A stretch of 55,961 bases of DNA from Bacillota bacterium (GTDB lineage Bacteria; Bacillota; UBA994). Shown here in pieces: positions 1 through 55,961 of the stretch. The notes below the pieces were generated by a model. That model had not been told where the DNA came from and searched no databases. It was given only the letters and a program-made list of their open reading frames with translations. The stretch is from assembly GCA_009773495.1 (NCBI GenBank), contig WSXW01000011.1, forward strand, positions 1 to 55,961, read 5' to 3'. A program made the translations under genes and the position numbers. Position 1 is the first letter of the stretch. Each line of letters begins with the position of its first letter.

Positions 1-99
1 TGTGTCATACCTCTTTTTACCCCCAAATCACTAATTTATAGCCCATCCACCTCAATTTCCACGAAAATGAACATCCTTTATACCGACTTACTGCAACTC

Positions 100-139
100 A
101 GTTGCACTCACTCTGACAAAGTTGCATTTACTCTGACTA
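100..139. repeat. 20-nt direct repeat, two copies
   Basis: Two adjacent 20-nt units share AGTTGCA, then a variable triplet, then ACTCTGAC. The first is 100-119 and the second 120-139, with three or four differences. Just to the left TGCAAC/GTTGCA forms a short inverted repeat. Such stacked short repeats occur at ends of some insertion elements and in regulatory regions; which applies here cannot be told. Confidence 0.6.
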
Positions 140-147
140 GTCACCTA

Positions 148-169
148 TTTTTGCGCGATTTTTGCGCGA
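148..169. repeat. 11-nt perfect tandem repeat
   Basis: TTTTTGCGCGA occurs twice head to tail, at 148-158 and 159-169. It lies in the gap beyond the codY terminator. Function unknown. Confidence 0.7.
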
Positions 170-300
170 CATAACGGAATTTTATGTTAGCAGCTACTAT
201 GGGCTCTCCGCTTGGAGAGCCCAAGGGGGTATCCTATTTAACCTAGCAAACTATTACTACTTGGTAAGCGCTGCACGCCTTAATCATTGACCCTAAATTT

Positions 301-342
301 AATATAAGAAAAGGGCTACACATGCAGCCCTTTTCTTATATT
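301..342 (-). terminator. intrinsic terminator of the dprA-codY operon
   Basis: A perfect 17-bp stem (301-317 with 326-342) encloses an 8-base loop. A- and T-rich ends make it potentially bidirectional. It overlaps the codY stop codon (341-343) by two bases, so the operon ends directly after codY. Confidence 0.9.
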
Positions 343-1114
343 AATGGTTCTTTTTTGCCAGTTCTTCAAGCAGCTTATTGTTAAGCACCTTTATGTAGGT
401 CCCCTTCATACCTAAGGAACGGGACTCAATAACACCTGCGCTTTCGAGCTTGCGCAAAGCATTTACGATGACGGACCGAGTGATACCAGCCTGATCAGCA
501 ATTTTACTTGCGACAAGCAAGCCCTCTTGCTCGTTGCCCAGTTCGCGCATGATATGCTCGACAGCCTCGAGTTCTGAATAAGACAAGGCGTCAACAGCCA
601 TCTCTACCGTAGCGCGCTGCCGCGACTCTTGGCTGGCTGCCTCAGTACGAGCGCGCAAAATCTCCATCGCTAGAACTGTCGCCCCAAACTCCGCCAAGGC
701 GATGTCGTCGTCTACGAGTGGCTCCTCAAAACGAGCTATGAGCAATGTGCCGAGGCGCTCACCTCTCCCTACTACGGGGATAATGGTAGTAATCTTACGG
801 ATATGTTCACAGGTAGATGCATCGAAAACACAGTTCTCTGTCTCGCGACAGTTAATGTTACTTTCCTTAACATCAAGCAGCCTGTCGTTATAGTCGCTTG
901 GAAAACGCCCTGCGCGCACGTGCCTCTTCAGAGCGTCACATTCATAATCGTCAATTAGCGCTACGCCGAGCAGCTTGCCTCTAGTATTGAGTATGTAGGT
1001 ATTAGCACCGAATACTTGACTAAAGAGCTGAGCCAAATCGCTAAACCTTACAGCTTCACCCGCTGATTGCTGTAATACTCTATTGAGTCTGCGTGTCTTT
1101 TCTAATAAACTCAT
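341..1114 (-). CDS. codY: GTP- and branched-chain amino acid-sensing global repressor CodY
   Basis: CodY is a cytoplasmic transcription factor that represses nutrient-limitation genes when bound to GTP and isoleucine, leucine or valine. The 257-residue product has the family layout: an N-terminal GAF sensor (about 1-155, opening MSLLEKTRRLNRVL), a linker helix, and a C-terminal winged helix containing ASKIADQAGITRSVIVNALR. The ATG at 1114 matches family N-termini; an ATG one codon upstream (1117) also fits the GGAGGT ribosome site. It is the last gene of the operon after hslU, the same neighbourhood as in Bacillus. In many Bacillota CodY represses motility genes, but no clear CodY box is seen in this window. 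Confidence 0.97.
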   Translation of the reverse strand: MSLLEKTRRLNRVLQQSAGEAVRFSDLAQLFSQVFGANTYILNTRGKLLGVALIDDYECDALKRHVRAGRFPSDYNDRLLDVKESNINCRETENCVFDASTCEHIRKITTIIPVVGRGERLGTLLIARFEEPLVDDDIALAEFGATVLAMEILRARTEAASQESRQRATVEMAVDALSYSELEAVEHIMRELGNEQEGLLVASKIADQAGITRSVIVNALRKLESAGVIESRSLGMKGTYIKVLNNKLLEELAKKNH

Positions 1115-1131
1115 CATCCACAACCTCCACT

Positions 1132-2499
1132 CTAAAGTATATACTTTCCTAAATCTGCACTCCCTAGTAGGGGCTCAAGTTTACTTCGCACGTAAGCTCC
1201 GTCAATTGTGTAGTCTGCTTGCTCATCCGTGCCTGCTTCAAAACTGTACTCCTCTAAAACCCTCTCCAATATTGTGTGCAGTCTCCGTGCGCCAATGTCT
1301 TGACCTTGGGAATTGATGTTGAAGGCCGCCTGGGCAATCGCTGCTACTGCGCACTCCGTAAAATTCAGGGAGACCCCTTCGGTAGAAAAGAGGGCCTGGT
1401 ACTGCTTCAATAGGGATGTGCGCGGCTCGGTTAGGATACGCCGTAGGTCTTCGCGCCTTAAGCTCTTCAACTCTACCCGTACCGGAAATCTACCTTGGAG
1501 TTCCGGAATCAGATCACTTGGCTTTGACATATGAAATGCACCTGCCGCGATAAACAACACGAAATCGGTACGAACTGGTCCGTATTTAGTATTTACCGTT
1601 GAACCCTCTACTATTGGTAAGATATCTCTCTGTACTCCCTCGCGCGAGACATCCGGCCCGTGCCCGCCTGATTTCATAGCTACTTTATCAATCTCGTCAA
1701 TGAAGATAATACCGTTCTGCTCGGCTAGTTCTATACCGCGGGAGGCAATATCCTCGCTATCTAGTAGCCTCTCAGCTTCTTCTTGCGCGAGCGAACGGCG
1801 AGCTTGCGCCACGGTTACTCTTTTCTTCTTCGTTCGCTTAGGCATGAATTGCGAGAGCATGTCCGAAACATTCGCTCCCAACTCCTCCATACCACTACCC
1901 ATGAACATGTCTGTAGGGTTAGGTCGGTCAGTGACCTCGATATCAATAGCATGATTCTCGAGTTCGCCTCGGGACAATCGCTCCTGGAAACGTTTACGCA
2001 GCTCCGCGCCATCGTCGGACTGAGGTTCAACTTGTTCGCGACTCTCCCCGAATAGCGTTTGAAAGGGGTTGGATTGCTGTTTGCGGCGGGATGGAACAAA
2101 AATATCCAAGATACTCTCTTCGGCACGACGACGAGCCTCTGGCATTACCGTCTCGCGGCGCTCTTCGCGTACCATGCGTATGGCACTCTCGACAAGGTCT
2201 CTGACCATAGATTCAACATCTCTACCAACATACCCGACTTCTGTATACTTTGTGGCCTCTACTTTAACGAAAGGGGCATTGATGAGCCGGGCCAGTCTGC
2301 GGGCAATTTCGGTCTTGCCTACTCCCGTAGGCCCTATCATTAAAATATTCTTAGGGGTGATTTCCTCGCGTGCTTCCTTGGGTAACTGCATCCTTCGATA
2401 TCTGTTACGTAGAGCTAACGCCACGGCTTTTTTAGCATCGTCTTGCCCTACAATATGTTTGTCTAACTCGGCTACAACTTGTGCAGGTCTTAGCTCCAC
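1132..2499 (-). CDS. hslU: ATP-dependent protease ATPase subunit HslU (ClpY)
   Basis: HslU is the AAA+ hexamer that unfolds substrates and feeds them to the HslV peptidase. The 455-residue length is normal. Walker A GPTGVGKT lies near residues 56-63 and Walker B FIDEID in the second half. The insertion domain lies between them, and the C-terminus ends in the usual short hydrophobic tail (KYIL) that docks into HslV. The start is GTG, overlapping the hslV TAG by one base, with GGAGG nine bases upstream, so translation is coupled to hslV. Confidence 0.97.
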   Translation of the reverse strand: MELRPAQVVAELDKHIVGQDDAKKAVALALRNRYRRMQLPKEAREEITPKNILMIGPTGVGKTEIARRLARLINAPFVKVEATKYTEVGYVGRDVESMVRDLVESAIRMVREERRETVMPEARRRAEESILDIFVPSRRKQQSNPFQTLFGESREQVEPQSDDGAELRKRFQERLSRGELENHAIDIEVTDRPNPTDMFMGSGMEELGANVSDMLSQFMPKRTKKKRVTVAQARRSLAQEEAERLLDSEDIASRGIELAEQNGIIFIDEIDKVAMKSGGHGPDVSREGVQRDILPIVEGSTVNTKYGPVRTDFVLFIAAGAFHMSKPSDLIPELQGRFPVRVELKSLRREDLRRILTEPRTSLLKQYQALFSTEGVSLNFTECAVAAIAQAAFNINSQGQDIGARRLHTILERVLEEYSFEAGTDEQADYTIDGAYVRSKLEPLLGSADLGKYIL

Positions 2500-3056
2500 T
2501 ATTTCCCACCTCCGGGCAGTTCTTCAACCAATATATGGGCATTGGTATAAACACATATCTCTGCCGCCACCCCGAGGGACGCCTCAACAATCTGTTTGGG
2601 CGAAAAATCTGTATAGCGGAGAAGCGCTCTCGCTGCAGCCAGGGCAAACCCACCGCCGGAGCCAATCGCCAATACACCGTCATCCGGCTCAAGGACCTCT
2701 CCTCCGCCGGAGATCAGTAGGAGAGTCTCACCATCTGTGACCAACATCTCCGCTTCTAAACGACGCAATAAACGATCGGCTCGCCACTCCTTAGCTGTCT
2801 CTACAGCCGCCCTAACTAGCTGACCTCCGTGTTCCTGTAGCTTACCTTCAAATTTTTCTGCTAACACAAATGCGTCTGCCACTGCACCAGCAAACCCCAC
2901 GATAACACGTCCCCCGTATAATTTCCGTAGTTTCCGGGCACTGCCTTTGACAATCATATGGTTAGCCATCGTTACCTGCCCGTCGGAACCGATGGCCGCC
3001 CCCTGTCCGGGCCTAGAGACTGCAACTACAGTCGTGCCATGCATCGCACCATGCAT
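2499..3056 (-). CDS. hslV: ATP-dependent protease peptidase subunit HslV (ClpQ)
   Basis: HslV is the proteasome-like peptidase ring working with HslU. The protein (185 residues) contains the N-terminal nucleophile segment GTTVVAV. The catalytic threonine is expected after removal of a short leader, as in homologues starting MFHGTT. The leader here is MHGAMHG, an apparent duplication of ATGCATGG, so there are two possible ATG starts (3056 and 3044). GGGGGTG lies seven bases before the first, which is used here. The gene sits between xerC and hslU as in the Bacillus codV-clpQ-clpY-codY operon. Confidence 0.96.
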
Positions 3057-3071
3057 TAAATCACACCCCCT

Positions 3072-3950
3072 TTACGCTCTCGGGTGAGCTTTACTATAGA
3101 CCGCTTTAATACGCTCACCTGTTACATGGGTATAGATCTGTGTAGTAGAGACGTTAGCATGCCCTAAAAGTTCTTGAACACTGCGCAGGTCCGCACCGTT
3201 GTCTAGTAGGTGTGTAGCGAAAGTGTGGCGTAGAGAGTGAGGCGTGACACCAGTCTGTAGCGCGGCTCTCTCTACGTATTTGTCTACGATTCTACCTAGG
3301 CTCCGTTGACTAAGCTTCGTGCCCCGATAATTAACAAACACGTGCAACGTGCCCTGAGATGCCACCAAGCACGGACGCACATCATTTATGTAGGTCTTAA
3401 GCTGCACCTCAGCCAGCTTGCCGAAGGGCACTATACGCTCCTTAGAACCTTTCCCCATGACTTTGAGTGTTCGCGACGACCATTCAATGTCCGAAACCCT
3501 CAACCCGGAAATTTCACTGGCGCGACATCCGGTAGCATAGAGTATCTCTAGCAGCGCCCGATCTCGACAACCCAGCGGAGAGTGGTCAGGGGTGGATAGC
3601 ATTAGTTCCATTTCCTTAGCGTATAAGAACACAGGTAGCGTTTTTTTTCGTTTAGGAAGTGCTACGGCGGCAGCGGGGTTCCCTGTAAGTCCTTCAGTGC
3701 GAACCAGAAAATTAAAAAAGGAGCGCAAGCAGGAAATCTTGCGCGATACGCTGCTCTTAGCATAGCCTTGATGATTCAAATAGGAGAGGAATCGTCGGAC
3801 ATCGGCCTTCGTAATCCTTTCCCACTGTGTGTCTAGCCCTACAAAGGACATAAACTGACTAAGATCGTGAGCGTAACTCACTATCGTTTTCTCTGAATAG
3901 CCTTTTTCTACCTTTAAACTAAGAATAAAATTATCCAAGTTTGAGTCCAT
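3072..3950 (-). CDS. xerC: site-specific tyrosine recombinase XerC/CodV
   Basis: XerC with XerD resolves chromosome dimers at dif. The 292-residue protein has the N-terminal SAM-like core-binding domain (about 1-90) and the C-terminal catalytic domain. All catalytic residues are visible: Arg143 in ATGCRASE, His238 and Arg241 in HSLRH, His264 in LLGHANV and Tyr273 in QIYTHV. The ATG at 3950 gives the family-like start MDSNLDNFI; a GTG at 3962 is an alternative four codons upstream. It lies between trmFO and hslV, an ancestral Bacillota order, so this is the housekeeping recombinase and not a mobile integrase. Confidence 0.95.
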   Translation of the reverse strand: MDSNLDNFILSLKVEKGYSEKTIVSYAHDLSQFMSFVGLDTQWERITKADVRRFLSYLNHQGYAKSSVSRKISCLRSFFNFLVRTEGLTGNPAAAVALPKRKKTLPVFLYAKEMELMLSTPDHSPLGCRDRALLEILYATGCRASEISGLRVSDIEWSSRTLKVMGKGSKERIVPFGKLAEVQLKTYINDVRPCLVASQGTLHVFVNYRGTKLSQRSLGRIVDKYVERAALQTGVTPHSLRHTFATHLLDNGADLRSVQELLGHANVSTTQIYTHVTGERIKAVYSKAHPRA

Positions 3951-3984
3951 CAGCATCACCACTAGAATCTTAACATGCGGTGGC

Positions 3985-5310
3985 TTAAACCGACAAGTGA
4001 CTAAGCATGCCTTTGTTAAAAAAGTCTGTCAATTCCTGCAGCGCTCTCTCCCCATACGCCTTATTACGAAGCTTGCGATCCCTCGGGGGGTTGTCTAAAG
4101 GCGGGAACAAGCCAAAGGTAACGTTCATAGGCTGAAAAGCAGACCCCACATCCTCAGTAATATAGTGAAATAACGCTCCGTGGGCGGTTACATGGGGCAT
4201 AATTAGAGGATCTAGCCCGTGTGATTGCCTACCCGCGTTGATGCCAACCAAAAGTCCACACGCAGCCGACTCAACATAACCCTCTACACCCGTCAATTGT
4301 CCAGCAAAAAAGACCCTAGGCTCTTCTTTCCACTGAAGTGTGGAACTAAGGACTTGGCGGGAATTAATGAAGGTATTCCGGTGCATTACACCATAGCGCA
4401 CAAATTCTGCCTGCCCTAACGCCGGTATCAGGGAGAAGACCCTCTTCTGCTCCCCCCATTTGAGTCTAGTTTGAAATCCAACCATATTATACAGAGTGCC
4501 AGCTCTGTTATCCTGTCTCAATTGAACAACAGCAAATGGCCTCTTGCCCGTCCGTGGGTCGGTCAGGCCTACTGGCTTGAGGGGGCCGAAAAGCATTGTC
4601 TCTCTTCCCCGTTCTGCCATTGTCTCGATAGGCATACAACCTTCAAAGGAGACCAAGCTATCAGTCTCCTTGAGCTCTTGGCGCTCGGCTCCCAAGAGCT
4701 CCGCGTAGAAGATATTATACTCCTCTTCTGTCATGGGGCAGTTAACATATGCCGCATCCCCCTTGTTGTAGCGAGAAGCAAGGAAAGCACTCTCTAAATC
4801 TATCGAGTCCGTTGTCACTATTGGTGCTGCAGCATCAAAGAAAGCTAAATACTCTTGCCCTAAACGTTCTTTAAGGCGTGTGGCCAAAGCATTAGACGTA
4901 AGTGGCCCGGTGGCCACTACCACTATGCCCGAAGTAGGGATATCAGTAAGTTCTTCACGGACCACTTCGATAAGAGGGTGCTCCGCAATTTGACGGGTAA
5001 TGTATGTGGCAAACTCCTCTCGATCAACTGCTAAGGCACCACCAGCTGGGACCTGAGTTTGCTCGGCAGCCTGCATGGTAAGTGAGCCTAGCCGACGCAT
5101 CTCTTCTTTAAGTAACCCTACAGCGTTCTCGACTCCAGCTGCGCGCAGGGAATTGCTGCAGACTAGTTCGCCCAGAAGATCTGTATGATGGGCACCAGTG
5201 CTTAGGAGCGGCCGCATCTCATATAGTCTAACCTTTACGCCCTGCCGAGCAATCTGCCAGGCAGCTTCACTGCCAGCTAAACCTCCGCCGATTACTACTA
5301 CTTCATTCAT
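3985..5310 (-). CDS. trmFO: methylenetetrahydrofolate-tRNA-(uracil-5-)-methyltransferase TrmFO
   Basis: This folate- and FAD-dependent enzyme makes m5U54 in the tRNA T-loop. The 441-residue protein begins with the dinucleotide-binding motif [14 protein letters not shown]. It contains the TrmFO segments [20 protein letters not shown] and the C-terminal YGERAL helix. The ATG at 5310 follows AGGAGG at a good distance and overlaps the topA TGA as ATGA; the longer reading frame to 5337 is inside topA. The conserved neighbours topA and xerC support the call. Confidence 0.97.
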
Positions 5311-7370
5311 AATTTTTCCTCCTGTGATGATTCGCACTTAGGATTGGCGCAAGCATAAGTAGACTCGCCGTTTTTCGCTTTCTTTTCTGTTGTAAAGCTA
5401 CTACATTTCTCACACTTATGGTCGCTAGGTTTGTTCCATACCACAAACCCGCAGGCCGGATAGTTTGCACACCCGTAAAACAATCTACCCTTCTTGCTCC
5501 GCCGCTCCACTACCTTGCCACTACACAAAGGACAAACCGCTCCTGTTTCCTTAAGCAGTGGTTTAGTATTACGACAGTCGGGAAATCCTGGACAAGCCAA
5601 GAATTTGCCGAAACGGCCGTTCTTAATAACCATATTTCGTCCACAATGCTCGCACATTTCATCAGTCTCTTCATCCGGCAAATCGACCTTTTCTACGCCT
5701 TCGAATGCTCGTTCCAGCTTGACAGCGAATGGTTCATAAAACTCCTGCAGTATCTGCTCTGGGGTGACTTTGCCCGATTCGATTTCATCCAATTCATCTT
5801 CCATAGTAGCTGTAAATTTAACATCCACGATCTCAGGAAAGTATTCCTTAAGAATATCCACAACCACCTGCCCGAGCTCTGTCGACCCAAAACGTTTTTG
5901 ATCTTTAATGACATAGCCGCGTTCTTGAATGGTGTCGATAATTGGTGCATAAGTACTTGGGCGTCCAATTCTCTGCTCTTCGAGGAGTTTTACTAGTGAG
6001 GCCTCGGTAAACCGTGGTGGCGGTTCCGTGAAGTGCTGTTTAGGGGTCAGCCGCGATAATGATAGTTCCTGCCCTACAATGAGGTCTGGTAGTTCTGTGG
6101 TTGCATCCTTGTCTTCGTCGTCTTGACCTTCAATGTAGAGACTCATAAAACCGGGGAACACGAGTCTAGAACCATTCGCTCTGAACACATGTTGGGAAGC
6201 ACAAATCTCCACTCCAACCGTGTCAAGCACGGCGTTTGCCATTTGTGAAGCTAGGAAGCGGTCATAAATCAGCTTGTACAAGCGATGTTGTTCCTTGCTC
6301 ATACGGTCTTTAATTTGATTTGGATGTCGTTCTACGTACGAAGGTCTTATAGCCTCGTGGGCATCCTGAGAACCACTTTTACCGGCAAACTGGCGCCCCT
6401 CATAATACTCCTTCCCGAAGTTATCAATAACATATTGCTTAGCACTAGCCATCGCGTCGGGGGAAAGCCTAGTGCTATCTGTACGCATATATGTAATCAA
6501 CCCAATGGAACCTTCCTTGCCTAACTCCACTCCTTCATATAAGGCCTGAGCTATGCGCATAGTCCGTTTAGCAGTAAAACCAAGCTTCCGCGACGACTCT
6601 TGCTGCAAAGTACTTGTAATAAAAGGAGGTGCTGGTTTTTTCTCTCTTTGTGCCTTTTTAACCTGCTTTACCACAAAGGGCTGGCCCTTCAGCCTGGCCA
6701 ATACCTCATCTACTGTTACTTCATTAGGCAGATCCACACCTGTCAGCTTCGCCTCAAAAGACTTGCCCGTCTCAGGCTTGAGAACAACTGTTAGACTCCA
6801 GTATTCAACGGACTGGAACGAGTCAATTTCGCGGTCCCTGTCAACAATTATACTCACGGCCACTGATTGCACCCTTCCAGCGCTTAGACCCTTCCTCACT
6901 TTAGCCCAAAGTAGCGGGGATAATTTATAGCCCACAATTCTGTCAAGAATGCGGCGAGTCTGCTGGGCATTAACCAAGGGCTCGTCGATCATGCGAGGCT
7001 GTTTAAATGCTTTCTGAATGGCGGTTTTGGTTATTTCGTTAAACGTGACTCTACACGGTGTCTTAATATCTACCTCCAGCGCTTGGGCCAGATGCCAAGA
7101 GATAGCTTCTCCTTCGCGGTCAGGGTCCGTTGCCAAAAATACTTTTTTGGACTTCTTCGCCGCATCCTTTAGCTCTTTGAGAAGATCACCTTTACCCCTA
7201 ATGGTGATATACTTAGGGGCAAAATTGTTTTCTATATCTACACCAAGCTGACTTTTGGGCAGATCCCGCAGGTGTCCTAAGGATGCCTTAACGGAATACC
7301 CTCGACCCAAATATTTTGAAATAGTCTTGGCCTTAGCCGGAGACTCAACGATCACAAGGTAGTTGGACAA
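5307..7370 (-). CDS. topA: DNA topoisomerase I (type IA)
   Basis: It relaxes negative supercoils by a 5'-phosphotyrosyl intermediate. The TOPRIM domain is at the start ([14 protein letters not shown], then [10 protein letters not shown] near 80-90). The catalytic tyrosine is about residue 294 in TYMRTDSTR. The C-terminus has three four-cysteine zinc ribbons (CEHCG, CPLCS, CEKCS). TTG at 7370 is chosen as start because GGAGTG precedes it by six bases and it gives [13 protein letters not shown] as in homologues; a GTG three codons upstream lies within that ribosome site. Length 687 is normal. Confidence 0.97.
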
Positions 7371-7426
7371 CTGAATCACTCCAGACTGCTTTCCTTCACC
7401 TAATTATTAACCATAACGCTCGAAAC

Positions 7427-8491
7427 TTAACCAATTCTCAGCTGTATGTAAAGCCCACCGGGTTGTCGCTGCACGGCTCCAGCCACTTCAAGTTCAACTA
7501 GTTTGGCGGCCACAAGGGTAACTGGCAGACCGGCACGCTGAATTATCTCGTCAACATCTCGCGGTTCATGACCAAGAGCAGTGAGTATTAATTGCTCTTC
7601 TGTAGAAAATGCTTTAACCTCTGGTTTCGCCCCTGTATCTAGCCCATAATACTCCAAGAGATTGGAAGGCGCAAGTAGTGGAATAGCTCCTTGGACGATT
7701 AGGCGGTTTGGCCCACGGCTCTGTGGGCTGAAAATATTACCTGGCACAGCAAAAACATCTCTGCCCTGTTCCATAGCATGTTCAGCAGTAATTAACGAGC
7801 CACTGTGGATGTCACCTTCTACTATTATTACACCACGCGACAAACCACTGACGATGCGATTCCGAGCGGGAAAATGGTGCTTAAGGGGTGGCGTTCCAGG
7901 GCAGTACTCGCTGATTACTGCACCACCAGCCTCAACTATACGCGTAGCCAAATGCCTATTGACATGTGGATAGATCCGGTCAAGTCCCGATCCTAGAACA
8001 GCTATTGTTGTACCCCCACAACGTAATGTAACTACATGAGCCAATGTATCCACGCCTTGCGCTAACCCACTAACGATTGTGATACCCGAAGCTACCAAAG
8101 GCGGCACAAAGGTTTCAACTACCTGTCTGCCGTAAGGAGTGGGTTTGCGCGAACCTACTACTGACATCGCGCTTAGGGCAGCAATAGTGCCTTGAAGGTA
8201 TAATATCAATGGAGGCCTATAGAGCTCTAACAACTGTGAGGGATACTCTGAATCTCCGATGCTTATTACTCTACAATGTGCAGCGGCAAGATCTGCGCCA
8301 AAACGAACTGGGTCATGTTTAGCAACGGCCTTAGCCAGAGTATAAGCTAAGCTTGGCGCCACACCATGTTCGTGTTCCCATGCACCCGGAGTATTAAAAT
8401 CCTCTCCATTGGATAGATCGATATGTGCAATCTGCTCGTAGCGCAAGCTTGAAACCTGACTTAGCGCCGCAAGGATATCTATCCTTTCCAT
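7427..8491 (-). CDS. dprA: DNA-processing protein DprA (Smf)
   Basis: DprA protects incoming single-stranded DNA during natural transformation and loads RecA. The protein (354 residues) has an N-terminal helix-hairpin-helix/SAM-like region. A central Rossmann-like domain follows, with VVGSRKPTPYGRQ, SGLAQGVDTLAH and FPARNRIVSGLS, and then a C-terminal winged helix from about residue 290. ATG is preceded by GAGGGGGG. It is the first gene of the dprA-topA-trmFO-xerC-hslV-hslU-codY run; its usual upstream neighbour comM is about 45 kb away here, beyond the flagellar locus. Confidence 0.96.
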   Translation of the reverse strand: MERIDILAALSQVSSLRYEQIAHIDLSNGEDFNTPGAWEHEHGVAPSLAYTLAKAVAKHDPVRFGADLAAAHCRVISIGDSEYPSQLLELYRPPLILYLQGTIAALSAMSVVGSRKPTPYGRQVVETFVPPLVASGITIVSGLAQGVDTLAHVVTLRCGGTTIAVLGSGLDRIYPHVNRHLATRIVEAGGAVISEYCPGTPPLKHHFPARNRIVSGLSRGVIIVEGDIHSGSLITAEHAMEQGRDVFAVPGNIFSPQSRGPNRLIVQGAIPLLAPSNLLEYYGLDTGAKPEVKAFSTEEQLILTALGHEPRDVDEIIQRAGLPVTLVAAKLVELEVAGAVQRQPGGLYIQLRIG

Positions 8492-8518
8492 ATAATTCCC
8501 CCCTCTCAGTCATTCGTA

Positions 8519-8527
8519 ATTATAACA
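8519..8527 (-). promoter_or_regulatory. extended -10 promoter element before dprA
   Basis: Read on the minus strand the sequence is TGTTATAAT, a consensus extended -10 (TGnTATAAT), about 28 bases upstream of the dprA ATG. No good -35 box is seen. The -35 position falls inside the adjacent hairpin (8530-8556). Confidence 0.55.
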
Positions 8528-8529
8528 GG

Positions 8530-8556
8530 AAAAGCTGCATTGTACACGCAGCTTTT
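8530..8556. terminator. hairpin with U-tract between the NlpC/P60 gene and dprA
   Basis: A perfect 9-bp stem AAAAGCTGC/GCAGCTTTT has a 9-base loop and a T-run on the plus side. It could end transcription from the NlpC/P60 gene on the minus strand, where the T-run is only four. It abuts the dprA -10 element. Confidence 0.55.
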
Positions 8557-8946
8557 TGTGTAGTTGTGTAGAGCGCTTTCCACCGTCCGCTTGCCGCAGT
8601 TGTGGCAAACAGTGATGACAAGAATTCGCGCGGTTAATCACTACTCACAACTCACTAATTCCTAGGGGGGCCGAGGTAAACAAATAAGCGAATATCCAAT
8701 TTTGGGGGGCGAGAGCCAGGAGCAGCTATGTAGCATGTGCTCTGCGCCAAAAAACGAGTGGCAACGCTTAGTGCGTCACCACTGTGTACTGTGTGTCATG
8801 AGGAAGTAAATATAACCCAAAACATGAACTGGGCCCTAGAGTTTGAGGCGCTAGCTACGACCGGAGTCGGCGTGTCAGTGTCACGCCGCTACAACGGGTA
8901 GAGTCCTGTGCTATGTGCTATGTGCCATATGCCGTCCCCTACGTTA
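8557..8946. other. intergenic region between the NlpC/P60 gene and dprA
   Basis: About 390 bases without a supportable gene. The stretch contains degenerate short repeats of the kind found in the other gaps (TAATCACTACTCAC near 8635, GTGCTATGTGCTATGTGCC at 8907-8925). It also has small hairpins such as CGGCGTG/CACGCCG near 8868-8888 that lack a U-tract. Confidence 0.5.
8907..8933. repeat. degenerate GTGCTAT/GCACATAG repeat array
   Basis: GTGCTATGTGCTATGTGCCATAT is a run of 7-8-nt units that, read on the other strand, resembles the GCACATAG-type runs at 35855, 38841 and 50801. It lies just beyond the 3' end of the NlpC/P60 gene. Confidence 0.5.
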
Positions 8947-9798
8947 TTACTTAATCACCCGCCGCACGCTGTGCAGTCGCGTGCTCCAGTAACTCTGACT
9001 AAGGTTACTGTAGCTTACGCCTGTGCTGGTTACAGTGTGGATAAACTTACCATCGCCGATGTAGATACCAACATGAGAAATGCCAGCTTTGTATGTGTCT
9101 ACAAAGATTAAGAGGTCTCCCTTTTGCATATCCTTTTTTGCTACCAGTGTCCCGGCTTGGGACTGGCTTAAAGAGGTGCGCGGGAGGGAGATATTATGCT
9201 GTGCATACACAAACCGTGTAAATCCCGAACAGTCGAAGGCCGTTGGGCCAACCGCGCCAAAGACATAGGGTGCCCCTAAGTATTTTTCAGCTGTGGTAAT
9301 AATCTGAGACGCTAGTCTAGGTTTCGGCGTCTCTACAGGAGCAAAGACTGTACTTGGTAAACGCCTGGCACTGACATAATTTGCAGAAACCGCAGAGTCA
9401 TTAAGACTGGCCTTGCGAACAATTTTTCTTCCAGAACTAGCCCATACTACTTCGTTGTTTCCGACAAAAATGCTGGTCCAACGCGTTCCGCTGGCAGAGA
9501 ATAATACAATATCCCCCGGGAGCAAATTTGCCCTAGTTACTGACGTGCCTACGGTAGCCTGATCACTAACAGTGCGCGGCAGCTTGGCCCCATATGCTCC
9601 ATAAACGTAAACTAGCAGGCCTGAGGCGTCAAATCCCGAGGTGCTAGTTCCACCGAAAACATACGGTGTGCCCACGAGCTCTAGTGCCAAATTGGCCACC
9701 TTTTGTCCGTAGGGTGAGTTGGCTTCCGATACCACAGGCCTTACAAGCAACAGCAGGGAGAGTACAATAACAGTGGAAATCAGTTTTCTTGTCAACAT
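8947..9798 (-). CDS. secreted NlpC/P60 peptidoglycan hydrolase with tandem domains, first one catalytically dead
   Basis: This is a likely exported D,L-endopeptidase acting on peptidoglycan stem peptides. A signal peptide (LISTVIVLSLLLLVRPVVS) opens the 283-residue protein. Two NlpC/P60 units follow. The first (about 31-150) has FDASG where the catalytic Cys belongs (Ala58), and its WTSIFVG segment lacks the catalytic His. The second (about 163-283) keeps Cys190 in FDCSGF, His242 in SHVGIYIG and His254. ATG at 9798 lies six bases after AAGGAGG; an adjacent ATG at 9801 is possible. It lies between the fliY terminator and dprA. Cell-wall hydrolases often belong to motility regulons, but no sigma-D box was found upstream. 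Confidence 0.9.
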   Translation of the reverse strand: MLTRKLISTVIVLSLLLLVRPVVSEANSPYGQKVANLALELVGTPYVFGGTSTSGFDASGLLVYVYGAYGAKLPRTVSDQATVGTSVTRANLLPGDIVLFSASGTRWTSIFVGNNEVVWASSGRKIVRKASLNDSAVSANYVSARRLPSTVFAPVETPKPRLASQIITTAEKYLGAPYVFGAVGPTAFDCSGFTRFVYAQHNISLPRTSLSQSQAGTLVAKKDMQKGDLLIFVDTYKAGISHVGIYIGDGKFIHTVTSTGVSYSNLSQSYWSTRLHSVRRVIK

Positions 9799-9952
9799 CA
9801 TTCGCCTCCTTCTTTCTGAGATAGAAGTAATCTTCTGCAAAAGAGGCGCATAACCTGCAAACTAGTTTACTGTAAATTATGGAACTGGAGACTAGGACCA
9901 CCCATTGCCCTTTCCGGTCCCTACGCACTGTCCATCTCTTCCGTGTCTAAAT

Positions 9953-9981
9953 TAAAAAACAGGGGCTACTTGCCCCTGTTT
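9953..9981 (-). terminator. terminator of the main flagellar operon, overlapping fliY
   Basis: On the minus strand AAACAGGGGC and GCCCCTGTTT form a 10-bp stem followed by TTTTT. The fliY TAG stop (9966-9968) begins the 5-base loop, so the last codons of fliY form one arm. Confidence 0.9.
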
Positions 9982-11045
9982 AGTTCTTTTAGGCGGTCTG
10001 CTTGGCTCAATACGCTCGTTAGGCGGACGCCAAAGTTCTCATTGACAACTACAATCTCACCCTTAGCAATCAGGGTACCATTCACCAGTACATCTACTTG
10101 GTCTTCAACCATGCGGTCAAGTTCTACTACAGAACCACTGCCGAGAGTAAGAATGTCTTTAATACTCTTTCTACTCTTACCGAGCACGACCGAAACCTGT
10201 AACTGAACGTCAAGGATTATCTCAATGTTAGCCCCTGGCACAGAAATGGGTGGTGGAGGTAATTGTGAGAACTGTGCTTTCTGCACATTGACTGGCTCAG
10301 GGTAAGAGTTAGTTGGTCGCTGATACTCCGGTCGCCTTCGCCTTTCTGCGCTTGAGTGTTCAGGGACAGCTTGTGATGCTGCGCTTGCTAGACTACCTCC
10401 CATCAAAAAATCAACCATCTGTTTAGCAGAGCGCAAAGGCATGACTTGTAGTATTTCACTATCGATTATGTTTCCAATTACCATTTTGAAAAACACTACA
10501 ACCAACGCCTCTCCATTTAACTCGGGGAAAATCCCGGCATCTGGAGGCGAATCAAAGAGGACTACTTCCGGGGGAGAAATATTAACCTTACGACTAAACA
10601 AGGAATACATTGAAGTCGCTGCTGAGCCAATCATCTGGTTCATAACCTCTGCCACCGCGCTCAATTGAATTTCATCCAAAGCGCCTGAGGCAGGGTCGCC
10701 CTTACCTCCCATCATCAAGTCTGCAATGAGTGCAGCGTCAGTGGTCTTAATCACTAATAGGTTAAAACCTGTGAGGCCTTCAGTATAGTTCACCATAATC
10801 GAAAGATATGGCACCTTAAACTGATCAAAAAGCTCCTCTTTTTGTAGTACCACAACCCGAGGGGTCGTGATTGTCACTCGCTGATTGAGGAGTTGGGATA
10901 GGGTGGTCGCAGCAGTGCCCATAGAGATGTTACCGACCTCGCCTAGTGCGTCAATCTGAACCGCCGATAGACTCTCAGGCTCTGGATTAGAACCACCTTT
11001 AAGAATAGCGTCAATCTCTTCTTGTGATAAATATCTATTGCTCAT
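9966..11045 (-). CDS. fliY: flagellar motor switch phosphatase FliY
   Basis: FliY is the C-ring component of Gram-positive bacteria that also dephosphorylates CheY-P. Residues 5-16 (YLSQEEIDAILK) resemble the FliM N-terminal CheY-docking peptide. A CheC-like domain follows with both E-x-x-N phosphatase motifs (Glu36/Asn39 and Glu133/Asn136). A proline- and arginine-rich linker leads to a C-terminal FliN/SpoA domain (about 270-355). The start overlaps fliM by 11 bases. It is the last gene of the main operon, grouped with cheC, cheY and fliM and not next to fliL. Confidence 0.95.
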   Translation of the reverse strand: MSNRYLSQEEIDAILKGGSNPEPESLSAVQIDALGEVGNISMGTAATTLSQLLNQRVTITTPRVVVLQKEELFDQFKVPYLSIMVNYTEGLTGFNLLVIKTTDAALIADLMMGGKGDPASGALDEIQLSAVAEVMNQMIGSAATSMYSLFSRKVNISPPEVVLFDSPPDAGIFPELNGEALVVVFFKMVIGNIIDSEILQVMPLRSAKQMVDFLMGGSLASAASQAVPEHSSAERRRRPEYQRPTNSYPEPVNVQKAQFSQLPPPPISVPGANIEIILDVQLQVSVVLGKSRKSIKDILTLGSGSVVELDRMVEDQVDVLVNGTLIAKGEIVVVNENFGVRLTSVLSQADRLKELNRGK

Positions 11046-12018
11046 AGTCTTCCTCCCCTTCTGTGAGCGGAGAGATTATCTGCACCGCAAGCTGGTTGTT
11101 AAGTAACCCCGGTTGAGCTAAAAAAGCGCTCTTGCCTTCAATTGTCAAATTCACCGGGCTTCCAAGTTTTGTATCAATGGCAAGGCAATCACCTACTTGC
11201 AGTTGTAAGAATTCCTCTACAGAAATTTCGCAACTGCCCAATAGTGCTGCTAGTCCCAATTCAGCTGAACTGAGTAACTTCTGTTTGTCATGCCATTGTT
11301 GCTGTAGCGAAGGACCAGCCTCGGTAGTTTGATCTACCTCAGGTCTATTGATTAGGGCGTTGACCGTTGTAAAAGGCAAACAAATGGTCAGAATCCCTTG
11401 CACCTTGTTGATATTTACCGTAAGCGTAATGACCGCCACCATCTCATGTGGAGATATGGATTGTATCAACCTAGCATTTTGTTCAATGGAATCAAGTGTA
11501 CACTTAATAGGAGTAGTTTCTTTCCATGCAACCTCATAACGTCCTAATAAATGCGTGCTCAAGCGGTGGTAGATAGCCAGCTCAAGCTCGGTCACAACAC
11601 GCAGTTTTCTGATTGCCTCTCCATTGCCACCACAAATCAGGTCTATCATCGGGATGACAAGTTCACTACCCACATTAAGGAGAGCAGGCCCATAATCCTC
11701 TATGGAAAAAACCACCACCAAGGTGCTGCCAGGCAAGGAAACAACTACGTCCTCAAACGCTACTTGGTCGACTGTAGCGAGCTTGACATTGACTGTTGCC
11801 CGCAAATAGGCCGACAGATAGTTAGCAGCCTGACGGGCGAAAATATCGTGCACCATCGCCAGAGTATTGAGATTGCTCTTCGAAAAGCGATTTGGTCGTT
11901 TAAAATCGTACTTGCGGATCTTTACTTGGTCTTTAACAAGCTCTTCTGAAGAGACCTCGCCTTGCTCCAAACTTTTTAGTAAACTGTCAATTTCATTTTG
12001 ACTTAGGACGTTACGCAT
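11035..12018 (-). CDS. fliM: flagellar motor switch protein FliM
   Basis: FliM forms the wall of the cytoplasmic C-ring and binds CheY-P. The N-terminal peptide LSQNEIDSLL (about 5-14) is the CheY-binding segment. The middle CheC-like domain lacks the phosphatase motifs, and the C-terminal SpoA domain (about 250-320) carries the DCLAID segment. Length 327 is normal. It lies 11 bases after the cheY stop and overlaps fliY. Confidence 0.96.
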   Translation of the reverse strand: MRNVLSQNEIDSLLKSLEQGEVSSEELVKDQVKIRKYDFKRPNRFSKSNLNTLAMVHDIFARQAANYLSAYLRATVNVKLATVDQVAFEDVVVSLPGSTLVVVFSIEDYGPALLNVGSELVIPMIDLICGGNGEAIRKLRVVTELELAIYHRLSTHLLGRYEVAWKETTPIKCTLDSIEQNARLIQSISPHEMVAVITLTVNINKVQGILTICLPFTTVNALINRPEVDQTTEAGPSLQQQWHDKQKLLSSAELGLAALLGSCEISVEEFLQLQVGDCLAIDTKLGSPVNLTIEGKSAFLAQPGLLNNQLAVQIISPLTEGEEDYEQ

Positions 12019-12029
12019 AATGCATCCAC

Positions 12030-12392
12030 CTAAACTAAGGCTTTAGTGACAGCTTGTACCACGCGGGTGGGATCAAAGGGCTTGACTATAAAATCCCGGG
12101 CCCCTGCCTGAATGGCTTCCATCACCATATGTTGCTGCCCCATGGCACTACACATCACGATGCGAGCCTGTGGGTCGATCTTGCGGATTTCCTTAACTGC
12201 CAAGATACCATCCATTTCTGGCATGGTGATATCCATTGTCACTACGTCAGGGCGCAACTCCTTAAACTTGTTTATGGCCACCAAGCCATTCTCGGCTTGA
12301 CCTACTACTTCAAATCCACCTTTTGTAAGGTGATCGGAAAGCATCATGCGCATAAAGGCTGCGTCATCTACAACTAGAATCCTCTTAGCCAT
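12030..12392 (-). CDS. cheY: chemotaxis response regulator CheY
   Basis: This single-domain receiver (120 residues) is phosphorylated by CheA and binds the motor switch. Asp9/Asp10 form the acidic pocket, Asp54 in VTMDITMPEMDG is the phosphate acceptor, and the conserved Lys lies in FIVKPF. ATG at 12392 follows GAGGTT and overlaps the cheC end by eight bases, implying coupled translation. It sits directly upstream of its two targets, fliM and fliY. Confidence 0.97.
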   Translation of the reverse strand: MAKRILVVDDAAFMRMMLSDHLTKGGFEVVGQAENGLVAINKFKELRPDVVTMDITMPEMDGILAVKEIRKIDPQARIVMCSAMGQQHMVMEAIQAGARDFIVKPFDPTRVVQAVTKALV

Positions 12393-13011
12393 TAACCTCA
12401 ACCATCCCTTCTGCCACGTCTAACTTCTTGGTTATTGCACGAAAAGCCTCCGGAGAAGGTAGGAACGCCAAATCTCCAAAGATCGCTTTACCATCCACTT
12501 CAAGCTCAGTTTTAAACACTAGAACGACATCCGAGCCCTCTGTCCTCGCAATCACGGTATTGCATATGAAAGCATCAAAGTAATCATAGAGAAGTATAGG
12601 CGGGGTGGACATGCCCGTCTCTCCTACGAAGTTAGATATGGCAGTAATAAACGATCCCGTGACGATATTCCCTACTTCCATAAGGGCTGATTGTGCTAAA
12701 TCATCCACTAATGTCTTACCTTCGAGCATGGTTCCAAAGCTACTAATAATGTGAGCCGCACTATCCTCGGTCAGTGTAAGAAGCATTGTGCCGCTGAGAT
12801 TGCCTTCCACCCTGACTTCTACACAGATGCCGACCTCTCCTACTCTTGAAAGTATAGAACATCCCTCTTCGATGCTGCAAACTCTTGTCCACGGTAAGTG
12901 CATAATGACTTTGCGGTCCATTAAGATAGATAGAGAAGTAGCCGCATTGCCTGCGCCAATGTTCCCTACCTCATTCAACATATCGAGTTGTACCGAACTA
13001 GCGATTGTCAT
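12385..13011 (-). CDS. cheC: CheY-P phosphatase CheC
   Basis: CheC removes phosphate from CheY-P and, in Bacillus-type systems, binds CheD in a feedback loop. The 208-residue protein has the two symmetric E-x-x-N motifs: Glu14/Asn17 in NEVGNIGAGNA and Glu112/Asn115 in MEVGNIVTGS. Both active sites look intact. ATG at 13011 is preceded by AGGTGA and follows the cheR stop by one base. The near neighbours cheD and cheR support CheC over the single-site CheX family. Confidence 0.93.
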   Translation of the reverse strand: MTIASSVQLDMLNEVGNIGAGNAATSLSILMDRKVIMHLPWTRVCSIEEGCSILSRVGEVGICVEVRVEGNLSGTMLLTLTEDSAAHIISSFGTMLEGKTLVDDLAQSALMEVGNIVTGSFITAISNFVGETGMSTPPILLYDYFDAFICNTVIARTEGSDVVLVFKTELEVDGKAIFGDLAFLPSPEAFRAITKKLDVAEGMVEVNG

Positions 13012-13012
13012 A

Positions 13013-13798
13013 TCAATCACCTACCTTCTGATAAAAACATGTGTGAACTCGTTTGAGTCCAAATTCGCGGTGATTAGGGTAACTCTCGGTCGCGCCGGTA
13101 AACAAGTAACCGCCTGTCGCTAATGCAGTGGCGAAGCGACGGAGCATCAGGAGCTTAGCTCCTTCTGTAAAGTAGATTGCCACGTTGCGGCAAACGATTA
13201 AGTCAAAGCCTGACTCTATAGGATCCTTAAGGAGGTCGTGTCGTCTAAAGGAAACCATGCTTTTGGCGTTTTTCTTTACCTCTACCCCCCCGGGAGTAAC
13301 ATCGAAATATCTGGTGATTCGTTCTGGTGCTACATTTCGAACATCAGCTTGAGAGTAACGCCCAGTTGCAGCCTGCCGCAATGCCGCAGCATCAAGATCG
13401 GTGGCCACTATAGTTGCAACTAATGCAGGACGAGTCTCCAAAATCGCCATCGTGAGAGAATATGGTTCCGCACCTATTGAACAACCTGCGCTCCACACGC
13501 TGACTCTTTTCTGTTTCGTCGCGAAAGTAGGTAATACCTCTTGTTCTAAATAGGAAAACAACTCCGGATTTCTAAAAAACTCCGATACGTTTATATCTAA
13601 GTAGTCAATTAGATGGCTAGCCTTCTCGTGAGAATGGATATAATTAGTTAAGTCACCAAAGCCGCCAATCTGATGCCGCTGCATGTAACTATTTAATCGG
13701 CGAAAGAGCTGGGTTTCTTTATAGACCGAGAGGTCCAATCCCTGCGTTTTTGCAAGCTCCGTGCAAAATTGCGCATAAGCGGGGTCCTGACTGCTCAT
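13013..13798 (-). CDS. cheR: chemotaxis protein methyltransferase CheR
   Basis: CheR methylates glutamates of chemoreceptors with S-adenosylmethionine. It has an N-terminal helical domain (about 1-75, with FRRLNSYMQRH) and a Rossmann-type catalytic domain with SAGCSIGAEPYSLTMAI, ATDLDAAALRQA and FDLIVCRNVAIYF. The 261-residue length is normal, and no C-terminal TPR is present. The start overlaps cheD by four bases (ATGA). The single receptor in the window lacks a CheR-docking pentapeptide, so direct substrate recognition is expected. Confidence 0.96.
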   Translation of the reverse strand: MSSQDPAYAQFCTELAKTQGLDLSVYKETQLFRRLNSYMQRHQIGGFGDLTNYIHSHEKASHLIDYLDINVSEFFRNPELFSYLEQEVLPTFATKQKRVSVWSAGCSIGAEPYSLTMAILETRPALVATIVATDLDAAALRQAATGRYSQADVRNVAPERITRYFDVTPGGVEVKKNAKSMVSFRRHDLLKDPIESGFDLIVCRNVAIYFTEGAKLLMLRRFATALATGGYLFTGATESYPNHREFGLKRVHTCFYQKVGD

Positions 13799-14268
13799 AG
13801 CTCTGATTCACCTCTCCCCACGGTTCTAACTTGGGTGATCCCTGTCTCTGTATTGAGTATTACTGTCCTTCCCCAACTCCCGCCGACGTCAGAAGCAACA
13901 AGCGGGACCCCTAGCTCGCTCAGCACGCGTCTAACTTGCTCTATGTTGCGCATGCCGATATCAAACCCTGAGCGGTCTGAGGAAAAAGTAAACATCTTCG
14001 CTCCTCCCGCAATTTTGGCTTGCATGTAGCTACATCCCTTGAGACATAGCTCACGGTGTAAAGCTGGGACTGCTAGGTCTGCAAACTTATACGGGTTGGT
14101 AAAAGTCGAAAAATCTTTGCTGTTCGGTAGCATTACGTGTGCTAGCCCCCCAGCACGGCGCGAGCAATCATAAATAATTACTCCCACGCATGACCCTAAG
14201 CCGCGTGTCGTCACCGTGCTAGGAGCATCAGCAATACGATACTCCCCAATTCCCACTAGGTAATCCAT
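13795..14268 (-). CDS. cheD: chemoreceptor glutamine deamidase CheD
   Basis: CheD deamidates receptor glutamines and is released or bound by CheC according to CheY-P. The catalytic triad is visible: Cys27 in GSCVGV, His44 in GGLAHVMLP and Thr21. The 157-residue length is normal. It overlaps cheR by four bases and lies 20 bases after flgG. CheC and CheD in one run indicates the Bacillus-type adaptation module. Confidence 0.95.
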   Translation of the reverse strand: MDYLVGIGEYRIADAPSTVTTRGLGSCVGVIIYDCSRRAGGLAHVMLPNSKDFSTFTNPYKFADLAVPALHRELCLKGCSYMQAKIAGGAKMFTFSSDRSGFDIGMRNIEQVRRVLSELGVPLVASDVGGSWGRTVILNTETGITQVRTVGRGESEL

Positions 14269-14287
14269 TATTTATCCCCCTACAGCA

Positions 14288-15037
14288 TCATCGGCGGATG
14301 GTATTCGTCTTTTCCCACATTTCGTCTAAAAGTTTTATTGACTTCGCATTTATTTGATACGCCCGTTGTGCCCGTATAAGTGAAGTCATCTCATCCGCCA
14401 GAGAGACGTTGCTGGTCTCTACGTGACCTTGATGGACCTGAGTAGACTTACTAGGGGTCTGCGGACCAGAGTTTTCGCTTGGGACGTACTGCCCATGCCC
14501 TGGGCTCTCTAGCCCAGAAGGATTCGCGAATTCCACTAGCCTAATTGCACCTAGTACCACTACTTCTCCAGCATGGGTTATGGCTATCTCCCCGGTAGGA
14601 TCGATACTGATGGCAGAAGCCTCTGGATCGATCTGAATGCGAGGAATCACTGCCCCAGAGCTATGTACAATACGCCCAACTGCATCTAAGGTAAAACTAC
14701 CGCCTCGTACGTAAACAGGTTTACCTGTGTTATCCTGAAGCTCAATAAAGCCTGAACCTTCTAACGCTATGTCCAGGCTTCTATTAGTGGGTACAAGGCT
14801 ACCCTGAGTGAACAGCACTTGGGGGGTATACTCTACCCCATGCGGTACATCCTTAGGAGACTCAGGCTTTAGTGGGGTGGACGCATGGTCAAGCTCAACC
14901 ATCAATAACTCTGAAAATGAGCCTTCGCTGCGTTTGAAGCCAGGCGTAGTAGCATTAGCAATATTGTTACCCACCACTGTTAACCGCTGTACCTGAGCCA
15001 TGAGACCACTAACACTGCGCTTAATGCTGTTGAGCAT
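14288..15037 (-). CDS. flgG: flagellar distal rod protein FlgG (FlhP-type)
   Basis: This is a rod/hook-family protein exported by the flagellar type III system. The N-terminal rod motif is seen in VVGNNIANATTPGFKRS. The C-terminal motif is VSLADEMTSLIRAQRAYQINAKS, with the central FlgE/F/G domain between. At 249 residues it matches the FlhO/FlhP pair of Bacillus, which also lies apart from the hook operon. The upstream paralogue (15049-15789) is taken as FlgF/FlhO. FlgF and FlgG identities could be swapped; the rod-protein family call is firm. Confidence 0.88.
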   Translation of the reverse strand: MLNSIKRSVSGLMAQVQRLTVVGNNIANATTPGFKRSEGSFSELLMVELDHASTPLKPESPKDVPHGVEYTPQVLFTQGSLVPTNRSLDIALEGSGFIELQDNTGKPVYVRGGSFTLDAVGRIVHSSGAVIPRIQIDPEASAISIDPTGEIAITHAGEVVVLGAIRLVEFANPSGLESPGHGQYVPSENSGPQTPSKSTQVHQGHVETSNVSLADEMTSLIRAQRAYQINAKSIKLLDEMWEKTNTIRR

Positions 15038-15048
15038 GCCCCTACCTC

Positions 15049-15789
15049 CTAACGTATACTACCTATTTCCTTGGCTTTTTCCATAAGCTGATCATACGTT
15101 GAGACGATGCGTTGAGCACTCTCGAAAATGCGATTAACAAGCATCATGTCAATCAATTCCTGCGCTGGGTCGACATTGGATCGCTCTAAGGAGTTCTGTA
15201 CTACCCTAGCCGTCCCGGGGAAAGGCACAGCTTCATCTCCTATGAACTGACCGCGCGCGTCTTTAACTAAGGCTGCAGGCTCCGCAAAATCCGTGATCAT
15301 AAGCCTGCCACGAGGCCCTCCCTCCATCATGATAGTCCCGTCGCTCTCAATCGCAAAATCAATGCCCTTAATTTGGATAGGTTGCCAATTATCGAGCAAG
15401 ATCCTGCCACCATGAGCGTCTGACAGAAAACCAGCCGCGTCTATCCTAAAATCGCCTGCCCGTGTGTAACGAGGTCCCTCTTCAGTAAGAATGGCAAAGA
15501 AGCCGTTACCATGCAAGGCTAAGTGAAAATTATCGTCACTATGAACTAGTTGCCCTTGACTGAAGTCTGTTACGGGCTCAGCTAAGACCGTCTTAACCGT
15601 GGTGTCCCCTAATTCCCGCGAACCTGGTCCGAGTCTCGCTAAAAGCATGGCTTGCGCAAAGACCTCTTCAGGCAGGACCTGTCGCTTGAAACCAGCAGTA
15701 TCTGCATTAGCAACGTTGCCGGAGATTATCTCTTGCTTAGTTTTAGCTATTACCATAGCACTCGTGGCCTGGTACAACCCCCTCAACAT
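15049..15789 (-). CDS. flgF: flagellar proximal rod protein FlgF (FlhO-type)
   Basis: A second exported rod-family protein (246 residues). The N-terminus MLRGLYQATSAMV and ISGNVANADTAGFKRQ carry the family motif. The C-terminus VDPAQELIDMMLVNRIFESAQRIVSTYD is the conserved coiled segment. It overlaps the SwrB-like gene by one base and lies 11 bases before flgG. Which of the two is distal rod cannot be proved from sequence alone. Confidence 0.85.
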   Translation of the reverse strand: MLRGLYQATSAMVIAKTKQEIISGNVANADTAGFKRQVLPEEVFAQAMLLARLGPGSRELGDTTVKTVLAEPVTDFSQGQLVHSDDNFHLALHGNGFFAILTEEGPRYTRAGDFRIDAAGFLSDAHGGRILLDNWQPIQIKGIDFAIESDGTIMMEGGPRGRLMITDFAEPAALVKDARGQFIGDEAVPFPGTARVVQNSLERSNVDPAQELIDMMLVNRIFESAQRIVSTYDQLMEKAKEIGSIR

Positions 15790-16139
15790 TATGACCTCCC
15801 CTTCCTAAAGAGCCGAGTCACAAGCTCCACCTGCCCATGCGGCACCCCTAATTCACGGGCTATAGCTTGCGAGTCAAAACCCTGTGACTGTAAGTCCATG
15901 ATTTGATCCTGCTTCTGTGCTGCAGAGGCCGATGTCTGTTTCTTGGAGCGTGTTCGCACCGATTTAGGCTCCTGCGGCTCATCCAAGCGGTGTGTTATAT
16001 ATGCCAGTTGCTCCTCTAATGCCTGTAGACGCAACTCTAGCTCTTCTGCGAGGGGTTGACTCTGGGGCAAGGATTTCTGCCACATGTGGTACACCCCTGC
16101 CCCCACAACCACACCTAAAACAAAAATCATTAAATCCAT
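15789..16139 (-). CDS. SwrB/YlxL-like single-pass membrane protein (DUF6115 type)
   Basis: A 116-residue protein with an N-terminal membrane segment (LMIFVLGVVVGAGVYHMW, about 3-20). A short coiled-coil stretch (LEELRLQALEEQLAYITHRL region) and a Lys/Ser-rich linker follow. The C-terminal helix-turn-helix-like segment reads GFDSQAIARELGVPHGQVEL. Its place immediately after sigD is that of swrB in Bacillus subtilis, whose product activates flagellar type III secretion. Sequence similarity to SwrB itself cannot be judged here, so the function is inferred from position and layout. Confidence 0.7.
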   Translation of the reverse strand: MDLMIFVLGVVVGAGVYHMWQKSLPQSQPLAEELELRLQALEEQLAYITHRLDEPQEPKSVRTRSKKQTSASAAQKQDQIMDLQSQGFDSQAIARELGVPHGQVELVTRLFRKGRS

Positions 16140-16142
16140 CTG

Positions 16143-16850
16143 CTAGGCCTCTTTTCCTAGGATTCCACGCAATCGCAGAATTGCCCTGCTATGCAACTGC
16201 GAAACTCGGCCCTCAGTTACACCAAACACCGCAGCAATTTCTTTGAGGGTCAGTTCATCTACATAATAGAGAGATAACATCTCCCTGTCCCGCTGCGGCA
16301 GTTTTAGTAGTGCTTGGGCTAACCTACTTCTGAGCTCTATCTCCACTAGAATCGTTTCAGGATTCGGACTATTGTCTGAACCGATTACGGCTGACACAGC
16401 CACCTCTTCACCGTCATCAGAAAATAGCATCCGGTCTAGCGATACCACTGACCGCAAAGCGATGTGGTTAATTACGTCCCGTACTTGATCTATGCTAAGG
16501 CCTAGCTCTTGACTTATGCGCAGCTCGCTTATTTCCTCACCCGCTACAAGAAGGCGTTCTTCCACAGCGCGGTAATTCTTAATTCGGTCGTTTACACTGC
16601 GAGGGCTAAAACTTAAGGCGCGAATTGAGTCAAGCATAGCACCCTTAATCCTGCGGGAGGCATAAGACTCAAAACTGACCTCACGGCTCGGATCAAATTT
16701 GTTCACAGCATCCATTAGCCCTAAGAGCCCTTGCGACACTAAATCCTCTTTGTCCATAATCTCGGGAGACGGTATGTATAATCGAGCAGCAATGCGTTTA
16801 ACTAGTGGCAGGTACGACATAATGAGCTTGTCTTTGTAACCTTCGTGCAT
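16143..16850 (-). CDS. sigD: RNA polymerase sigma factor for flagellar operons, sigma-D (FliA)
   Basis: This sigma-28-type factor directs late flagellar and chemotaxis genes and is inhibited by FlgM. Region 2 contains PEIMDKEDLVSQGLLGLMDAV and FESYASRRIKGAMLDSIR. Region 4 contains LPQRDREMLSLYYVDEL and the helix-turn-helix LKEIAAVFGVTEGRVSQLHS. Length is 235. ATG at 16850 follows GGAG by eight bases; the GTG at 16859 overlaps the ribosome site. Three matching promoters lie in this window, before cheW, fliC and fliD. Confidence 0.96.
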   Translation of the reverse strand: MHEGYKDKLIMSYLPLVKRIAARLYIPSPEIMDKEDLVSQGLLGLMDAVNKFDPSREVSFESYASRRIKGAMLDSIRALSFSPRSVNDRIKNYRAVEERLLVAGEEISELRISQELGLSIDQVRDVINHIALRSVVSLDRMLFSDDGEEVAVSAVIGSDNSPNPETILVEIELRSRLAQALLKLPQRDREMLSLYYVDELTLKEIAAVFGVTEGRVSQLHSRAILRLRGILGKEA

Positions 16851-16852
16851 AG

Positions 16853-17500
16853 TTACCACTCCTGCAACCGTCGCTGCTCTAACATGCGTTGAAATACAAA
16901 ACCTACTATTCTATCCTGCACACTTATAGAGATATTTTCAAACTCCACTCCCGAGTGATACATACCGCTGCCCGGCCCCTGAAGCGCGTCTGAACGCACT
17001 ACTTTGCCAGCAATAACTATGTTAGGCTCATGTTGCTTAAGCGAAAAACTTACTTGGATTAAATCTCCACTACTTAGTGCCTCACGGTGAGAAAGCCTAG
17101 CCCCACCTCCACTAATATCCACCAAGAATCCCTTTTGCCACGATTTATCTTCGTAGAGCCTAAATTGAGTAGGCAATAACACTGGGTAGCGCACAAACCT
17201 GCGGCGCTGGATTCGCTCGTACTCTCGCGGCATTGACATAAAGTACATGGGAAAGACGCGGGCTTCGCGCCGCAAGACTATGGCAGTAAACCCATACTGA
17301 TCGTGAGTGCCACTGTCAGTAAAAAAACACTCCACTTGCTCACCGGACTGCAAAACATCCGCCTCACCACCACCGAATAAGGAAGAAACGGCGAATTCCC
17401 AAGTGCTGACATCTTCTACTTTGGCGTAATGAGCGTGCTGAGTGCCTTTACGCGTGACCTCTAGGCGCATGCCAATCCTCAGAGCGGGCTCCCTCTCCAT
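16853..17500 (-). CDS. flagellar brake protein YcgR-like, PilZ domain
   Basis: A cytoplasmic c-di-GMP receptor that slows or biases the motor in known systems. The N-terminal YcgR-type domain (about 1-95) precedes a PilZ domain with both ligand motifs: the arginine motif QRRRFVR (about 118-124) and DISGGGARL (about 148-156). Length is 215. It is packed between flhG and sigD with three-base gaps, so it is made with the motor. No diguanylate cyclase is in the window. Confidence 0.9.
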   Translation of the reverse strand: MEREPALRIGMRLEVTRKGTQHAHYAKVEDVSTWEFAVSSLFGGGEADVLQSGEQVECFFTDSGTHDQYGFTAIVLRREARVFPMYFMSMPREYERIQRRRFVRYPVLLPTQFRLYEDKSWQKGFLVDISGGGARLSHREALSSGDLIQVSFSLKQHEPNIVIAGKVVRSDALQGPGSGMYHSGVEFENISISVQDRIVGFVFQRMLEQRRLQEW

Positions 17501-17502
17501 TA

Positions 17503-18360
17503 CTAACTACCTCCAAATATGCGTCTTAGTCCAGCCAGTAAGCCTTTGCCCTCTACCCCTTGCCCTCCTCCGCCAATTATGCTTTGTGCTATCACCTCGA
17601 GCTGGCGGCTGACATAAGAGTCTGGATGACTAAGCACAAAAGGATGCTGACGTCGGACAGCCTGACTGACAATGGGGTCATCTGGTATAGACCCAAGAAA
17701 CTTGATTTTGTGATGTAAAAATCTCTCCGCTATAGTCAAGAACCTTTCGCCCGTTACTTTACCATCCTGGTAATTGAGGGCACGGTTAACGACTAGGCTT
17801 ATTTTGGTAGCCACTCTGGTTTGCACCAGCAATTTAACCAATCCGTAAGCGTCCGCTAACGAAGTAGGCTCTGGTGTTACAACAATTATTACCTCATCAG
17901 CTAGGTTTGCAAAGGCCAACACATTGCGCGAAATCCCTGCCCCAGTATCAATTAAAAGAATGTCCGTAGAGTGCTCCAGAGTCGCTAGCTCAGTAATGAG
18001 GCGATCTCGCTGCTCTTTTTCCATATCTGCCATCTCAGGGACACCGGAGGCTGATGGTACGATTCGTAACCCGTACGGCCCCATGCCAATTATCTCATCC
18101 AAGTGCTTCTCGCCCTTGAGCACGTGTTCAAGGTCGAAGTCGAAATATTGACCAAGTACAACATCAACATTAGCCAAGCCTAGGTCTGCGTCGACAATGG
18201 TAGTGACTTGACCCCTCCTAGCTAAGACAATGCCAAGGTTGACCACCAAGTTGGTCTTGCCAACACCCCCTTTTCCACTGGCGACAGTGATAACTCGGGC
18301 CCGTTTCTTAGCAGGCTGACTGCGGGTTAGATTTCTTAAAAACGATGCCTGATCCCACAT
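17503..18360 (-). CDS. flhG: flagellum number/site regulator FlhG (MinD-like ATPase)
   Basis: FlhG is a P-loop ATPase that works with FlhF to set flagellar number and place. The deviant Walker A GKGGVGKTNLVVNLG lies near residues 30-44. DADLGLANVDVVLG and LLIDTGAGIS are the other switch motifs, and the amphipathic membrane-targeting tail is at the C-terminus. The short N-terminal FLRNLTRSQ segment may be the FlhF-activating peptide. ATG at 18360 overlaps the flhF TGA. Length is 285. Confidence 0.94.
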   Translation of the reverse strand: MWDQASFLRNLTRSQPAKKRARVITVASGKGGVGKTNLVVNLGIVLARRGQVTTIVDADLGLANVDVVLGQYFDFDLEHVLKGEKHLDEIIGMGPYGLRIVPSASGVPEMADMEKEQRDRLITELATLEHSTDILLIDTGAGISRNVLAFANLADEVIIVVTPEPTSLADAYGLVKLLVQTRVATKISLVVNRALNYQDGKVTGERFLTIAERFLHHKIKFLGSIPDDPIVSQAVRRQHPFVLSHPDSYVSRQLEVIAQSIIGGGGQGVEGKGLLAGLRRIFGGS

Positions 18361-19403
18361 CAATCACTCACCCCCAATATCATCCGCGCAAGCTCTGAGG
18401 GGTCGGCCACTTGTAGATCCTCAGGAACGTTCTGTCCATTTGTTATATATGCCACAGGGATGGATGTGCGGTAACACAATTCTGCCAGCCCGCCGAGACT
18501 CTCTGTCTCATCAAATTTGGTGAAAATAACTGCGGTTAAGTCGATGCCGCAAAAAGCTCTGTAGATGCTGTGCAGATCTCGACTCTTAGTCGTGGCACTA
18601 ACTACTAAATATTTTTCTAAATCTGGGATACCATCCAAATAAGCCCTAAGCTCTGCCACTTGCACAAGCTTTTTGGCCGAGCGACCAGTGGTGTCGATAT
18701 ATATGGTGTCTTTGTTTTTATGGAAATGAAGCATTTCACGTAGTTCCCCCGGCGTAGTGACGACCTCAACCGGGACACTCATAATGTCTCCATAGATCTT
18801 AAGTTGCTCAACAGCACCAATTCTGAACGTGTCTATTGTAATCAGCGCCACTTTTTTATTTTCCTGCAAGGCTCGCCGCGCCGCCAGTTTTGCAATTGTT
18901 GTGGTCTTACCTACTCCCGTGGGGCCAACAAAAGCCTGTATCCGCTTCCCCTTAGCCTTAGGTTTGGGTGCGAGTGCAAAACACTTGGCAAGCCTCTCTA
19001 AGACCCTCTTTTCCTCGTCTTTTTTGTCTCCTAAAGCCCCTATCTGTTCTAGCAACAGGGCACTAATCTCAGGGCTCAAATCTGCTGCCCTAAATCGTTC
19101 ACTCCACTTTGGACTGATAGTTGACTTAAGGCTTGTTCCGTTATCTAGGCTTAGATTACCAAGCAAGGTCTTGATCTCACTGAGTTCTTCACGAAGTTGA
19201 TCTTGCGAATTCGCAGAGGTATCTCGCTCTATAGAGCGTTCTGCTGCGGCGGTAACTTCTACTCTGCTGGGACGAAAAAAACCCCACAGCCCGGGTTCGC
19301 GGACTGTGCGCGAACTGACGATTACAGCGTCGGGGCCAAGTTCCTTGCGCAGCATATGGAGCGCGACCTGCATGTCCCGTGCTACAACTTTTTTTATTTT
19401 CAT
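18360..19403 (-). CDS. flhF: flagellar biosynthesis GTPase FlhF
   Basis: An SRP-type GTPase that recruits early flagellar components. The N-terminal B-domain (MKIKKVVARDMQVALHML) is followed by the N domain and the G domain with VGPTGVGKTTTIAKLAA, DTFRIGAVEQLK, DTTGRS and TKFDET. The 347-residue length is normal. It overlaps flhA by four bases and flhG by the stop codon. Confidence 0.96.
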   Translation of the reverse strand: MKIKKVVARDMQVALHMLRKELGPDAVIVSSRTVREPGLWGFFRPSRVEVTAAAERSIERDTSANSQDQLREELSEIKTLLGNLSLDNGTSLKSTISPKWSERFRAADLSPEISALLLEQIGALGDKKDEEKRVLERLAKCFALAPKPKAKGKRIQAFVGPTGVGKTTTIAKLAARRALQENKKVALITIDTFRIGAVEQLKIYGDIMSVPVEVVTTPGELREMLHFHKNKDTIYIDTTGRSAKKLVQVAELRAYLDGIPDLEKYLVVSATTKSRDLHSIYRAFCGIDLTAVIFTKFDETESLGGLAELCYRTSIPVAYITNGQNVPEDLQVADPSELARMILGVSD

Positions 19404-21430
19404 TCCATGGTCACCGCCCCTAAGGATTCAATCTCTACGTCATTTGAAACTTCTCCTGGTGCTAAGAAATTAAGACTAGGGAAATGCCTTATTGTTAGTC
19501 GCCGCAAGGGGAGCCTTAATCGACTCGGACATAAAATTATTGGGACCTTACCCTGGGTTCCGAGCTTCTCCGCCTGCTTAGCTAGACTCTCAAATAAAGC
19601 ATGCAGTTTGGTGGGCTCAAGTACGATATGCGCTCCACCGGTATTATTAAGAGACTCCAGCAGTTGTTGCTCCGTGCGTGGACTCAGCGTTAGTACGTGA
19701 ACTACCCCACCCTCAGCCAGACCACGGCTAATAGTGCGAGATAGGGCCTGACGCACCCTCTCTAATAAGAAGTCCGGCTCTTTGGATAATCGAGCGTTGT
19801 CGGCGATAGTCTCAAAGATCGTCACCAAGTCGCGAATCGGAGTCCCTTCTTGTAGCAAGCCTTGTAATACTTTTTGTATATCACCAATAGTAATCTGTTC
19901 GGTGGTCAACTCATCGATTACAGCCGCCTGCTGTTCACGAACTCTATCCACTATTTCTTTAACCTCTTGCCTACCTAATAACTCGTGAGCAAAGCGTTTT
20001 GACATTTCTGTTAGGTGTGTCACCATAACAGTGGTACTGTCAACAACGGTATAACCCAAGAGTTCAGCCCGCTCACGGTCACTATCAGCTATCCATTTAG
20101 CGGGTAAGTTAAAGGTCGGTTCAGAAGTGGTAATTCCAGGCAGATCAACCTCAGCGCCTGAGTAATCCATGCACAAGTAGTGGGTGGGCATTAGCTCACC
20201 AATGGCTACTTGGTTGCCTCTAATTTTAAATACATATTGGTTAGGCTTGAGCTGCAGGTTGTCGCGTATTCGGATGGGGCGTACGAACAACCCGTGGTCT
20301 ACCATAAAACGCCTCCGCACAGCAGAAAGCCTGTCAAGCAGATCACCGCCTTGCGCTCCATCGGTCAAGCGTACTAAACCAAAACCAATTTCTATCTCCA
20401 TCTGCTCGTTACTGATTAACGAAAGAACATTTTCTGGTTCAGCCAGCCGACTCGTCACGGGAGCAGGAGGCGCTGCTGCTTTTTCTTTTTCTTCGTTGTA
20501 TAAAACAAAAGCTGCATACCCCGTCGCGCCTGACATCGCCAAAAACGGTAGGGCAGGCAACTGCGGAACAAGGCCTAAACCACCAAGCAATACGGAGACC
20601 AGACCAATAACCTTGGGCATTGAAAACAATTGTTGGAACAGGTCTGTTCCAAAACCGTTGTCGCTATGTGAACGTGTAACTAAGATACCTGAAGCTGTCG
20701 AAATCATCAGCGCGGAAAGCTGGCTAACTAAGCCATTGCCTACAGTAAGAATGATATAGGTATTAAGCGCACCCTCGAAAGTCATACCAAGCTGGACCAT
20801 GCCCATTATCAAACCGCCTACGATGTTAACTAAGGTAATAATTATTCCGATAATCGCGTCGCCTTTGACGAATTTGCTGGCGCCATCCATAGAGCCGTAA
20901 AAATCAGCTTCGCGCTGCATGGAGCGCCGGCGCTCTCTGGCTTGCTCTTCGTTAATTAGGCCAGCATTAAGATCCGCGTCCACTGCCATCTGTTTACCAG
21001 GCATGGCGTCTAGGGTAAACCTCGCCGCGACCTCGGACACACGACCGGCACCGTTGGTAATAACCACGAGCTGAATTGCTGTAATAATAATAAATATGAC
21101 TAAACCGACTACTGGGTTTGCACCGATAACAAAATCACCAAACGCTCCAATAACTCTGCCCGCTCCCCCGGTTGATAAAATCAAGCGCGTCGAAGATACA
21201 TTGAGTGCTAAACGCAGTAGCGTTGTAACCAACAGCAATGTAGGAAAAACACTTAACTGCAGAACATTGGTAGTAAATAGTGTGGTTAGCAGGATAATTA
21301 AGCTAATAGTCAGGTTTATTATCAGAAGAAAATCGAGTGCCGTAGGAGGTTGCGGAATAACGATAATAAGAATAATCCCAATAATCAGTGCGGCTACGAT
21401 GATGTCCGTATATTTGAGCAGACTGCGCAT
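19400..21430 (-). CDS. flhA: flagellar type III export gate protein FlhA
   Basis: This is the large membrane component of the export gate. The N-terminal half has about eight membrane segments and the conserved FHIPEP-type cytoplasmic loop (GFGDFVIGANPVVGLVIF and DAMPGKQMAVDADL). The C-terminal half (about 340-676) is the cytoplasmic ring that docks chaperones. ATG at 21430 follows GGGAGG by eight bases; another ATG two codons upstream is too close to it. Length is 676. Confidence 0.97.
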   Translation of the reverse strand: MRSLLKYTDIIVAALIIGIILIIVIPQPPTALDFLLIINLTISLIILLTTLFTTNVLQLSVFPTLLLVTTLLRLALNVSSTRLILSTGGAGRVIGAFGDFVIGANPVVGLVIFIIITAIQLVVITNGAGRVSEVAARFTLDAMPGKQMAVDADLNAGLINEEQARERRRSMQREADFYGSMDGASKFVKGDAIIGIIITLVNIVGGLIMGMVQLGMTFEGALNTYIILTVGNGLVSQLSALMISTASGILVTRSHSDNGFGTDLFQQLFSMPKVIGLVSVLLGGLGLVPQLPALPFLAMSGATGYAAFVLYNEEKEKAAAPPAPVTSRLAEPENVLSLISNEQMEIEIGFGLVRLTDGAQGGDLLDRLSAVRRRFMVDHGLFVRPIRIRDNLQLKPNQYVFKIRGNQVAIGELMPTHYLCMDYSGAEVDLPGITTSEPTFNLPAKWIADSDRERAELLGYTVVDSTTVMVTHLTEMSKRFAHELLGRQEVKEIVDRVREQQAAVIDELTTEQITIGDIQKVLQGLLQEGTPIRDLVTIFETIADNARLSKEPDFLLERVRQALSRTISRGLAEGGVVHVLTLSPRTEQQLLESLNNTGGAHIVLEPTKLHALFESLAKQAEKLGTQGKVPIILCPSRLRLPLRRLTIRHFPSLNFLAPGEVSNDVEIESLGAVTME

Positions 21431-21432
21431 TA

Positions 21433-22500
21433 TCATAGCCTCCCTTTTTGAGCGAATATCGTAGCCAGTATTTCCGCCACTACGCGGTAAAGATCAATCG
21501 GAATTTCTCTGCCCAGCTCTACTTGTTTGTATAGAGCTCTGGCCACTGGAGGTTCAGAGATTACTGGGACTCTGTGTTCTTTAGCCTTAGCGATAATCCG
21601 CTGAGCCAAATAATCACAGCCCTTAGCACACACGACGGGCGCGCCGCCATTTTCATCATACTTCAAGACCACGGCAAAATGAGTCGGGTTTGTAATAACA
21701 ACGGTAGCTGTAGGGATCTCAGAAAACATGCGCCTGGTTGCCAGCGTGCGCTGCCTTTCCCTCTGTCGTGCCTTGATTTGGGGGTCGCCCTCAACCTGCT
21801 TGTGTTCTTCTTTAACCTCGTGCTTGCTCATCTTCATGTTCTTGCTGTGCTCATAACGTTGGAACATAAAATCCGCTATACCGATAACGAGATAAACCAC
21901 TCCGACCCGCACTGCTACCCGCATCAGAACACTACCAGCTACCACTAATGCACCTAATCCCTCGGTATAGCCAACCAACAAGAGTGTAGCTATCTCTCCA
22001 CGAATCCCTAGGTAAGCCGCGTATCCCACTAACGCCAACTTCAAAAATGCCTTAAGAAGGTCAAAAAGAGCTTTCATTGAGAACATACGTTTTACACCTT
22101 CTATAGGGTCAAGCCTGCTAAAAGATGGTTGAAGTGGCTCGAGACTTGCCAAAAAACCTACTTGAGCCACGTTTGCCAGTACCCCAAGCCCCATGGCTGC
22201 CACGAGCATTGGCCAGACCAAACCTGCAAAAGACGTCATAGCATTTATAAAAAGCAAACCATACGAACCCTCGAAGGAATTCGCTTGTGACAATTGGGCC
22301 ATCGATTGGGTTAAATAGTTGATACTGTTGGTTATGATGTCTCCTGACACTGCCGCAAAAATCATCACTGTGCCGAAGAATCCTATTGCCGCCACTAAAT
22401 CCATGCTCTTCGCGACTTGACCTTTGCTGCGCGCATCGCTTAACCGTTTGGGCGAAGCTTGTTCTGTTTTTTCTTGAGCCCCGCCTTGGGGACTGCTCAT
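21433..22500 (-). CDS. flhB: flagellar export switch protein FlhB
   Basis: FlhB has four membrane segments and a cytoplasmic autocleaving domain that switches export from hook to filament substrates. The cleavage motif NPTH is intact in VVITNPTHFAVVLKY. The N-terminus (EKTEQASPKRLSDARSKGQV) is typical. Length is 355. It lies between fliR (4-base overlap) and flhA. Confidence 0.97.
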   Translation of the reverse strand: MSSPQGGAQEKTEQASPKRLSDARSKGQVAKSMDLVAAIGFFGTVMIFAAVSGDIITNSINYLTQSMAQLSQANSFEGSYGLLFINAMTSFAGLVWPMLVAAMGLGVLANVAQVGFLASLEPLQPSFSRLDPIEGVKRMFSMKALFDLLKAFLKLALVGYAAYLGIRGEIATLLLVGYTEGLGALVVAGSVLMRVAVRVGVVYLVIGIADFMFQRYEHSKNMKMSKHEVKEEHKQVEGDPQIKARQRERQRTLATRRMFSEIPTATVVITNPTHFAVVLKYDENGGAPVVCAKGCDYLAQRIIAKAKEHRVPVISEPPVARALYKQVELGREIPIDLYRVVAEILATIFAQKGRL

Positions 22501-23264
22501 GGCGCCATCACCCCAAATGCTCTACTTAGCACTCCTTCAAGTTCACTTAGCAGACTGCCGCCTACCCCCAGAAAAGCGGGGCTTACAGCAGCTAACACCA
22601 GCAAGGCAACGCCTGCCTTCACAGGTAAGCCCAGCATCAACACGTTTAACTGTGGCACAGCACGGCCTATCATACCGAGTATTAAATCAGTAAGTACTAG
22701 GACAACTACTACCGGTATCGCTACGCGAATCATGAGCACCATTGAAGCTGTTAGCGCTCTTAGTACTACTGTTCCCAGTGACAAACCCAGCACCCCTGCT
22801 CCCACAGGCACTACTTGAAAGCTCTTAATTATCCCCAGCAGCAAGATGTGATGTCCATCGAGCTCCAAAAACAGCAAGATGCTTATAAAAAGAATAAAAT
22901 TAGAGATAAGAGATACCTGTATGGAAGAGCCAGGGTCAAACATCGCAGCAGATCCAAAACCTGCCTGTTGGTCAATAAGTTGTCCGCCCATAGTAAAGCT
23001 CTGGAACAACCAGCTTGCTAGCATACCCATACAGAGTCCCACCATGGTCTCTGAAATAAGGCTGCCTATAAAGGCTGAGGTGCTACCTTCGTAGTGCATA
23101 GGCTCACCCGCAAAAACTATGAGCGCCACAAATACCCCAAGACCGATTTTTAGCAAACTAGGTATGCCTCGACGGTTAAGTATTGGCGCAGTCACAATAA
23201 AGGCGAGTATGCGGGCCAACACTAAAGTCAAGGCCAACCATGGTGTTAAGACCAGACTATTCAT
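22497..23264 (-). CDS. fliR: flagellar export protein FliR
   Basis: A hydrophobic 255-residue export-gate subunit with about six membrane segments and the conserved N-terminal ARILAFIVTAPILNRRGIP. It overlaps flhB and fliQ by four bases each, keeping the fliP-fliQ-fliR-flhB-flhA order common to Bacillota. Confidence 0.96.
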   Translation of the reverse strand: MNSLVLTPWLALTLVLARILAFIVTAPILNRRGIPSLLKIGLGVFVALIVFAGEPMHYEGSTSAFIGSLISETMVGLCMGMLASWLFQSFTMGGQLIDQQAGFGSAAMFDPGSSIQVSLISNFILFISILLFLELDGHHILLLGIIKSFQVVPVGAGVLGLSLGTVVLRALTASMVLMIRVAIPVVVVLVLTDLILGMIGRAVPQLNVLMLGLPVKAGVALLVLAAVSPAFLGVGGSLLSELEGVLSRAFGVMAP

Positions 23265-23530
23265 CGTACATACCGTCCTAAGTTAGATAAATGGTTAACA
23301 GTAAAGGAAAGCATGGTGTTCATCATCCACCCACCCAGCACGAGTAGGGTTATCAGAATGGCCACCAGCTTAGGTACAAAAGTCAACGTCTGCTCCTGAA
23401 TCTGCGTGGCAGCTTGAAAAATACTCACCGCTAGTCCGACGGCTAGGCTCACCAACAACAAGGGACCCGCCAACAACAACACCAGAGAAATAGTTTCTCT
23501 CGCCAGATGAATAACTGAACCCTCGGTCAT
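23261..23530 (-). CDS. fliQ: flagellar export protein FliQ
   Basis: An 89-residue protein of two membrane helices with the conserved segment AVSIFQAATQIQEQTLTFVPK between them. It belongs to the core export gate with FliP and FliR. It starts four bases after the fliP stop. Confidence 0.96.
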   Translation of the reverse strand: MTEGSVIHLARETISLVLLLAGPLLLVSLAVGLAVSIFQAATQIQEQTLTFVPKLVAILITLLVLGGWMMNTMLSFTVNHLSNLGRYVR

Positions 23531-23534
23531 GCCA

Positions 23535-24218
23535 CTACCTCCCTAAGCTTTCAAGCAAAGCTTTGACTACCAGATGCCACCCGTCGGCCATGACGAAGAG
23601 CAGAAGCTTAAAGGGGAGGGAGATGGTGGTCGGAGGTAACATGAACATACCCATAGACAGCAAGGTACTGGCAACCACCATGTCAATAACCATAAAGGGG
23701 ATAAATAGCATAACCCCCATCTGAAATGCCGTCTTAAGCTCGCTGATCATAAAGGCGGGCACTACTACCATGAGTGATAGGTTATCCGGCGTGTCAGGTT
23801 GCGGACTATTTGATGCTACCAAAAACAGCGCCAAATCCTTCTCCCGCGTGTACCGGAGCATAAATTCCCTCAGCGGAGCCGAAGCTCGTTCGAAAGCAAC
23901 TTCTTGCGATAATTGACCGTCCAGGTAAGGGGCCAAAGCCTCAGTCTGAACTCTAGCAAGTGTAGGGGCCATCGTGAAGAGTGTTAAAAAGAGCGCCAAA
24001 CCAATCAGTACCTGATTGGGAGGAACGTTATTGGTGGCAATCGCATTTCGCACAAAAGAAAGAACTATAACTGTGCGCGTAAACGAAGTGACCATGACTA
24101 AGATAGCTGGGACTAAACTCAACACTGTTAAAAGTACTAACAAACGGATACTCTCAACTACTTCGACTGGAGAACCTGCGCCGCCTATGGCGAGGTCTAT
24201 TCGCGGTATAGGAAACAT
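23535..24218 (-). CDS. fliP: flagellar export protein FliP
   Basis: Core export-gate subunit of 227 residues with four membrane helices. Conserved segments include LVMVTSFTRTVIVLSFVRNA, NQVLIGLALFLT and PFMVIDMVVASTLLSMGM. No long cleavable signal precedes the first helix. It begins directly after the fliO stop. Confidence 0.96.
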   Translation of the reverse strand: MFPIPRIDLAIGGAGSPVEVVESIRLLVLLTVLSLVPAILVMVTSFTRTVIVLSFVRNAIATNNVPPNQVLIGLALFLTLFTMAPTLARVQTEALAPYLDGQLSQEVAFERASAPLREFMLRYTREKDLALFLVASNSPQPDTPDNLSLMVVVPAFMISELKTAFQMGVMLFIPFMVIDMVVASTLLSMGMFMLPPTTISLPFKLLLFVMADGWHLVVKALLESLGR

Positions 24219-24563
24219 TTATTTTCTTCCCTTCAAGAGGGTTACAGCTTCCTTAAGTTGCTCAGTAAAGGATAAGTGCTCGATACCCTGAGGTTCATTG
24301 GGCTGCGGCAGGGCATGTAGCTCTATTACGCTAACTGAGTTGTCTGACAGACAAACCAAGTAGCTCTTTTCAGCGACGTCGAGGACCACCGCTTGGCTGC
24401 GTGGACCAATCCCCACTCGCTCACGCACCCGCATAATGCTGTGGACTCTGTTAACTGGGACTTTGCGCAACACATAATAGCGCAAGGCAAAAAGGGCCCC
24501 GAACACAACTACCAAAGACAAAACCATGCGGAATAATGAACCGTAGAAGCTCCCTTCGCCCAA
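24219..24563 (-). CDS. fliO: flagellar assembly protein FliO
   Basis: A small membrane protein that helps assemble the FliP ring. One membrane helix (VLSLVVVFGALFALRYYVL) precedes a basic cytoplasmic domain with GPRSQAVVLDVAEKSYLV, as in FliO/FliZ. TTG at 24563 is proposed as start since GGGAGG lies eight bases upstream, right after the fliL stop; a TTG at 24590 would overlap fliL and lacks a site. Length is 114. Confidence 0.85.
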   Translation of the reverse strand: MGEGSFYGSLFRMVLSLVVVFGALFALRYYVLRKVPVNRVHSIMRVRERVGIGPRSQAVVLDVAEKSYLVCLSDNSVSVIELHALPQPNEPQGIEHLSFTEQLKEAVTLLKGRK

Positions 24564-24576
24564 TACTGCGACCTCC

Positions 24577-24993
24577 CTACTGAATGACAAACTCGATAAA
24601 GTATAGATCTATAACTTCCCCTGTAGACAGAACACTATTAATTGCCGTGACTAACTCAGTGCGCAATTGCTCTGTTGTCTCTGTCCCGACTAACTCTGCC
24701 ACCGTCTTAGAGCGAAGCACACCAATAATAGCATCACGAACTTCTGGATCCCTAGCATCAAATTCGTTAACAAGCGCTTTTTTCTCCAAATACTTAAACG
24801 TCATCATTACCCTGAGGTACCGTTTCATATTTGGGTCAACTAAATTTACTGTGAATTCTTTGGGGGAGCCCATCACAATTTTAGGCCCAGGTATAACAAA
24901 CTTTACCACGCGAGTATAGATAGGTTTACCCCACAATGCACCTGATATAAGCAGAACAACAAGTAGAATACCAAGTAAGATTTTCTTCAGCAT
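24577..24993 (-). CDS. fliL: flagellar basal body-associated protein FliL
   Basis: FliL is a single-pass membrane protein around the stator. It has an N-terminal helix (ILLGILLVVLLISGALWG) and a 100-residue outer domain with the family C-terminus TGEVIDLYFIEFVIQ. Length is 138. It follows motB by 12 bases, consistent with a stator-associated role. Confidence 0.93.
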   Translation of the reverse strand: MLKKILLGILLVVLLISGALWGKPIYTRVVKFVIPGPKIVMGSPKEFTVNLVDPNMKRYLRVMMTFKYLEKKALVNEFDARDPEVRDAIIGVLRSKTVAELVGTETTEQLRTELVTAINSVLSTGEVIDLYFIEFVIQ

Positions 24994-25005
24994 AAATACC
25001 TCACC

Positions 25006-25710
25006 TTAATAGCGTTTAATTACTAAAACAACCCTACGATTGTGGGTCCTACCCTCTACTGTAGCGTTACTTACTGCTGGGCGAAACTCGCCGTAGCCCA
25101 TAGCCGCAAAGCGACGCGGGTCTAGCCCGCTTATTTCAGTGAAATAACGTACCACTCTTGCCGAACGCGCCGCACTTAGTTCCCAGTTCGTAGGGTACTC
25201 TAAAGTCTTGATAGGAATGTTATCCGTATGTCCCTCTACCACTACGTCATTGGGCATTTGGTCGAGTAGAGCAGCCAACTTATTTAAGAGAGGCCTACCG
25301 TCTGAACGAATTTCTGCCCGAGCAGAGTCAAAGAACAAATGGTCTTTAATTTCTATCATCACCCCCTGCTCTTCCCGATAAACCTCTATATGGCCCTCGA
25401 TACCATTCTCCTTAAGATACTCCTGAATGTGAATCATGAGCCTGCCACTATCTGCATAAAACGATCCCGAAGCCTCATTAGATGGACCATCATCAGGAAC
25501 AGGGGGTGGGTCTTCATTTACCGGTACTGTGCCTCCATCAAGCATGCCTTGACCCTGAAATGACATGATGAACTTGCGAAATTTATCTACATCAAGTGCC
25601 GAAAATGAGTACAACAAGATGAAAAAACACAGCAGTAGCGTGACTAGATCTGACCAAGTAATCATCCAGTTCCCAGATTGTTGGACACTGGCTTTTCGTC
25701 GTCTAGTCAT
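25006..25710 (-). CDS. motB: flagellar motor stator protein MotB
   Basis: The stator subunit that binds peptidoglycan. The single membrane helix carries the proton- or sodium-binding aspartate in WSDLVTLLLCFFILLYSF. The C-terminal OmpA-like domain has VEGHTDNIPI and the NRRV signature (about 160-234). ATG at 25710 follows GAGG by six bases and overlaps motA by eight bases. Confidence 0.96.
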   Translation of the reverse strand: MTRRRKASVQQSGNWMITWSDLVTLLLCFFILLYSFSALDVDKFRKFIMSFQGQGMLDGGTVPVNEDPPPVPDDGPSNEASGSFYADSGRLMIHIQEYLKENGIEGHIEVYREEQGVMIEIKDHLFFDSARAEIRSDGRPLLNKLAALLDQMPNDVVVEGHTDNIPIKTLEYPTNWELSAARSARVVRYFTEISGLDPRRFAAMGYGEFRPAVSNATVEGRTHNRRVVLVIKRY

Positions 25711-26503
25711 CAGCAGCCTCAAGCTTTAATCTGGTCGAAGCTTTGTCAGACTGCGGAACAATAAAGGCTCGAAGCCGTTGCTCAATTACTCGCGGGTTGA
25801 CCCCTGCCTGTAAAGCCATTAGACCTTCCATAATCATTTCGCGGTACAGAAGAACCCGCTGACTACGCAGGTTTACCTTGCCCGCTAAGGGTATAAGGAT
25901 GAAATTAGCCATGATAGCTCCGTAAAAAGTTGTGACCAGCGCTACAGCCATAGAAGGCCCAATTGTAGAAGCATCGTCTAACGAGTTGAGCATCTTTACA
26001 AGGCCAACTAAAGTACCAATCATTCCAAAGCCTGGCGCTAAGTTAGACCACACGGTCAACAGCCCGGAGCAGGTCTGATGCCTGCCCTCGACTTGCACGA
26101 GCTCGATTTCAAGTACTTTTGAAACGGCGGCTGAATCCATGCCGTCAATAATCATCTGTAGGCCTTTCCCTAAGAAAGGGTCCATCTTAGGGATTTCGTC
26201 TTCAAGAACCAGTAAGCCTTCCCGCCTAGCACGCACAGCCAGCGCACCAAAATCTTCAATTGTCTGCACTGGATCTGGAATCTCTAGTTTCAGCAAAGCT
26301 CGGATTTCAAAAAAGGATTGTGTGATCTCATCCCAAGAGTAATTGATGAGAAGAGCAGCAAATGAACCTAGGACAGTAATCATAAACGACTCCCTGTCGA
26401 GGAAGACGCTTGCGCCTCCACCGCTAAAAACAGCCATTAAGACAGCCCCGGCGCCAATGATAATCCCTACATTTGTGAACAAGACTGGCTTGCGCACTGT
26501 CAT
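25703..26503 (-). CDS. motA: flagellar motor stator protein MotA
   Basis: The four-helix stator subunit that turns ion flow into torque. TM3-TM4 contain NLAPGFGMIGTLVGLVKML and GPSMAVALVTTFYGAIMANFI. The cytoplasmic loop has the charged residues that contact FliG (VRARREGLLVLEDE). The 266-residue length is normal. It begins six bases after flgE; flbD, which usually sits here in Clostridia, is missing. Confidence 0.96.
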   Translation of the reverse strand: MTVRKPVLFTNVGIIIGAGAVLMAVFSGGGASVFLDRESFMITVLGSFAALLINYSWDEITQSFFEIRALLKLEIPDPVQTIEDFGALAVRARREGLLVLEDEIPKMDPFLGKGLQMIIDGMDSAAVSKVLEIELVQVEGRHQTCSGLLTVWSNLAPGFGMIGTLVGLVKMLNSLDDASTIGPSMAVALVTTFYGAIMANFILIPLAGKVNLRSQRVLLYREMIMEGLMALQAGVNPRVIEQRLRAFIVPQSDKASTRLKLEAADD

Positions 26504-26509
26504 TCACCC

Positions 26510-27736
26510 CTATCGTTTCAGCTGGATTAACTCCTGCAACATTTCGTCTGAAGTTGTGACGACGCGAGAGTTAGCCTGGAAAGCCCTACTGGTAGAGATC
26601 ATCTCAGTAAATTCCGTGGCAAGGTCAACATTCGACATCTCTAACATTCCGGTCTCTATAGTTCCTCGACCGTCGGATCCAGCGGCGCCGATACGTACCT
26701 CACCGGAGTTAGACGAGACATCGAATAAGTTGCCTGCGGACTTGAGCATACCCTCTGGGTTAGCAACATAAGCGAGAGCAATCTGCCCTAGGTCGCTGAC
26801 CAGGCCGTTAGAATATGTCCCAGTAATCACACCGGTTTTGCCAATACTGAAGGTCAGCAGCTCACCCGGCGGATAGCCGTCTTGGAATTTCACTAAGGCA
26901 GTATTGTCGCCGGCTACTTGGCTTAAAGAGTTAAAGTCTAAAGAGAAAGAGACTGTCTCTGCACCGGGAATGGTAACAGTCACAGGACCGGTTGTTGCTG
27001 TATTTAAAGCCCCAGCGGTCGTAAATGACAACGTCCCTGAGCCGTTACCCACGGTAAGGCCGCCAACCGATGTGACGCCCCAATTCCAAGCATTTGCAGC
27101 TGTCTTTGTGAATTTGACTGTTAACTCATGAGAAGCTCCCTTAGAGTCATAAGCTGTGACATAAGTTGTGTGTGCGCTAGCAGCGGTAGCCGCCACGCCG
27201 CTAGATAGGTTGCCTGTCATCTCCACTAAGGCGGTAGCCTTAGTCATTATTTTTTCTCCAACGGGAATGCTTATTGGCTGCATCGCACTTTGTGTGCTGA
27301 TTTGACCGTTGTTGTCAGCCATCCATCCTACGACCTTAAGACCTGTAGAAGCGTTAACGAGCTCATTGCTTAAGGACAAGCTGAATGAACCATCACGGGT
27401 ATAAAGGTTACGGACGCCATCCGAGACCACGAATAAACCGCCGCCCTGAATAGCTAAATCTGTCACCCGGCCAGTCGCCTGAAGGCTCCCTTGCGTATGA
27501 ATGGTATCAATGCCAGCTATAGTCATGCCCAACCCTACCTGCGAGGGATTAATTCCCGCCCTACCCCCCATCGGGGCGCTCGCGCTGCGTATAGTCTGGC
27601 TAAGCATATCCTGAAACTTAACCCGGCTACCCTTAAAACCTGTGGTGCCCACGTTAGCGATGTTGTTAGCGGTAACGTCTAGCTTAGTCTGCTGACTACG
27701 CATACCTGAGATGGCGGCAAATAACGACCTAAGCAT
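26510..27736 (-). CDS. flgE: flagellar hook protein FlgE
   Basis: The hook subunit (408 residues). The N-terminal rod motif is LDVTANNIANVGTTGFKGSR, and the C-terminal coiled motif is NVDLATEFTEMISTSRAFQANSRVVTTSDEM. The less conserved centre (about 140-320) forms the D1/D2 surface domains. It follows flgD by one base, as expected for scaffold and hook. Confidence 0.96.
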   Translation of the reverse strand: MLRSLFAAISGMRSQQTKLDVTANNIANVGTTGFKGSRVKFQDMLSQTIRSASAPMGGRAGINPSQVGLGMTIAGIDTIHTQGSLQATGRVTDLAIQGGGLFVVSDGVRNLYTRDGSFSLSLSNELVNASTGLKVVGWMADNNGQISTQSAMQPISIPVGEKIMTKATALVEMTGNLSSGVAATAASAHTTYVTAYDSKGASHELTVKFTKTAANAWNWGVTSVGGLTVGNGSGTLSFTTAGALNTATTGPVTVTIPGAETVSFSLDFNSLSQVAGDNTALVKFQDGYPPGELLTFSIGKTGVITGTYSNGLVSDLGQIALAYVANPEGMLKSAGNLFDVSSNSGEVRIGAAGSDGRGTIETGMLEMSNVDLATEFTEMISTSRAFQANSRVVTTSDEMLQELIQLKR

Positions 27737-27737
27737 T

Positions 27738-28148
27738 TTAAACTCCCTCCCTTATTTCAACGATCCTATTTAGGGGAATTGCTGCCTCGTTAATCTTCAA
27801 AACGCTATGTTGGCCTAACCACAGCACCGAGTCAACCTTGCCGCCTTGAGCCACGCCATTTTCATCTAAGTAGGTAACCGATTTGCCCACTAAACCACTG
27901 AGTTCCCCTAAGAGTTGTAGATTCACCAGCGAGTCTAGCTTGGTATTGAGATTTTGCAGCTGCTCTAGGGTACTGAACTGAGCTAACTGGGCGACCATAG
28001 CAGTACCATCGCTGGGATTTAGGGGGTCTTGGTTGCGCATCTGGGCGATCAGAATTTTAAGGAAGGCGTCCTTGCCTAGGCCTGCGTCCATTAGTCCAGA
28101 GGGCTTAGTTGTTGCAGTAGCACTTTGACCTGTAGCGTTAACTTGCAT
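27738..28148 (-). CDS. flgD: flagellar hook assembly scaffold FlgD
   Basis: FlgD caps the growing hook. The N-terminal export and cap region contains GKDAFLKILIAQMRNQDPLNP and AQLAQFSTLEQLQNLN. At 136 residues it is the short form: the C-terminal part is one small beta domain. It sits between fliK and flgE. Confidence 0.95.
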   Translation of the reverse strand: MQVNATGQSATATTKPSGLMDAGLGKDAFLKILIAQMRNQDPLNPSDGTAMVAQLAQFSTLEQLQNLNTKLDSLVNLQLLGELSGLVGKSVTYLDENGVAQGGKVDSVLWLGQHSVLKINEAAIPLNRIVEIREGV

Positions 28149-28158
28149 GCGGCACCTC

Positions 28159-29184
28159 CTAAATCACAAATTCTACCTCATGTGGTCGTTCCCGGCGGCT
28201 GCGTTCGCGCTGTTGTTTGTTGCGGTCGGAATTACGTTGGCGTTGTTCTTCGCGATATTCATGATACTCCTCCATGGTAAAGATAGAAATTGTAGTAGAG
28301 CTATACGTCGCTCCTGCGAATGCTTGTGGCAACTGTTGGGCTAGGGCCTCTTTAGCTGCTGGAGTCTCCACAACTAAACGCACAGTCACTTGCCCTTGTG
28401 CGTCACGCTTTGCGCTGACCACGATTCTACCATATTCCGGGGGGGAAACCTCGATCGTTACCATCGGTCGGACTGGATTATTGCTGTAGGAGATTATTTC
28501 TGTTCGCAACTGCTGCAAACTCTCAGCGCTGACCACAGGTAAACTAGGGCTTGCTGGTACTGCGACCTGAGGGACTTGGCCTGACAACACCGGAGCGTCG
28601 TCAACACGCTGCGGCCGCAGAGTGGACTCGGGACTTTGCTGCCCGGGTACTGAAACCACAGGTTGCTCAACACGTGGTTGTCCGGAATTCACTTCTAAGG
28701 GGACAGTAGCGACCGGCCTTACAGTGCTAGGAGTCTCTGGCGCTAAGTCTTGGCCTTTGGTAGAAGCGCCCTTGTCTATAACTTTAAACTCTGGTGCAAA
28801 CGCTGGCGTCGCCTCTCCTGTCATCTCGGGTAGGTCCATATTAGGCGCTTGAGAATCCTTAGCAATCTCGCCAGCGCTTTCGGAAATCGCACTGAACTCC
28901 AGCAATAGAGCGCTTATTGCAGGAGATTCTTTAGGCAGATTTAAGAGAAGCTGTTCTACTGTAGTCCCTTCAGGCAGTGCTCTGAGCAGGTCCTCGATCT
29001 GAGCATTAGGCTCGCCATTGGTCTCCTGCCCATTGTTAGCTGCTGTTCGTACCTCTATATTTACCTGTACACCGGCTAGAGCTGCTAAAAGTAGTGCCAA
29101 AAAATCATTGCTGTCTGTCTTGCCTGGTTCAGTCTTTGCTGATAGTTCTAAAGCAACGTTAGATTCTGTAGGTAGTATTCTCAT
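28159..29184 (-). CDS. fliK: flagellar hook-length control protein FliK
   Basis: The secreted molecular ruler. The N-terminal two thirds is low-complexity and Pro/Thr/Glu-rich. The C-terminal domain (about 225-310) has the family segment VTIEVSPPEYGRIVVSAKRD, and the C-terminus is Arg/Gln-rich. ATG at 29184 is used; a TTG at 29190 overlaps the fliJ stop. Poor conservation is usual for FliK; position between fliJ and flgD supports the call. Confidence 0.88.
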   Translation of the reverse strand: MRILPTESNVALELSAKTEPGKTDSNDFLALLLAALAGVQVNIEVRTAANNGQETNGEPNAQIEDLLRALPEGTTVEQLLLNLPKESPAISALLLEFSAISESAGEIAKDSQAPNMDLPEMTGEATPAFAPEFKVIDKGASTKGQDLAPETPSTVRPVATVPLEVNSGQPRVEQPVVSVPGQQSPESTLRPQRVDDAPVLSGQVPQVAVPASPSLPVVSAESLQQLRTEIISYSNNPVRPMVTIEVSPPEYGRIVVSAKRDAQGQVTVRLVVETPAAKEALAQQLPQAFAGATYSSTTISIFTMEEYHEYREEQRQRNSDRNKQQRERSRRERPHEVEFVI

Positions 29185-29186
29185 AA

Positions 29187-29609
29187 TCAACGGGCCTGCC
29201 TAAGATAGACCTGAATCGCGCTCTCGTCTAAGAGGCTTTGCTCGATAGCCTGTTCAGCCTGACGAGCCACAGCCATAGTAGACTCTTTATGCACCTCGAA
29301 CTTTTTTCTATTAACAGAGGCCTGCACTAAATGAGCTTGCGCAACATCTCTTAAATCGATGGCTGACTGCAGAGTCTTGCGAGCGTCTTGGATGCGGGTT
29401 AGGTGGGAGAAAAAAAACTGCCCACGCTGTTCAATCATGTCCGGACTAACCTTTGCATCACACTGGTCTTCCATCAGGCGCAGCATCAAATCTAGACGTT
29501 CAACTTGCTCCTGACGTGCCTGCTCTGCTTGCGCCAGTTGAAGCTTGCGCTGATCTTCGAGTTGTCGCTTGAGTCCAAGCACCTGTTCCAGAGAATAAGT
29601 ACGTGCCAC
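29187..29609 (-). CDS. fliJ: flagellar export chaperone FliJ
   Basis: A 140-residue, almost entirely helical coiled-coil protein rich in Glu, Gln and Arg. FliJ connects the FliI ATPase to FlhA and recycles export chaperones. Sequence identity in this family is low; the call rests on the coiled-coil pattern and on the position right after fliI. Confidence 0.88.
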   Translation of the reverse strand: MARTYSLEQVLGLKRQLEDQRKLQLAQAEQARQEQVERLDLMLRLMEDQCDAKVSPDMIEQRGQFFFSHLTRIQDARKTLQSAIDLRDVAQAHLVQASVNRKKFEVHKESTMAVARQAEQAIEQSLLDESAIQVYLRQAR

Positions 29610-29616
29610 TTCTCAT

Positions 29617-30933
29617 TCACCTCGCCAATACATTAGCTAGCTCCGTGAGCGAATCTTGGAGTTGCCACCGCTCGTGGGTGGCTTGGACTAATAGCTGCAT
29701 GATACGGGGGTTCTTATCAATTGCTTCATCGATAAGAGGGCTACTACCCTTTACATAAGCTCCAATATTAATGAGGTCTTCGTTTTGCCTATAAACCGCA
29801 AGCAGATTACGACATCGCGAAACCAAACTCAGATGATCCTTGGAGGACAATTCGGTCGCTAGGCGGCTTATGCTTTGTAGCACATCGATAGATGGATAGT
29901 GATTCCGCTCGGCTAACTTACGCGATAACACAATGTGCCCGTCGAGTATACTCCGCACCGCATCTGCTATGGGCTCATTCATGTCGTCGCCATCTACTAA
30001 CACAGTGTATAGAGCGGTAATACTCCCGCGGGATGATGTACCTGAGCGTTCTAAGAGCTTGGGTAAGAGGGCAAAAACTGAAGGTGGGAAACCACGGGTG
30101 GTAGGTGGCTCGCCAATAGCTAAACCAATCTCCCGCTGGGCAGTAGCAAAACGAGTAACCGAATCCATTAAGAGCATCACTTGCTTTCCCTGATCACGAA
30201 AATATTCCGCGATGGCGGTAGCCGTGAGTGCTGCCTTGATTCTCAGCAGAGCGGGTTGGTCAGATGTAGCTACAACCACTACTGACTTAGCTAAGCCCTC
30301 TGGCCCTAAATCCCTCTCTAGAAAGTCACGGACCTCGCGGCCACGCTCACCCACCAGAGCAATAACATTACAGTCGGCAGTACTGCCTCTGGCGATCATA
30401 CCCAGCAGTGTGCTTTTACCCACGCCACTTCCCGCAAAAATCCCGAGGCGCTGTCCGCTACCCGCTGTAAGGAATAGATCAATTGACTTCACTCCCGTCT
30501 CTAAGACATCTTTCACCCTTTCTCGCTCTAAAGGGTTAGGAGGAGCTTGGTCTAAGGGGTAATCGTAATGCGGAGGCGAAAACTTGCTATTAGTCATTGA
30601 CCTCCCTAGGCCGTCTACAATCCTACCCAGCAAATCTGCCCCGACTCTGACCGAAAGCCGCTCGCGTAAGGGATGTACTGGGCTGCCCGGAGCAATACCG
30701 TGTAGCGGGGCGAAGGGGAAGAGATAGAGCTTGTCCCCACTAAAACCCACAACTTCAGCTTCAACTTGCCTCGGTGGACTCCCTATTAGACACAACTCTC
30801 CGATAGATGCCCGCACGCCCCCGACCTCGACGGTCAACCCTATAACTTCCGTTACTCTGCCGAAGTGTTGCCAGCTAGGCCTGGTGGTAATCCTCTGCTT
30901 AACGCTGTGAAAATCGAACGAGAAGCTAGTCAT
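29617..30933 (-). CDS. fliI: flagellum-specific ATP synthase/export ATPase FliI
   Basis: The export ATPase, related to the F1 beta subunit. Walker A is GIFAGSGVGKSTLLGMIA (near 165), and Walker B is QVMLLMDSVTRFATAQREIG. The conserved GEPPTTRGFPPSVFALLPKLLERSG follows. Length 438 is normal. It overlaps fliH by eight bases. Confidence 0.97.
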   Translation of the reverse strand: MTSFSFDFHSVKQRITTRPSWQHFGRVTEVIGLTVEVGGVRASIGELCLIGSPPRQVEAEVVGFSGDKLYLFPFAPLHGIAPGSPVHPLRERLSVRVGADLLGRIVDGLGRSMTNSKFSPPHYDYPLDQAPPNPLERERVKDVLETGVKSIDLFLTAGSGQRLGIFAGSGVGKSTLLGMIARGSTADCNVIALVGERGREVRDFLERDLGPEGLAKSVVVVATSDQPALLRIKAALTATAIAEYFRDQGKQVMLLMDSVTRFATAQREIGLAIGEPPTTRGFPPSVFALLPKLLERSGTSSRGSITALYTVLVDGDDMNEPIADAVRSILDGHIVLSRKLAERNHYPSIDVLQSISRLATELSSKDHLSLVSRCRNLLAVYRQNEDLINIGAYVKGSSPLIDEAIDKNPRIMQLLVQATHERWQLQDSLTELANVLAR

Positions 30934-31633
30934 CGGCTTGCACCTGTCGCATTATCTTCATATGCTCAGTAAGGCTGGCTACGATGGCCCCTGAGTCATC
31001 CTCAACTCTAAAAGACTCTAGATCTAAGGACGGGTCAGGGCGTATCAAAACTTCATTGCCGTCAGCGGTTCCGGGTAGCAAATAACTGTAAGCAGATACG
31101 GTCTCTACTCTGTTGGGGTTTACAAAAATGCACACTTTACGTCGTGAAACAAGCTCTTGTATAGCCCGAGCTACCATGTTTAATAAGAGCTCCGGCACTC
31201 GCTGCATTTGTTCATGCATAAAGTGTTCGGCTGTGGTAACCACAAGGTCTACAATTTGTTGCCGACTGCCTTCGATGAAGCGAACCCGGTCTGCCTCGAG
31301 GACCGCATAAGATTCTTGCACCTGCAACATGAGCGCTTGGGCCTCTGCCTGTGCTCTACTTGCTCCGGCCTCAAAGCCTTCTCTCTCCGCTACGGCTCTG
31401 ACCCGCTCTCTTTCAGCATCTACTTCTGCCAGCAGGCGCCCTCGCTCCATTGCCAATTCAAGTTGTGCGGCTTCCCATTTTTCCTGAAAGAGAGCTTCAG
31501 CCCTTATCTGTAGTGCCATTTCCAACACATCGTCACCGGGATTTAGTTGCAGCGGGGCTGTCTTAACCTCTGCAATCGGAATGTTGACCTTACTGGCGGT
31601 ATCTACCGCCACATGCTTATACAATGATGGCAT
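30926..31633 (-). CDS. fliH: flagellar assembly protein FliH
   Basis: FliH is the stator-like regulator of FliI. The 235-residue protein has a central helical stretch rich in Glu/Ala/Arg (about 50-125) and a C-terminal domain with VELLLNMVARAIQEL-like helices and VLIRPDPSLDLESFRVED. ATG at 31633 follows AGAGGTGG by five bases and overlaps fliG by 17 bases; the longer frame to 31672 lies inside fliG. Confidence 0.9.
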   Translation of the reverse strand: MPSLYKHVAVDTASKVNIPIAEVKTAPLQLNPGDDVLEMALQIRAEALFQEKWEAAQLELAMERGRLLAEVDAERERVRAVAEREGFEAGASRAQAEAQALMLQVQESYAVLEADRVRFIEGSRQQIVDLVVTTAEHFMHEQMQRVPELLLNMVARAIQELVSRRKVCIFVNPNRVETVSAYSYLLPGTADGNEVLIRPDPSLDLESFRVEDDSGAIVASLTEHMKIMRQVQADD

Positions 31634-32627
31634 CTTCGCCACCTCTTGCGATAACGATTTCTCCCGCCTCATCTAGGCGACGGATAACCGCAACAATACG
31701 TTGTTGCGCTTCTTCTACGTCGCGTAGGCGTATGGGGCCCATAAACTCAGTATCCTCACGGAGCATTTCAGCTGCCTTCTTGGACATGTTCTTATATACG
31801 CGCTGGCTCACTTCTGCCCCTGCTCCCTTGAGTGCCAAAGCAAGATCCTTGGTGTCTAGTTCGCGGATCACGCGCTGAATAGCGCTGTCGTCGAGCATAA
31901 TGATATCCTCAAATACGAACAACCGCTTCCGGATGTCTTCTGCTAGAGCTGGGTCGTCACGTTCTAGCTGCTCAAAGATCATTTTCTCAGTAGCTCTGTC
32001 CACGCGGTTGAGTATATTAACCAAGGCTTTAATGCCACCTGCTACTGCGAAGTCGTGTTGAGCGAAGGACGTAAACTTGCCGGACAACACGCTCTCTAAC
32101 TCGACCAGAACTTCGGGTGATACTCTCTCCATGGTGGCAATACGCTTCGCCACATCTGCCCGCATTTCGACAGACAACGTAGATAAGATTACTGCGGCTT
32201 GTTCAGGTTCAAGGTGAGAGAGAATGAGAGCAACCGTCTGCGGGTGTTCTTCGGCGATGGCCCCTGCCATTTGCTTTGGGTCAACTTTTTTGGCAAACGC
32301 AAAAGGCTTAAGGGCCGTACTCTCGGTGAGCTTGCGCATTATTTCTACTGACTTTGCTGCTCCTAAGGCCCGCTCCAACATATCTTTGGCGTACTTAACC
32401 CCGCCCTCCAACATATACGCATGTGCTTGGTGCATTTCCATGACTTCACCTAGCACTTGTTGCTTAAGATCTGGTTCTACCTTCGTGGTGTTAGCTACCT
32501 CAGCTGTAATGATCTCGATATCCTCATCTGGCAGCAATCTCAACACCTTGGCCGAGAGTTCCGGCCCCAGGGCGATGAGTAATGCTGCTATTTTTTTTAT
32601 GCCCCTGGTGCGTCGATCTCTAGGCAA
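31617..32627 (-). CDS. fliG: flagellar motor switch protein FliG
   Basis: FliG joins the MS ring to the C-ring and meets the stator. Three armadillo-like domains are visible: N (about 1-100, binds FliF), middle with EEHPQTVALILSHLEPEQAA, and C-terminal with the torque helix LALALKGAGAEVSQRVYKNMSKKAAEML. Length 336 is normal. It follows fliF by ten bases. Confidence 0.97.
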   Translation of the reverse strand: MPRDRRTRGIKKIAALLIALGPELSAKVLRLLPDEDIEIITAEVANTTKVEPDLKQQVLGEVMEMHQAHAYMLEGGVKYAKDMLERALGAAKSVEIMRKLTESTALKPFAFAKKVDPKQMAGAIAEEHPQTVALILSHLEPEQAAVILSTLSVEMRADVAKRIATMERVSPEVLVELESVLSGKFTSFAQHDFAVAGGIKALVNILNRVDRATEKMIFEQLERDDPALAEDIRKRLFVFEDIIMLDDSAIQRVIRELDTKDLALALKGAGAEVSQRVYKNMSKKAAEMLREDTEFMGPIRLRDVEEAQQRIVAVIRRLDEAGEIVIARGGEDAIIV

Positions 32628-32637
32628 AATAATCCTC

Positions 32638-34173
32638 CTATCCTTCGCTAAACCAAGCCTTAATCATCATGGCAACTTCGTCTGGCTGGCTCTTAGCTAA
32701 TTCCTTTACTCTATTCAGAGCTACTTCAGATTCAGTTAGAGTCCTAGCAGCGGCAGCCTCGGCTAAGGCTTGTTGCAGCGGCACGAAGTTTACAGCCTCA
32801 GTGCGCGGTACCTCAAACTTCAAGGCCCGGCTAATCTTGCCGATGACTATCAACAGCAGAATAAAGCCGAGTAGGACACCGGCTGCCATAATTCCGTAGT
32901 TGATGTATTGCCGAGTCTGGTCACGCTTGAGCAGGTCCGCCATTTCTTGGCGAGCGGCGTCGACATGGTCCATGTTAAAGTTAAGCGCAGAAACAATAAT
33001 CGAGTCGCCGCGGTCATCCGAATACCCTAGCGCCGCCTTAACCAACCTGTCTAGCTCTTGCTTTTGATCCTCGCTCAGCGTGGCATTAACTGACACTGCT
33101 GTCGACAAGCGCAATACTTTGCCAGGTGCAATAATTACAGTTGTTTGGGTGGTGTCTATCTCATATTCGGTTGACCGATCCGTACTGGAATATGTATTGT
33201 TACCAGAGTCAGCACTACCAACGGGGTAGGTTGGTATGTTAGAGCCTGTGCCAGGTACACCCCCTCCGCTGCCGGTACTGCCTGAGTAAGATTCTTCGCG
33301 CACCTGTTCGCTGCGCACGATCTGACCATCTTTATCATAAACAATTCTCGTTACAGACTCCTGGTCAAAACTCATATCGGCAGTTACGACCGCTACCGCT
33401 TTACCTGGTCCGTAAATGCGCTCTAACATCTGAACAAGCTTAAGCTCCAATTCATGCTCAAAGCTACGCTTGAGTTCAGTCTGTTTGGCCGCAGTAGGGT
33501 TGCTGTCGTCAGAACCAAGGACCAACCCATCAGTAAGAATCCTACCTCCCACATCAATAATGGAGACGTTCTCAGGTTTTAGCTTGGGCACACTGAGAGC
33601 CACGAGGTAAGACATACCCTTGACTTTTTCTGCAGTTAAAGTCTGAAAAGGTCTGAGCTTGAGAGTAATAGATGCACTCGCGGAATCGGCTGTCTGCAAA
33701 AAGACACTAGGCTCCGGAATGACTAAATGCACGCGCACCTGCTCAATTTCAGGGTAAAACGAGATAGTGCGGCGCAGTTCCTCCTCAAGCGCCCGTTGGT
33801 AATTAAGGCGTCGTTCAAAATCTGTAATGCCTAACTTGACTTGATCAAACAACTCGTAACCTATTCCGCTGTTATAGAGACCCTCACCGGAAATCCTAAT
33901 TTTTAACTCATGAACCATTCCTTGGGGAACGTGTATTGCCGTGCCCTCGTCTACTAACTGGTAGGCGACTTTCTCCTGTTTAAGGGATTCTACAATGGAG
34001 TTAGCTTGGCGGGCGTCAAGGCCCGAAAATAGAGGAACAAATTGAACTCGAGTTGAATAGTAGGACGCCGATCCAATCACAACTAGCAAAGCCACCACGG
34101 CAACTGACCACATGCTCTTCCGCCGAGGCGACTGGGCCCCCCACCAGGCGCTAAGACTCTGCACCGTATTCAC
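32638..34173 (-). CDS. fliF: flagellar MS-ring protein FliF
   Basis: The inner-membrane ring builder. An N-terminal membrane helix (WSVAVVALLVVIGSASYY) precedes ring-building motifs YNSGIGYELFDQVKLGITDFERRLNYQRALE. A variable Gly/Ser-rich loop comes before the second membrane helix (YGIMAAGVLLGFILLLIVIG). The C-terminal FliG-binding tail ends LAKSQPDEVAMMIKAWFSE. The start is GTG with AGGAG about ten bases upstream. Length is 511. Confidence 0.97.
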   Translation of the reverse strand: MNTVQSLSAWWGAQSPRRKSMWSVAVVALLVVIGSASYYSTRVQFVPLFSGLDARQANSIVESLKQEKVAYQLVDEGTAIHVPQGMVHELKIRISGEGLYNSGIGYELFDQVKLGITDFERRLNYQRALEEELRRTISFYPEIEQVRVHLVIPEPSVFLQTADSASASITLKLRPFQTLTAEKVKGMSYLVALSVPKLKPENVSIIDVGGRILTDGLVLGSDDSNPTAAKQTELKRSFEHELELKLVQMLERIYGPGKAVAVVTADMSFDQESVTRIVYDKDGQIVRSEQVREESYSGSTGSGGGVPGTGSNIPTYPVGSADSGNNTYSSTDRSTEYEIDTTQTTVIIAPGKVLRLSTAVSVNATLSEDQKQELDRLVKAALGYSDDRGDSIIVSALNFNMDHVDAARQEMADLLKRDQTRQYINYGIMAAGVLLGFILLLIVIGKISRALKFEVPRTEAVNFVPLQQALAEAAAARTLTESEVALNRVKELAKSQPDEVAMMIKAWFSEG

Positions 34174-34186
34174 CTGCTATTCACTC

Positions 34187-34486
34187 CTACACTTGCATGC
34201 GAGCAATCTCTTGGTAGGCCTCAACAATCTTGTTTCGGACTTGCACAGCCAGTTGTAAAGACAACTTGGCCTGCTCCATAGCCACAGTAACCTGATGCAA
34301 ATCGTCAACTTCACCCAAGACTAGCTTTGTGGCCATATCGTCAGCCTTGACCTGCATTTCGTTGACGTTTCTCAAGGCGTCTGTTAGCTGTTTGGAGAAG
34401 TCCACTTTGGCGGTGGCTTGCTCCTTGAGTGCGGCACCCGGAGCTAGCTGTGTAGTAACAGCAGATATGCTCAGGGGGTTAATCAT
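34187..34486 (-). CDS. fliE: flagellar hook-basal body protein FliE
   Basis: A 99-residue rod adaptor that links the MS ring and rod. The C-terminal half shows the family segment DLHQVTVAMEQAKLSLQLAVQ followed by RNKIVEAYQEIARMQV. It lies 13 bases before fliF and ten after flgC. Confidence 0.96.
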   Translation of the reverse strand: MINPLSISAVTTQLAPGAALKEQATAKVDFSKQLTDALRNVNEMQVKADDMATKLVLGEVDDLHQVTVAMEQAKLSLQLAVQVRNKIVEAYQEIARMQV

Positions 34487-34496
34487 CGGCTCTCAC

Positions 34497-34943
34497 CTAC
34501 CCTCGCCCAATTTCTAAAGCTTTCATAGCCAGAGACTTAGTAACGTTTAACACCTGCACGTTTGTTTCATAGGCCCTTGAAGCAGTAATCAGATCAACCA
34601 TCTCGTTCACGACGTCAATATTAGGCATCGCAACATAGCCGTCCTCGTCAGCATCGGGATGACTAGGATCATGTACCATGCGAGCCGGAGCTTCGTCGCG
34701 AATAACGGCCGAAACCTGCACTCCTGCCCCGTCGGTGCCGCCACGGGAGGGCAGTCTGACAAAGCGGTTGAGCTTTGACTCCTGCAACATCTCCGAAAAA
34801 ACGACGCGGCGGCGCTGATACGGACCACCTTCGGGGGTACGAGTAGTATTGATGTTGGCGACATTTTGGGAGATAGTGTCAATGCGCAGCTTCTCTGCCG
34901 AAAGCGCCGATGCACTAATGGCCATGGATGCAAAAACCTTCAT
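34497..34943 (-). CDS. flgC: flagellar rod protein FlgC
   Basis: A 148-residue proximal rod protein. The N-terminus contains EKLRIDTISQNVANINTTRTPEGGPYQRR. The C-terminus is NIDVVNEMVDLITASRAYETNVQVLNVTKSL, both family motifs. Four bases separate it from flgB. Confidence 0.97.
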   Translation of the reverse strand: MKVFASMAISASALSAEKLRIDTISQNVANINTTRTPEGGPYQRRRVVFSEMLQESKLNRFVRLPSRGGTDGAGVQVSAVIRDEAPARMVHDPSHPDADEDGYVAMPNIDVVNEMVDLITASRAYETNVQVLNVTKSLAMKALEIGRG

Positions 34944-34947
34944 TTAC

Positions 34948-35310
34948 CTAACGCCTCCCTTCGTTGATCACATAGCGCATCATCGACAAACGATCACTTA
35001 GCTGCTGGGTCAACGCTTGGTATTTAATGCCATTGGCAGACATTAAAACCATTTCCTGATCGAGATCCACATTGTTGCCGTCGTCGCGCATCGAGGTACT
35101 GCGATCGGCAACAATTCTAGGGTTAAGTGCCTGTGGTGAGGTATGTATAGTGCGCCTTTCCATGGCTTCTTTAACGTGTTCCTCAAAAGTCACCAAGCTA
35201 CGCTTGAAGCCCGGAGTGTTGGCATTTGCTACGTTATTTGCTATAACTCTCTGTCGCAGAGCAGATGCATCCATCGCGCGATATAAGAGCTCCGAAACAT
35301 TTGTTTTCAT
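34948..35310 (-). CDS. flgB: flagellar rod protein FlgB
   Basis: A 120-residue rod protein with RVIANNVANANTPGFKRS near the N-terminus and NVDLDQEMVLMSANGIKYQALTQQL at the C-terminus. It is the first gene of the 25-kb main operon. AGGAGGGG lies about 12 bases before the ATG, and a probable promoter lies just upstream. Confidence 0.97.
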   Translation of the reverse strand: MKTNVSELLYRAMDASALRQRVIANNVANANTPGFKRSLVTFEEHVKEAMERRTIHTSPQALNPRIVADRSTSMRDDGNNVDLDQEMVLMSANGIKYQALTQQLSDRLSMMRYVINEGRR

Positions 35311-35334
35311 GTTTTATACAGTCCCCTCCTTTGT

Positions 35335-35363
35335 TTTACACAACTTAAGTCATTATTCGACAA
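35335..35363 (-). promoter_or_regulatory. probable sigma-A promoter of the main flagellar operon
   Basis: On the minus strand TTGTCG (35358-35363), a 17-base spacer and TGTAAA (35335-35340) give four of six matches in each box. It is placed between the flaG terminator and the flgB ribosome site. No sigma-D motif is present here, as expected for an early operon. Confidence 0.4.
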
Positions 35364-35383
35364 ATATATAACTAATCCTTCAA

Positions 35384-35415
35384 AATAATAAAAACCCGCA
35401 AGATAAATGCGGGTT
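35384..35415 (-). terminator. terminator between flaG and flgB
   Basis: Minus strand AACCCGCA/TGCGGGTT with a 7-base loop is followed by TTTATTATTTT. It separates the sigma-D driven fliD-fliS-flaG unit from the main operon. Confidence 0.88.
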
Positions 35416-35453
35416 AAAGGAAGACATAACACTATTTTCCACAATAATCGCCG

Positions 35454-35828
35454 TTAAACTCTCTCATCCACTAAAACACCGACCAAATGTCTTAGATGAA
35501 CTAATAAATCTAGGGTTTTTTCCGCAGGAATCTCCCTTATAACCTCTTGACTGTCCTCGTTTACGACCTTCACTATGTATTCTCCTGAGGCCTCGTGCTT
35601 TTCAAACTTGAGGCGAATATTGAGGGCCTGCATGGTCATGTTCATGCGTTGAACGGCCTCGTCTGTAGAGCTTTGTCGTTGCTGCCTATTCTCCTCGGGG
35701 ATAGGTCGCTCCTTTTTAGTCTGCAAATTCATGTCTATGGCGCTTTTTTTAGTATCCTTTACCTCCTGCCGCGCCGCGATATCTATCACCTTGCCCATTA
35801 CAACTGGTTCCGTACCTTGAACTTTCAT
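35454..35828 (-). CDS. flaG: FlaG family protein
   Basis: FlaG proteins influence filament length and usually sit with fliD and fliS. The 124-residue product has a charged, disordered N-terminal half. The C-terminal FlaG segment (about 65-124) contains LNIRLKFEKHEASGEYIVKV and EVIREIPAEKTLDLL. ATG at 35828 follows GGGAGGTG by six bases; the longer open frame (to 35978) runs through intergenic repeat sequence and is rejected. Confidence 0.9.
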   Translation of the reverse strand: MKVQGTEPVVMGKVIDIAARQEVKDTKKSAIDMNLQTKKERPIPEENRQQRQSSTDEAVQRMNMTMQALNIRLKFEKHEASGEYIVKVVNEDSQEVIREIPAEKTLDLLVHLRHLVGVLVDERV

Positions 35829-36075
35829 GTGTATCACCTCCCGTCTTTTGGGTTGCACATAGCGAATAGCGCATGGCACATGGCACGGCGATGGTTGTTC
35901 TTTGTTCCTAGTTTCTTGTAGAACACACACAGGTTCCCAGTGCTCAGCTCCCCGTTCCCCGTAACGCATGCTGTCCATTCTCAGCTACCCGCTCTAAAAG
36001 GGGTAGGCGCCCTATCGCATTGCTCTGTAACGCTAGAAGGCGGGCAGCGTTAGTAGTTAGTGAGTTTGTGATTCG
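35829..36075. other. flaG upstream gap with dispersed repeats
   Basis: No gene or clear promoter is seen. Degenerate GCACATAG-type units fill 35855-35888, then GTTCCCAGTGCTCAG and CCCCGTTCCCCGTA words and TTAGTAGTTAGTGAG near 36050. Composition is unlike the surrounding coding sequence and like the other inter-operon gaps. Confidence 0.5.
35855..35888. repeat. degenerate GCACATAG-type repeat array
   Basis: GCACATAGCGAATAGCGCAT followed by GGCACATGGCACGG; units of 8-9 bases in the flaG upstream gap, like those at 38841 and 50801. Confidence 0.5.
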
Positions 36076-36525
36076 CTATTTCTTCTCGTCCACTAACACC
36101 CCTTCGCCTGGTTGCTCATGTTGACTGTATGCTGCCAATCCTTTCTTACCAGTATTAACATTAACTAACTTTTGCCTTAGCTCGGAAAGGAGAGCGTGCA
36201 TACCTTCGGACACTTCCTTGTCCACTACTTGAATAGACCGCCCTATCTCTAAAGCAGCCTGTTCGATGGAACGCACTAAAGCAAACCCTTCGGGAGAGAG
36301 CTGTTCGCGGACGTTTATATAAAGGAGATCATAACTACGGTTGATCTCCTCTACCTTGTCAAAACAGTGTTGCCGCTCATCAAGTAGCACTTCAATGTAC
36401 TCTGGAGTCTCTCCAGCAAGAACTTCTAGCATGGCTTGTGTAAGCCTTAGCGCTTGGTTTAAGCTCTCTCTTTTAGCCTCCGCTAGACTGAGTAGTTCTT
36501 CGGTGGTGTATCTATTTATGTCCAC
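36076..36525 (-). CDS. probable FliT-like flagellar chaperone
   Basis: A 149-residue, mostly helical, charged protein. Position just after fliS (14-base overlap) and two genes after fliD matches fliT of Bacillus, the FliD export chaperone. FliT family sequences are highly divergent and no invariant motif can be cited. FlgN is less likely because a FlgN candidate lies beside flgK and flgM. The start is GTG. The C-terminal tail (about 125-149) looks disordered. Confidence 0.6.
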   Translation of the reverse strand: MDINRYTTEELLSLAEAKRESLNQALRLTQAMLEVLAGETPEYIEVLLDERQHCFDKVEEINRSYDLLYINVREQLSPEGFALVRSIEQAALEIGRSIQVVDKEVSEGMHALLSELRQKLVNVNTGKKGLAAYSQHEQPGEGVLVDEKK

Positions 36526-36892
36526 GATTTAACCGCACCACCTCTGCCCAGGTGTCCCTGAGCTCCGTAACAAGTCCTAAACACTCGGCAAGTATTTGGT
36601 TATCTTTGCGGATGTTAGCCTCGGCCAAACGCTGATTAATGTATTCATATAGGGTTACCAGGTTGTGGGATAAATCTATTTGCATATCTAAGGTGGCCAT
36701 AAATTCGAGGATGATATCTTGGGCGCGGCGGATAGCACTATGGGCGCCAGAGATATCCTTCTGCTCCACTGCAACTTGGCCTTGCTTAATGAATTTTATG
36801 CAGCCGTTATAAAGCATCAGAGTAAGATCGCCAGGTGATGCTGTCATGACACTCTGGTGTTGATATTGGGCGTAAGGGTTAGGTAAAGCCAT
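36512..36892 (-). CDS. fliS: flagellar export chaperone FliS
   Basis: FliS binds flagellin in the cytoplasm to prevent polymerisation; in B. subtilis it also contacts FliW. The 126-residue helical bundle shows YAQYQHQSVMTASPGDLTLMLYNGCIKFI at the N-terminus and the downstream LYEYINQRLAEANIRKD. ATG is preceded by AGGAGGT. Confidence 0.95.
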   Translation of the reverse strand: MALPNPYAQYQHQSVMTASPGDLTLMLYNGCIKFIKQGQVAVEQKDISGAHSAIRRAQDIILEFMATLDMQIDLSHNLVTLYEYINQRLAEANIRKDNQILAECLGLVTELRDTWAEVVRLNRGHK

Positions 36893-37043
36893 GGGATGAC
36901 CTCCTTTATGGATTGTGATAGAGACGGGACAGAAACACGATTACCTCGATTGAATACGAAGGTGCCTCAATCAATCTGTTTAACTGATTTACTTTGAAGA
37001 TGAAAACCCAATTGTAGCGCACCTCTGATTTATACCTGAAACG

Positions 37044-38588
37044 TTAACCCTGTGCAGAGAACTGCTGCGTCAACCATGCACTCTGAGAATTCAGCCGACT
37101 CATCGCTGTCTCGAGGACAGTGAACTGTCGCCAATAACGGTCTTCTCTGCGTTGTAACACATTAGTTGCACGGTCTATGCGCTCATTAATGCGCTTAATC
37201 TGATCGTCCATGAAATTCTGGGATTCAGTTGTATCCCCTGTTATACCAGCGCGCTGTAAAAGGAAGCCCTTATTATCGTTCTTGTCTCGCGTAGTTCTAA
37301 TGTTGTCTTCTACTATATCCGCTAACCGGACAGCCAAACCACTGCTGCTATATCGTCTTGACCGCTCTGCCGAAGTCATATCTGGAGAATATGCGACACT
37401 CGAACTCTTGGAAAACAGGTTCATGACTTGTTCGGAATTGGTGGTCAATGCCGCTTTCAGCTTGACTTCGTCGATGTGGAGCTTGCCACGTTCGTAGTAC
37501 CCTACGGTTGTTATACCTATGGATGAAAGAGTCACACCGGAGCCGCTCCCTGCATCCGTTAGAGCCTTTCGCATCTCTAGGGCCATCCGCTGGAGTAATG
37601 TATCGCCGTTCAGCAAACCACTTTTAGCCTTGACCTCCCATTGGTCGACTTCCTTGTCTTTAAGGGACTCGCGTTGCTCATCAGTTAACGGCCGAAAATC
37701 TGGGTATCGCTTCTCGCGTGTTTTTCCATTGATCTTTTCCATGAGGTCATTGTACTTATTTATAAACCCCTTGATATTTTGGTAGGCTGTCTCCACATCT
37801 TGAGCAACCGCAATAGTTACAGGCACGGTGCTGAGCTTGTTTAGGGAGTAAGTTATTCCATCGACCGTAAATATGTTGCCCGAGCGAGAATGACTGGTGC
37901 CCGCAATAACAAAGATAGCGTCTTGCCCTGTTACTGCCGCTGGGGTAGTTAATCCTAGTCCAGCAAAAAGACTTCCCTCTAAAAATAGGGTCTGATTTAG
38001 CCCCGTCCCGTTAGTGGCGACGGAGTACCTCTGGGTGAACGAGTTATACGCCATGCGAACACCCGCACTGCTGCCATTTACAGCCTCCATTACCTGACGA
38101 TAAGTCATACCTTGGGTAACAGCGATCTCTGTCTTTTTACCATTTACGGTGATCGATAAAACGCTGCCAGCACCCAATGCAGTGTCTACCCCGGGGGCGG
38201 CTGCGGAGCTCGTGACTCTGGCGGAATCTGCAAGCCGATCGACCCTGTCAATGACAATCTGTCCCGCTGAGGCATCAGAGTTCGCTGTAGCTGTTACGAT
38301 GTCACTAGCACTAGACTTTACCACAAACGTCCGGTATGCATTTGGAGTTAGCATGAGGTTCTTAGGATTAGCCCGGTCAAAGAAATCGCGCTTGAAGGCT
38401 TGCAGTGACGAGATCATCTCCCGGTATTGTTCCTTACGCCACTCGACAATCTGTTTGTCTTGCTTCAGCTTGTCCACCTTATACTTTTCGGCCTTCATCA
38501 GGTCTTTAACCATTTGTTCAGTGTCGAGACCTGAGGCCAAACCGCTAAACCGCATAGATGTACGAAGCGAATTAATGTTTATAGACAT
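37044..38588 (-). CDS. fliD: flagellar filament cap protein FliD
   Basis: FliD caps the filament and folds incoming flagellin. N-terminal MRFSGLASGLDTEQMVKDLMKAE and the C-terminal coiled region are typical. The middle part has flagellin hook IN-type repeats (TVNGKKTEIAVTQGMTYRQVMEAVN). The 514-residue length is normal. The start has GGAGGTCC just upstream, and a sigma-D promoter lies about 65 bases before the ATG. Confidence 0.96.
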   Translation of the reverse strand: MSININSLRTSMRFSGLASGLDTEQMVKDLMKAEKYKVDKLKQDKQIVEWRKEQYREMISSLQAFKRDFFDRANPKNLMLTPNAYRTFVVKSSASDIVTATANSDASAGQIVIDRVDRLADSARVTSSAAAPGVDTALGAGSVLSITVNGKKTEIAVTQGMTYRQVMEAVNGSSAGVRMAYNSFTQRYSVATNGTGLNQTLFLEGSLFAGLGLTTPAAVTGQDAIFVIAGTSHSRSGNIFTVDGITYSLNKLSTVPVTIAVAQDVETAYQNIKGFINKYNDLMEKINGKTREKRYPDFRPLTDEQRESLKDKEVDQWEVKAKSGLLNGDTLLQRMALEMRKALTDAGSGSGVTLSSIGITTVGYYERGKLHIDEVKLKAALTTNSEQVMNLFSKSSSVAYSPDMTSAERSRRYSSSGLAVRLADIVEDNIRTTRDKNDNKGFLLQRAGITGDTTESQNFMDDQIKRINERIDRATNVLQRREDRYWRQFTVLETAMSRLNSQSAWLTQQFSAQG

Positions 38589-38652
38589 AGGGGGACCTCC
38601 TTTGGGGAGACGTTTTTAATCACTAATCACAAAACCAATTCCTCTACCTTTA

Positions 38653-38679
38653 ACATCGGCAAGTGCAAACGAACCTTTA
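38653..38679 (-). promoter_or_regulatory. sigma-D promoter of fliD
   Basis: Minus strand TAAA (38676-38679), 15-base spacer, GCCGATGT (38653-38660). This is close to the sigma-28 consensus TAAA-N15-GCCGATAA. Confidence 0.8.
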
Positions 38680-38790
38680 GCCCAGTCCCTAACTAAGTAC
38701 AGGACGCCATACCCACAGGGCTAGGGGCTGGCGTTCCCAATTACTGGCAGAAAGCCGTACACGGTACACAGAACACAGTGAAACGTTGGG

Positions 38791-38840
38791 GGCGACTGGT
38801 TTTAGCTTTAAAAAAAAGAAACAGTGGCCAAAAAGTCGCC
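38791..38840. repeat. GCGACT hairpin element, copy 1
   Basis: An imperfect inverted repeat of about 50 bases. The left arm is GCGACTGGTTTTAGC and the right arm is GCCAAAAAGTCGCC. It belongs to a family with copies at 40711 (opposite orientation) and 52928 (same orientation). The shared core is GCGACTG, a spacer of about 25-30 bases, then AAAAGTCGCCTA. Confidence 0.75.
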
Positions 38841-38868
38841 TAGCACATGGCACATAGTGCATGGCAGC
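38841..38868. repeat. degenerate GCACATAG-type repeat array
   Basis: TAGCACATGGCACATAGTGC followed by ATGGCAG; adjoins the GCGACT hairpin element in the fliC-fliD gap. Confidence 0.5.
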
Positions 38869-38989
38869 GGAATGGTCAAGACATATGAATGGTCAACACA
38901 TAGGTACCACTCTCCAGTAAGATTTTGGGTGACTTGCTGAAGAGAAGGCCACCCGCTGCCCTGGAAGGAGAGCAGTGTTCATGCATTTT

Positions 38990-39010
38990 GATTTTTGCTT
39001 TTTGATTTTT
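38990..39010. repeat. TTTTTGCTTTTTGATTT motif, copy 1
   Basis: GATTTTTGCTTTTTGATTTT also occurs at 50862 and 52223, always in gaps and always in this orientation. Here it lies just beyond the fliC terminator. Confidence 0.7.
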
Positions 39011-39032
39011 ATTTGACCCTAACGGCTGGCGC

Positions 39033-39066
39033 CAAAAGGAGAGAGCCCCCGGTTTCCCGAGAGCTC
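39033..39066 (-). terminator. probable terminator of fliC
   Basis: Minus strand GAGCTCTCGG and CCGGGGGCTC pair over ten positions (two G-U pairs), followed by TCTCCTTTT. It is about 45 bases after the fliC stop. Confidence 0.6.
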
Positions 39067-39108
39067 GTGAGTAATTACGAAAAGTTACTATGCAACCAAA
39101 GTCCGTAA

Positions 39109-40476
39109 TTAACGGAGTAGCTGGAGAACGCCTTGGGGCGCTTGGTTAGCTTGGGCCAACATAGCTGTAGCTGCCTGAGTTAGGATGTTGTTCTTTGTAA
39201 ACTCCATCATTTCCTTCGCCATATCCACGTCTCTGATTCGAGATTCAGACGCTTGCATGTTTTCAGCAGATGTATCTAAGTTCTTGATTGAATGTTCCAG
39301 CCTATTTTGGAATGCACCAAGTTTAGAGCGCTCAGCTGATACTTGTTCAATTGCATCATTTATGGTTTTTATTGCTGTTCCAGCTTTCCCAGAATCCATA
39401 ACGCTGACACTATCAATTTTATTTGTAGTGTTTCCCAGAGAAGTAGTTGACATGGCGTTAATGTCTATGAGCATTGTCTGACCCGTGTTTGCGCCAATGT
39501 GAATACTTGAGCCCGCTTTCACTACATTTATTATAGAATTTGAAGTAGCTACCCCTGCGGCTGTAAATTCGGCCGTGCCAACAACAACCCTTCGACCTTC
39601 ACCTGTCACCGTTACACTTGTTAAGTCTGTATTATGCCGTAGGGTCATTACGGCGTTCACGCCGGCGGTTGTAGATGATACTGTACCTATTAATGCTGCA
39701 TTAGCACCGGTTACGACTGCACTCTTGCCTGCTCCAAATTCAGTTGCGGTAAAAACAAATCCTCCACCGTCTATATTGGTTGCAGTGAAACCAGTTTCAG
39801 CTGATCTGGCGTTAAATGCTGCTAGTACATCGGCCCTGGATGTCCCAGTGAAATCAATTTTTATGCCATTAAGAGATATATCTTTACCAACAAAGTTTGC
39901 CGTTACTATTGCCGCTTCATTTAAATATGTTGTTGCGCCAGTTGAAACTTGCCTAACTGCGGCTGTGTCAACTGTTGCTGTATACGCACCTAGCTTTAGT
40001 CCGCTTGCTGAAACAACACTAACGTTAGCTGGTAGAGAACTTGTGGCTACAGCTCCTAAACCACCGTTTAGTAATCTCTGCGTGTTAAATTCGGTTGTAT
40101 TAGATATTCTGTCTATTTCGGAACTTAACTGATTAATTTCCTTTTGGATCTCCCCGCGATCAATGCCTACGTTCGTATCGTTAGATGCTTGAACTGCCAA
40201 TTCTCTCATTCTCTGAAGAATTGCTTGAGTTTCACTTAGCGCACCTTCAGCCGTCTGAACTAGAGATATGCCATCTTGAGCATTTCTAGACGCTTGATTT
40301 AAGCCCCTGATTTGGCCTCTCATCTTTTCAGACATTGCAAGGCCAGCTGCGTCATCTCCTGCTCGGTTAATTCTAAAGCCTGAAGATAATTTCTCCATGG
40401 ATTTAGCACCGTTAGTGTTGCCAATCCCCAACTGCCTATGGGTGTTCATGGCCATTATATTGTTATTAATACGCAT
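39109..40476 (-). CDS. fliC: flagellin FliC (Hag)
   Basis: The filament subunit (455 residues). Conserved D0/D1 ends: MRINNNIMAMNTHRQL with SGFRINRAGDDAAGLAMSEKMRGQ at the N-terminus, and IRDVDMAKEMMEFTKNNIL with ANQAPQGVLQLLR at the C-terminus. The centre (about 165-365) adds surface domains including a flagellin hook IN-type motif (GKDISLNGIKIDF). ATG at 40476 is set by AAGGAGGA seven bases upstream; the 24 extra codons to 40548 lie in the leader. It has its own sigma-D promoter and terminator, giving high monocistronic expression. This is the only flagellin gene in the window. Confidence 0.97.
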   Translation of the reverse strand: MRINNNIMAMNTHRQLGIGNTNGAKSMEKLSSGFRINRAGDDAAGLAMSEKMRGQIRGLNQASRNAQDGISLVQTAEGALSETQAILQRMRELAVQASNDTNVGIDRGEIQKEINQLSSEIDRISNTTEFNTQRLLNGGLGAVATSSLPANVSVVSASGLKLGAYTATVDTAAVRQVSTGATTYLNEAAIVTANFVGKDISLNGIKIDFTGTSRADVLAAFNARSAETGFTATNIDGGGFVFTATEFGAGKSAVVTGANAALIGTVSSTTAGVNAVMTLRHNTDLTSVTVTGEGRRVVVGTAEFTAAGVATSNSIINVVKAGSSIHIGANTGQTMLIDINAMSTTSLGNTTNKIDSVSVMDSGKAGTAIKTINDAIEQVSAERSKLGAFQNRLEHSIKNLDTSAENMQASESRIRDVDMAKEMMEFTKNNILTQAATAMLAQANQAPQGVLQLLR

Positions 40477-40480
40477 TGAT

Positions 40481-40516
40481 CTTCCTCCTTGAATTTTCGT
40501 TTCGGCTTCCTTGCCG
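40481..40516 (-). promoter_or_regulatory. CsrA-binding sites in the fliC leader
   Basis: In the predicted fliC leader RNA, CGGC-AAGGAA-GCCG (40503-40516) forms a 4-bp stem with GGA in a six-base loop, the classic CsrA target. A second GGA site (CAAGGAGGA, within 40481-40492) is the ribosome site itself. This mirrors the two-site control of hag in B. subtilis, and csrA and fliW lie about 3 kb upstream. Confidence 0.7.
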
Positions 40517-40553
40517 CTGAGAAGCCTGTCGCGCGCCAAGCTACTCACTTTTG

Positions 40554-40580
40554 TTATCGGGGATATGCGAGGGAACTTTA
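40554..40580 (-). promoter_or_regulatory. sigma-D promoter of fliC
   Basis: Minus strand TAAA (40577-40580), 15-base spacer, CCCGATAA (40554-40561), one mismatch from the consensus. A start point near 40546 would give a leader of about 70 bases. Confidence 0.88.
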
Positions 40581-40710
40581 GGGTTATTAAAAAAAGTTTG
40601 GGACAGTTATTAGGGGGACCTTGATAGCTACTGAAGGCAGGGCAAGGCGGTCAGCTACTTTTCGTGGGTCAGGAAGAGTTAGTGGAATGTATTTCAATGA
40701 TGTCAGGTAG

Positions 40711-40757
40711 GCGACTTTTAGACCACATTGAACGTAATAAGAAGCCTAAACAGTCGC
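40711..40757. repeat. GCGACT hairpin element, copy 2 (inverted)
   Basis: GCGACTTTTAG and CCTAAACAGTCGC are the arms. Reverse-complemented, it aligns with the copies at 38791 and 52928. With copy 1 it brackets fliC as an inverted pair. Confidence 0.75.
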
Positions 40758-40849
40758 CCCCCAGCCCGTAGATAGTAATACTGTGGGTCAGAGGGAGAGG
40801 CAATGGATATGTGGAGCGTAGCTTTTGCTGCCACAGCAGCGAAGACAAT

Positions 40850-40879
40850 GTGGCCGTGATCCCGCAGGATTACGGCCAC
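40850..40879. repeat. 13-bp hairpin followed by a T-run on the plus strand
   Basis: GTGGCCGTGATCC-cgca-GGATTACGGCCAC with one G-T pair. On the plus strand it is followed by GGGGGGTTTTT. No plus-strand gene precedes it, so it is more likely a repeat relic than a working terminator. Confidence 0.5.
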
Positions 40880-41060
40880 TGGGGGGTTTTTCTGTGTCAT
40901 TCATTTAATTCTGTGCCCTCTGTGGGCAGTAACCATACCGCGAGGGCCGAGGGCACGGCATGCCATGCCCCTACACCATGGTTGGTAGCCCTTCCGGTTA
41001 AGTCCGGTCGGGTCGGAAAGTCCGTGTGCCGTCCCCTTCAGTCAGTTGCCCTCTGCCGCC

Positions 41061-41147
41061 CTTATCAGCGTTAATCATATAGATCTGCGAAAATCTGCGT
41101 TTGGGTACCCAGGTTCTTTCAGAGTGAATCAGAAATATCGGTATATT
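41061..41147. repeat. direct repeat flanking the HepT/MntA pair, left copy
   Basis: TTATCAGCGTTAATCATA, ATCTGCG words and TCTTTCAGAGTGAATCAG match the right copy at 41943-42031 along about 87 bases with scattered differences. It extends into the last codons and stop of hepT. Confidence 0.8.
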
Positions 41148-41521
41148 GCTTTGAGCCAATGGTTGAGTAAAATCGCGTGCTCACGGATTCGAGAATATAT
41201 TTCTTCCGCTAACGCATCGTTATAGGTATGTACAGCCAGATTTCGATCGTCTGTCATCCGCAATACCGTCACGGTTTGCTCCTCACTGAGCAGACCAATC
41301 TCCCGACATGACCTAATTACAGATTTGGGGCTCGCTAAGTCTAATCCTTCATGAACCCACAAGTACTCCTTTACGGCCTTCCACGCTGCCTCAAAAGCAA
41401 GCTCAAAGCGCTTAATCGTGGCATCCCGCTCAAGGGCTGAAGGAATCTCAATTGTAAGAGCTTCGTCTAAATTAGTTAAGGCCCGTTTCGCTGACTGCAG
41501 TCGCTCTGTTAACCTATCCAT
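41129..41521 (-). CDS. HEPN-domain protein, HepT-type toxin (HI0074 family)
   Basis: In known HepT-MntA pairs this is a HEPN ribonuclease toxin silenced by AMPylation of a tyrosine. The 130-residue helical protein contains RFELAFEAAWKAVKEYL. It also carries RNLAVHTY, an exact R-x4-H-x-Y motif with the active residues and the target tyrosine. ATG follows GGAGGG by six bases and overlaps mntA by 13 bases. The 3' end lies in a direct repeat, so the C-terminus may have been reshaped by insertion. Older annotations call this family nucleotidyltransferase substrate-binding protein. Confidence 0.88.
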   Translation of the reverse strand: MDRLTERLQSAKRALTNLDEALTIEIPSALERDATIKRFELAFEAAWKAVKEYLWVHEGLDLASPKSVIRSCREIGLLSEEQTVTVLRMTDDRNLAVHTYNDALAEEIYSRIREHAILLNHWLKAIYRYF

Positions 41522-41805
41522 AAAATACCCTCCATACGGACCTTGTCATTAATGACTTCCCCTGCAGATGAGAGATCTACTACATCGACCTTATAAGGTA
41601 CGTTAGACTCAGCAACACGAGTTCTCAAGTCTGATAGAACTGATGAAGCTAGCGGCCCGTTATACTCAATGGCGATGTCAATATCAGAAGAACGGCGCTC
41701 TTGTCGCCGTGCCCAAGACCCAAATAGGTATACCTTGGCCCCTGTCCCCGCAACCGCAGTGGTAACAATCTCCCTGAGTTCATTTAACACTCTATCCCGG
41801 TCCAT
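41509..41805 (-). CDS. MNT-domain nucleotidyltransferase, MntA-type antitoxin
   Basis: A 98-residue minimal nucleotidyltransferase. The motif GSWARRQERRSSDIDIAIE shows GS and DxD spaced as in the pol-beta fold, with a third Asp expected in YKVDVVD. In the HepT-MntA system it transfers AMP to HepT. ATG at 41805 is supported by AGGGGGTG; an ATG at 41826 has no site. It is co-transcribed with hepT from its own extended -10 promoter within the flagellar locus. Confidence 0.88.
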   Translation of the reverse strand: MDRDRVLNELREIVTTAVAGTGAKVYLFGSWARRQERRSSDIDIAIEYNGPLASSVLSDLRTRVAESNVPYKVDVVDLSSAGEVINDKVRMEGILWIG

Positions 41806-41837
41806 AAGCCACCCCCTAGAAAACATTTCTTAGTAGG

Positions 41838-41846
41838 ATTATACCA
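41838..41846 (-). promoter_or_regulatory. extended -10 promoter of mntA-hepT
   Basis: Minus strand TGGTATAAT fits TGnTATAAT, 32 bases before the mntA ATG. No -35 match. It gives the pair transcription independent of the sigma-D operons. Confidence 0.55.
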
Positions 41847-41942
41847 CTATAAACTAAGGGTATTAGACAGCTAGTGAAAGCGGCACCATGCTGACGGCTT
41901 TAGAGTTGTCGCCAGCCTCGCAGGGATTAAGCCCATATCTAC

Positions 41943-42031
41943 CCCTATCAGGGTTAATCATAGAGTTCTGCGAGAATCTGCGTTTGCGTTCCCAGTCTTT
42001 CAGAGTAAATCAGGAGGATCAGGTATATCAG
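41943..42031. repeat. direct repeat flanking the HepT/MntA pair, right copy
   Basis: CTATCAGGGTTAATCATA, GAATCTGCGTTTG and TCTTTCAGAGTAAATCAG align with 41061-41147. It lies upstream of mntA and downstream of the mcp terminator. Confidence 0.8.
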
Positions 42032-42062
42032 GCTCACGTCTTCTCACGCTCCTCCTCTACGT

Positions 42063-42090
42063 AAAAGAGCACTGCTTGCGCCGTGCTTTT
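42063..42090 (-). terminator. probable terminator of the cheW-mcp operon
   Basis: Minus strand AAAGCAC/GTGCTCTTTT forms a short stem around a 10-base loop, immediately after the mcp stop. Confidence 0.5.
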
Positions 42091-42094
42091 ACTA

Positions 42095-43618
42095 CTAGAA
42101 GGTCGGAATGCCCGCCCCGCCCATCATATCAAGTTCGATATCCTCGTGCTTGGCAACCTTGACATGCTGGCCGACCTTGACCTCTAAAGTCATATCCACA
42201 CCAAGTACGCCTACAATATCTCTACCATTCTTAATTGGCGCGGCAATAGTCACACAGGGCATGCTGTTAGTAGAGGATATGTACACATCTGAAACATAGG
42301 CCTTGCCGCTCATAGCACTACGGAAGTAAGTCCTAAAGGCTATGCTCTTCATGCTCACAGCCTCTGTAACGGCTAACAGCTCACCCTTGGCATCTGCCGT
42401 AAACGCTAAGGCGTATTGCGGCACCAAGGCACCAATGGCTGCTTTATGCTTACCCGCATCCATGCCCATAATCTCCGGAGTTGTCGCCCGCTTCTCTAAG
42501 TCAGCCCGGGCTTCGTTAATTTGCTCCCGCATGGCCTCTGCCCCGGTCTGTAGGCCGCCAAAGTCAGCTAGGGCTGTGTAAACCTGCTCTACTTGGCGAG
42601 AGACATCTTCCGCACTGCTAGAAACATCTGTGATGGCGCGTCCTTGTTCCTGCACTGCATGGTTGGCATTTTCGAGGTTGCCACTCGATTCAGCTACAAA
42701 TTCGCTCACCGACGTAGCTACCCTAGCGATGCTATCGGCCATAGCCTTGAGGCCACTGCGTGATGCTTCGATGCTAGCCAGCTCGTGCTGAGCAACGCGC
42801 CGGTTCTCATCGATCTCTGTACCTACGGTAGCAATATCGTTTTTAATAGCGTCAAGAATTTTGCGCGTGTTCTCGGTGGCTGCGGTGGCGCGATCTGCTA
42901 ATTGGCGTATTTCGCCAGCCAGAACTGCAAAACCCTTGCCCTTCTCCCCAGCTAGAGCTGCTTCGATGCTGGCGTTAATGGAGAGAATGTTAATCTGGTC
43001 GGCAATTTCATCTATGGTCTTTGTAACACTGTCTACCTGCTTGGTTTGGTCAGCCAAGCGATGAAACAGTGTCCCGAGTCCTGTCGCGAACGCGGCGAGT
43101 TGCTGTATACCTTCGATACGCTTTTGTAGCTCGCTTTCGTTACGAGCTACATTCTGCTGCGCCACGCTGACAACTGCTCGAACTGTGTCTGTCTGGCCCG
43201 ACAAACCGGAAAACACGCTGTTAAGATTAGCAGTCATTATCTGAGCCGCAGCCTCAACCTGCTGCATACTAGCAGCCAAGCTTTCCGCCGAGGAGGATGT
43301 CTGTTCACTACACATCTGTAGCTCGCGAATCATCACACGTATGTTACTAAAAAGCGTAGCGAGCTCCTGTGATAGCTCTTTCCCTAGGTCATCTAAACCC
43401 TCATCCGAAAACGAGGCAAAGATCAGATTTTCTGAACCGAGCTGTTTTAACTCTTTAAGAATACGCATCATTCCGCCATAAAACAGCTTGCGCCTGAGGG
43501 CATAAGTAGTACCGCCGAATCCGACTGCGCTAATTAGCGCCACCACAAGTGACTGCGTGACAAAATAAACAAAGAGCGGTACACAACTAGCCGCTAGCAA
43601 CACAAACAAGGAAAGCAC
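42095..43618 (-). CDS. methyl-accepting chemotaxis protein with C-terminal Cache-like domain
   Basis: A chemoreceptor of 507 residues. Two hydrophobic stretches fill residues 2-40 with almost no loop, so there is no outside sensor domain. A long coiled-coil signalling domain follows (about 95-375), with the hairpin tip EIADQINILSINASIEAAL and KGFAVLAGEIRQLADRA (about 204-243). After it comes a PDC/Cache-like region (about 400-480) with FRTYFRSAMSGKAYVSDVY and VTIAAPI, then DIVGVLGVDM. This would be cytoplasmic. There is no CheR-binding pentapeptide. The GTG start overlaps the csrA stop by one base. It is the only receptor in the window. Confidence 0.9.
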   Translation of the reverse strand: MLSLFVLLAASCVPLFVYFVTQSLVVALISAVGFGGTTYALRRKLFYGGMMRILKELKQLGSENLIFASFSDEGLDDLGKELSQELATLFSNIRVMIRELQMCSEQTSSSAESLAASMQQVEAAAQIMTANLNSVFSGLSGQTDTVRAVVSVAQQNVARNESELQKRIEGIQQLAAFATGLGTLFHRLADQTKQVDSVTKTIDEIADQINILSINASIEAALAGEKGKGFAVLAGEIRQLADRATAATENTRKILDAIKNDIATVGTEIDENRRVAQHELASIEASRSGLKAMADSIARVATSVSEFVAESSGNLENANHAVQEQGRAITDVSSSAEDVSRQVEQVYTALADFGGLQTGAEAMREQINEARADLEKRATTPEIMGMDAGKHKAAIGALVPQYALAFTADAKGELLAVTEAVSMKSIAFRTYFRSAMSGKAYVSDVYISSTNSMPCVTIAAPIKNGRDIVGVLGVDMTLEVKVGQHVKVAKHEDIELDMMGGAGIPTF

Positions 43619-43857
43619 TACTCTTCCCCCCTTTCTCTAGTAAACATATTTTTCATCTGACTGAGGTCGCCCTGAATTCTTGAGGCAGACACGTTCTCCG
43701 CCTGTATTGCAGCATAGATTTCCTCTCGGTAAATGAATACTCCACGGGGAGCAGAGATACCTAAGCGGACCACATCGCCTCTGACTTCAACCACAACTAT
43801 CTCAATCTCATCCCCAACGCGCAATTTTTCCCCTACCTTGCGCGCTAGTACTAACAT
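43618..43857 (-). CDS. csrA: translational regulator CsrA
   Basis: CsrA binds GGA-containing RNA hairpins and blocks translation. The 79-residue protein opens with MLVLARKVGEKLRVGDEIEI and has the RNA-binding GVFIYREEIY segment, plus the longer C-terminal tail usual in Gram-positive species. It overlaps fliW by seven bases and mcp by one. A matching target is seen in the fliC leader. Confidence 0.97.
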   Translation of the reverse strand: MLVLARKVGEKLRVGDEIEIVVVEVRGDVVRLGISAPRGVFIYREEIYAAIQAENVSASRIQGDLSQMKNMFTRERGEE

Positions 43858-44315
43858 GCTGCTTCCTCCACAAAAAGAGGATGGCGCAGTGGATAGTTAA
43901 AGTCGTGGAGGATAACTTGTTGGGCGAGGCGCCTCGGATCGCTAGTCTCTTGGCGCTTGTCGCTAAAGGAAGCTGGCGGCTCGATAACTATCGGCGCCAT
44001 CAAGTTCGTTGTGGCCTGTGTGAAGTCGCCATTTGGGACTTTAACTATGGTATACACCTTGGCATCCTGCCCCAGTTGAGCCTGCTCCCTGGCAAACTCT
44101 AAACGGTAATCAGGGTAGAGAGCTTGTACGTCAAGCAACAAGAAGGCGGCGCTTGGGTCGTGTGCAAATTGCAGCCAATTCAATAATGGCAAGTCAGGAA
44201 CAGGAACTACAACAGCGTTCTGCCAATCGGTGAGGCCAACCACACCGCTGGGAAAATGTACCAATTCTTGTTCCTGTACCTCAATAATGCCGATGCGAGT
44301 GCTATTTATAATCAT
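43851..44315 (-). CDS. fliW: flagellar assembly factor FliW
   Basis: FliW binds flagellin and CsrA by turns, so that free flagellin relieves or imposes CsrA repression. The 154-residue protein has the family segments FPSGVVGLTDW, FLLLDV and the late LMAPIVIE. Its gene is next to csrA and flgL, the usual arrangement. Confidence 0.96.
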   Translation of the reverse strand: MIINSTRIGIIEVQEQELVHFPSGVVGLTDWQNAVVVPVPDLPLLNWLQFAHDPSAAFLLLDVQALYPDYRLEFAREQAQLGQDAKVYTIVKVPNGDFTQATTNLMAPIVIEPPASFSDKRQETSDPRRLAQQVILHDFNYPLRHPLFVEEAAC

Positions 44316-44325
44316 TTGCCTTACC

Positions 44326-45210
44326 CTAGCGCAGGTAGTCTAGAAGTGTAGGCTGCATGACTCGAGCCCCTGCTGCTAGTGCTGCCTGATAGACGTGCTC
44401 TTTTACATTGTAATTCATTATCGCTTCGGCCATATCCACATCTCCTAGCACTGACTGCAGTTGCTTCAAGGTCAGCACCTCATCTAGGTAGCGCGAGTCA
44501 GTCATCTCCAAGCGGTTTTGCCTAGCACCGATGGTAGCTCTCTCTGTGAGAATTGTGTTAAAAGCTGCATCTACTGCAACCATTGCCGCTTGGCCATCAC
44601 TACCTGAGCGCAGAGCCGTACTTAGGTCATGCAATGACTTAAATACGCCGCCGTCAATAAAAGCCTTGTTGCCCTCGATATTAACCTTCATTTCAATACC
44701 ACGTAGGATTTCGTATTTTATAGCACCAGAACCGGCGCCAGTGCCTCTCGTCCCCACAACTCCCCCTACAAGAGCAAACGGCTGACCTTGGTGGTAGGTG
44801 CCGCCAAATAAAAAGCGTTCACCATCAAACGAGGAATTAGATAATGTCACTACGTGCTCAAGAAGCTGGTCTATCTCACCCGCAATGTAATCCCTCGAAT
44901 TCTGGGGTGTGGTGCCCGTAAAACCGCCTTGTGCTAGTGTCTTAGCCCGGCCTAGCGACTCACCAATTTTATCTAAAGTCGCATCGGTAAGGCTAACCCA
45001 AGCAACAGCATCACGCACGTTGGACTGGTACTGGGCGGTTTCACTCAGGGCGGCATTGATGTTCAGGAGCTTGGCGGCCACAACAGGGTTATCGGAAGGC
45101 TTGCTAATGACTTGGCCAGACATTTGGCTCTGCGCCTTGCTTAACTCTCGCAAGGAACGGCCTAAATTGCGCATGACGTTATTACGAAGAGTGTTATCGG
45201 CTACGCGCAT
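44326..45210 (-). CDS. flgL: hook-filament junction protein FlgL (HAP3)
   Basis: A flagellin-like protein of 294 residues: N-terminal RNVMRNLGRSLRELSKAQSQ-like helix with ISKPSDNPVVAAK, and the C-terminal helix with LGDVDMAEAIMNYNVKEHVYQAAL. It sits six bases after flgK. Confidence 0.95.
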   Translation of the reverse strand: MRVADNTLRNNVMRNLGRSLRELSKAQSQMSGQVISKPSDNPVVAAKLLNINAALSETAQYQSNVRDAVAWVSLTDATLDKIGESLGRAKTLAQGGFTGTTPQNSRDYIAGEIDQLLEHVVTLSNSSFDGERFLFGGTYHQGQPFALVGGVVGTRGTGAGSGAIKYEILRGIEMKVNIEGNKAFIDGGVFKSLHDLSTALRSGSDGQAAMVAVDAAFNTILTERATIGARQNRLEMTDSRYLDEVLTLKQLQSVLGDVDMAEAIMNYNVKEHVYQAALAAGARVMQPTLLDYLR

Positions 45211-45215
45211 TGTTC

Positions 45216-46634
45216 TTACCTCCCTAGATTAATTAGTGTCTGCAGCATCTCGTCGATAGTGGTAAGGAGCTTGGCTGCTGCTTGATAGCCATGTTGGAAC
45301 TGGATCATATACGACAGTTCTTCATCGATAGATACCCCAGACGCCTCTTCTCTGCGACCCACTAACTGTGAGGTTAATGACTCCTGGTTTAATACCATGC
45401 GCTCAGCTTGTTGGGATTCGACACCGACAGAGTTGATGATGCCGGCGTAATAGGACTCGATAGAAGTGGTTCCATCGTTAAAAATAGGGGCGCTGCGGAG
45501 GCGTGCGATAGCTAAAGCGTTCTCACCCTGAGAGCGGCCTGTGTCAGGAGCTAGATTAGCTGCTGCACGCATATAGGCCGGATTATCAACTAGCTCTTGG
45601 TTAACCCTGATGAACTTAAGAACATTGTCCGTGGGAGTGTGACTTAGCACGAAAAAGTCGCCTGTATTGATTCCTCCATCGGATAACGGAACTCCATTCT
45701 TGTGGATTTTGTTAATCTCAGTCATAAGTGTAGTTGCCATCTTCTTGAGTTTGCCGCTAAAATCGTTGGCTATAAAGTCTCGAACGGCATACATACCCGC
45801 GATGCGTCCGGTGCTAGGACCAAGGTCGACGCCGTCGGCCCACTGCACTTTTACGTGACCTTCGACCATCTTGGATTGGACTTGGGTCGCCCTGCTTTCC
45901 TGTACAAGGTATCTACCCTTAATGCTGACATCGACAGAGCCATTACGTTGGAAGATGGGCGTAAAGTTTGTGAGCTCTGACAGATTATCGAGTAGTAAAT
46001 CCCGCTCATCCATCAGATCGTTAGGGTTAAGCCCTGCCCCCACGTTCGCGACTATCTGTTTATTAAGGGCAGCAACTTGCGTGGATATGGAGTTCATGTC
46101 CCGCACCGCAATATCTACCTTGACGTTGAGGTCACTCACTATAGTCTCGAGCTGGATGGCAGCGCCGTTAAGCGAGCTGGCCAAAGTTGCCGAGGTCTCA
46201 AGCACAGCGGCTCTAGTAGAGCCGCTAGTCGGGTTTTTGGCAAGCTCCTGCCAAGCACCCCAAAACCGCTCAAACACGGTACTTAAACCTGTCTCTGACG
46301 GCTCCATCATAATCATCTCTACGCTGGTTAGGCTCATTGACGTCTCATCCCAATAACCTAGTTTGCTAAGCTGAGGGCGCAGCTGAAAGTCTAGAAATGA
46401 ATCGCGGATACGCCTGATCTCACCTATCTGAACACCCGTGCCGATTTGGCCTGCTCCTGCTGCTTTATTAGCGGAAGCAGAGTTGAATGGCGCAGTGGTT
46501 TGAAAGATAGCTTGCTGCCGCGAGTAACCCGCCGTAGAAGAGTTAGCAATGTTGTGCGCCGTTACATCTAGAGCGGCCTTATGAGCGGACATACCCCGCC
46601 GTGCGATATTAAACCCAAAAAAAGTGGAAGTCAT
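45216..46634 (-). CDS. flgK: hook-filament junction protein FlgK (HAP1)
   Basis: A 472-residue HAP1. The N-terminus has LDVTAHNIANSSTAGYSRQQ. The C-terminus has GVSIDEELSYMIQFQHGYQ followed by the LLTTIDEMLQTL helix. It is shorter than enterobacterial FlgK, normal for Clostridia. The flgN gene lies just upstream. Confidence 0.96.
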   Translation of the reverse strand: MTSTFFGFNIARRGMSAHKAALDVTAHNIANSSTAGYSRQQAIFQTTAPFNSASANKAAGAGQIGTGVQIGEIRRIRDSFLDFQLRPQLSKLGYWDETSMSLTSVEMIMMEPSETGLSTVFERFWGAWQELAKNPTSGSTRAAVLETSATLASSLNGAAIQLETIVSDLNVKVDIAVRDMNSISTQVAALNKQIVANVGAGLNPNDLMDERDLLLDNLSELTNFTPIFQRNGSVDVSIKGRYLVQESRATQVQSKMVEGHVKVQWADGVDLGPSTGRIAGMYAVRDFIANDFSGKLKKMATTLMTEINKIHKNGVPLSDGGINTGDFFVLSHTPTDNVLKFIRVNQELVDNPAYMRAAANLAPDTGRSQGENALAIARLRSAPIFNDGTTSIESYYAGIINSVGVESQQAERMVLNQESLTSQLVGRREEASGVSIDEELSYMIQFQHGYQAAAKLLTTIDEMLQTLINLGR

Positions 46635-46644
46635 ACGTCCCCTC

Positions 46645-46986
46645 CTATGCTCGGATATCTATCCGCAGGCTTTTCGCGCGCGGCGCGGTTAAATTCCCAT
46701 CTTCGCCATACGCTTCTTCTCCCCCTAGTAACCGCAGCATCCTACGGGAGAATGCTAGGCTCTGCTGAGCGAGTAGCTGGTTTAACTGCACTAGCGCAGC
46801 TACTTGCTGTAGCTGTTGTCTCTGGTTGTCTGACAAAATAGGCTTTGAACCCAAAAATCTATTCAAATCAACCGTCAGTATTTCCTGTTCCTCGATAGAC
46901 TTAAGTACCTGCTCAACGTCATCCTGTACCATGGCCTGTTGCTCAACAGCGAGGTTGGCGAGCATCCTCTCTAGTATTTCGCTCAT
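46645..46986 (-). CDS. flgN: flagellar export chaperone FlgN
   Basis: A 113-residue helical protein, the probable chaperone for FlgK and FlgL. Sequence conservation is low in this family. The call rests on its coiled-coil profile (LLQRLL-type heptads, many Gln/Glu), and on its overlap with flgM (ATGA) and position before flgK. Confidence 0.85.
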   Translation of the reverse strand: MSEILERMLANLAVEQQAMVQDDVEQVLKSIEEQEILTVDLNRFLGSKPILSDNQRQQLQQVAALVQLNQLLAQQSLAFSRRMLRLLGGEEAYGEDGNLTAPRAKSLRIDIRA

Positions 46987-47267
46987 TTAAGAGTACCTCT
47001 TTGAAGCAACATCTCAGAAGATAACTTTTCGGCTAATACTTTAGTATCAGTTTGGTAGGCGCCCTGTGCCAAGGCCGACTTGATAGCAGACACTTTATCC
47101 TGATCAAACGGTTCATCTGCCGCCAAGCACTCCTGCAGGAGACGCGCTGCGGGAGATATACTGATGCTATCTTTGCTGGCAGTATGCTTGGTTTCTTTGG
47201 TCTTACTTAGTTCGTTCTGCAACTGAGCATACCTAATGGTCGCTTCGGTCTTACTACTTATCTTCAT
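46983..47267 (-). CDS. flgM: anti-sigma-D factor FlgM
   Basis: A 94-residue protein that binds sigma-D until it is exported through the finished hook. The C-terminal half has the family pattern SISISPAARLLQE and DKVSAIKSALAQGAYQTD, then LAEKL. It lies in the sigma-D controlled cheW operon, so sigma-D would raise its own inhibitor. Confidence 0.93.
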   Translation of the reverse strand: MKISSKTEATIRYAQLQNELSKTKETKHTASKDSISISPAARLLQECLAADEPFDQDKVSAIKSALAQGAYQTDTKVLAEKLSSEMLLQRGTLK

Positions 47268-47276
47268 AATACACCT

Positions 47277-48314
47277 CTATTTCTTAACTGAGGTACTTAA
47301 AAACTCTACTATTTGCTCCAAGTTTAAGACGCGATGTGCAAGCTTGGACTCCACGATTACTCGAGGCATCCCGTAGATCACGGCCGACTCTTCTGACTCA
47401 GCTACAATATGCGCACCCTTAGCGTGTAGTGCCTTGACTCCCTCTAGCCCATCCTGCCCCATTCCTGTTAACACCACTGCTAACACATGCGGCGCGAAGG
47501 CCTCGGCGCTAAGAAAGAGAGCGTTTACACTCGGTCGGTATAGGCCTAGCGCCGCTTCTGGAAGCAGGATTTCTATAATCATTCGAGACTCATGCTTCCT
47601 CACTACTGTATGGCTGCCGGCTGGGGCGATGTATACCGTGCTAGGTTCTAATTCAGCTCCATGCACGGCTTCCACCACTTTGATCTTACTGCATTGGTCT
47701 AAACGATGCGCCATTGGTCCGGTAAAGCCTACTGGGATATGTTGTGCTACAACAATTGGCGCTGGAAAATCCTCAGGTAGCTCGGGAATTATTCTCTGCA
47801 GTGCCGCAGGCCCGCCCGTAGAGCATCCTACTACCACTAGCTCAAAGCTACTTGGCGGGGTCTTACTGACAGTCTTTGGTTTGACCGCCACAACTCCGCC
47901 AGCCGACAAGTGCGCCGTGGCCGCTGACCGGAGCCTAGGAGCTATGGCCGCCGCCAATTGATCGATATCGGCTCGACGTTGCGGCTTTGAGATAACATCA
48001 ACCGCGCCCATCTCTAGTGCCTCTAGGGTTTCGCGAGCGCCTTCCACCGTGAGGCTACTCACCATCACCACTGGAGTGGGGGTCTCGCGCATAATCTGGG
48101 CTAGCGCCTCCAAACCTGATAACACTGGCATATCGACATCGAGGGTGATCACATCCGGCCGCAGTTCGCGAGTCTTAGTCACTGCCTCTTTACCGTTCCT
48201 TGCCAAACCAATGACCTGCATATCCTCACTGGCGTTAATTGCATTGCTAATAAGTTGGCGCATAAAAGCAGAATCATCCACAACTAGTACTTTTAGTTTG
48301 GGCTTATGTGTCAT
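47277..48314 (-). CDS. cheB: chemotaxis methylesterase/deamidase CheB
   Basis: CheB removes receptor methyl groups when phosphorylated by CheA. The receiver domain (about 1-120) has Asp59 in VITLDVDMP. The catalytic domain (about 155-340) has the Ser in GCSTGGPAALQ, His in AQHIPVGFTG and Asp in LTGMGQDG. Length is 345. ATG overlaps the cheA stop (ATGA). Confidence 0.97.
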   Translation of the reverse strand: MTHKPKLKVLVVDDSAFMRQLISNAINASEDMQVIGLARNGKEAVTKTRELRPDVITLDVDMPVLSGLEALAQIMRETPTPVVMVSSLTVEGARETLEALEMGAVDVISKPQRRADIDQLAAAIAPRLRSAATAHLSAGGVVAVKPKTVSKTPPSSFELVVVGCSTGGPAALQRIIPELPEDFPAPIVVAQHIPVGFTGPMAHRLDQCSKIKVVEAVHGAELEPSTVYIAPAGSHTVVRKHESRMIIEILLPEAALGLYRPSVNALFLSAEAFAPHVLAVVLTGMGQDGLEGVKALHAKGAHIVAESEESAVIYGMPRVIVESKLAHRVLNLEQIVEFLSTSVKK

Positions 48315-50251
48315 TTCTTCTTATTGATCAGGTCAAACAGTCCTTTGACGTCGATAATAGGAATGACCCTTCCGTCTCCCAAAATCGTTGCCCCCGCAAA
48401 TTCTCGATTATCATGGAAAAAGGGGCCTAAAGGTTTTATGACTATTTCCTGTTCACCTAGTAATCGGTCTACCAAGAGACCAACTTTAGTGTTACCGCTT
48501 GTAGCGACCACTAGGTTACTAGGGACTTCCGTTGGCTTAACTAACTCTAGGACTTGATGCATCCCTACCAAGGGAATAATCTGCTCACGCACAACTATGC
48601 ACTCGAGGCCTTGCACTGTTTTTACCTCTACAGAATGCATACGCTTAGTCTCACTTACCGAAACTATGGGAACCGCGTAATCTCTGTCGCCTACGCGCAC
48701 GAGCAAGGCTCGGATAATAGCTAAGGTCAGTGGTAACCGGATAACAAACTTAGTGCCAGAACCCACTTTACTAGTTATATTTACACTGCCTCCGAGCTTT
48801 TCCAACTGACTCTTTACGATATCCATACCGACACCGCGGCCGGAGACATCTGTGACCTTGCTCGCAGTGCTTAGCCCAGGTAAGAATATGAGTTGATTAA
48901 CTTGCTCAGGAGTCATGGCGTTCACTTGGTCCTCAGTGGTCAAACCCATAGCTACAGCCTTGCGACTGACAGCCTGCCCATCTATGCCCCGTCCATCATC
49001 ACTAATCGTAATTACCACGTTGTTCTCCTCGTGTGTAGCCCTCAGTGTAATGTTTCCTGCAGCAGATTTGCCAGCGGCTAACCGGTCAGCAGGTGAGTCT
49101 ACACCATGGTCGACGGCATTGCGCACGATGTGGATTAAAGGATCGCGGATTTCCTCCACGATAGTACGGTCCAGCTCTGTTTCGTTACCCTCCAAATGAA
49201 GTTCTATTTGCTTGCCTAAGCCTTGCGAGAGGTCGCGCACCAAGCGCGGGAAGGTGCTAAATAGCTGCGAGATCGGAATCATACGCGCCTTCATAATCTC
49301 TAGTTGTAAGTCACCAGTAATCCGCCCTAACTGACCCGACACAGCCATGAGTGTACGCACTGATGCATCTTCCTTATTCTGTCGCTCCATAATGCCAGCG
49401 ATGGTTGCGAGCCTGTTGCGCTCAATGACCAGTTCCCCCACCAAATTCATGAGGACTTCTAGCTTTTTGACGTCTACACGCACCGAATGCTGTCTGGCCT
49501 CATGGCGCAACTCTGTTGGCGCCTGACCTGGCATAGTCTTAGCGGTGGTTTCGGTCAAGACGGTCTGCAGTTTTACGTCCTCAATATCTCCATCCTGGCC
49601 TAAGAACGCTACCACATTATCTGGTGAATCCTCTGTAATTAAATCCACGACAAAGCGTAAATCAAAACGTTCCGCCATAAGGTCGACTTCGGACGGCTCG
49701 CAATTTATAACCTGGCCTAACTGCTTTAGACTCTGCAAAATTACGTAAGAACGCGCCGACTTCATAACGGTGCCGGCTCGCAAAGTAATCTCCACTCTAA
49801 GTTTAGGCATGTGTTGCACTTTCGCCGTTGGTAAAACTGCAACTGGCATGGCCGCAGCCACTTGCGACTGTGCCTGTAAGAATTGGGCCAAAGAGCCCAC
49901 AACTGCGGAAATATTGTATGAACGCTCTACGCCACTTGCGTAGACATCATGCTTTATTTGCCTAATCATATCAAGGCCCGAGAGCAATGCAGAAAACAAG
50001 AGCGGTGTAGCGCCCACTTGTTTTTGCCTGAGACAACTGAGCACACTCTCCATTTGGTGAGCTACCTCGGCCATCTGCGTAAATCCCATAGCCCCTGCCG
50101 AACCCTTGACGGTATGTGCATCGCGAAATACCTCGTTTATAATCCTTGGCTCTTCGGGGTACTTCTCCAACAACACCAAGTTACCCGTCAAACGGTCGAT
50201 AATTTCTTCTGCCTCATCTAGGAACAAACGCAAGTAATCACTGTTTTGCAT
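48311..50251 (-). CDS. cheA: chemotaxis histidine kinase CheA
   Basis: A 646-residue CheA. P1 has the phospho-acceptor His46 in FRDAHTVKGSAG. P2 (about 145-230) would bind CheY/CheB. P3 is the dimer helix pair (VRVDVKKLEVLMNLVGELV). P4 has HIVRNAVDHGVDSP and ISDDGRGID. P5 is the CheW-like domain (about 505-640). ATG at 50251 follows GGGGTGG by six bases and lies inside the end of cheW. Domain order is complete. Confidence 0.97.
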   Translation of the reverse strand: MQNSDYLRLFLDEAEEIIDRLTGNLVLLEKYPEEPRIINEVFRDAHTVKGSAGAMGFTQMAEVAHQMESVLSCLRQKQVGATPLLFSALLSGLDMIRQIKHDVYASGVERSYNISAVVGSLAQFLQAQSQVAAAMPVAVLPTAKVQHMPKLRVEITLRAGTVMKSARSYVILQSLKQLGQVINCEPSEVDLMAERFDLRFVVDLITEDSPDNVVAFLGQDGDIEDVKLQTVLTETTAKTMPGQAPTELRHEARQHSVRVDVKKLEVLMNLVGELVIERNRLATIAGIMERQNKEDASVRTLMAVSGQLGRITGDLQLEIMKARMIPISQLFSTFPRLVRDLSQGLGKQIELHLEGNETELDRTIVEEIRDPLIHIVRNAVDHGVDSPADRLAAGKSAAGNITLRATHEENNVVITISDDGRGIDGQAVSRKAVAMGLTTEDQVNAMTPEQVNQLIFLPGLSTASKVTDVSGRGVGMDIVKSQLEKLGGSVNITSKVGSGTKFVIRLPLTLAIIRALLVRVGDRDYAVPIVSVSETKRMHSVEVKTVQGLECIVVREQIIPLVGMHQVLELVKPTEVPSNLVVATSGNTKVGLLVDRLLGEQEIVIKPLGPFFHDNREFAGATILGDGRVIPIIDVKGLFDLINKKK

Positions 50252-50705
50252 ATATTCCCACCCCAATCTCTGCTACTATTTCGTGTTGTTCCGCAAAAAG
50301 CGCTTCTATATTAATAACAATCACTAAGTTATTGTTATAGTGGCAAAGCCCTGCTACATAAGCCGCTGTAGCAACCTCAGGGGCCGGGATCAGAGTGCTG
50401 TCTATTAATGTAATGACCTCACTGACAAAGTCAACTATAAGTCCTACTCTGAGCTCATCAAAGTCGATGATGATGATGCGCGTCTCTTTATCATCTACCC
50501 GTTCAGGTAAACCAAGGCGTTTGCGTAGGCATACCACCGGTATTATCTGGCCGCGCAGATTAAGAATGCCCTCAATATAGGGCTTGGTGCGCGGAATAGG
50601 GGTTATATCTTCCATACGCGATATTTCTTTAACACCTTGCGTGTCGATAGCGTATAATTCCGCATTAATACCAAATATAACTAGTTGTAATTGCTTTATT
50701 GACAT
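50238..50705 (-). CDS. cheW: chemotaxis coupling protein CheW
   Basis: CheW ties CheA to receptors. The 155-residue beta-barrel has FGINAELYAIDTQGVKEI and ILNLRGQIIPVVCLRKRLG, then IIIDF. It is the first gene of the operon running to mcp. A sigma-D promoter lies about 50-75 bases before the ATG. Confidence 0.96.
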   Translation of the reverse strand: MSIKQLQLVIFGINAELYAIDTQGVKEISRMEDITPIPRTKPYIEGILNLRGQIIPVVCLRKRLGLPERVDDKETRIIIIDFDELRVGLIVDFVSEVITLIDSTLIPAPEVATAAYVAGLCHYNNNLVIVINIEALFAEQHEIVAEIGVGIYAKQ

Positions 50706-50752
50706 ATCTATCCCTCCAAAAACTCTTATGTTGTCATAGCCCTATTAGTTGT

Positions 50753-50780
50753 TAATCGGCATGTTCAGTGAAATTCTTTA
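50753..50780 (-). promoter_or_regulatory. sigma-D promoter of the cheW-mcp operon
   Basis: Minus strand TAAA (50777-50780), 16-base spacer, GCCGATTA (50753-50760). Places CheW/CheA/CheB, FlgM, hook-associated proteins, FliW, CsrA and the receptor under sigma-D. Confidence 0.82.
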
Positions 50781-50800
50781 GTATTTGGCAAAAAGAAATA

Positions 50801-50856
50801 GTGCTCTTAGCACGCGGCACATCGCATATAGCACATGCACATAGTGCTCAGTGCCC
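50801..50856. repeat. degenerate GCACATAG-type repeat array
   Basis: Units such as GCACGCGGCACATCGCATAT, AGCACATGCACATAGTGC and CAGTGCCC follow each other. It is directly followed by the TTTTTGC motif at 50862. Confidence 0.5.
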
Positions 50857-50861
50857 AATAT

Positions 50862-50880
50862 GATTTTTGCTTTTTGATTT
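50862..50880. repeat. TTTTTGCTTTTTGATTT motif, copy 2
   Basis: GATTTTTGCTTTTTGATTT, same orientation as copies at 38990 and 52223. Followed by CGACTAGCGACTAGCGACT near 50894. Confidence 0.7.
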
Positions 50881-50928
50881 GTTTACCCCCCGGCGACTAG
50901 CGACTAGCGACTCACAGCCCTATACAAG

Positions 50929-50957
50929 AAAAACGCAGGATTCACTCCTGCGTTTTT
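50929..50957 (-). terminator. terminator of the M28 peptidase gene, overlapping its stop
   Basis: Minus strand AAAAACGCAGGA/TCCTGCGTTTTT, 12-bp stem with a 5-base loop and U-tract. The TGA stop of the peptidase (50942-50944) is in the loop. Confidence 0.88.
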
Positions 50958-52066
50958 TGCTGTCCTAAGTCAGCCACTAGTTCCGCCACGAACTCTACCG
51001 CTGTTTCTACAGTCTTTAGTTCTACGTTTGCAAAAGTATCCGTCGGCCAGTGCCAATTAGGTAATAGCCCTTCATCATTCATGCTGAGAAAGCTGACCGC
51101 CTTATACCCACGCACGAGAGCTGGCATGGCGTCGGTCGAGAGCAAATTGTAAACACCTTGCTTAACACCAAGCTCTGGTCTACGCTTAGCTACACGCTGA
51201 CAGGCTTCAATGAGCTCAGTAGGAGCCTTGAAAACTGGGAACATCCCTTCGCCGGACATATAGTGTAGGCTACCCGCTCCTATGTTGTCTAGATTAACGA
51301 ACACAGACTCTTTGTGACGACTACCGTACTCCTCTAGGAAGCGAATCATGCCGTAAGTCCCGGCTTCCTCACATCCCGTTAACAGTACACTGAGTTGTAC
51401 ACCGTCCGGCAATGTTGCCTTAAATCTCTCTGCTACAGCCAGCACAGCACCTACACCCGAGGCGTTATCATTTGCACCGTTAGTATAACGATTCCAGATT
51501 TCACGGTGTATGAGGGTAATAGAGGCAAAGGCTAGATACAAACAGGGTAAAAGTGCAACAAAACGCCACGCGCCCCCCCACAAGCTAGCAACAAACAACA
51601 GGATGGGTGCGGCGCATAACGAAGCAACCATCAAGAGAAAAGAGGTCCGGAAACCCTTGACCATGGCTGGGCTAAAATTAATCCCAGCTTTACTGCTATC
51701 AAGGTGCGCCACCAAGACTACCTGGCGACCCTGCCCCTTAGGATGGGTGGCGTAGATATTTTGGCTCGCCCCGGTGGGAAAGACTCTACTCAAAACTTGA
51801 TATGTATTTAGATCCATAAAAAAGAGGATGGAACCAAGTAACGATAACAACGGCCAATCTAATGCCCAAGCAACAAGCGGCCACAAATAGAAGGTTATGT
51901 ACAGCCATGAAAATGTAGTGAGCGCTTTAAATCGCTGTTCTATAACCTCGTACCCCATGCCTTTGAGTAAGTCTTTACAATAGTTGGCGGCACGTTTCTC
52001 TTCCGAAGTAGCAGAGCCACGGGCACCAATTTCTTCACTTAAATGGTATACAACACGCTTCAGCAT
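50942..52066 (-). CDS. membrane-anchored M28 family zinc aminopeptidase
   Basis: A 374-residue metallopeptidase. All zinc ligands and the base are present: His121 and Asp123 (VAHLDSS), Asp200 (NGANDNASG), Glu233/Glu234 (GCEEAG), Asp260 (LDNIGAG) and His339 (NWHWPTDT). Two membrane segments (about 54-87) precede the first ligand. Two more (about 142-187) lie between Asp123 and Asp200, inside the catalytic domain. ATG at 52066 follows GGAGGTG by six bases; the upstream ATG at 52081 lies at that ribosome site. Substrate unknown. It stands alone with its own terminator. Confidence 0.88.
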   Translation of the reverse strand: MLKRVVYHLSEEIGARGSATSEEKRAANYCKDLLKGMGYEVIEQRFKALTTFSWLYITFYLWPLVAWALDWPLLSLLGSILFFMDLNTYQVLSRVFPTGASQNIYATHPKGQGRQVVLVAHLDSSKAGINFSPAMVKGFRTSFLLMVASLCAAPILLFVASLWGGAWRFVALLPCLYLAFASITLIHREIWNRYTNGANDNASGVGAVLAVAERFKATLPDGVQLSVLLTGCEEAGTYGMIRFLEEYGSRHKESVFVNLDNIGAGSLHYMSGEGMFPVFKAPTELIEACQRVAKRRPELGVKQGVYNLLSTDAMPALVRGYKAVSFLSMNDEGLLPNWHWPTDTFANVELKTVETAVEFVAELVADLGQQKTQE

Positions 52067-52386
52067 TCGCTTCACCTCCACAATGGAGATTCACCATAGC
52101 GACTTAATATTCCTGCAAGCAGCCTAGAGCCCTTAACATATTCTATTGTTGGTTAAAAGCGTACTACCTACGTCATTGATTTAGAACCTGTCAGTGCTAG
52201 GGCGCTACACCCATTCCCATAGGATTTTTGCTTTTTGATTTTATTTGTCTCACTGCCCCCTAGTGTAGTTTTTTGTGATTAGTGATTTTTCCCAGTTCAT
52301 GTTTCATGCTTCTTGTTTCATGTGTCCTGCGCTGCCCCTATTGCCCCACCTGCCAGGTAGCCACACGGACAACCGTGCATAGAGTC
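52067..52386. other. gap upstream of the M28 peptidase gene
   Basis: No gene is seen. It holds a TTTTTGC motif (52223-52242) and the words TTGTGATTAGTGATTTTT and CATGTTTCATGCTTC with CTTGTTTCATG, which resemble the repeat patches of the other gaps. Confidence 0.5.
52223..52242. repeat. TTTTTGCTTTTTGATTT motif, copy 3
   Basis: GATTTTTGCTTTTTGATTTT, identical over its core to copies at 38990 and 50862. Confidence 0.7.
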
Positions 52387-52462
52387 AAGTACAGTGCCCC
52401 CCCCCAAGGGGCAATGTCATTGAGCTTATCTAAATGACATTGCCCCAAGGGGTGCTGTACTT
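52387..52462. repeat. long hairpin element, about 30-bp arms
   Basis: The left arm (52387-52421) and right arm (52433-52462) pair through AAGTACAG, CCCC and GGGGCAATGTCATT around an 11-base loop. The left arm has five extra Cs. The inner GGGGCAATGTCATT stem is perfect. The plus side ends in TTTTT. It may be a MITE-like or REP-like element; a bidirectional terminator is possible. Confidence 0.75.
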
Positions 52463-52497
52463 TTTGATGGAGTGGCGACCACAATACGCGGCCGTTA

Positions 52498-52677
52498 CTA
52501 CCGTTGTGAAGCGCTTTCGCTCCATGTGTTGGTACGTGGGTCGAGACGATAAGTGACAACATGACTGCTTGGGGCCTTATAAGAGAACACATCAGTGGGG
52601 ATGGCGGCCTTTGCTATCATAGCAACACCAACGCAGATGATCACAAGAGCGCTCAACAACATAAGGATTCTTTTCAT
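52498..52677 (-). CDS. small secreted or membrane peptide, 59 residues, unknown
   Basis: Starts with ATG six bases after GAGGAGG, a strong ribosome site. The N-terminus is a signal peptide or membrane helix (MKRILMLLSALVIICVGVAM). A short mature part follows, with FSYKAPSSHVVTYRLD and a C-terminus rich in Thr, Ser and Arg. No family recognised. It lies between comM and the M28 gene and is followed by the long hairpin at 52387-52462. The codons look plausible but the length makes this uncertain. Confidence 0.55.
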   Translation of the reverse strand: MKRILMLLSALVIICVGVAMIAKAAIPTDVFSYKAPSSHVVTYRLDPRTNTWSESASQR

Positions 52678-53020
52678 CGCTTACCTCCTCATTTTACGCC
52701 CAATCGATGTTGGCCACGTTTTGGCGACAGGAACAGCTTTCCCAAGACAGACCGAGATGCGAGCGAAGAGAACTACACCTGGTGCGAGAAAAATGGCCAT
52801 TTTGATCTGCTCCGCTTCAACAATCGCCCTAATGTTGCTCGTTGCGCAAAACTCAAAAACCGAGCTCTGCCCATTATTCAGTAGCAAAATCGCTGACCCC
52901 AAGTCCCGGCTTTCTACAGGCTGGTGAGCGACTGTTTAGGCCTCCTATGGCAGTTAAATGTTGCCTAAAAGTCGCCTATCATGACCCTCAATCCTGCTTC
53001 CCACTGGCTTAACCCGCATC
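52678..53020. other. gap between comM and the small-peptide gene
   Basis: A 73-codon minus frame (52681-52902, TTG start) ends at the ribosome site of the 59-residue peptide, but it has no good ribosome site and no recognisable product. The GCGACT hairpin element copy 3 lies at 52928-52975. No promoter can be assigned with confidence. Confidence 0.45.
52928..52975. repeat. GCGACT hairpin element, copy 3
   Basis: Arms GCGACTGTTTAGGC (52928-52941) and GCCTAAAAGTCGC (52963-52975), the best-preserved stem of the three copies, with one bulge and a loop of about 21 bases. Same orientation as the copy at 38791. Confidence 0.78.
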
Positions 53021-54535
53021 CTACTGCGCCCCCTGCCTATCCAGCATCCTATAACTCACCGCCTCGGCAAGATGCGCAGATTCAATTATGTCGCTGCCCG
53101 CTAAGTCCGCTATAGTGCGCGCAACTTTTAGAATACGATCATGCGCGCGAGCGGAGAGGGCTAGTTTAGTGAAGGCATTCTTTAATAGCCTTTCAGCACT
53201 CTCGCTGATAGCGAGCTTACGTAAATGGCGATGCTGCATACGGGCATTTGAGTAAATGCGGAATTCCTTAAGTTTATGTTCCTGGCGATTGCGGGCTGCG
53301 GTTACCCTCTCACGTATGGCCACTGAAGTCTCTCCATAAGCTTTAGCGGCGAGTTCTTCATACGCTAACCTCGGCACGTGCAGCTGAATGTCGATGCGGT
53401 CAAGCAAGGGCCCCGAAATACGCGCCTGATAGCGGGATACATCCCCCGGCGAGCATGTGCAAGCCTTAAGTTTGTCCCCTAGGTAACCGCATGGACAAGG
53501 GTTCATGGAAGCTACTAGCATTACCTCGGCCGGGTAGGATAAGGTGGCGTTGACGCGTGCAATGGTAACGCTACCGTCTTCTAGCGGTTGGCGGAGCTGC
53601 TCTAAGACGCGCTTGCTGAACTCCGGCAACTCGTCTAGGAACAGCACTCCATGGTGCGAGAGGCTTACTTCGCCCGGCTGTGGGATGCGTCCACCGCCAA
53701 TTAGCCCACCCTGGGAAATAGAGTGGTGCGGTGCTCTGAAAGGCCGTTCGGAGACTAAGGAACCGCGATCTGTAAGTAGCCCCGCTACGCTGTATATCTT
53801 GGTTACCTCTAATGCTTCTTCCCGATGCATGGGTGGCAAAATGGAGGGTAAATGCCGCGCCATTAGCGTTTTACCTGAACCGGGAGGGCCTACGAGAAGT
53901 ACATTGTGGCCTCCGGCTGCTGCTACCTCTAGAGCCCGCTTGGCCTGATCCTGTCCGGCGATATCTTTAAAATCTAAATAGCTAAGGCTTTTCTTTTCTG
54001 TCTGAGGCAATGCCTCAGACGGTTCTCTGTGCCCGAGAAGAATGCCGAGAAGCTCTGTTAGGCTGTCTACTGGAACTACGTCTAACCCCTCTACCAAGCG
54101 AGCTTCGGCTGCGTTGGCTGGGGGAAGAATTAGCTTCTTACCTGCCTTTTTACAAGCGATGGCCATGGGTAAAGCACCCGGCACAGGACGGACATTGCCG
54201 TCGAGGGACAACTCCCCCACCAACACGGCTTCTTTAAGCAGGTGATGCTCAAGCTGCCCCGATGCCACTAGGAGCGCAACGGCAATAGGCAAATCAAACC
54301 CTGAACCGACCTTGCGTAGATCTGCGGGGGCTAGGTTAACGGTAATGCGGCGGTTGGGAACCTCGAGATAGCAGTTCTTGACCGCTGACCGCACTCGTTC
54401 TTTGGCCTCGCGCACTGCAGCATCGGGGAGGCCGACAATATCAAAGTTGGGAAGTCCTAGGGCAACGTCTACTTCAACGTCTACTAAGTAACCATCGATA
54501 CCAAGAATTGTGGCTCCGTTTACCTTAGCTAGCAT
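53021..54535 (-). CDS. comM: YifB/ComM family Mg chelatase-like AAA ATPase
   Basis: ComM is a helicase that extends heteroduplex during natural transformation in Gram-negative species. The 504-residue protein has the N-terminal Lon-like domain (GLPNFDIVGLPDAAVREAKERV). The ChlI ATPase centre has Walker A LVGPPGSGKTLMARHLP and Walker B HGVLFLDELPEFSKR. The cysteine motif CPCGYLGDKLKACTC and the C-terminal helical domain follow. ATG at 54535 follows GGAG by eight bases; GTG at 54544 overlaps that site. comM is normally next to dprA; here the flagellar locus lies between. Confidence 0.95.
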   Translation of the reverse strand: MLAKVNGATILGIDGYLVDVEVDVALGLPNFDIVGLPDAAVREAKERVRSAVKNCYLEVPNRRITVNLAPADLRKVGSGFDLPIAVALLVASGQLEHHLLKEAVLVGELSLDGNVRPVPGALPMAIACKKAGKKLILPPANAAEARLVEGLDVVPVDSLTELLGILLGHREPSEALPQTEKKSLSYLDFKDIAGQDQAKRALEVAAAGGHNVLLVGPPGSGKTLMARHLPSILPPMHREEALEVTKIYSVAGLLTDRGSLVSERPFRAPHHSISQGGLIGGGRIPQPGEVSLSHHGVLFLDELPEFSKRVLEQLRQPLEDGSVTIARVNATLSYPAEVMLVASMNPCPCGYLGDKLKACTCSPGDVSRYQARISGPLLDRIDIQLHVPRLAYEELAAKAYGETSVAIRERVTAARNRQEHKLKEFRIYSNARMQHRHLRKLAISESAERLLKNAFTKLALSARAHDRILKVARTIADLAGSDIIESAHLAEAVSYRMLDRQGAQ

Positions 54536-54562
54536 AGCTCTCACTCCAAAACGATTCTTTTA

Positions 54563-54574
54563 GAACACATGTTC
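54563..54574 (-). promoter_or_regulatory. LexA-like (SOS) box before comM
   Basis: GAACACATGTTC matches the Gram-positive SOS box core GAACRNRYGTTC at every fixed position. It lies 28-39 bases before the comM ATG, where an operator would act. No lexA gene is in the window, so regulation is inferred. Confidence 0.5.
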
Positions 54575-54627
54575 GCCAAAAGGTCGCGTATTCCTCTTTT
54601 CCGAATTTTCTTTTTATAAACATAGGA

Positions 54628-55008
54628 CTATACAAAGCGCTGTCGAATAATGTCAAGGGATACCTTCAAGTCCAGATACACCGCATCCCCATTGGTGAGT
54701 AGGCTGAAGGATACTGAGCTACCTGTGATACAAAGGAAACCTTGCTCTCAGAGTTTTCTCAATCATGTACTTCCCTAGTGGCTGATCTTCCCTTAAGCCA
54801 AAGGCACCAGACAACCAGAGCTGTATAACTCGTCAACCAACATGCTGCGTCACAAATAAGATGCGTTTATTCTTTGCAATGATGCCCAACACGGCGCTCA
54901 TGAATGGAATTATACTCAATTTTTATTCGATCAGGGACAATGGTGGTTGCCTTGTCGACTTCTGTCGATAGGTTTTTCTTCCATCTCAGCGGACTTTGTG
55001 TTAGACAT
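54628..55008 (-). pseudogene. decayed gene of unknown function, several frame changes
   Basis: No intact frame spans this stretch. Successive minus-strand frames give protein-like pieces in order: MSNTKSAEMEEKPIDRS, TTIVPDRIKIEYNSIHE, AVLGIIAKNKRILFVTQHV, an in-frame stop, then REDQPLGKYMIEKTLRARF and TNGDAVYLDLKVSLDIIRQR to a stop at 54628. At least three frame changes would be needed to join them. No family was recognised. The pieces could be chance, but their run in one direction suggests a relic of about 125 codons, or sequencing errors. Confidence 0.4.
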
Positions 55009-55049
55009 AAGATGAGCACGCAACCAAAGTATGATTAGGAGGTTATGCA

Positions 55050-55882
55050 ATGAAGAAGACCCGGTTAAGCATGTCTGTGCTAACCATGTTGCTGCTAGTG
55101 GGGTTCATCTTTGCTACATTGAGCGTATCTGCGGCAGATAAAGATTCCAACGCCAAGCACAGTGCAAATCTGATTGAAAAGCAGGGCGTCATCATAGACG
55201 GCAGGCTTGGCATACAGGACCAAAACAAGGAGCTTGCAAAGTCACAGGTTGGAACTGTTGTAACAATTCTCAATTGGGCCCATTGCGTTAGCGCAGCTGG
55301 AACTAAAGTTAGTTCCAGCCTGAGAAAATTCTCACAGCGTCCCTACCCAGCGAGTTTATAACTGACGCTGATATACAGCTGGCCTCTACGCTGTGGCGAA
55401 GCTAATAGAGAACGTGGCACCCACCCTCAAAACCAAAAAAATCTCAGGAGATTGGACTTCTTTCCTCGGACTGCGGTTACGATCAAATTGTGTCAATCGA
55501 TAGGTCTTACAATAGGACTGTACGCACTGAGTATAATCTTAACGCTGTGCTATACCCTACCACTGGATCGAACAGTTTTCAGTATACCGCGGGGGTAACT
55601 GTATCTGCTTCAGCAACGATCCCAAAAACGATCTTCTCATGTAGTCTTGATGCGAACATAACGTATAGTTATACGTTTACTTATAATTGGGGCCCTGCTT
55701 CACAAGCAGGTTACGTATGCTGGCCTTATAAAGATGCAAAGTACTTATGTCATGAACATACCATTGTTATCCCGTACCGCTCTAATAGGTGGAACCTATC
55801 TGGAAGAATGAGGGTCTTTTCGGAGATAGATTTAGCTCCAGAAGCCGCAGTCCTCTCCTACTCTACTCTGAAAAAGAAATAA
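55050..55882 (+). pseudogene. decayed secreted-protein gene of unknown function
   Basis: The only plus-strand gene. It has AGGAGG six bases before the ATG and a clear signal peptide (MKKTRLSMSVLTMLLLVGF to SVSA). Frame 1 runs to 55361. Protein-like sequence continues in a second frame (ILTASLPSEFITDADIQLAS), then a third (KLIENVAPTLKTKKISGDW), then back to the second from about 55470 through RSYNRTVRTEYNLNAVLYP to the stop at 55880-55882. Three frame changes imply a relic of about 275 codons. The first change lies next to a 24-base near-palindrome at 55296-55319. The Tyr/Ser/Thr-rich C-terminal half suggests a beta-rich exported protein. Confidence 0.6.
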
Positions 55883-55961
55883 TGTGGCATGCGCGCAGCG
55901 TGAGACTTGGCTGAAAAGAGCAAAAAAATACCCCCTAAACCCTAGACATAGGCGTCTCTAG

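Follow-up and report, generated by a model that had tools for sequence, protein, structure and literature searches.

A predicted HEPN/MNT toxin–antitoxin operon in the csrA–fliC gap of a Bacillota genome, flanked by diverged copies of a dispersed repeat

The locus described here lies in a 55,961-nt stretch of DNA from a Bacillota bacterium (contig WSXW01000011.1), which we refer to as "the window". Two small genes interrupt its flagellar locus between fliC (39109–40548, minus strand; Flagellin_N/C), the downstream flank of the pair, and mcp (42095–43618, minus strand; MCPsignal), a position first reported in a sequence-only reading of this DNA and confirmed here. Both genes are on the minus strand. 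The first, mntA (41509–41805), encodes a predicted minimal nucleotidyltransferase antitoxin of 98 aa, and its longest ORF reaches 41826. The second, hepT (41129–41521), encodes a HEPN-domain protein of 130 aa, predicted by homology to be an RNase-type toxin. No integrase or transposase gene adjoins the pair. Between fliC and hepT there is also a 30-bp near-perfect palindrome (40850–40879). A run of T follows it on the plus strand but not on the minus strand, even though all neighboring genes are encoded on the latter.

The two proteins belong to well-described families. HepT matches PF08780 (NTase_sub_bind; 1.6e-25) and the HI0074 subfamily model TIGR01987 (72.4 bits), and MntA, a Pol-beta/MNT nucleotidyltransferase, matches PF18765 (2.8e-13) and PF01909 (7.8e-8), in all cases above the Pfam or model cutoff. 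The closest solved relative of HepT is TTHA0636 (PDB 1wwp; 4e-30), and those of MntA are MntA (PDB 5yep) and HI0073 (PDB 1no5). Yao et al. define Class I HEPN/MNT modules as PF01934 or PF08780 proteins paired with PF01909 proteins and carrying RX4HXY and GSX10DXD motifs (Yao et al. 2020, PMC7641770). The pair has each of these features: a PF08780 HEPN protein adjoins an NTP_transf_2-type MNT protein; RX4HXY is intact in HepT, as RNLAVHTY; and GSX10DXD is intact in MntA, as GSWARRQERRSSDID, with the third Asp within KVDVVD. The NCBI equivalog models, by contrast, score below their cutoffs of 60 bits (HepT, 30.5 bits against NF047751; MntA, 53.2 bits against NF047752), which counts against our overall reading. 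Since these cutoffs are missed and that of TIGR01987 is passed, we file the pair under the HI0073/HI0074 branch rather than with the equivalogs. Family, motifs, and gene arrangement thus bear out the earlier identification as HepT/MntA, and the pair is predicted to be an intact chromosomal Class I HEPN/MNT toxin–antitoxin (TA) operon (HepT/MntA-type; "type VII" in NCBI usage) of that branch.

By homology, HepT would be an RNase that halts growth when free, and MntA would neutralize it by moving AMP onto the tyrosine of RX4HXY. Poly-AMPylation of the motif tyrosine has been demonstrated in other Class I members (Yao et al. 2020, PMC7641770). A phylum-level search found relatives in 75 of 348 genomes. 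Such a patchy spread is typical of TA modules. A search of viral contigs found no HepT; HepT matches at <60% identity occur in three phage records, which are unannotated, and in 92 plasmid records. The pair is an ordinary one, of a well-known kind; what is new here is one more HI0073/HI0074-type operon.

The arrangement of the genes is compact. mntA and hepT overlap by 13 nt with both frames intact, and the hepT start codon lies within mntA behind a GGAGGG sequence, an arrangement that implies coupled translation. The sequence upstream of mntA reads, on the minus strand, TGGTATAAT...CTAGGGGGTGGCTTATG. Translation of mntA probably starts at 41805 instead of 41826, because both the Shine-Dalgarno sequence GGGGGTGG and a candidate extended −10 element, TGGTATAAT (41838–41846, minus strand), fit only the shorter form. 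The −10 candidate was read directly from the sequence; it is absent from the list of a consensus promoter scanner because its −35 region is poor. The operon likely has its own promoter. With a GC content of 0.48 for the pair and 0.49 for the window, composition gives no sign of recent import.

The pair is flanked by two repeats in direct orientation, both on the plus strand. The sequence-only reading had placed these repeats, of ~87 bases each, at 41061–41147 and 41943–42031; they are real and extend slightly further, to 41059–41149 (left copy) and 41942–42034 (right copy). The copies are identical at 77 of 89 aligned bases (86.5%), far from the ~60% below which the same reading would have given up its proposal. 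Local alignment of the two scores 105, whereas 300 shuffles of the interval that preserved dinucleotide composition reached no more than 31, and self-BLAST gives E = 1.4e-20. The right copy lies upstream of the putative TA promoter and retains the tail ATCAGGTATATCAGGC. The left copy contains the hepT stop codon (41129–41131), as was originally noted, along with the last six codons (125–130), without breaking the gene. In alignments, similarity to other HepT proteins tapers off around residue 124–126, and the tails vary across the family; the toxin is therefore not truncated.

The repeat is not confined to this locus. A BLAST search with the left copy found a third full-length copy on another contig, in the gap between fhs-like (formate-tetrahydrofolate-ligase-like) and dinB-like genes, names that were read from the ORFs. 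Searching with a sequence model of the three full copies turned up weaker relatives at C67, C44, C61, and C25. Beyond the full copies, shorter or degenerate relatives lie at roughly eight places in all. The tail pattern ATCAGGTATATCAGGC matches nine sites genome-wide with ≤2 mismatches, versus none for a reversed control, although at least one of the hits with two mismatches looks coding; with ≤3 mismatches, the counts are 38 and 11. Similarly, an ATCAG pattern spaced 9 nt occurs 25 times versus three. Inverted arms (GCCTGATATACCTGAT ... ATCAGGTATATCAGGC) can be seen by eye at several of the sites related to the repeat. At one place on contig C44 (G000:C44:54177-54388; L066, L070), inverted arms of this family surround a short degraded frame that by eye resembles a GxxExxY-type protein.

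Outside this genome, the tail pattern is no commoner than background in the seven other genomes of the family, and BLAST found no copy of the repeat in 60 relatives; the element is therefore lineage-specific. Its exact core was not found in GTDB contigs. Nor did the repeat model (R1) match at 25 loci of hepT relatives in other organisms, so the repeat and the TA genes do not travel together. An Rfam scan of the region gave no match, and a literature lookup with the sequence word AATCTGCG returned only noise. A hairpin or other folded element was considered and rejected, as folding with DNA parameters was no better than for shuffled sequences. What flanks the pair is an intergenic element that is dispersed through the genome and specific to this lineage, in two copies that have diverged. 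The sequence-only reading had held that a common intergenic element, present in dozens of copies unrelated to TA genes, would speak against its proposal. That description fits in part: the element is dispersed and unrelated to TA genes, but only three copies are full length.

These observations bear on the suggestion that the pair forms a cassette that arrived, or could leave, by recombination between the repeats. In such a scheme, RecA would have recombined a resident repeat with an incoming molecule carrying the TA genes plus a repeat, yielding repeat-TA-repeat, and exit would follow the same path. The direct orientation of the repeats is what this scheme would predict, and hepT homology ends about where the repeat starts. 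In addition, the flanking copies resemble each other (86.5%) more closely than the left one resembles the third (~76% by BLAST), a difference that would also fit a local duplication tied to insertion and so counts against our overall reading. On the other side, the repeat is not specific to a cassette, given the third full copy near dinB and the degenerate relatives. The longest identical run between the flanking copies is only 12 bp. A run of this length is far short of what efficient RecA recombination usually requires, and excision between the copies today is therefore unlikely. Past mobility through the repeats, as originally suggested, is thus possible but unproven, and departure at the present day is improbable. 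No csrA–fliC gap with a single repeat copy, the empty site expected under the cassette scheme, was found among the family genomes compared, all of them from other genera. Furthermore, an unrelated 26-bp dispersed repeat brackets an ordinary gene in the same window, that of an M28 peptidase (50942–52081). The genome contains five exact copies of the 19-bp core of this second repeat, GATTTTTGCTTTTTGATTT. Three lie in the window (38990–39008, 50862–50880, and 52223–52241), and two of these bracket the peptidase gene. Taken together, we regard repeat-mediated arrival of a cassette as unlikely.

Bracketing by direct repeats was also assessed at other HEPN/MNT pairs, with 148 ordinary genes or gene pairs from the same loci as controls. 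With a threshold of about E ≤ 1e-7 (the weakest case, L152, stands at 1.07e-7), 5 of 55 HEPN/MNT pairs were bracketed, versus 3 of 148 controls; the 55 include the window pair, which prompted the comparison, and its removal leaves 4 of 54 (p = 0.08). The nature of the bracketing repeat varies among the cases: a tRNA-Glu fragment (L031), a repeat that recurs elsewhere in the same locus (L048), and a promoter-like region (L127). The first of these (L031, 3589–4438), from a Melainabacteria MAG, has its HEPN/MNT pair flanked on one side by a tRNA-Glu gene and on the other by 33 bp of the same tRNA repeated in direct orientation, an arrangement that resembles tRNA-targeted insertion. The trend is suggestive, a lead only. 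A far-reaching version of the idea would have HEPN/MNT pairs commonly captured between dispersed repeats or tRNA fragments of the host, giving integrase-free mobility to a two-gene TA module, with the window locus as one diverged example in which the repeat even supplied the stop codon of the toxin; we consider this quite improbable. Should the trend persist in a larger sample, it would suggest a route by which small TA modules move without a recombinase of their own. The window locus itself offers a caution, in that bracketing by repeats is not, taken by itself, proof of mobility.

Comparison with related genomes informs the history of the locus. Makarova et al. described operons that had acquired an MNT-HEPN module by insertion, whereas the site is empty in sister strains (Makarova 2009, PMC2701414). 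In three genomes of the same family (G002, G004, and G007), csrA directly adjoins fliC, which indicates that the gap has gained both mcp and the TA pair here; the csrA–fliC gaps of sister genomes in the family lack the TA genes, mcp, and the repeat alike. One of these genomes, G002, from another genus, has a related pair (HepT, 53%; MntA, 47%) in the same conserved flagellar/chemotaxis block but in a different slot, ~10 kb from the fliC gap. There, the pair (L143, 10082–11082) is flanked by the orthologue of the M28 peptidase gene and by a run of mcp, cheV-like, cheA, cheB, and flgM genes (che names read from the ORFs). Its hepT stop codon lies three bases before an 18-copy tandem array of the 14-bp unit GCAAGAAACAGGAA. 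The family ancestor could already have carried the pair within this supercluster, with a later change of slot. The HepT tree unites the G002 and window copies with support of 97/90, in line with such a relocation. Support weakens to 89.6/84 for concatenated HepT and MntA, however, where a sister relationship with G238, from another family, is not rejected (AU 0.20), and the other six family genomes have no close HepT, leaving room for two independent insertions. Relocation of an ancestral pair is therefore conceivable, with the odds somewhat against it. The data fit both old linkage followed by relocation and repeated insertion into this region, and because the G002 pair occupies a different slot of the same cluster, either is more probable than the arrival of a cassette in a single, simple event.

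The location among flagellar genes could also reflect function, i.e., co-option of the pair as a motility regulator of the locus. Indeed, a Shewanella HEPN/MNT pair, SO_3165-3166, represses swimming (PMC4621449). That pair is distant from the one described here, though, and the effect of its deletion is slight (PMC4621449); among the closest relatives of the window pair, flagellar genes are nearby only in G002 and, loosely, G112. A regulatory role is thus very improbable. The sequence-only reading had raised the further idea that such a pair could stabilize the locus or respond to phage.

Overall, the evidence makes it quite probable that the locus is a Class I HEPN/MNT TA operon in the csrA–fliC gap, flanked by copies of a dispersed repeat that are too diverged for efficient excision. 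In this lineage, the operon would have been placed in a gap that also gained mcp, and the repeats may either have caused the insertion, through old recombination between copies, or have merely accumulated around the TA genes. The locus adds one clean, intact HI0073/HI0074-type operon within a flagellar locus.

Each component has counterparts among known systems. Like the short intergenic repeats dispersed in other bacteria (REP/MITE-like), the flanking element is ~90 bp long and intergenic, with several degenerate copies and, in some cases, inverted arms; unlike them, it has no evident link to a transposase, no stable fold, and no Rfam match. The pair shares RX4HXY, GSX10DXD, and the order mntA-hepT with the Shewanella oneidensis type VII system SO_3166/SO_3165 but falls under both NCBI equivalog cutoffs and in the HI0074 subfamily. 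With HI0073/HI0074 and the Thermus TTHA0636-type pairs (TIGR01987, PF08780), it shares family, size, and motifs; it differs from them in being flanked by a dispersed repeat of its host, and in that this repeat encodes the tail of hepT.
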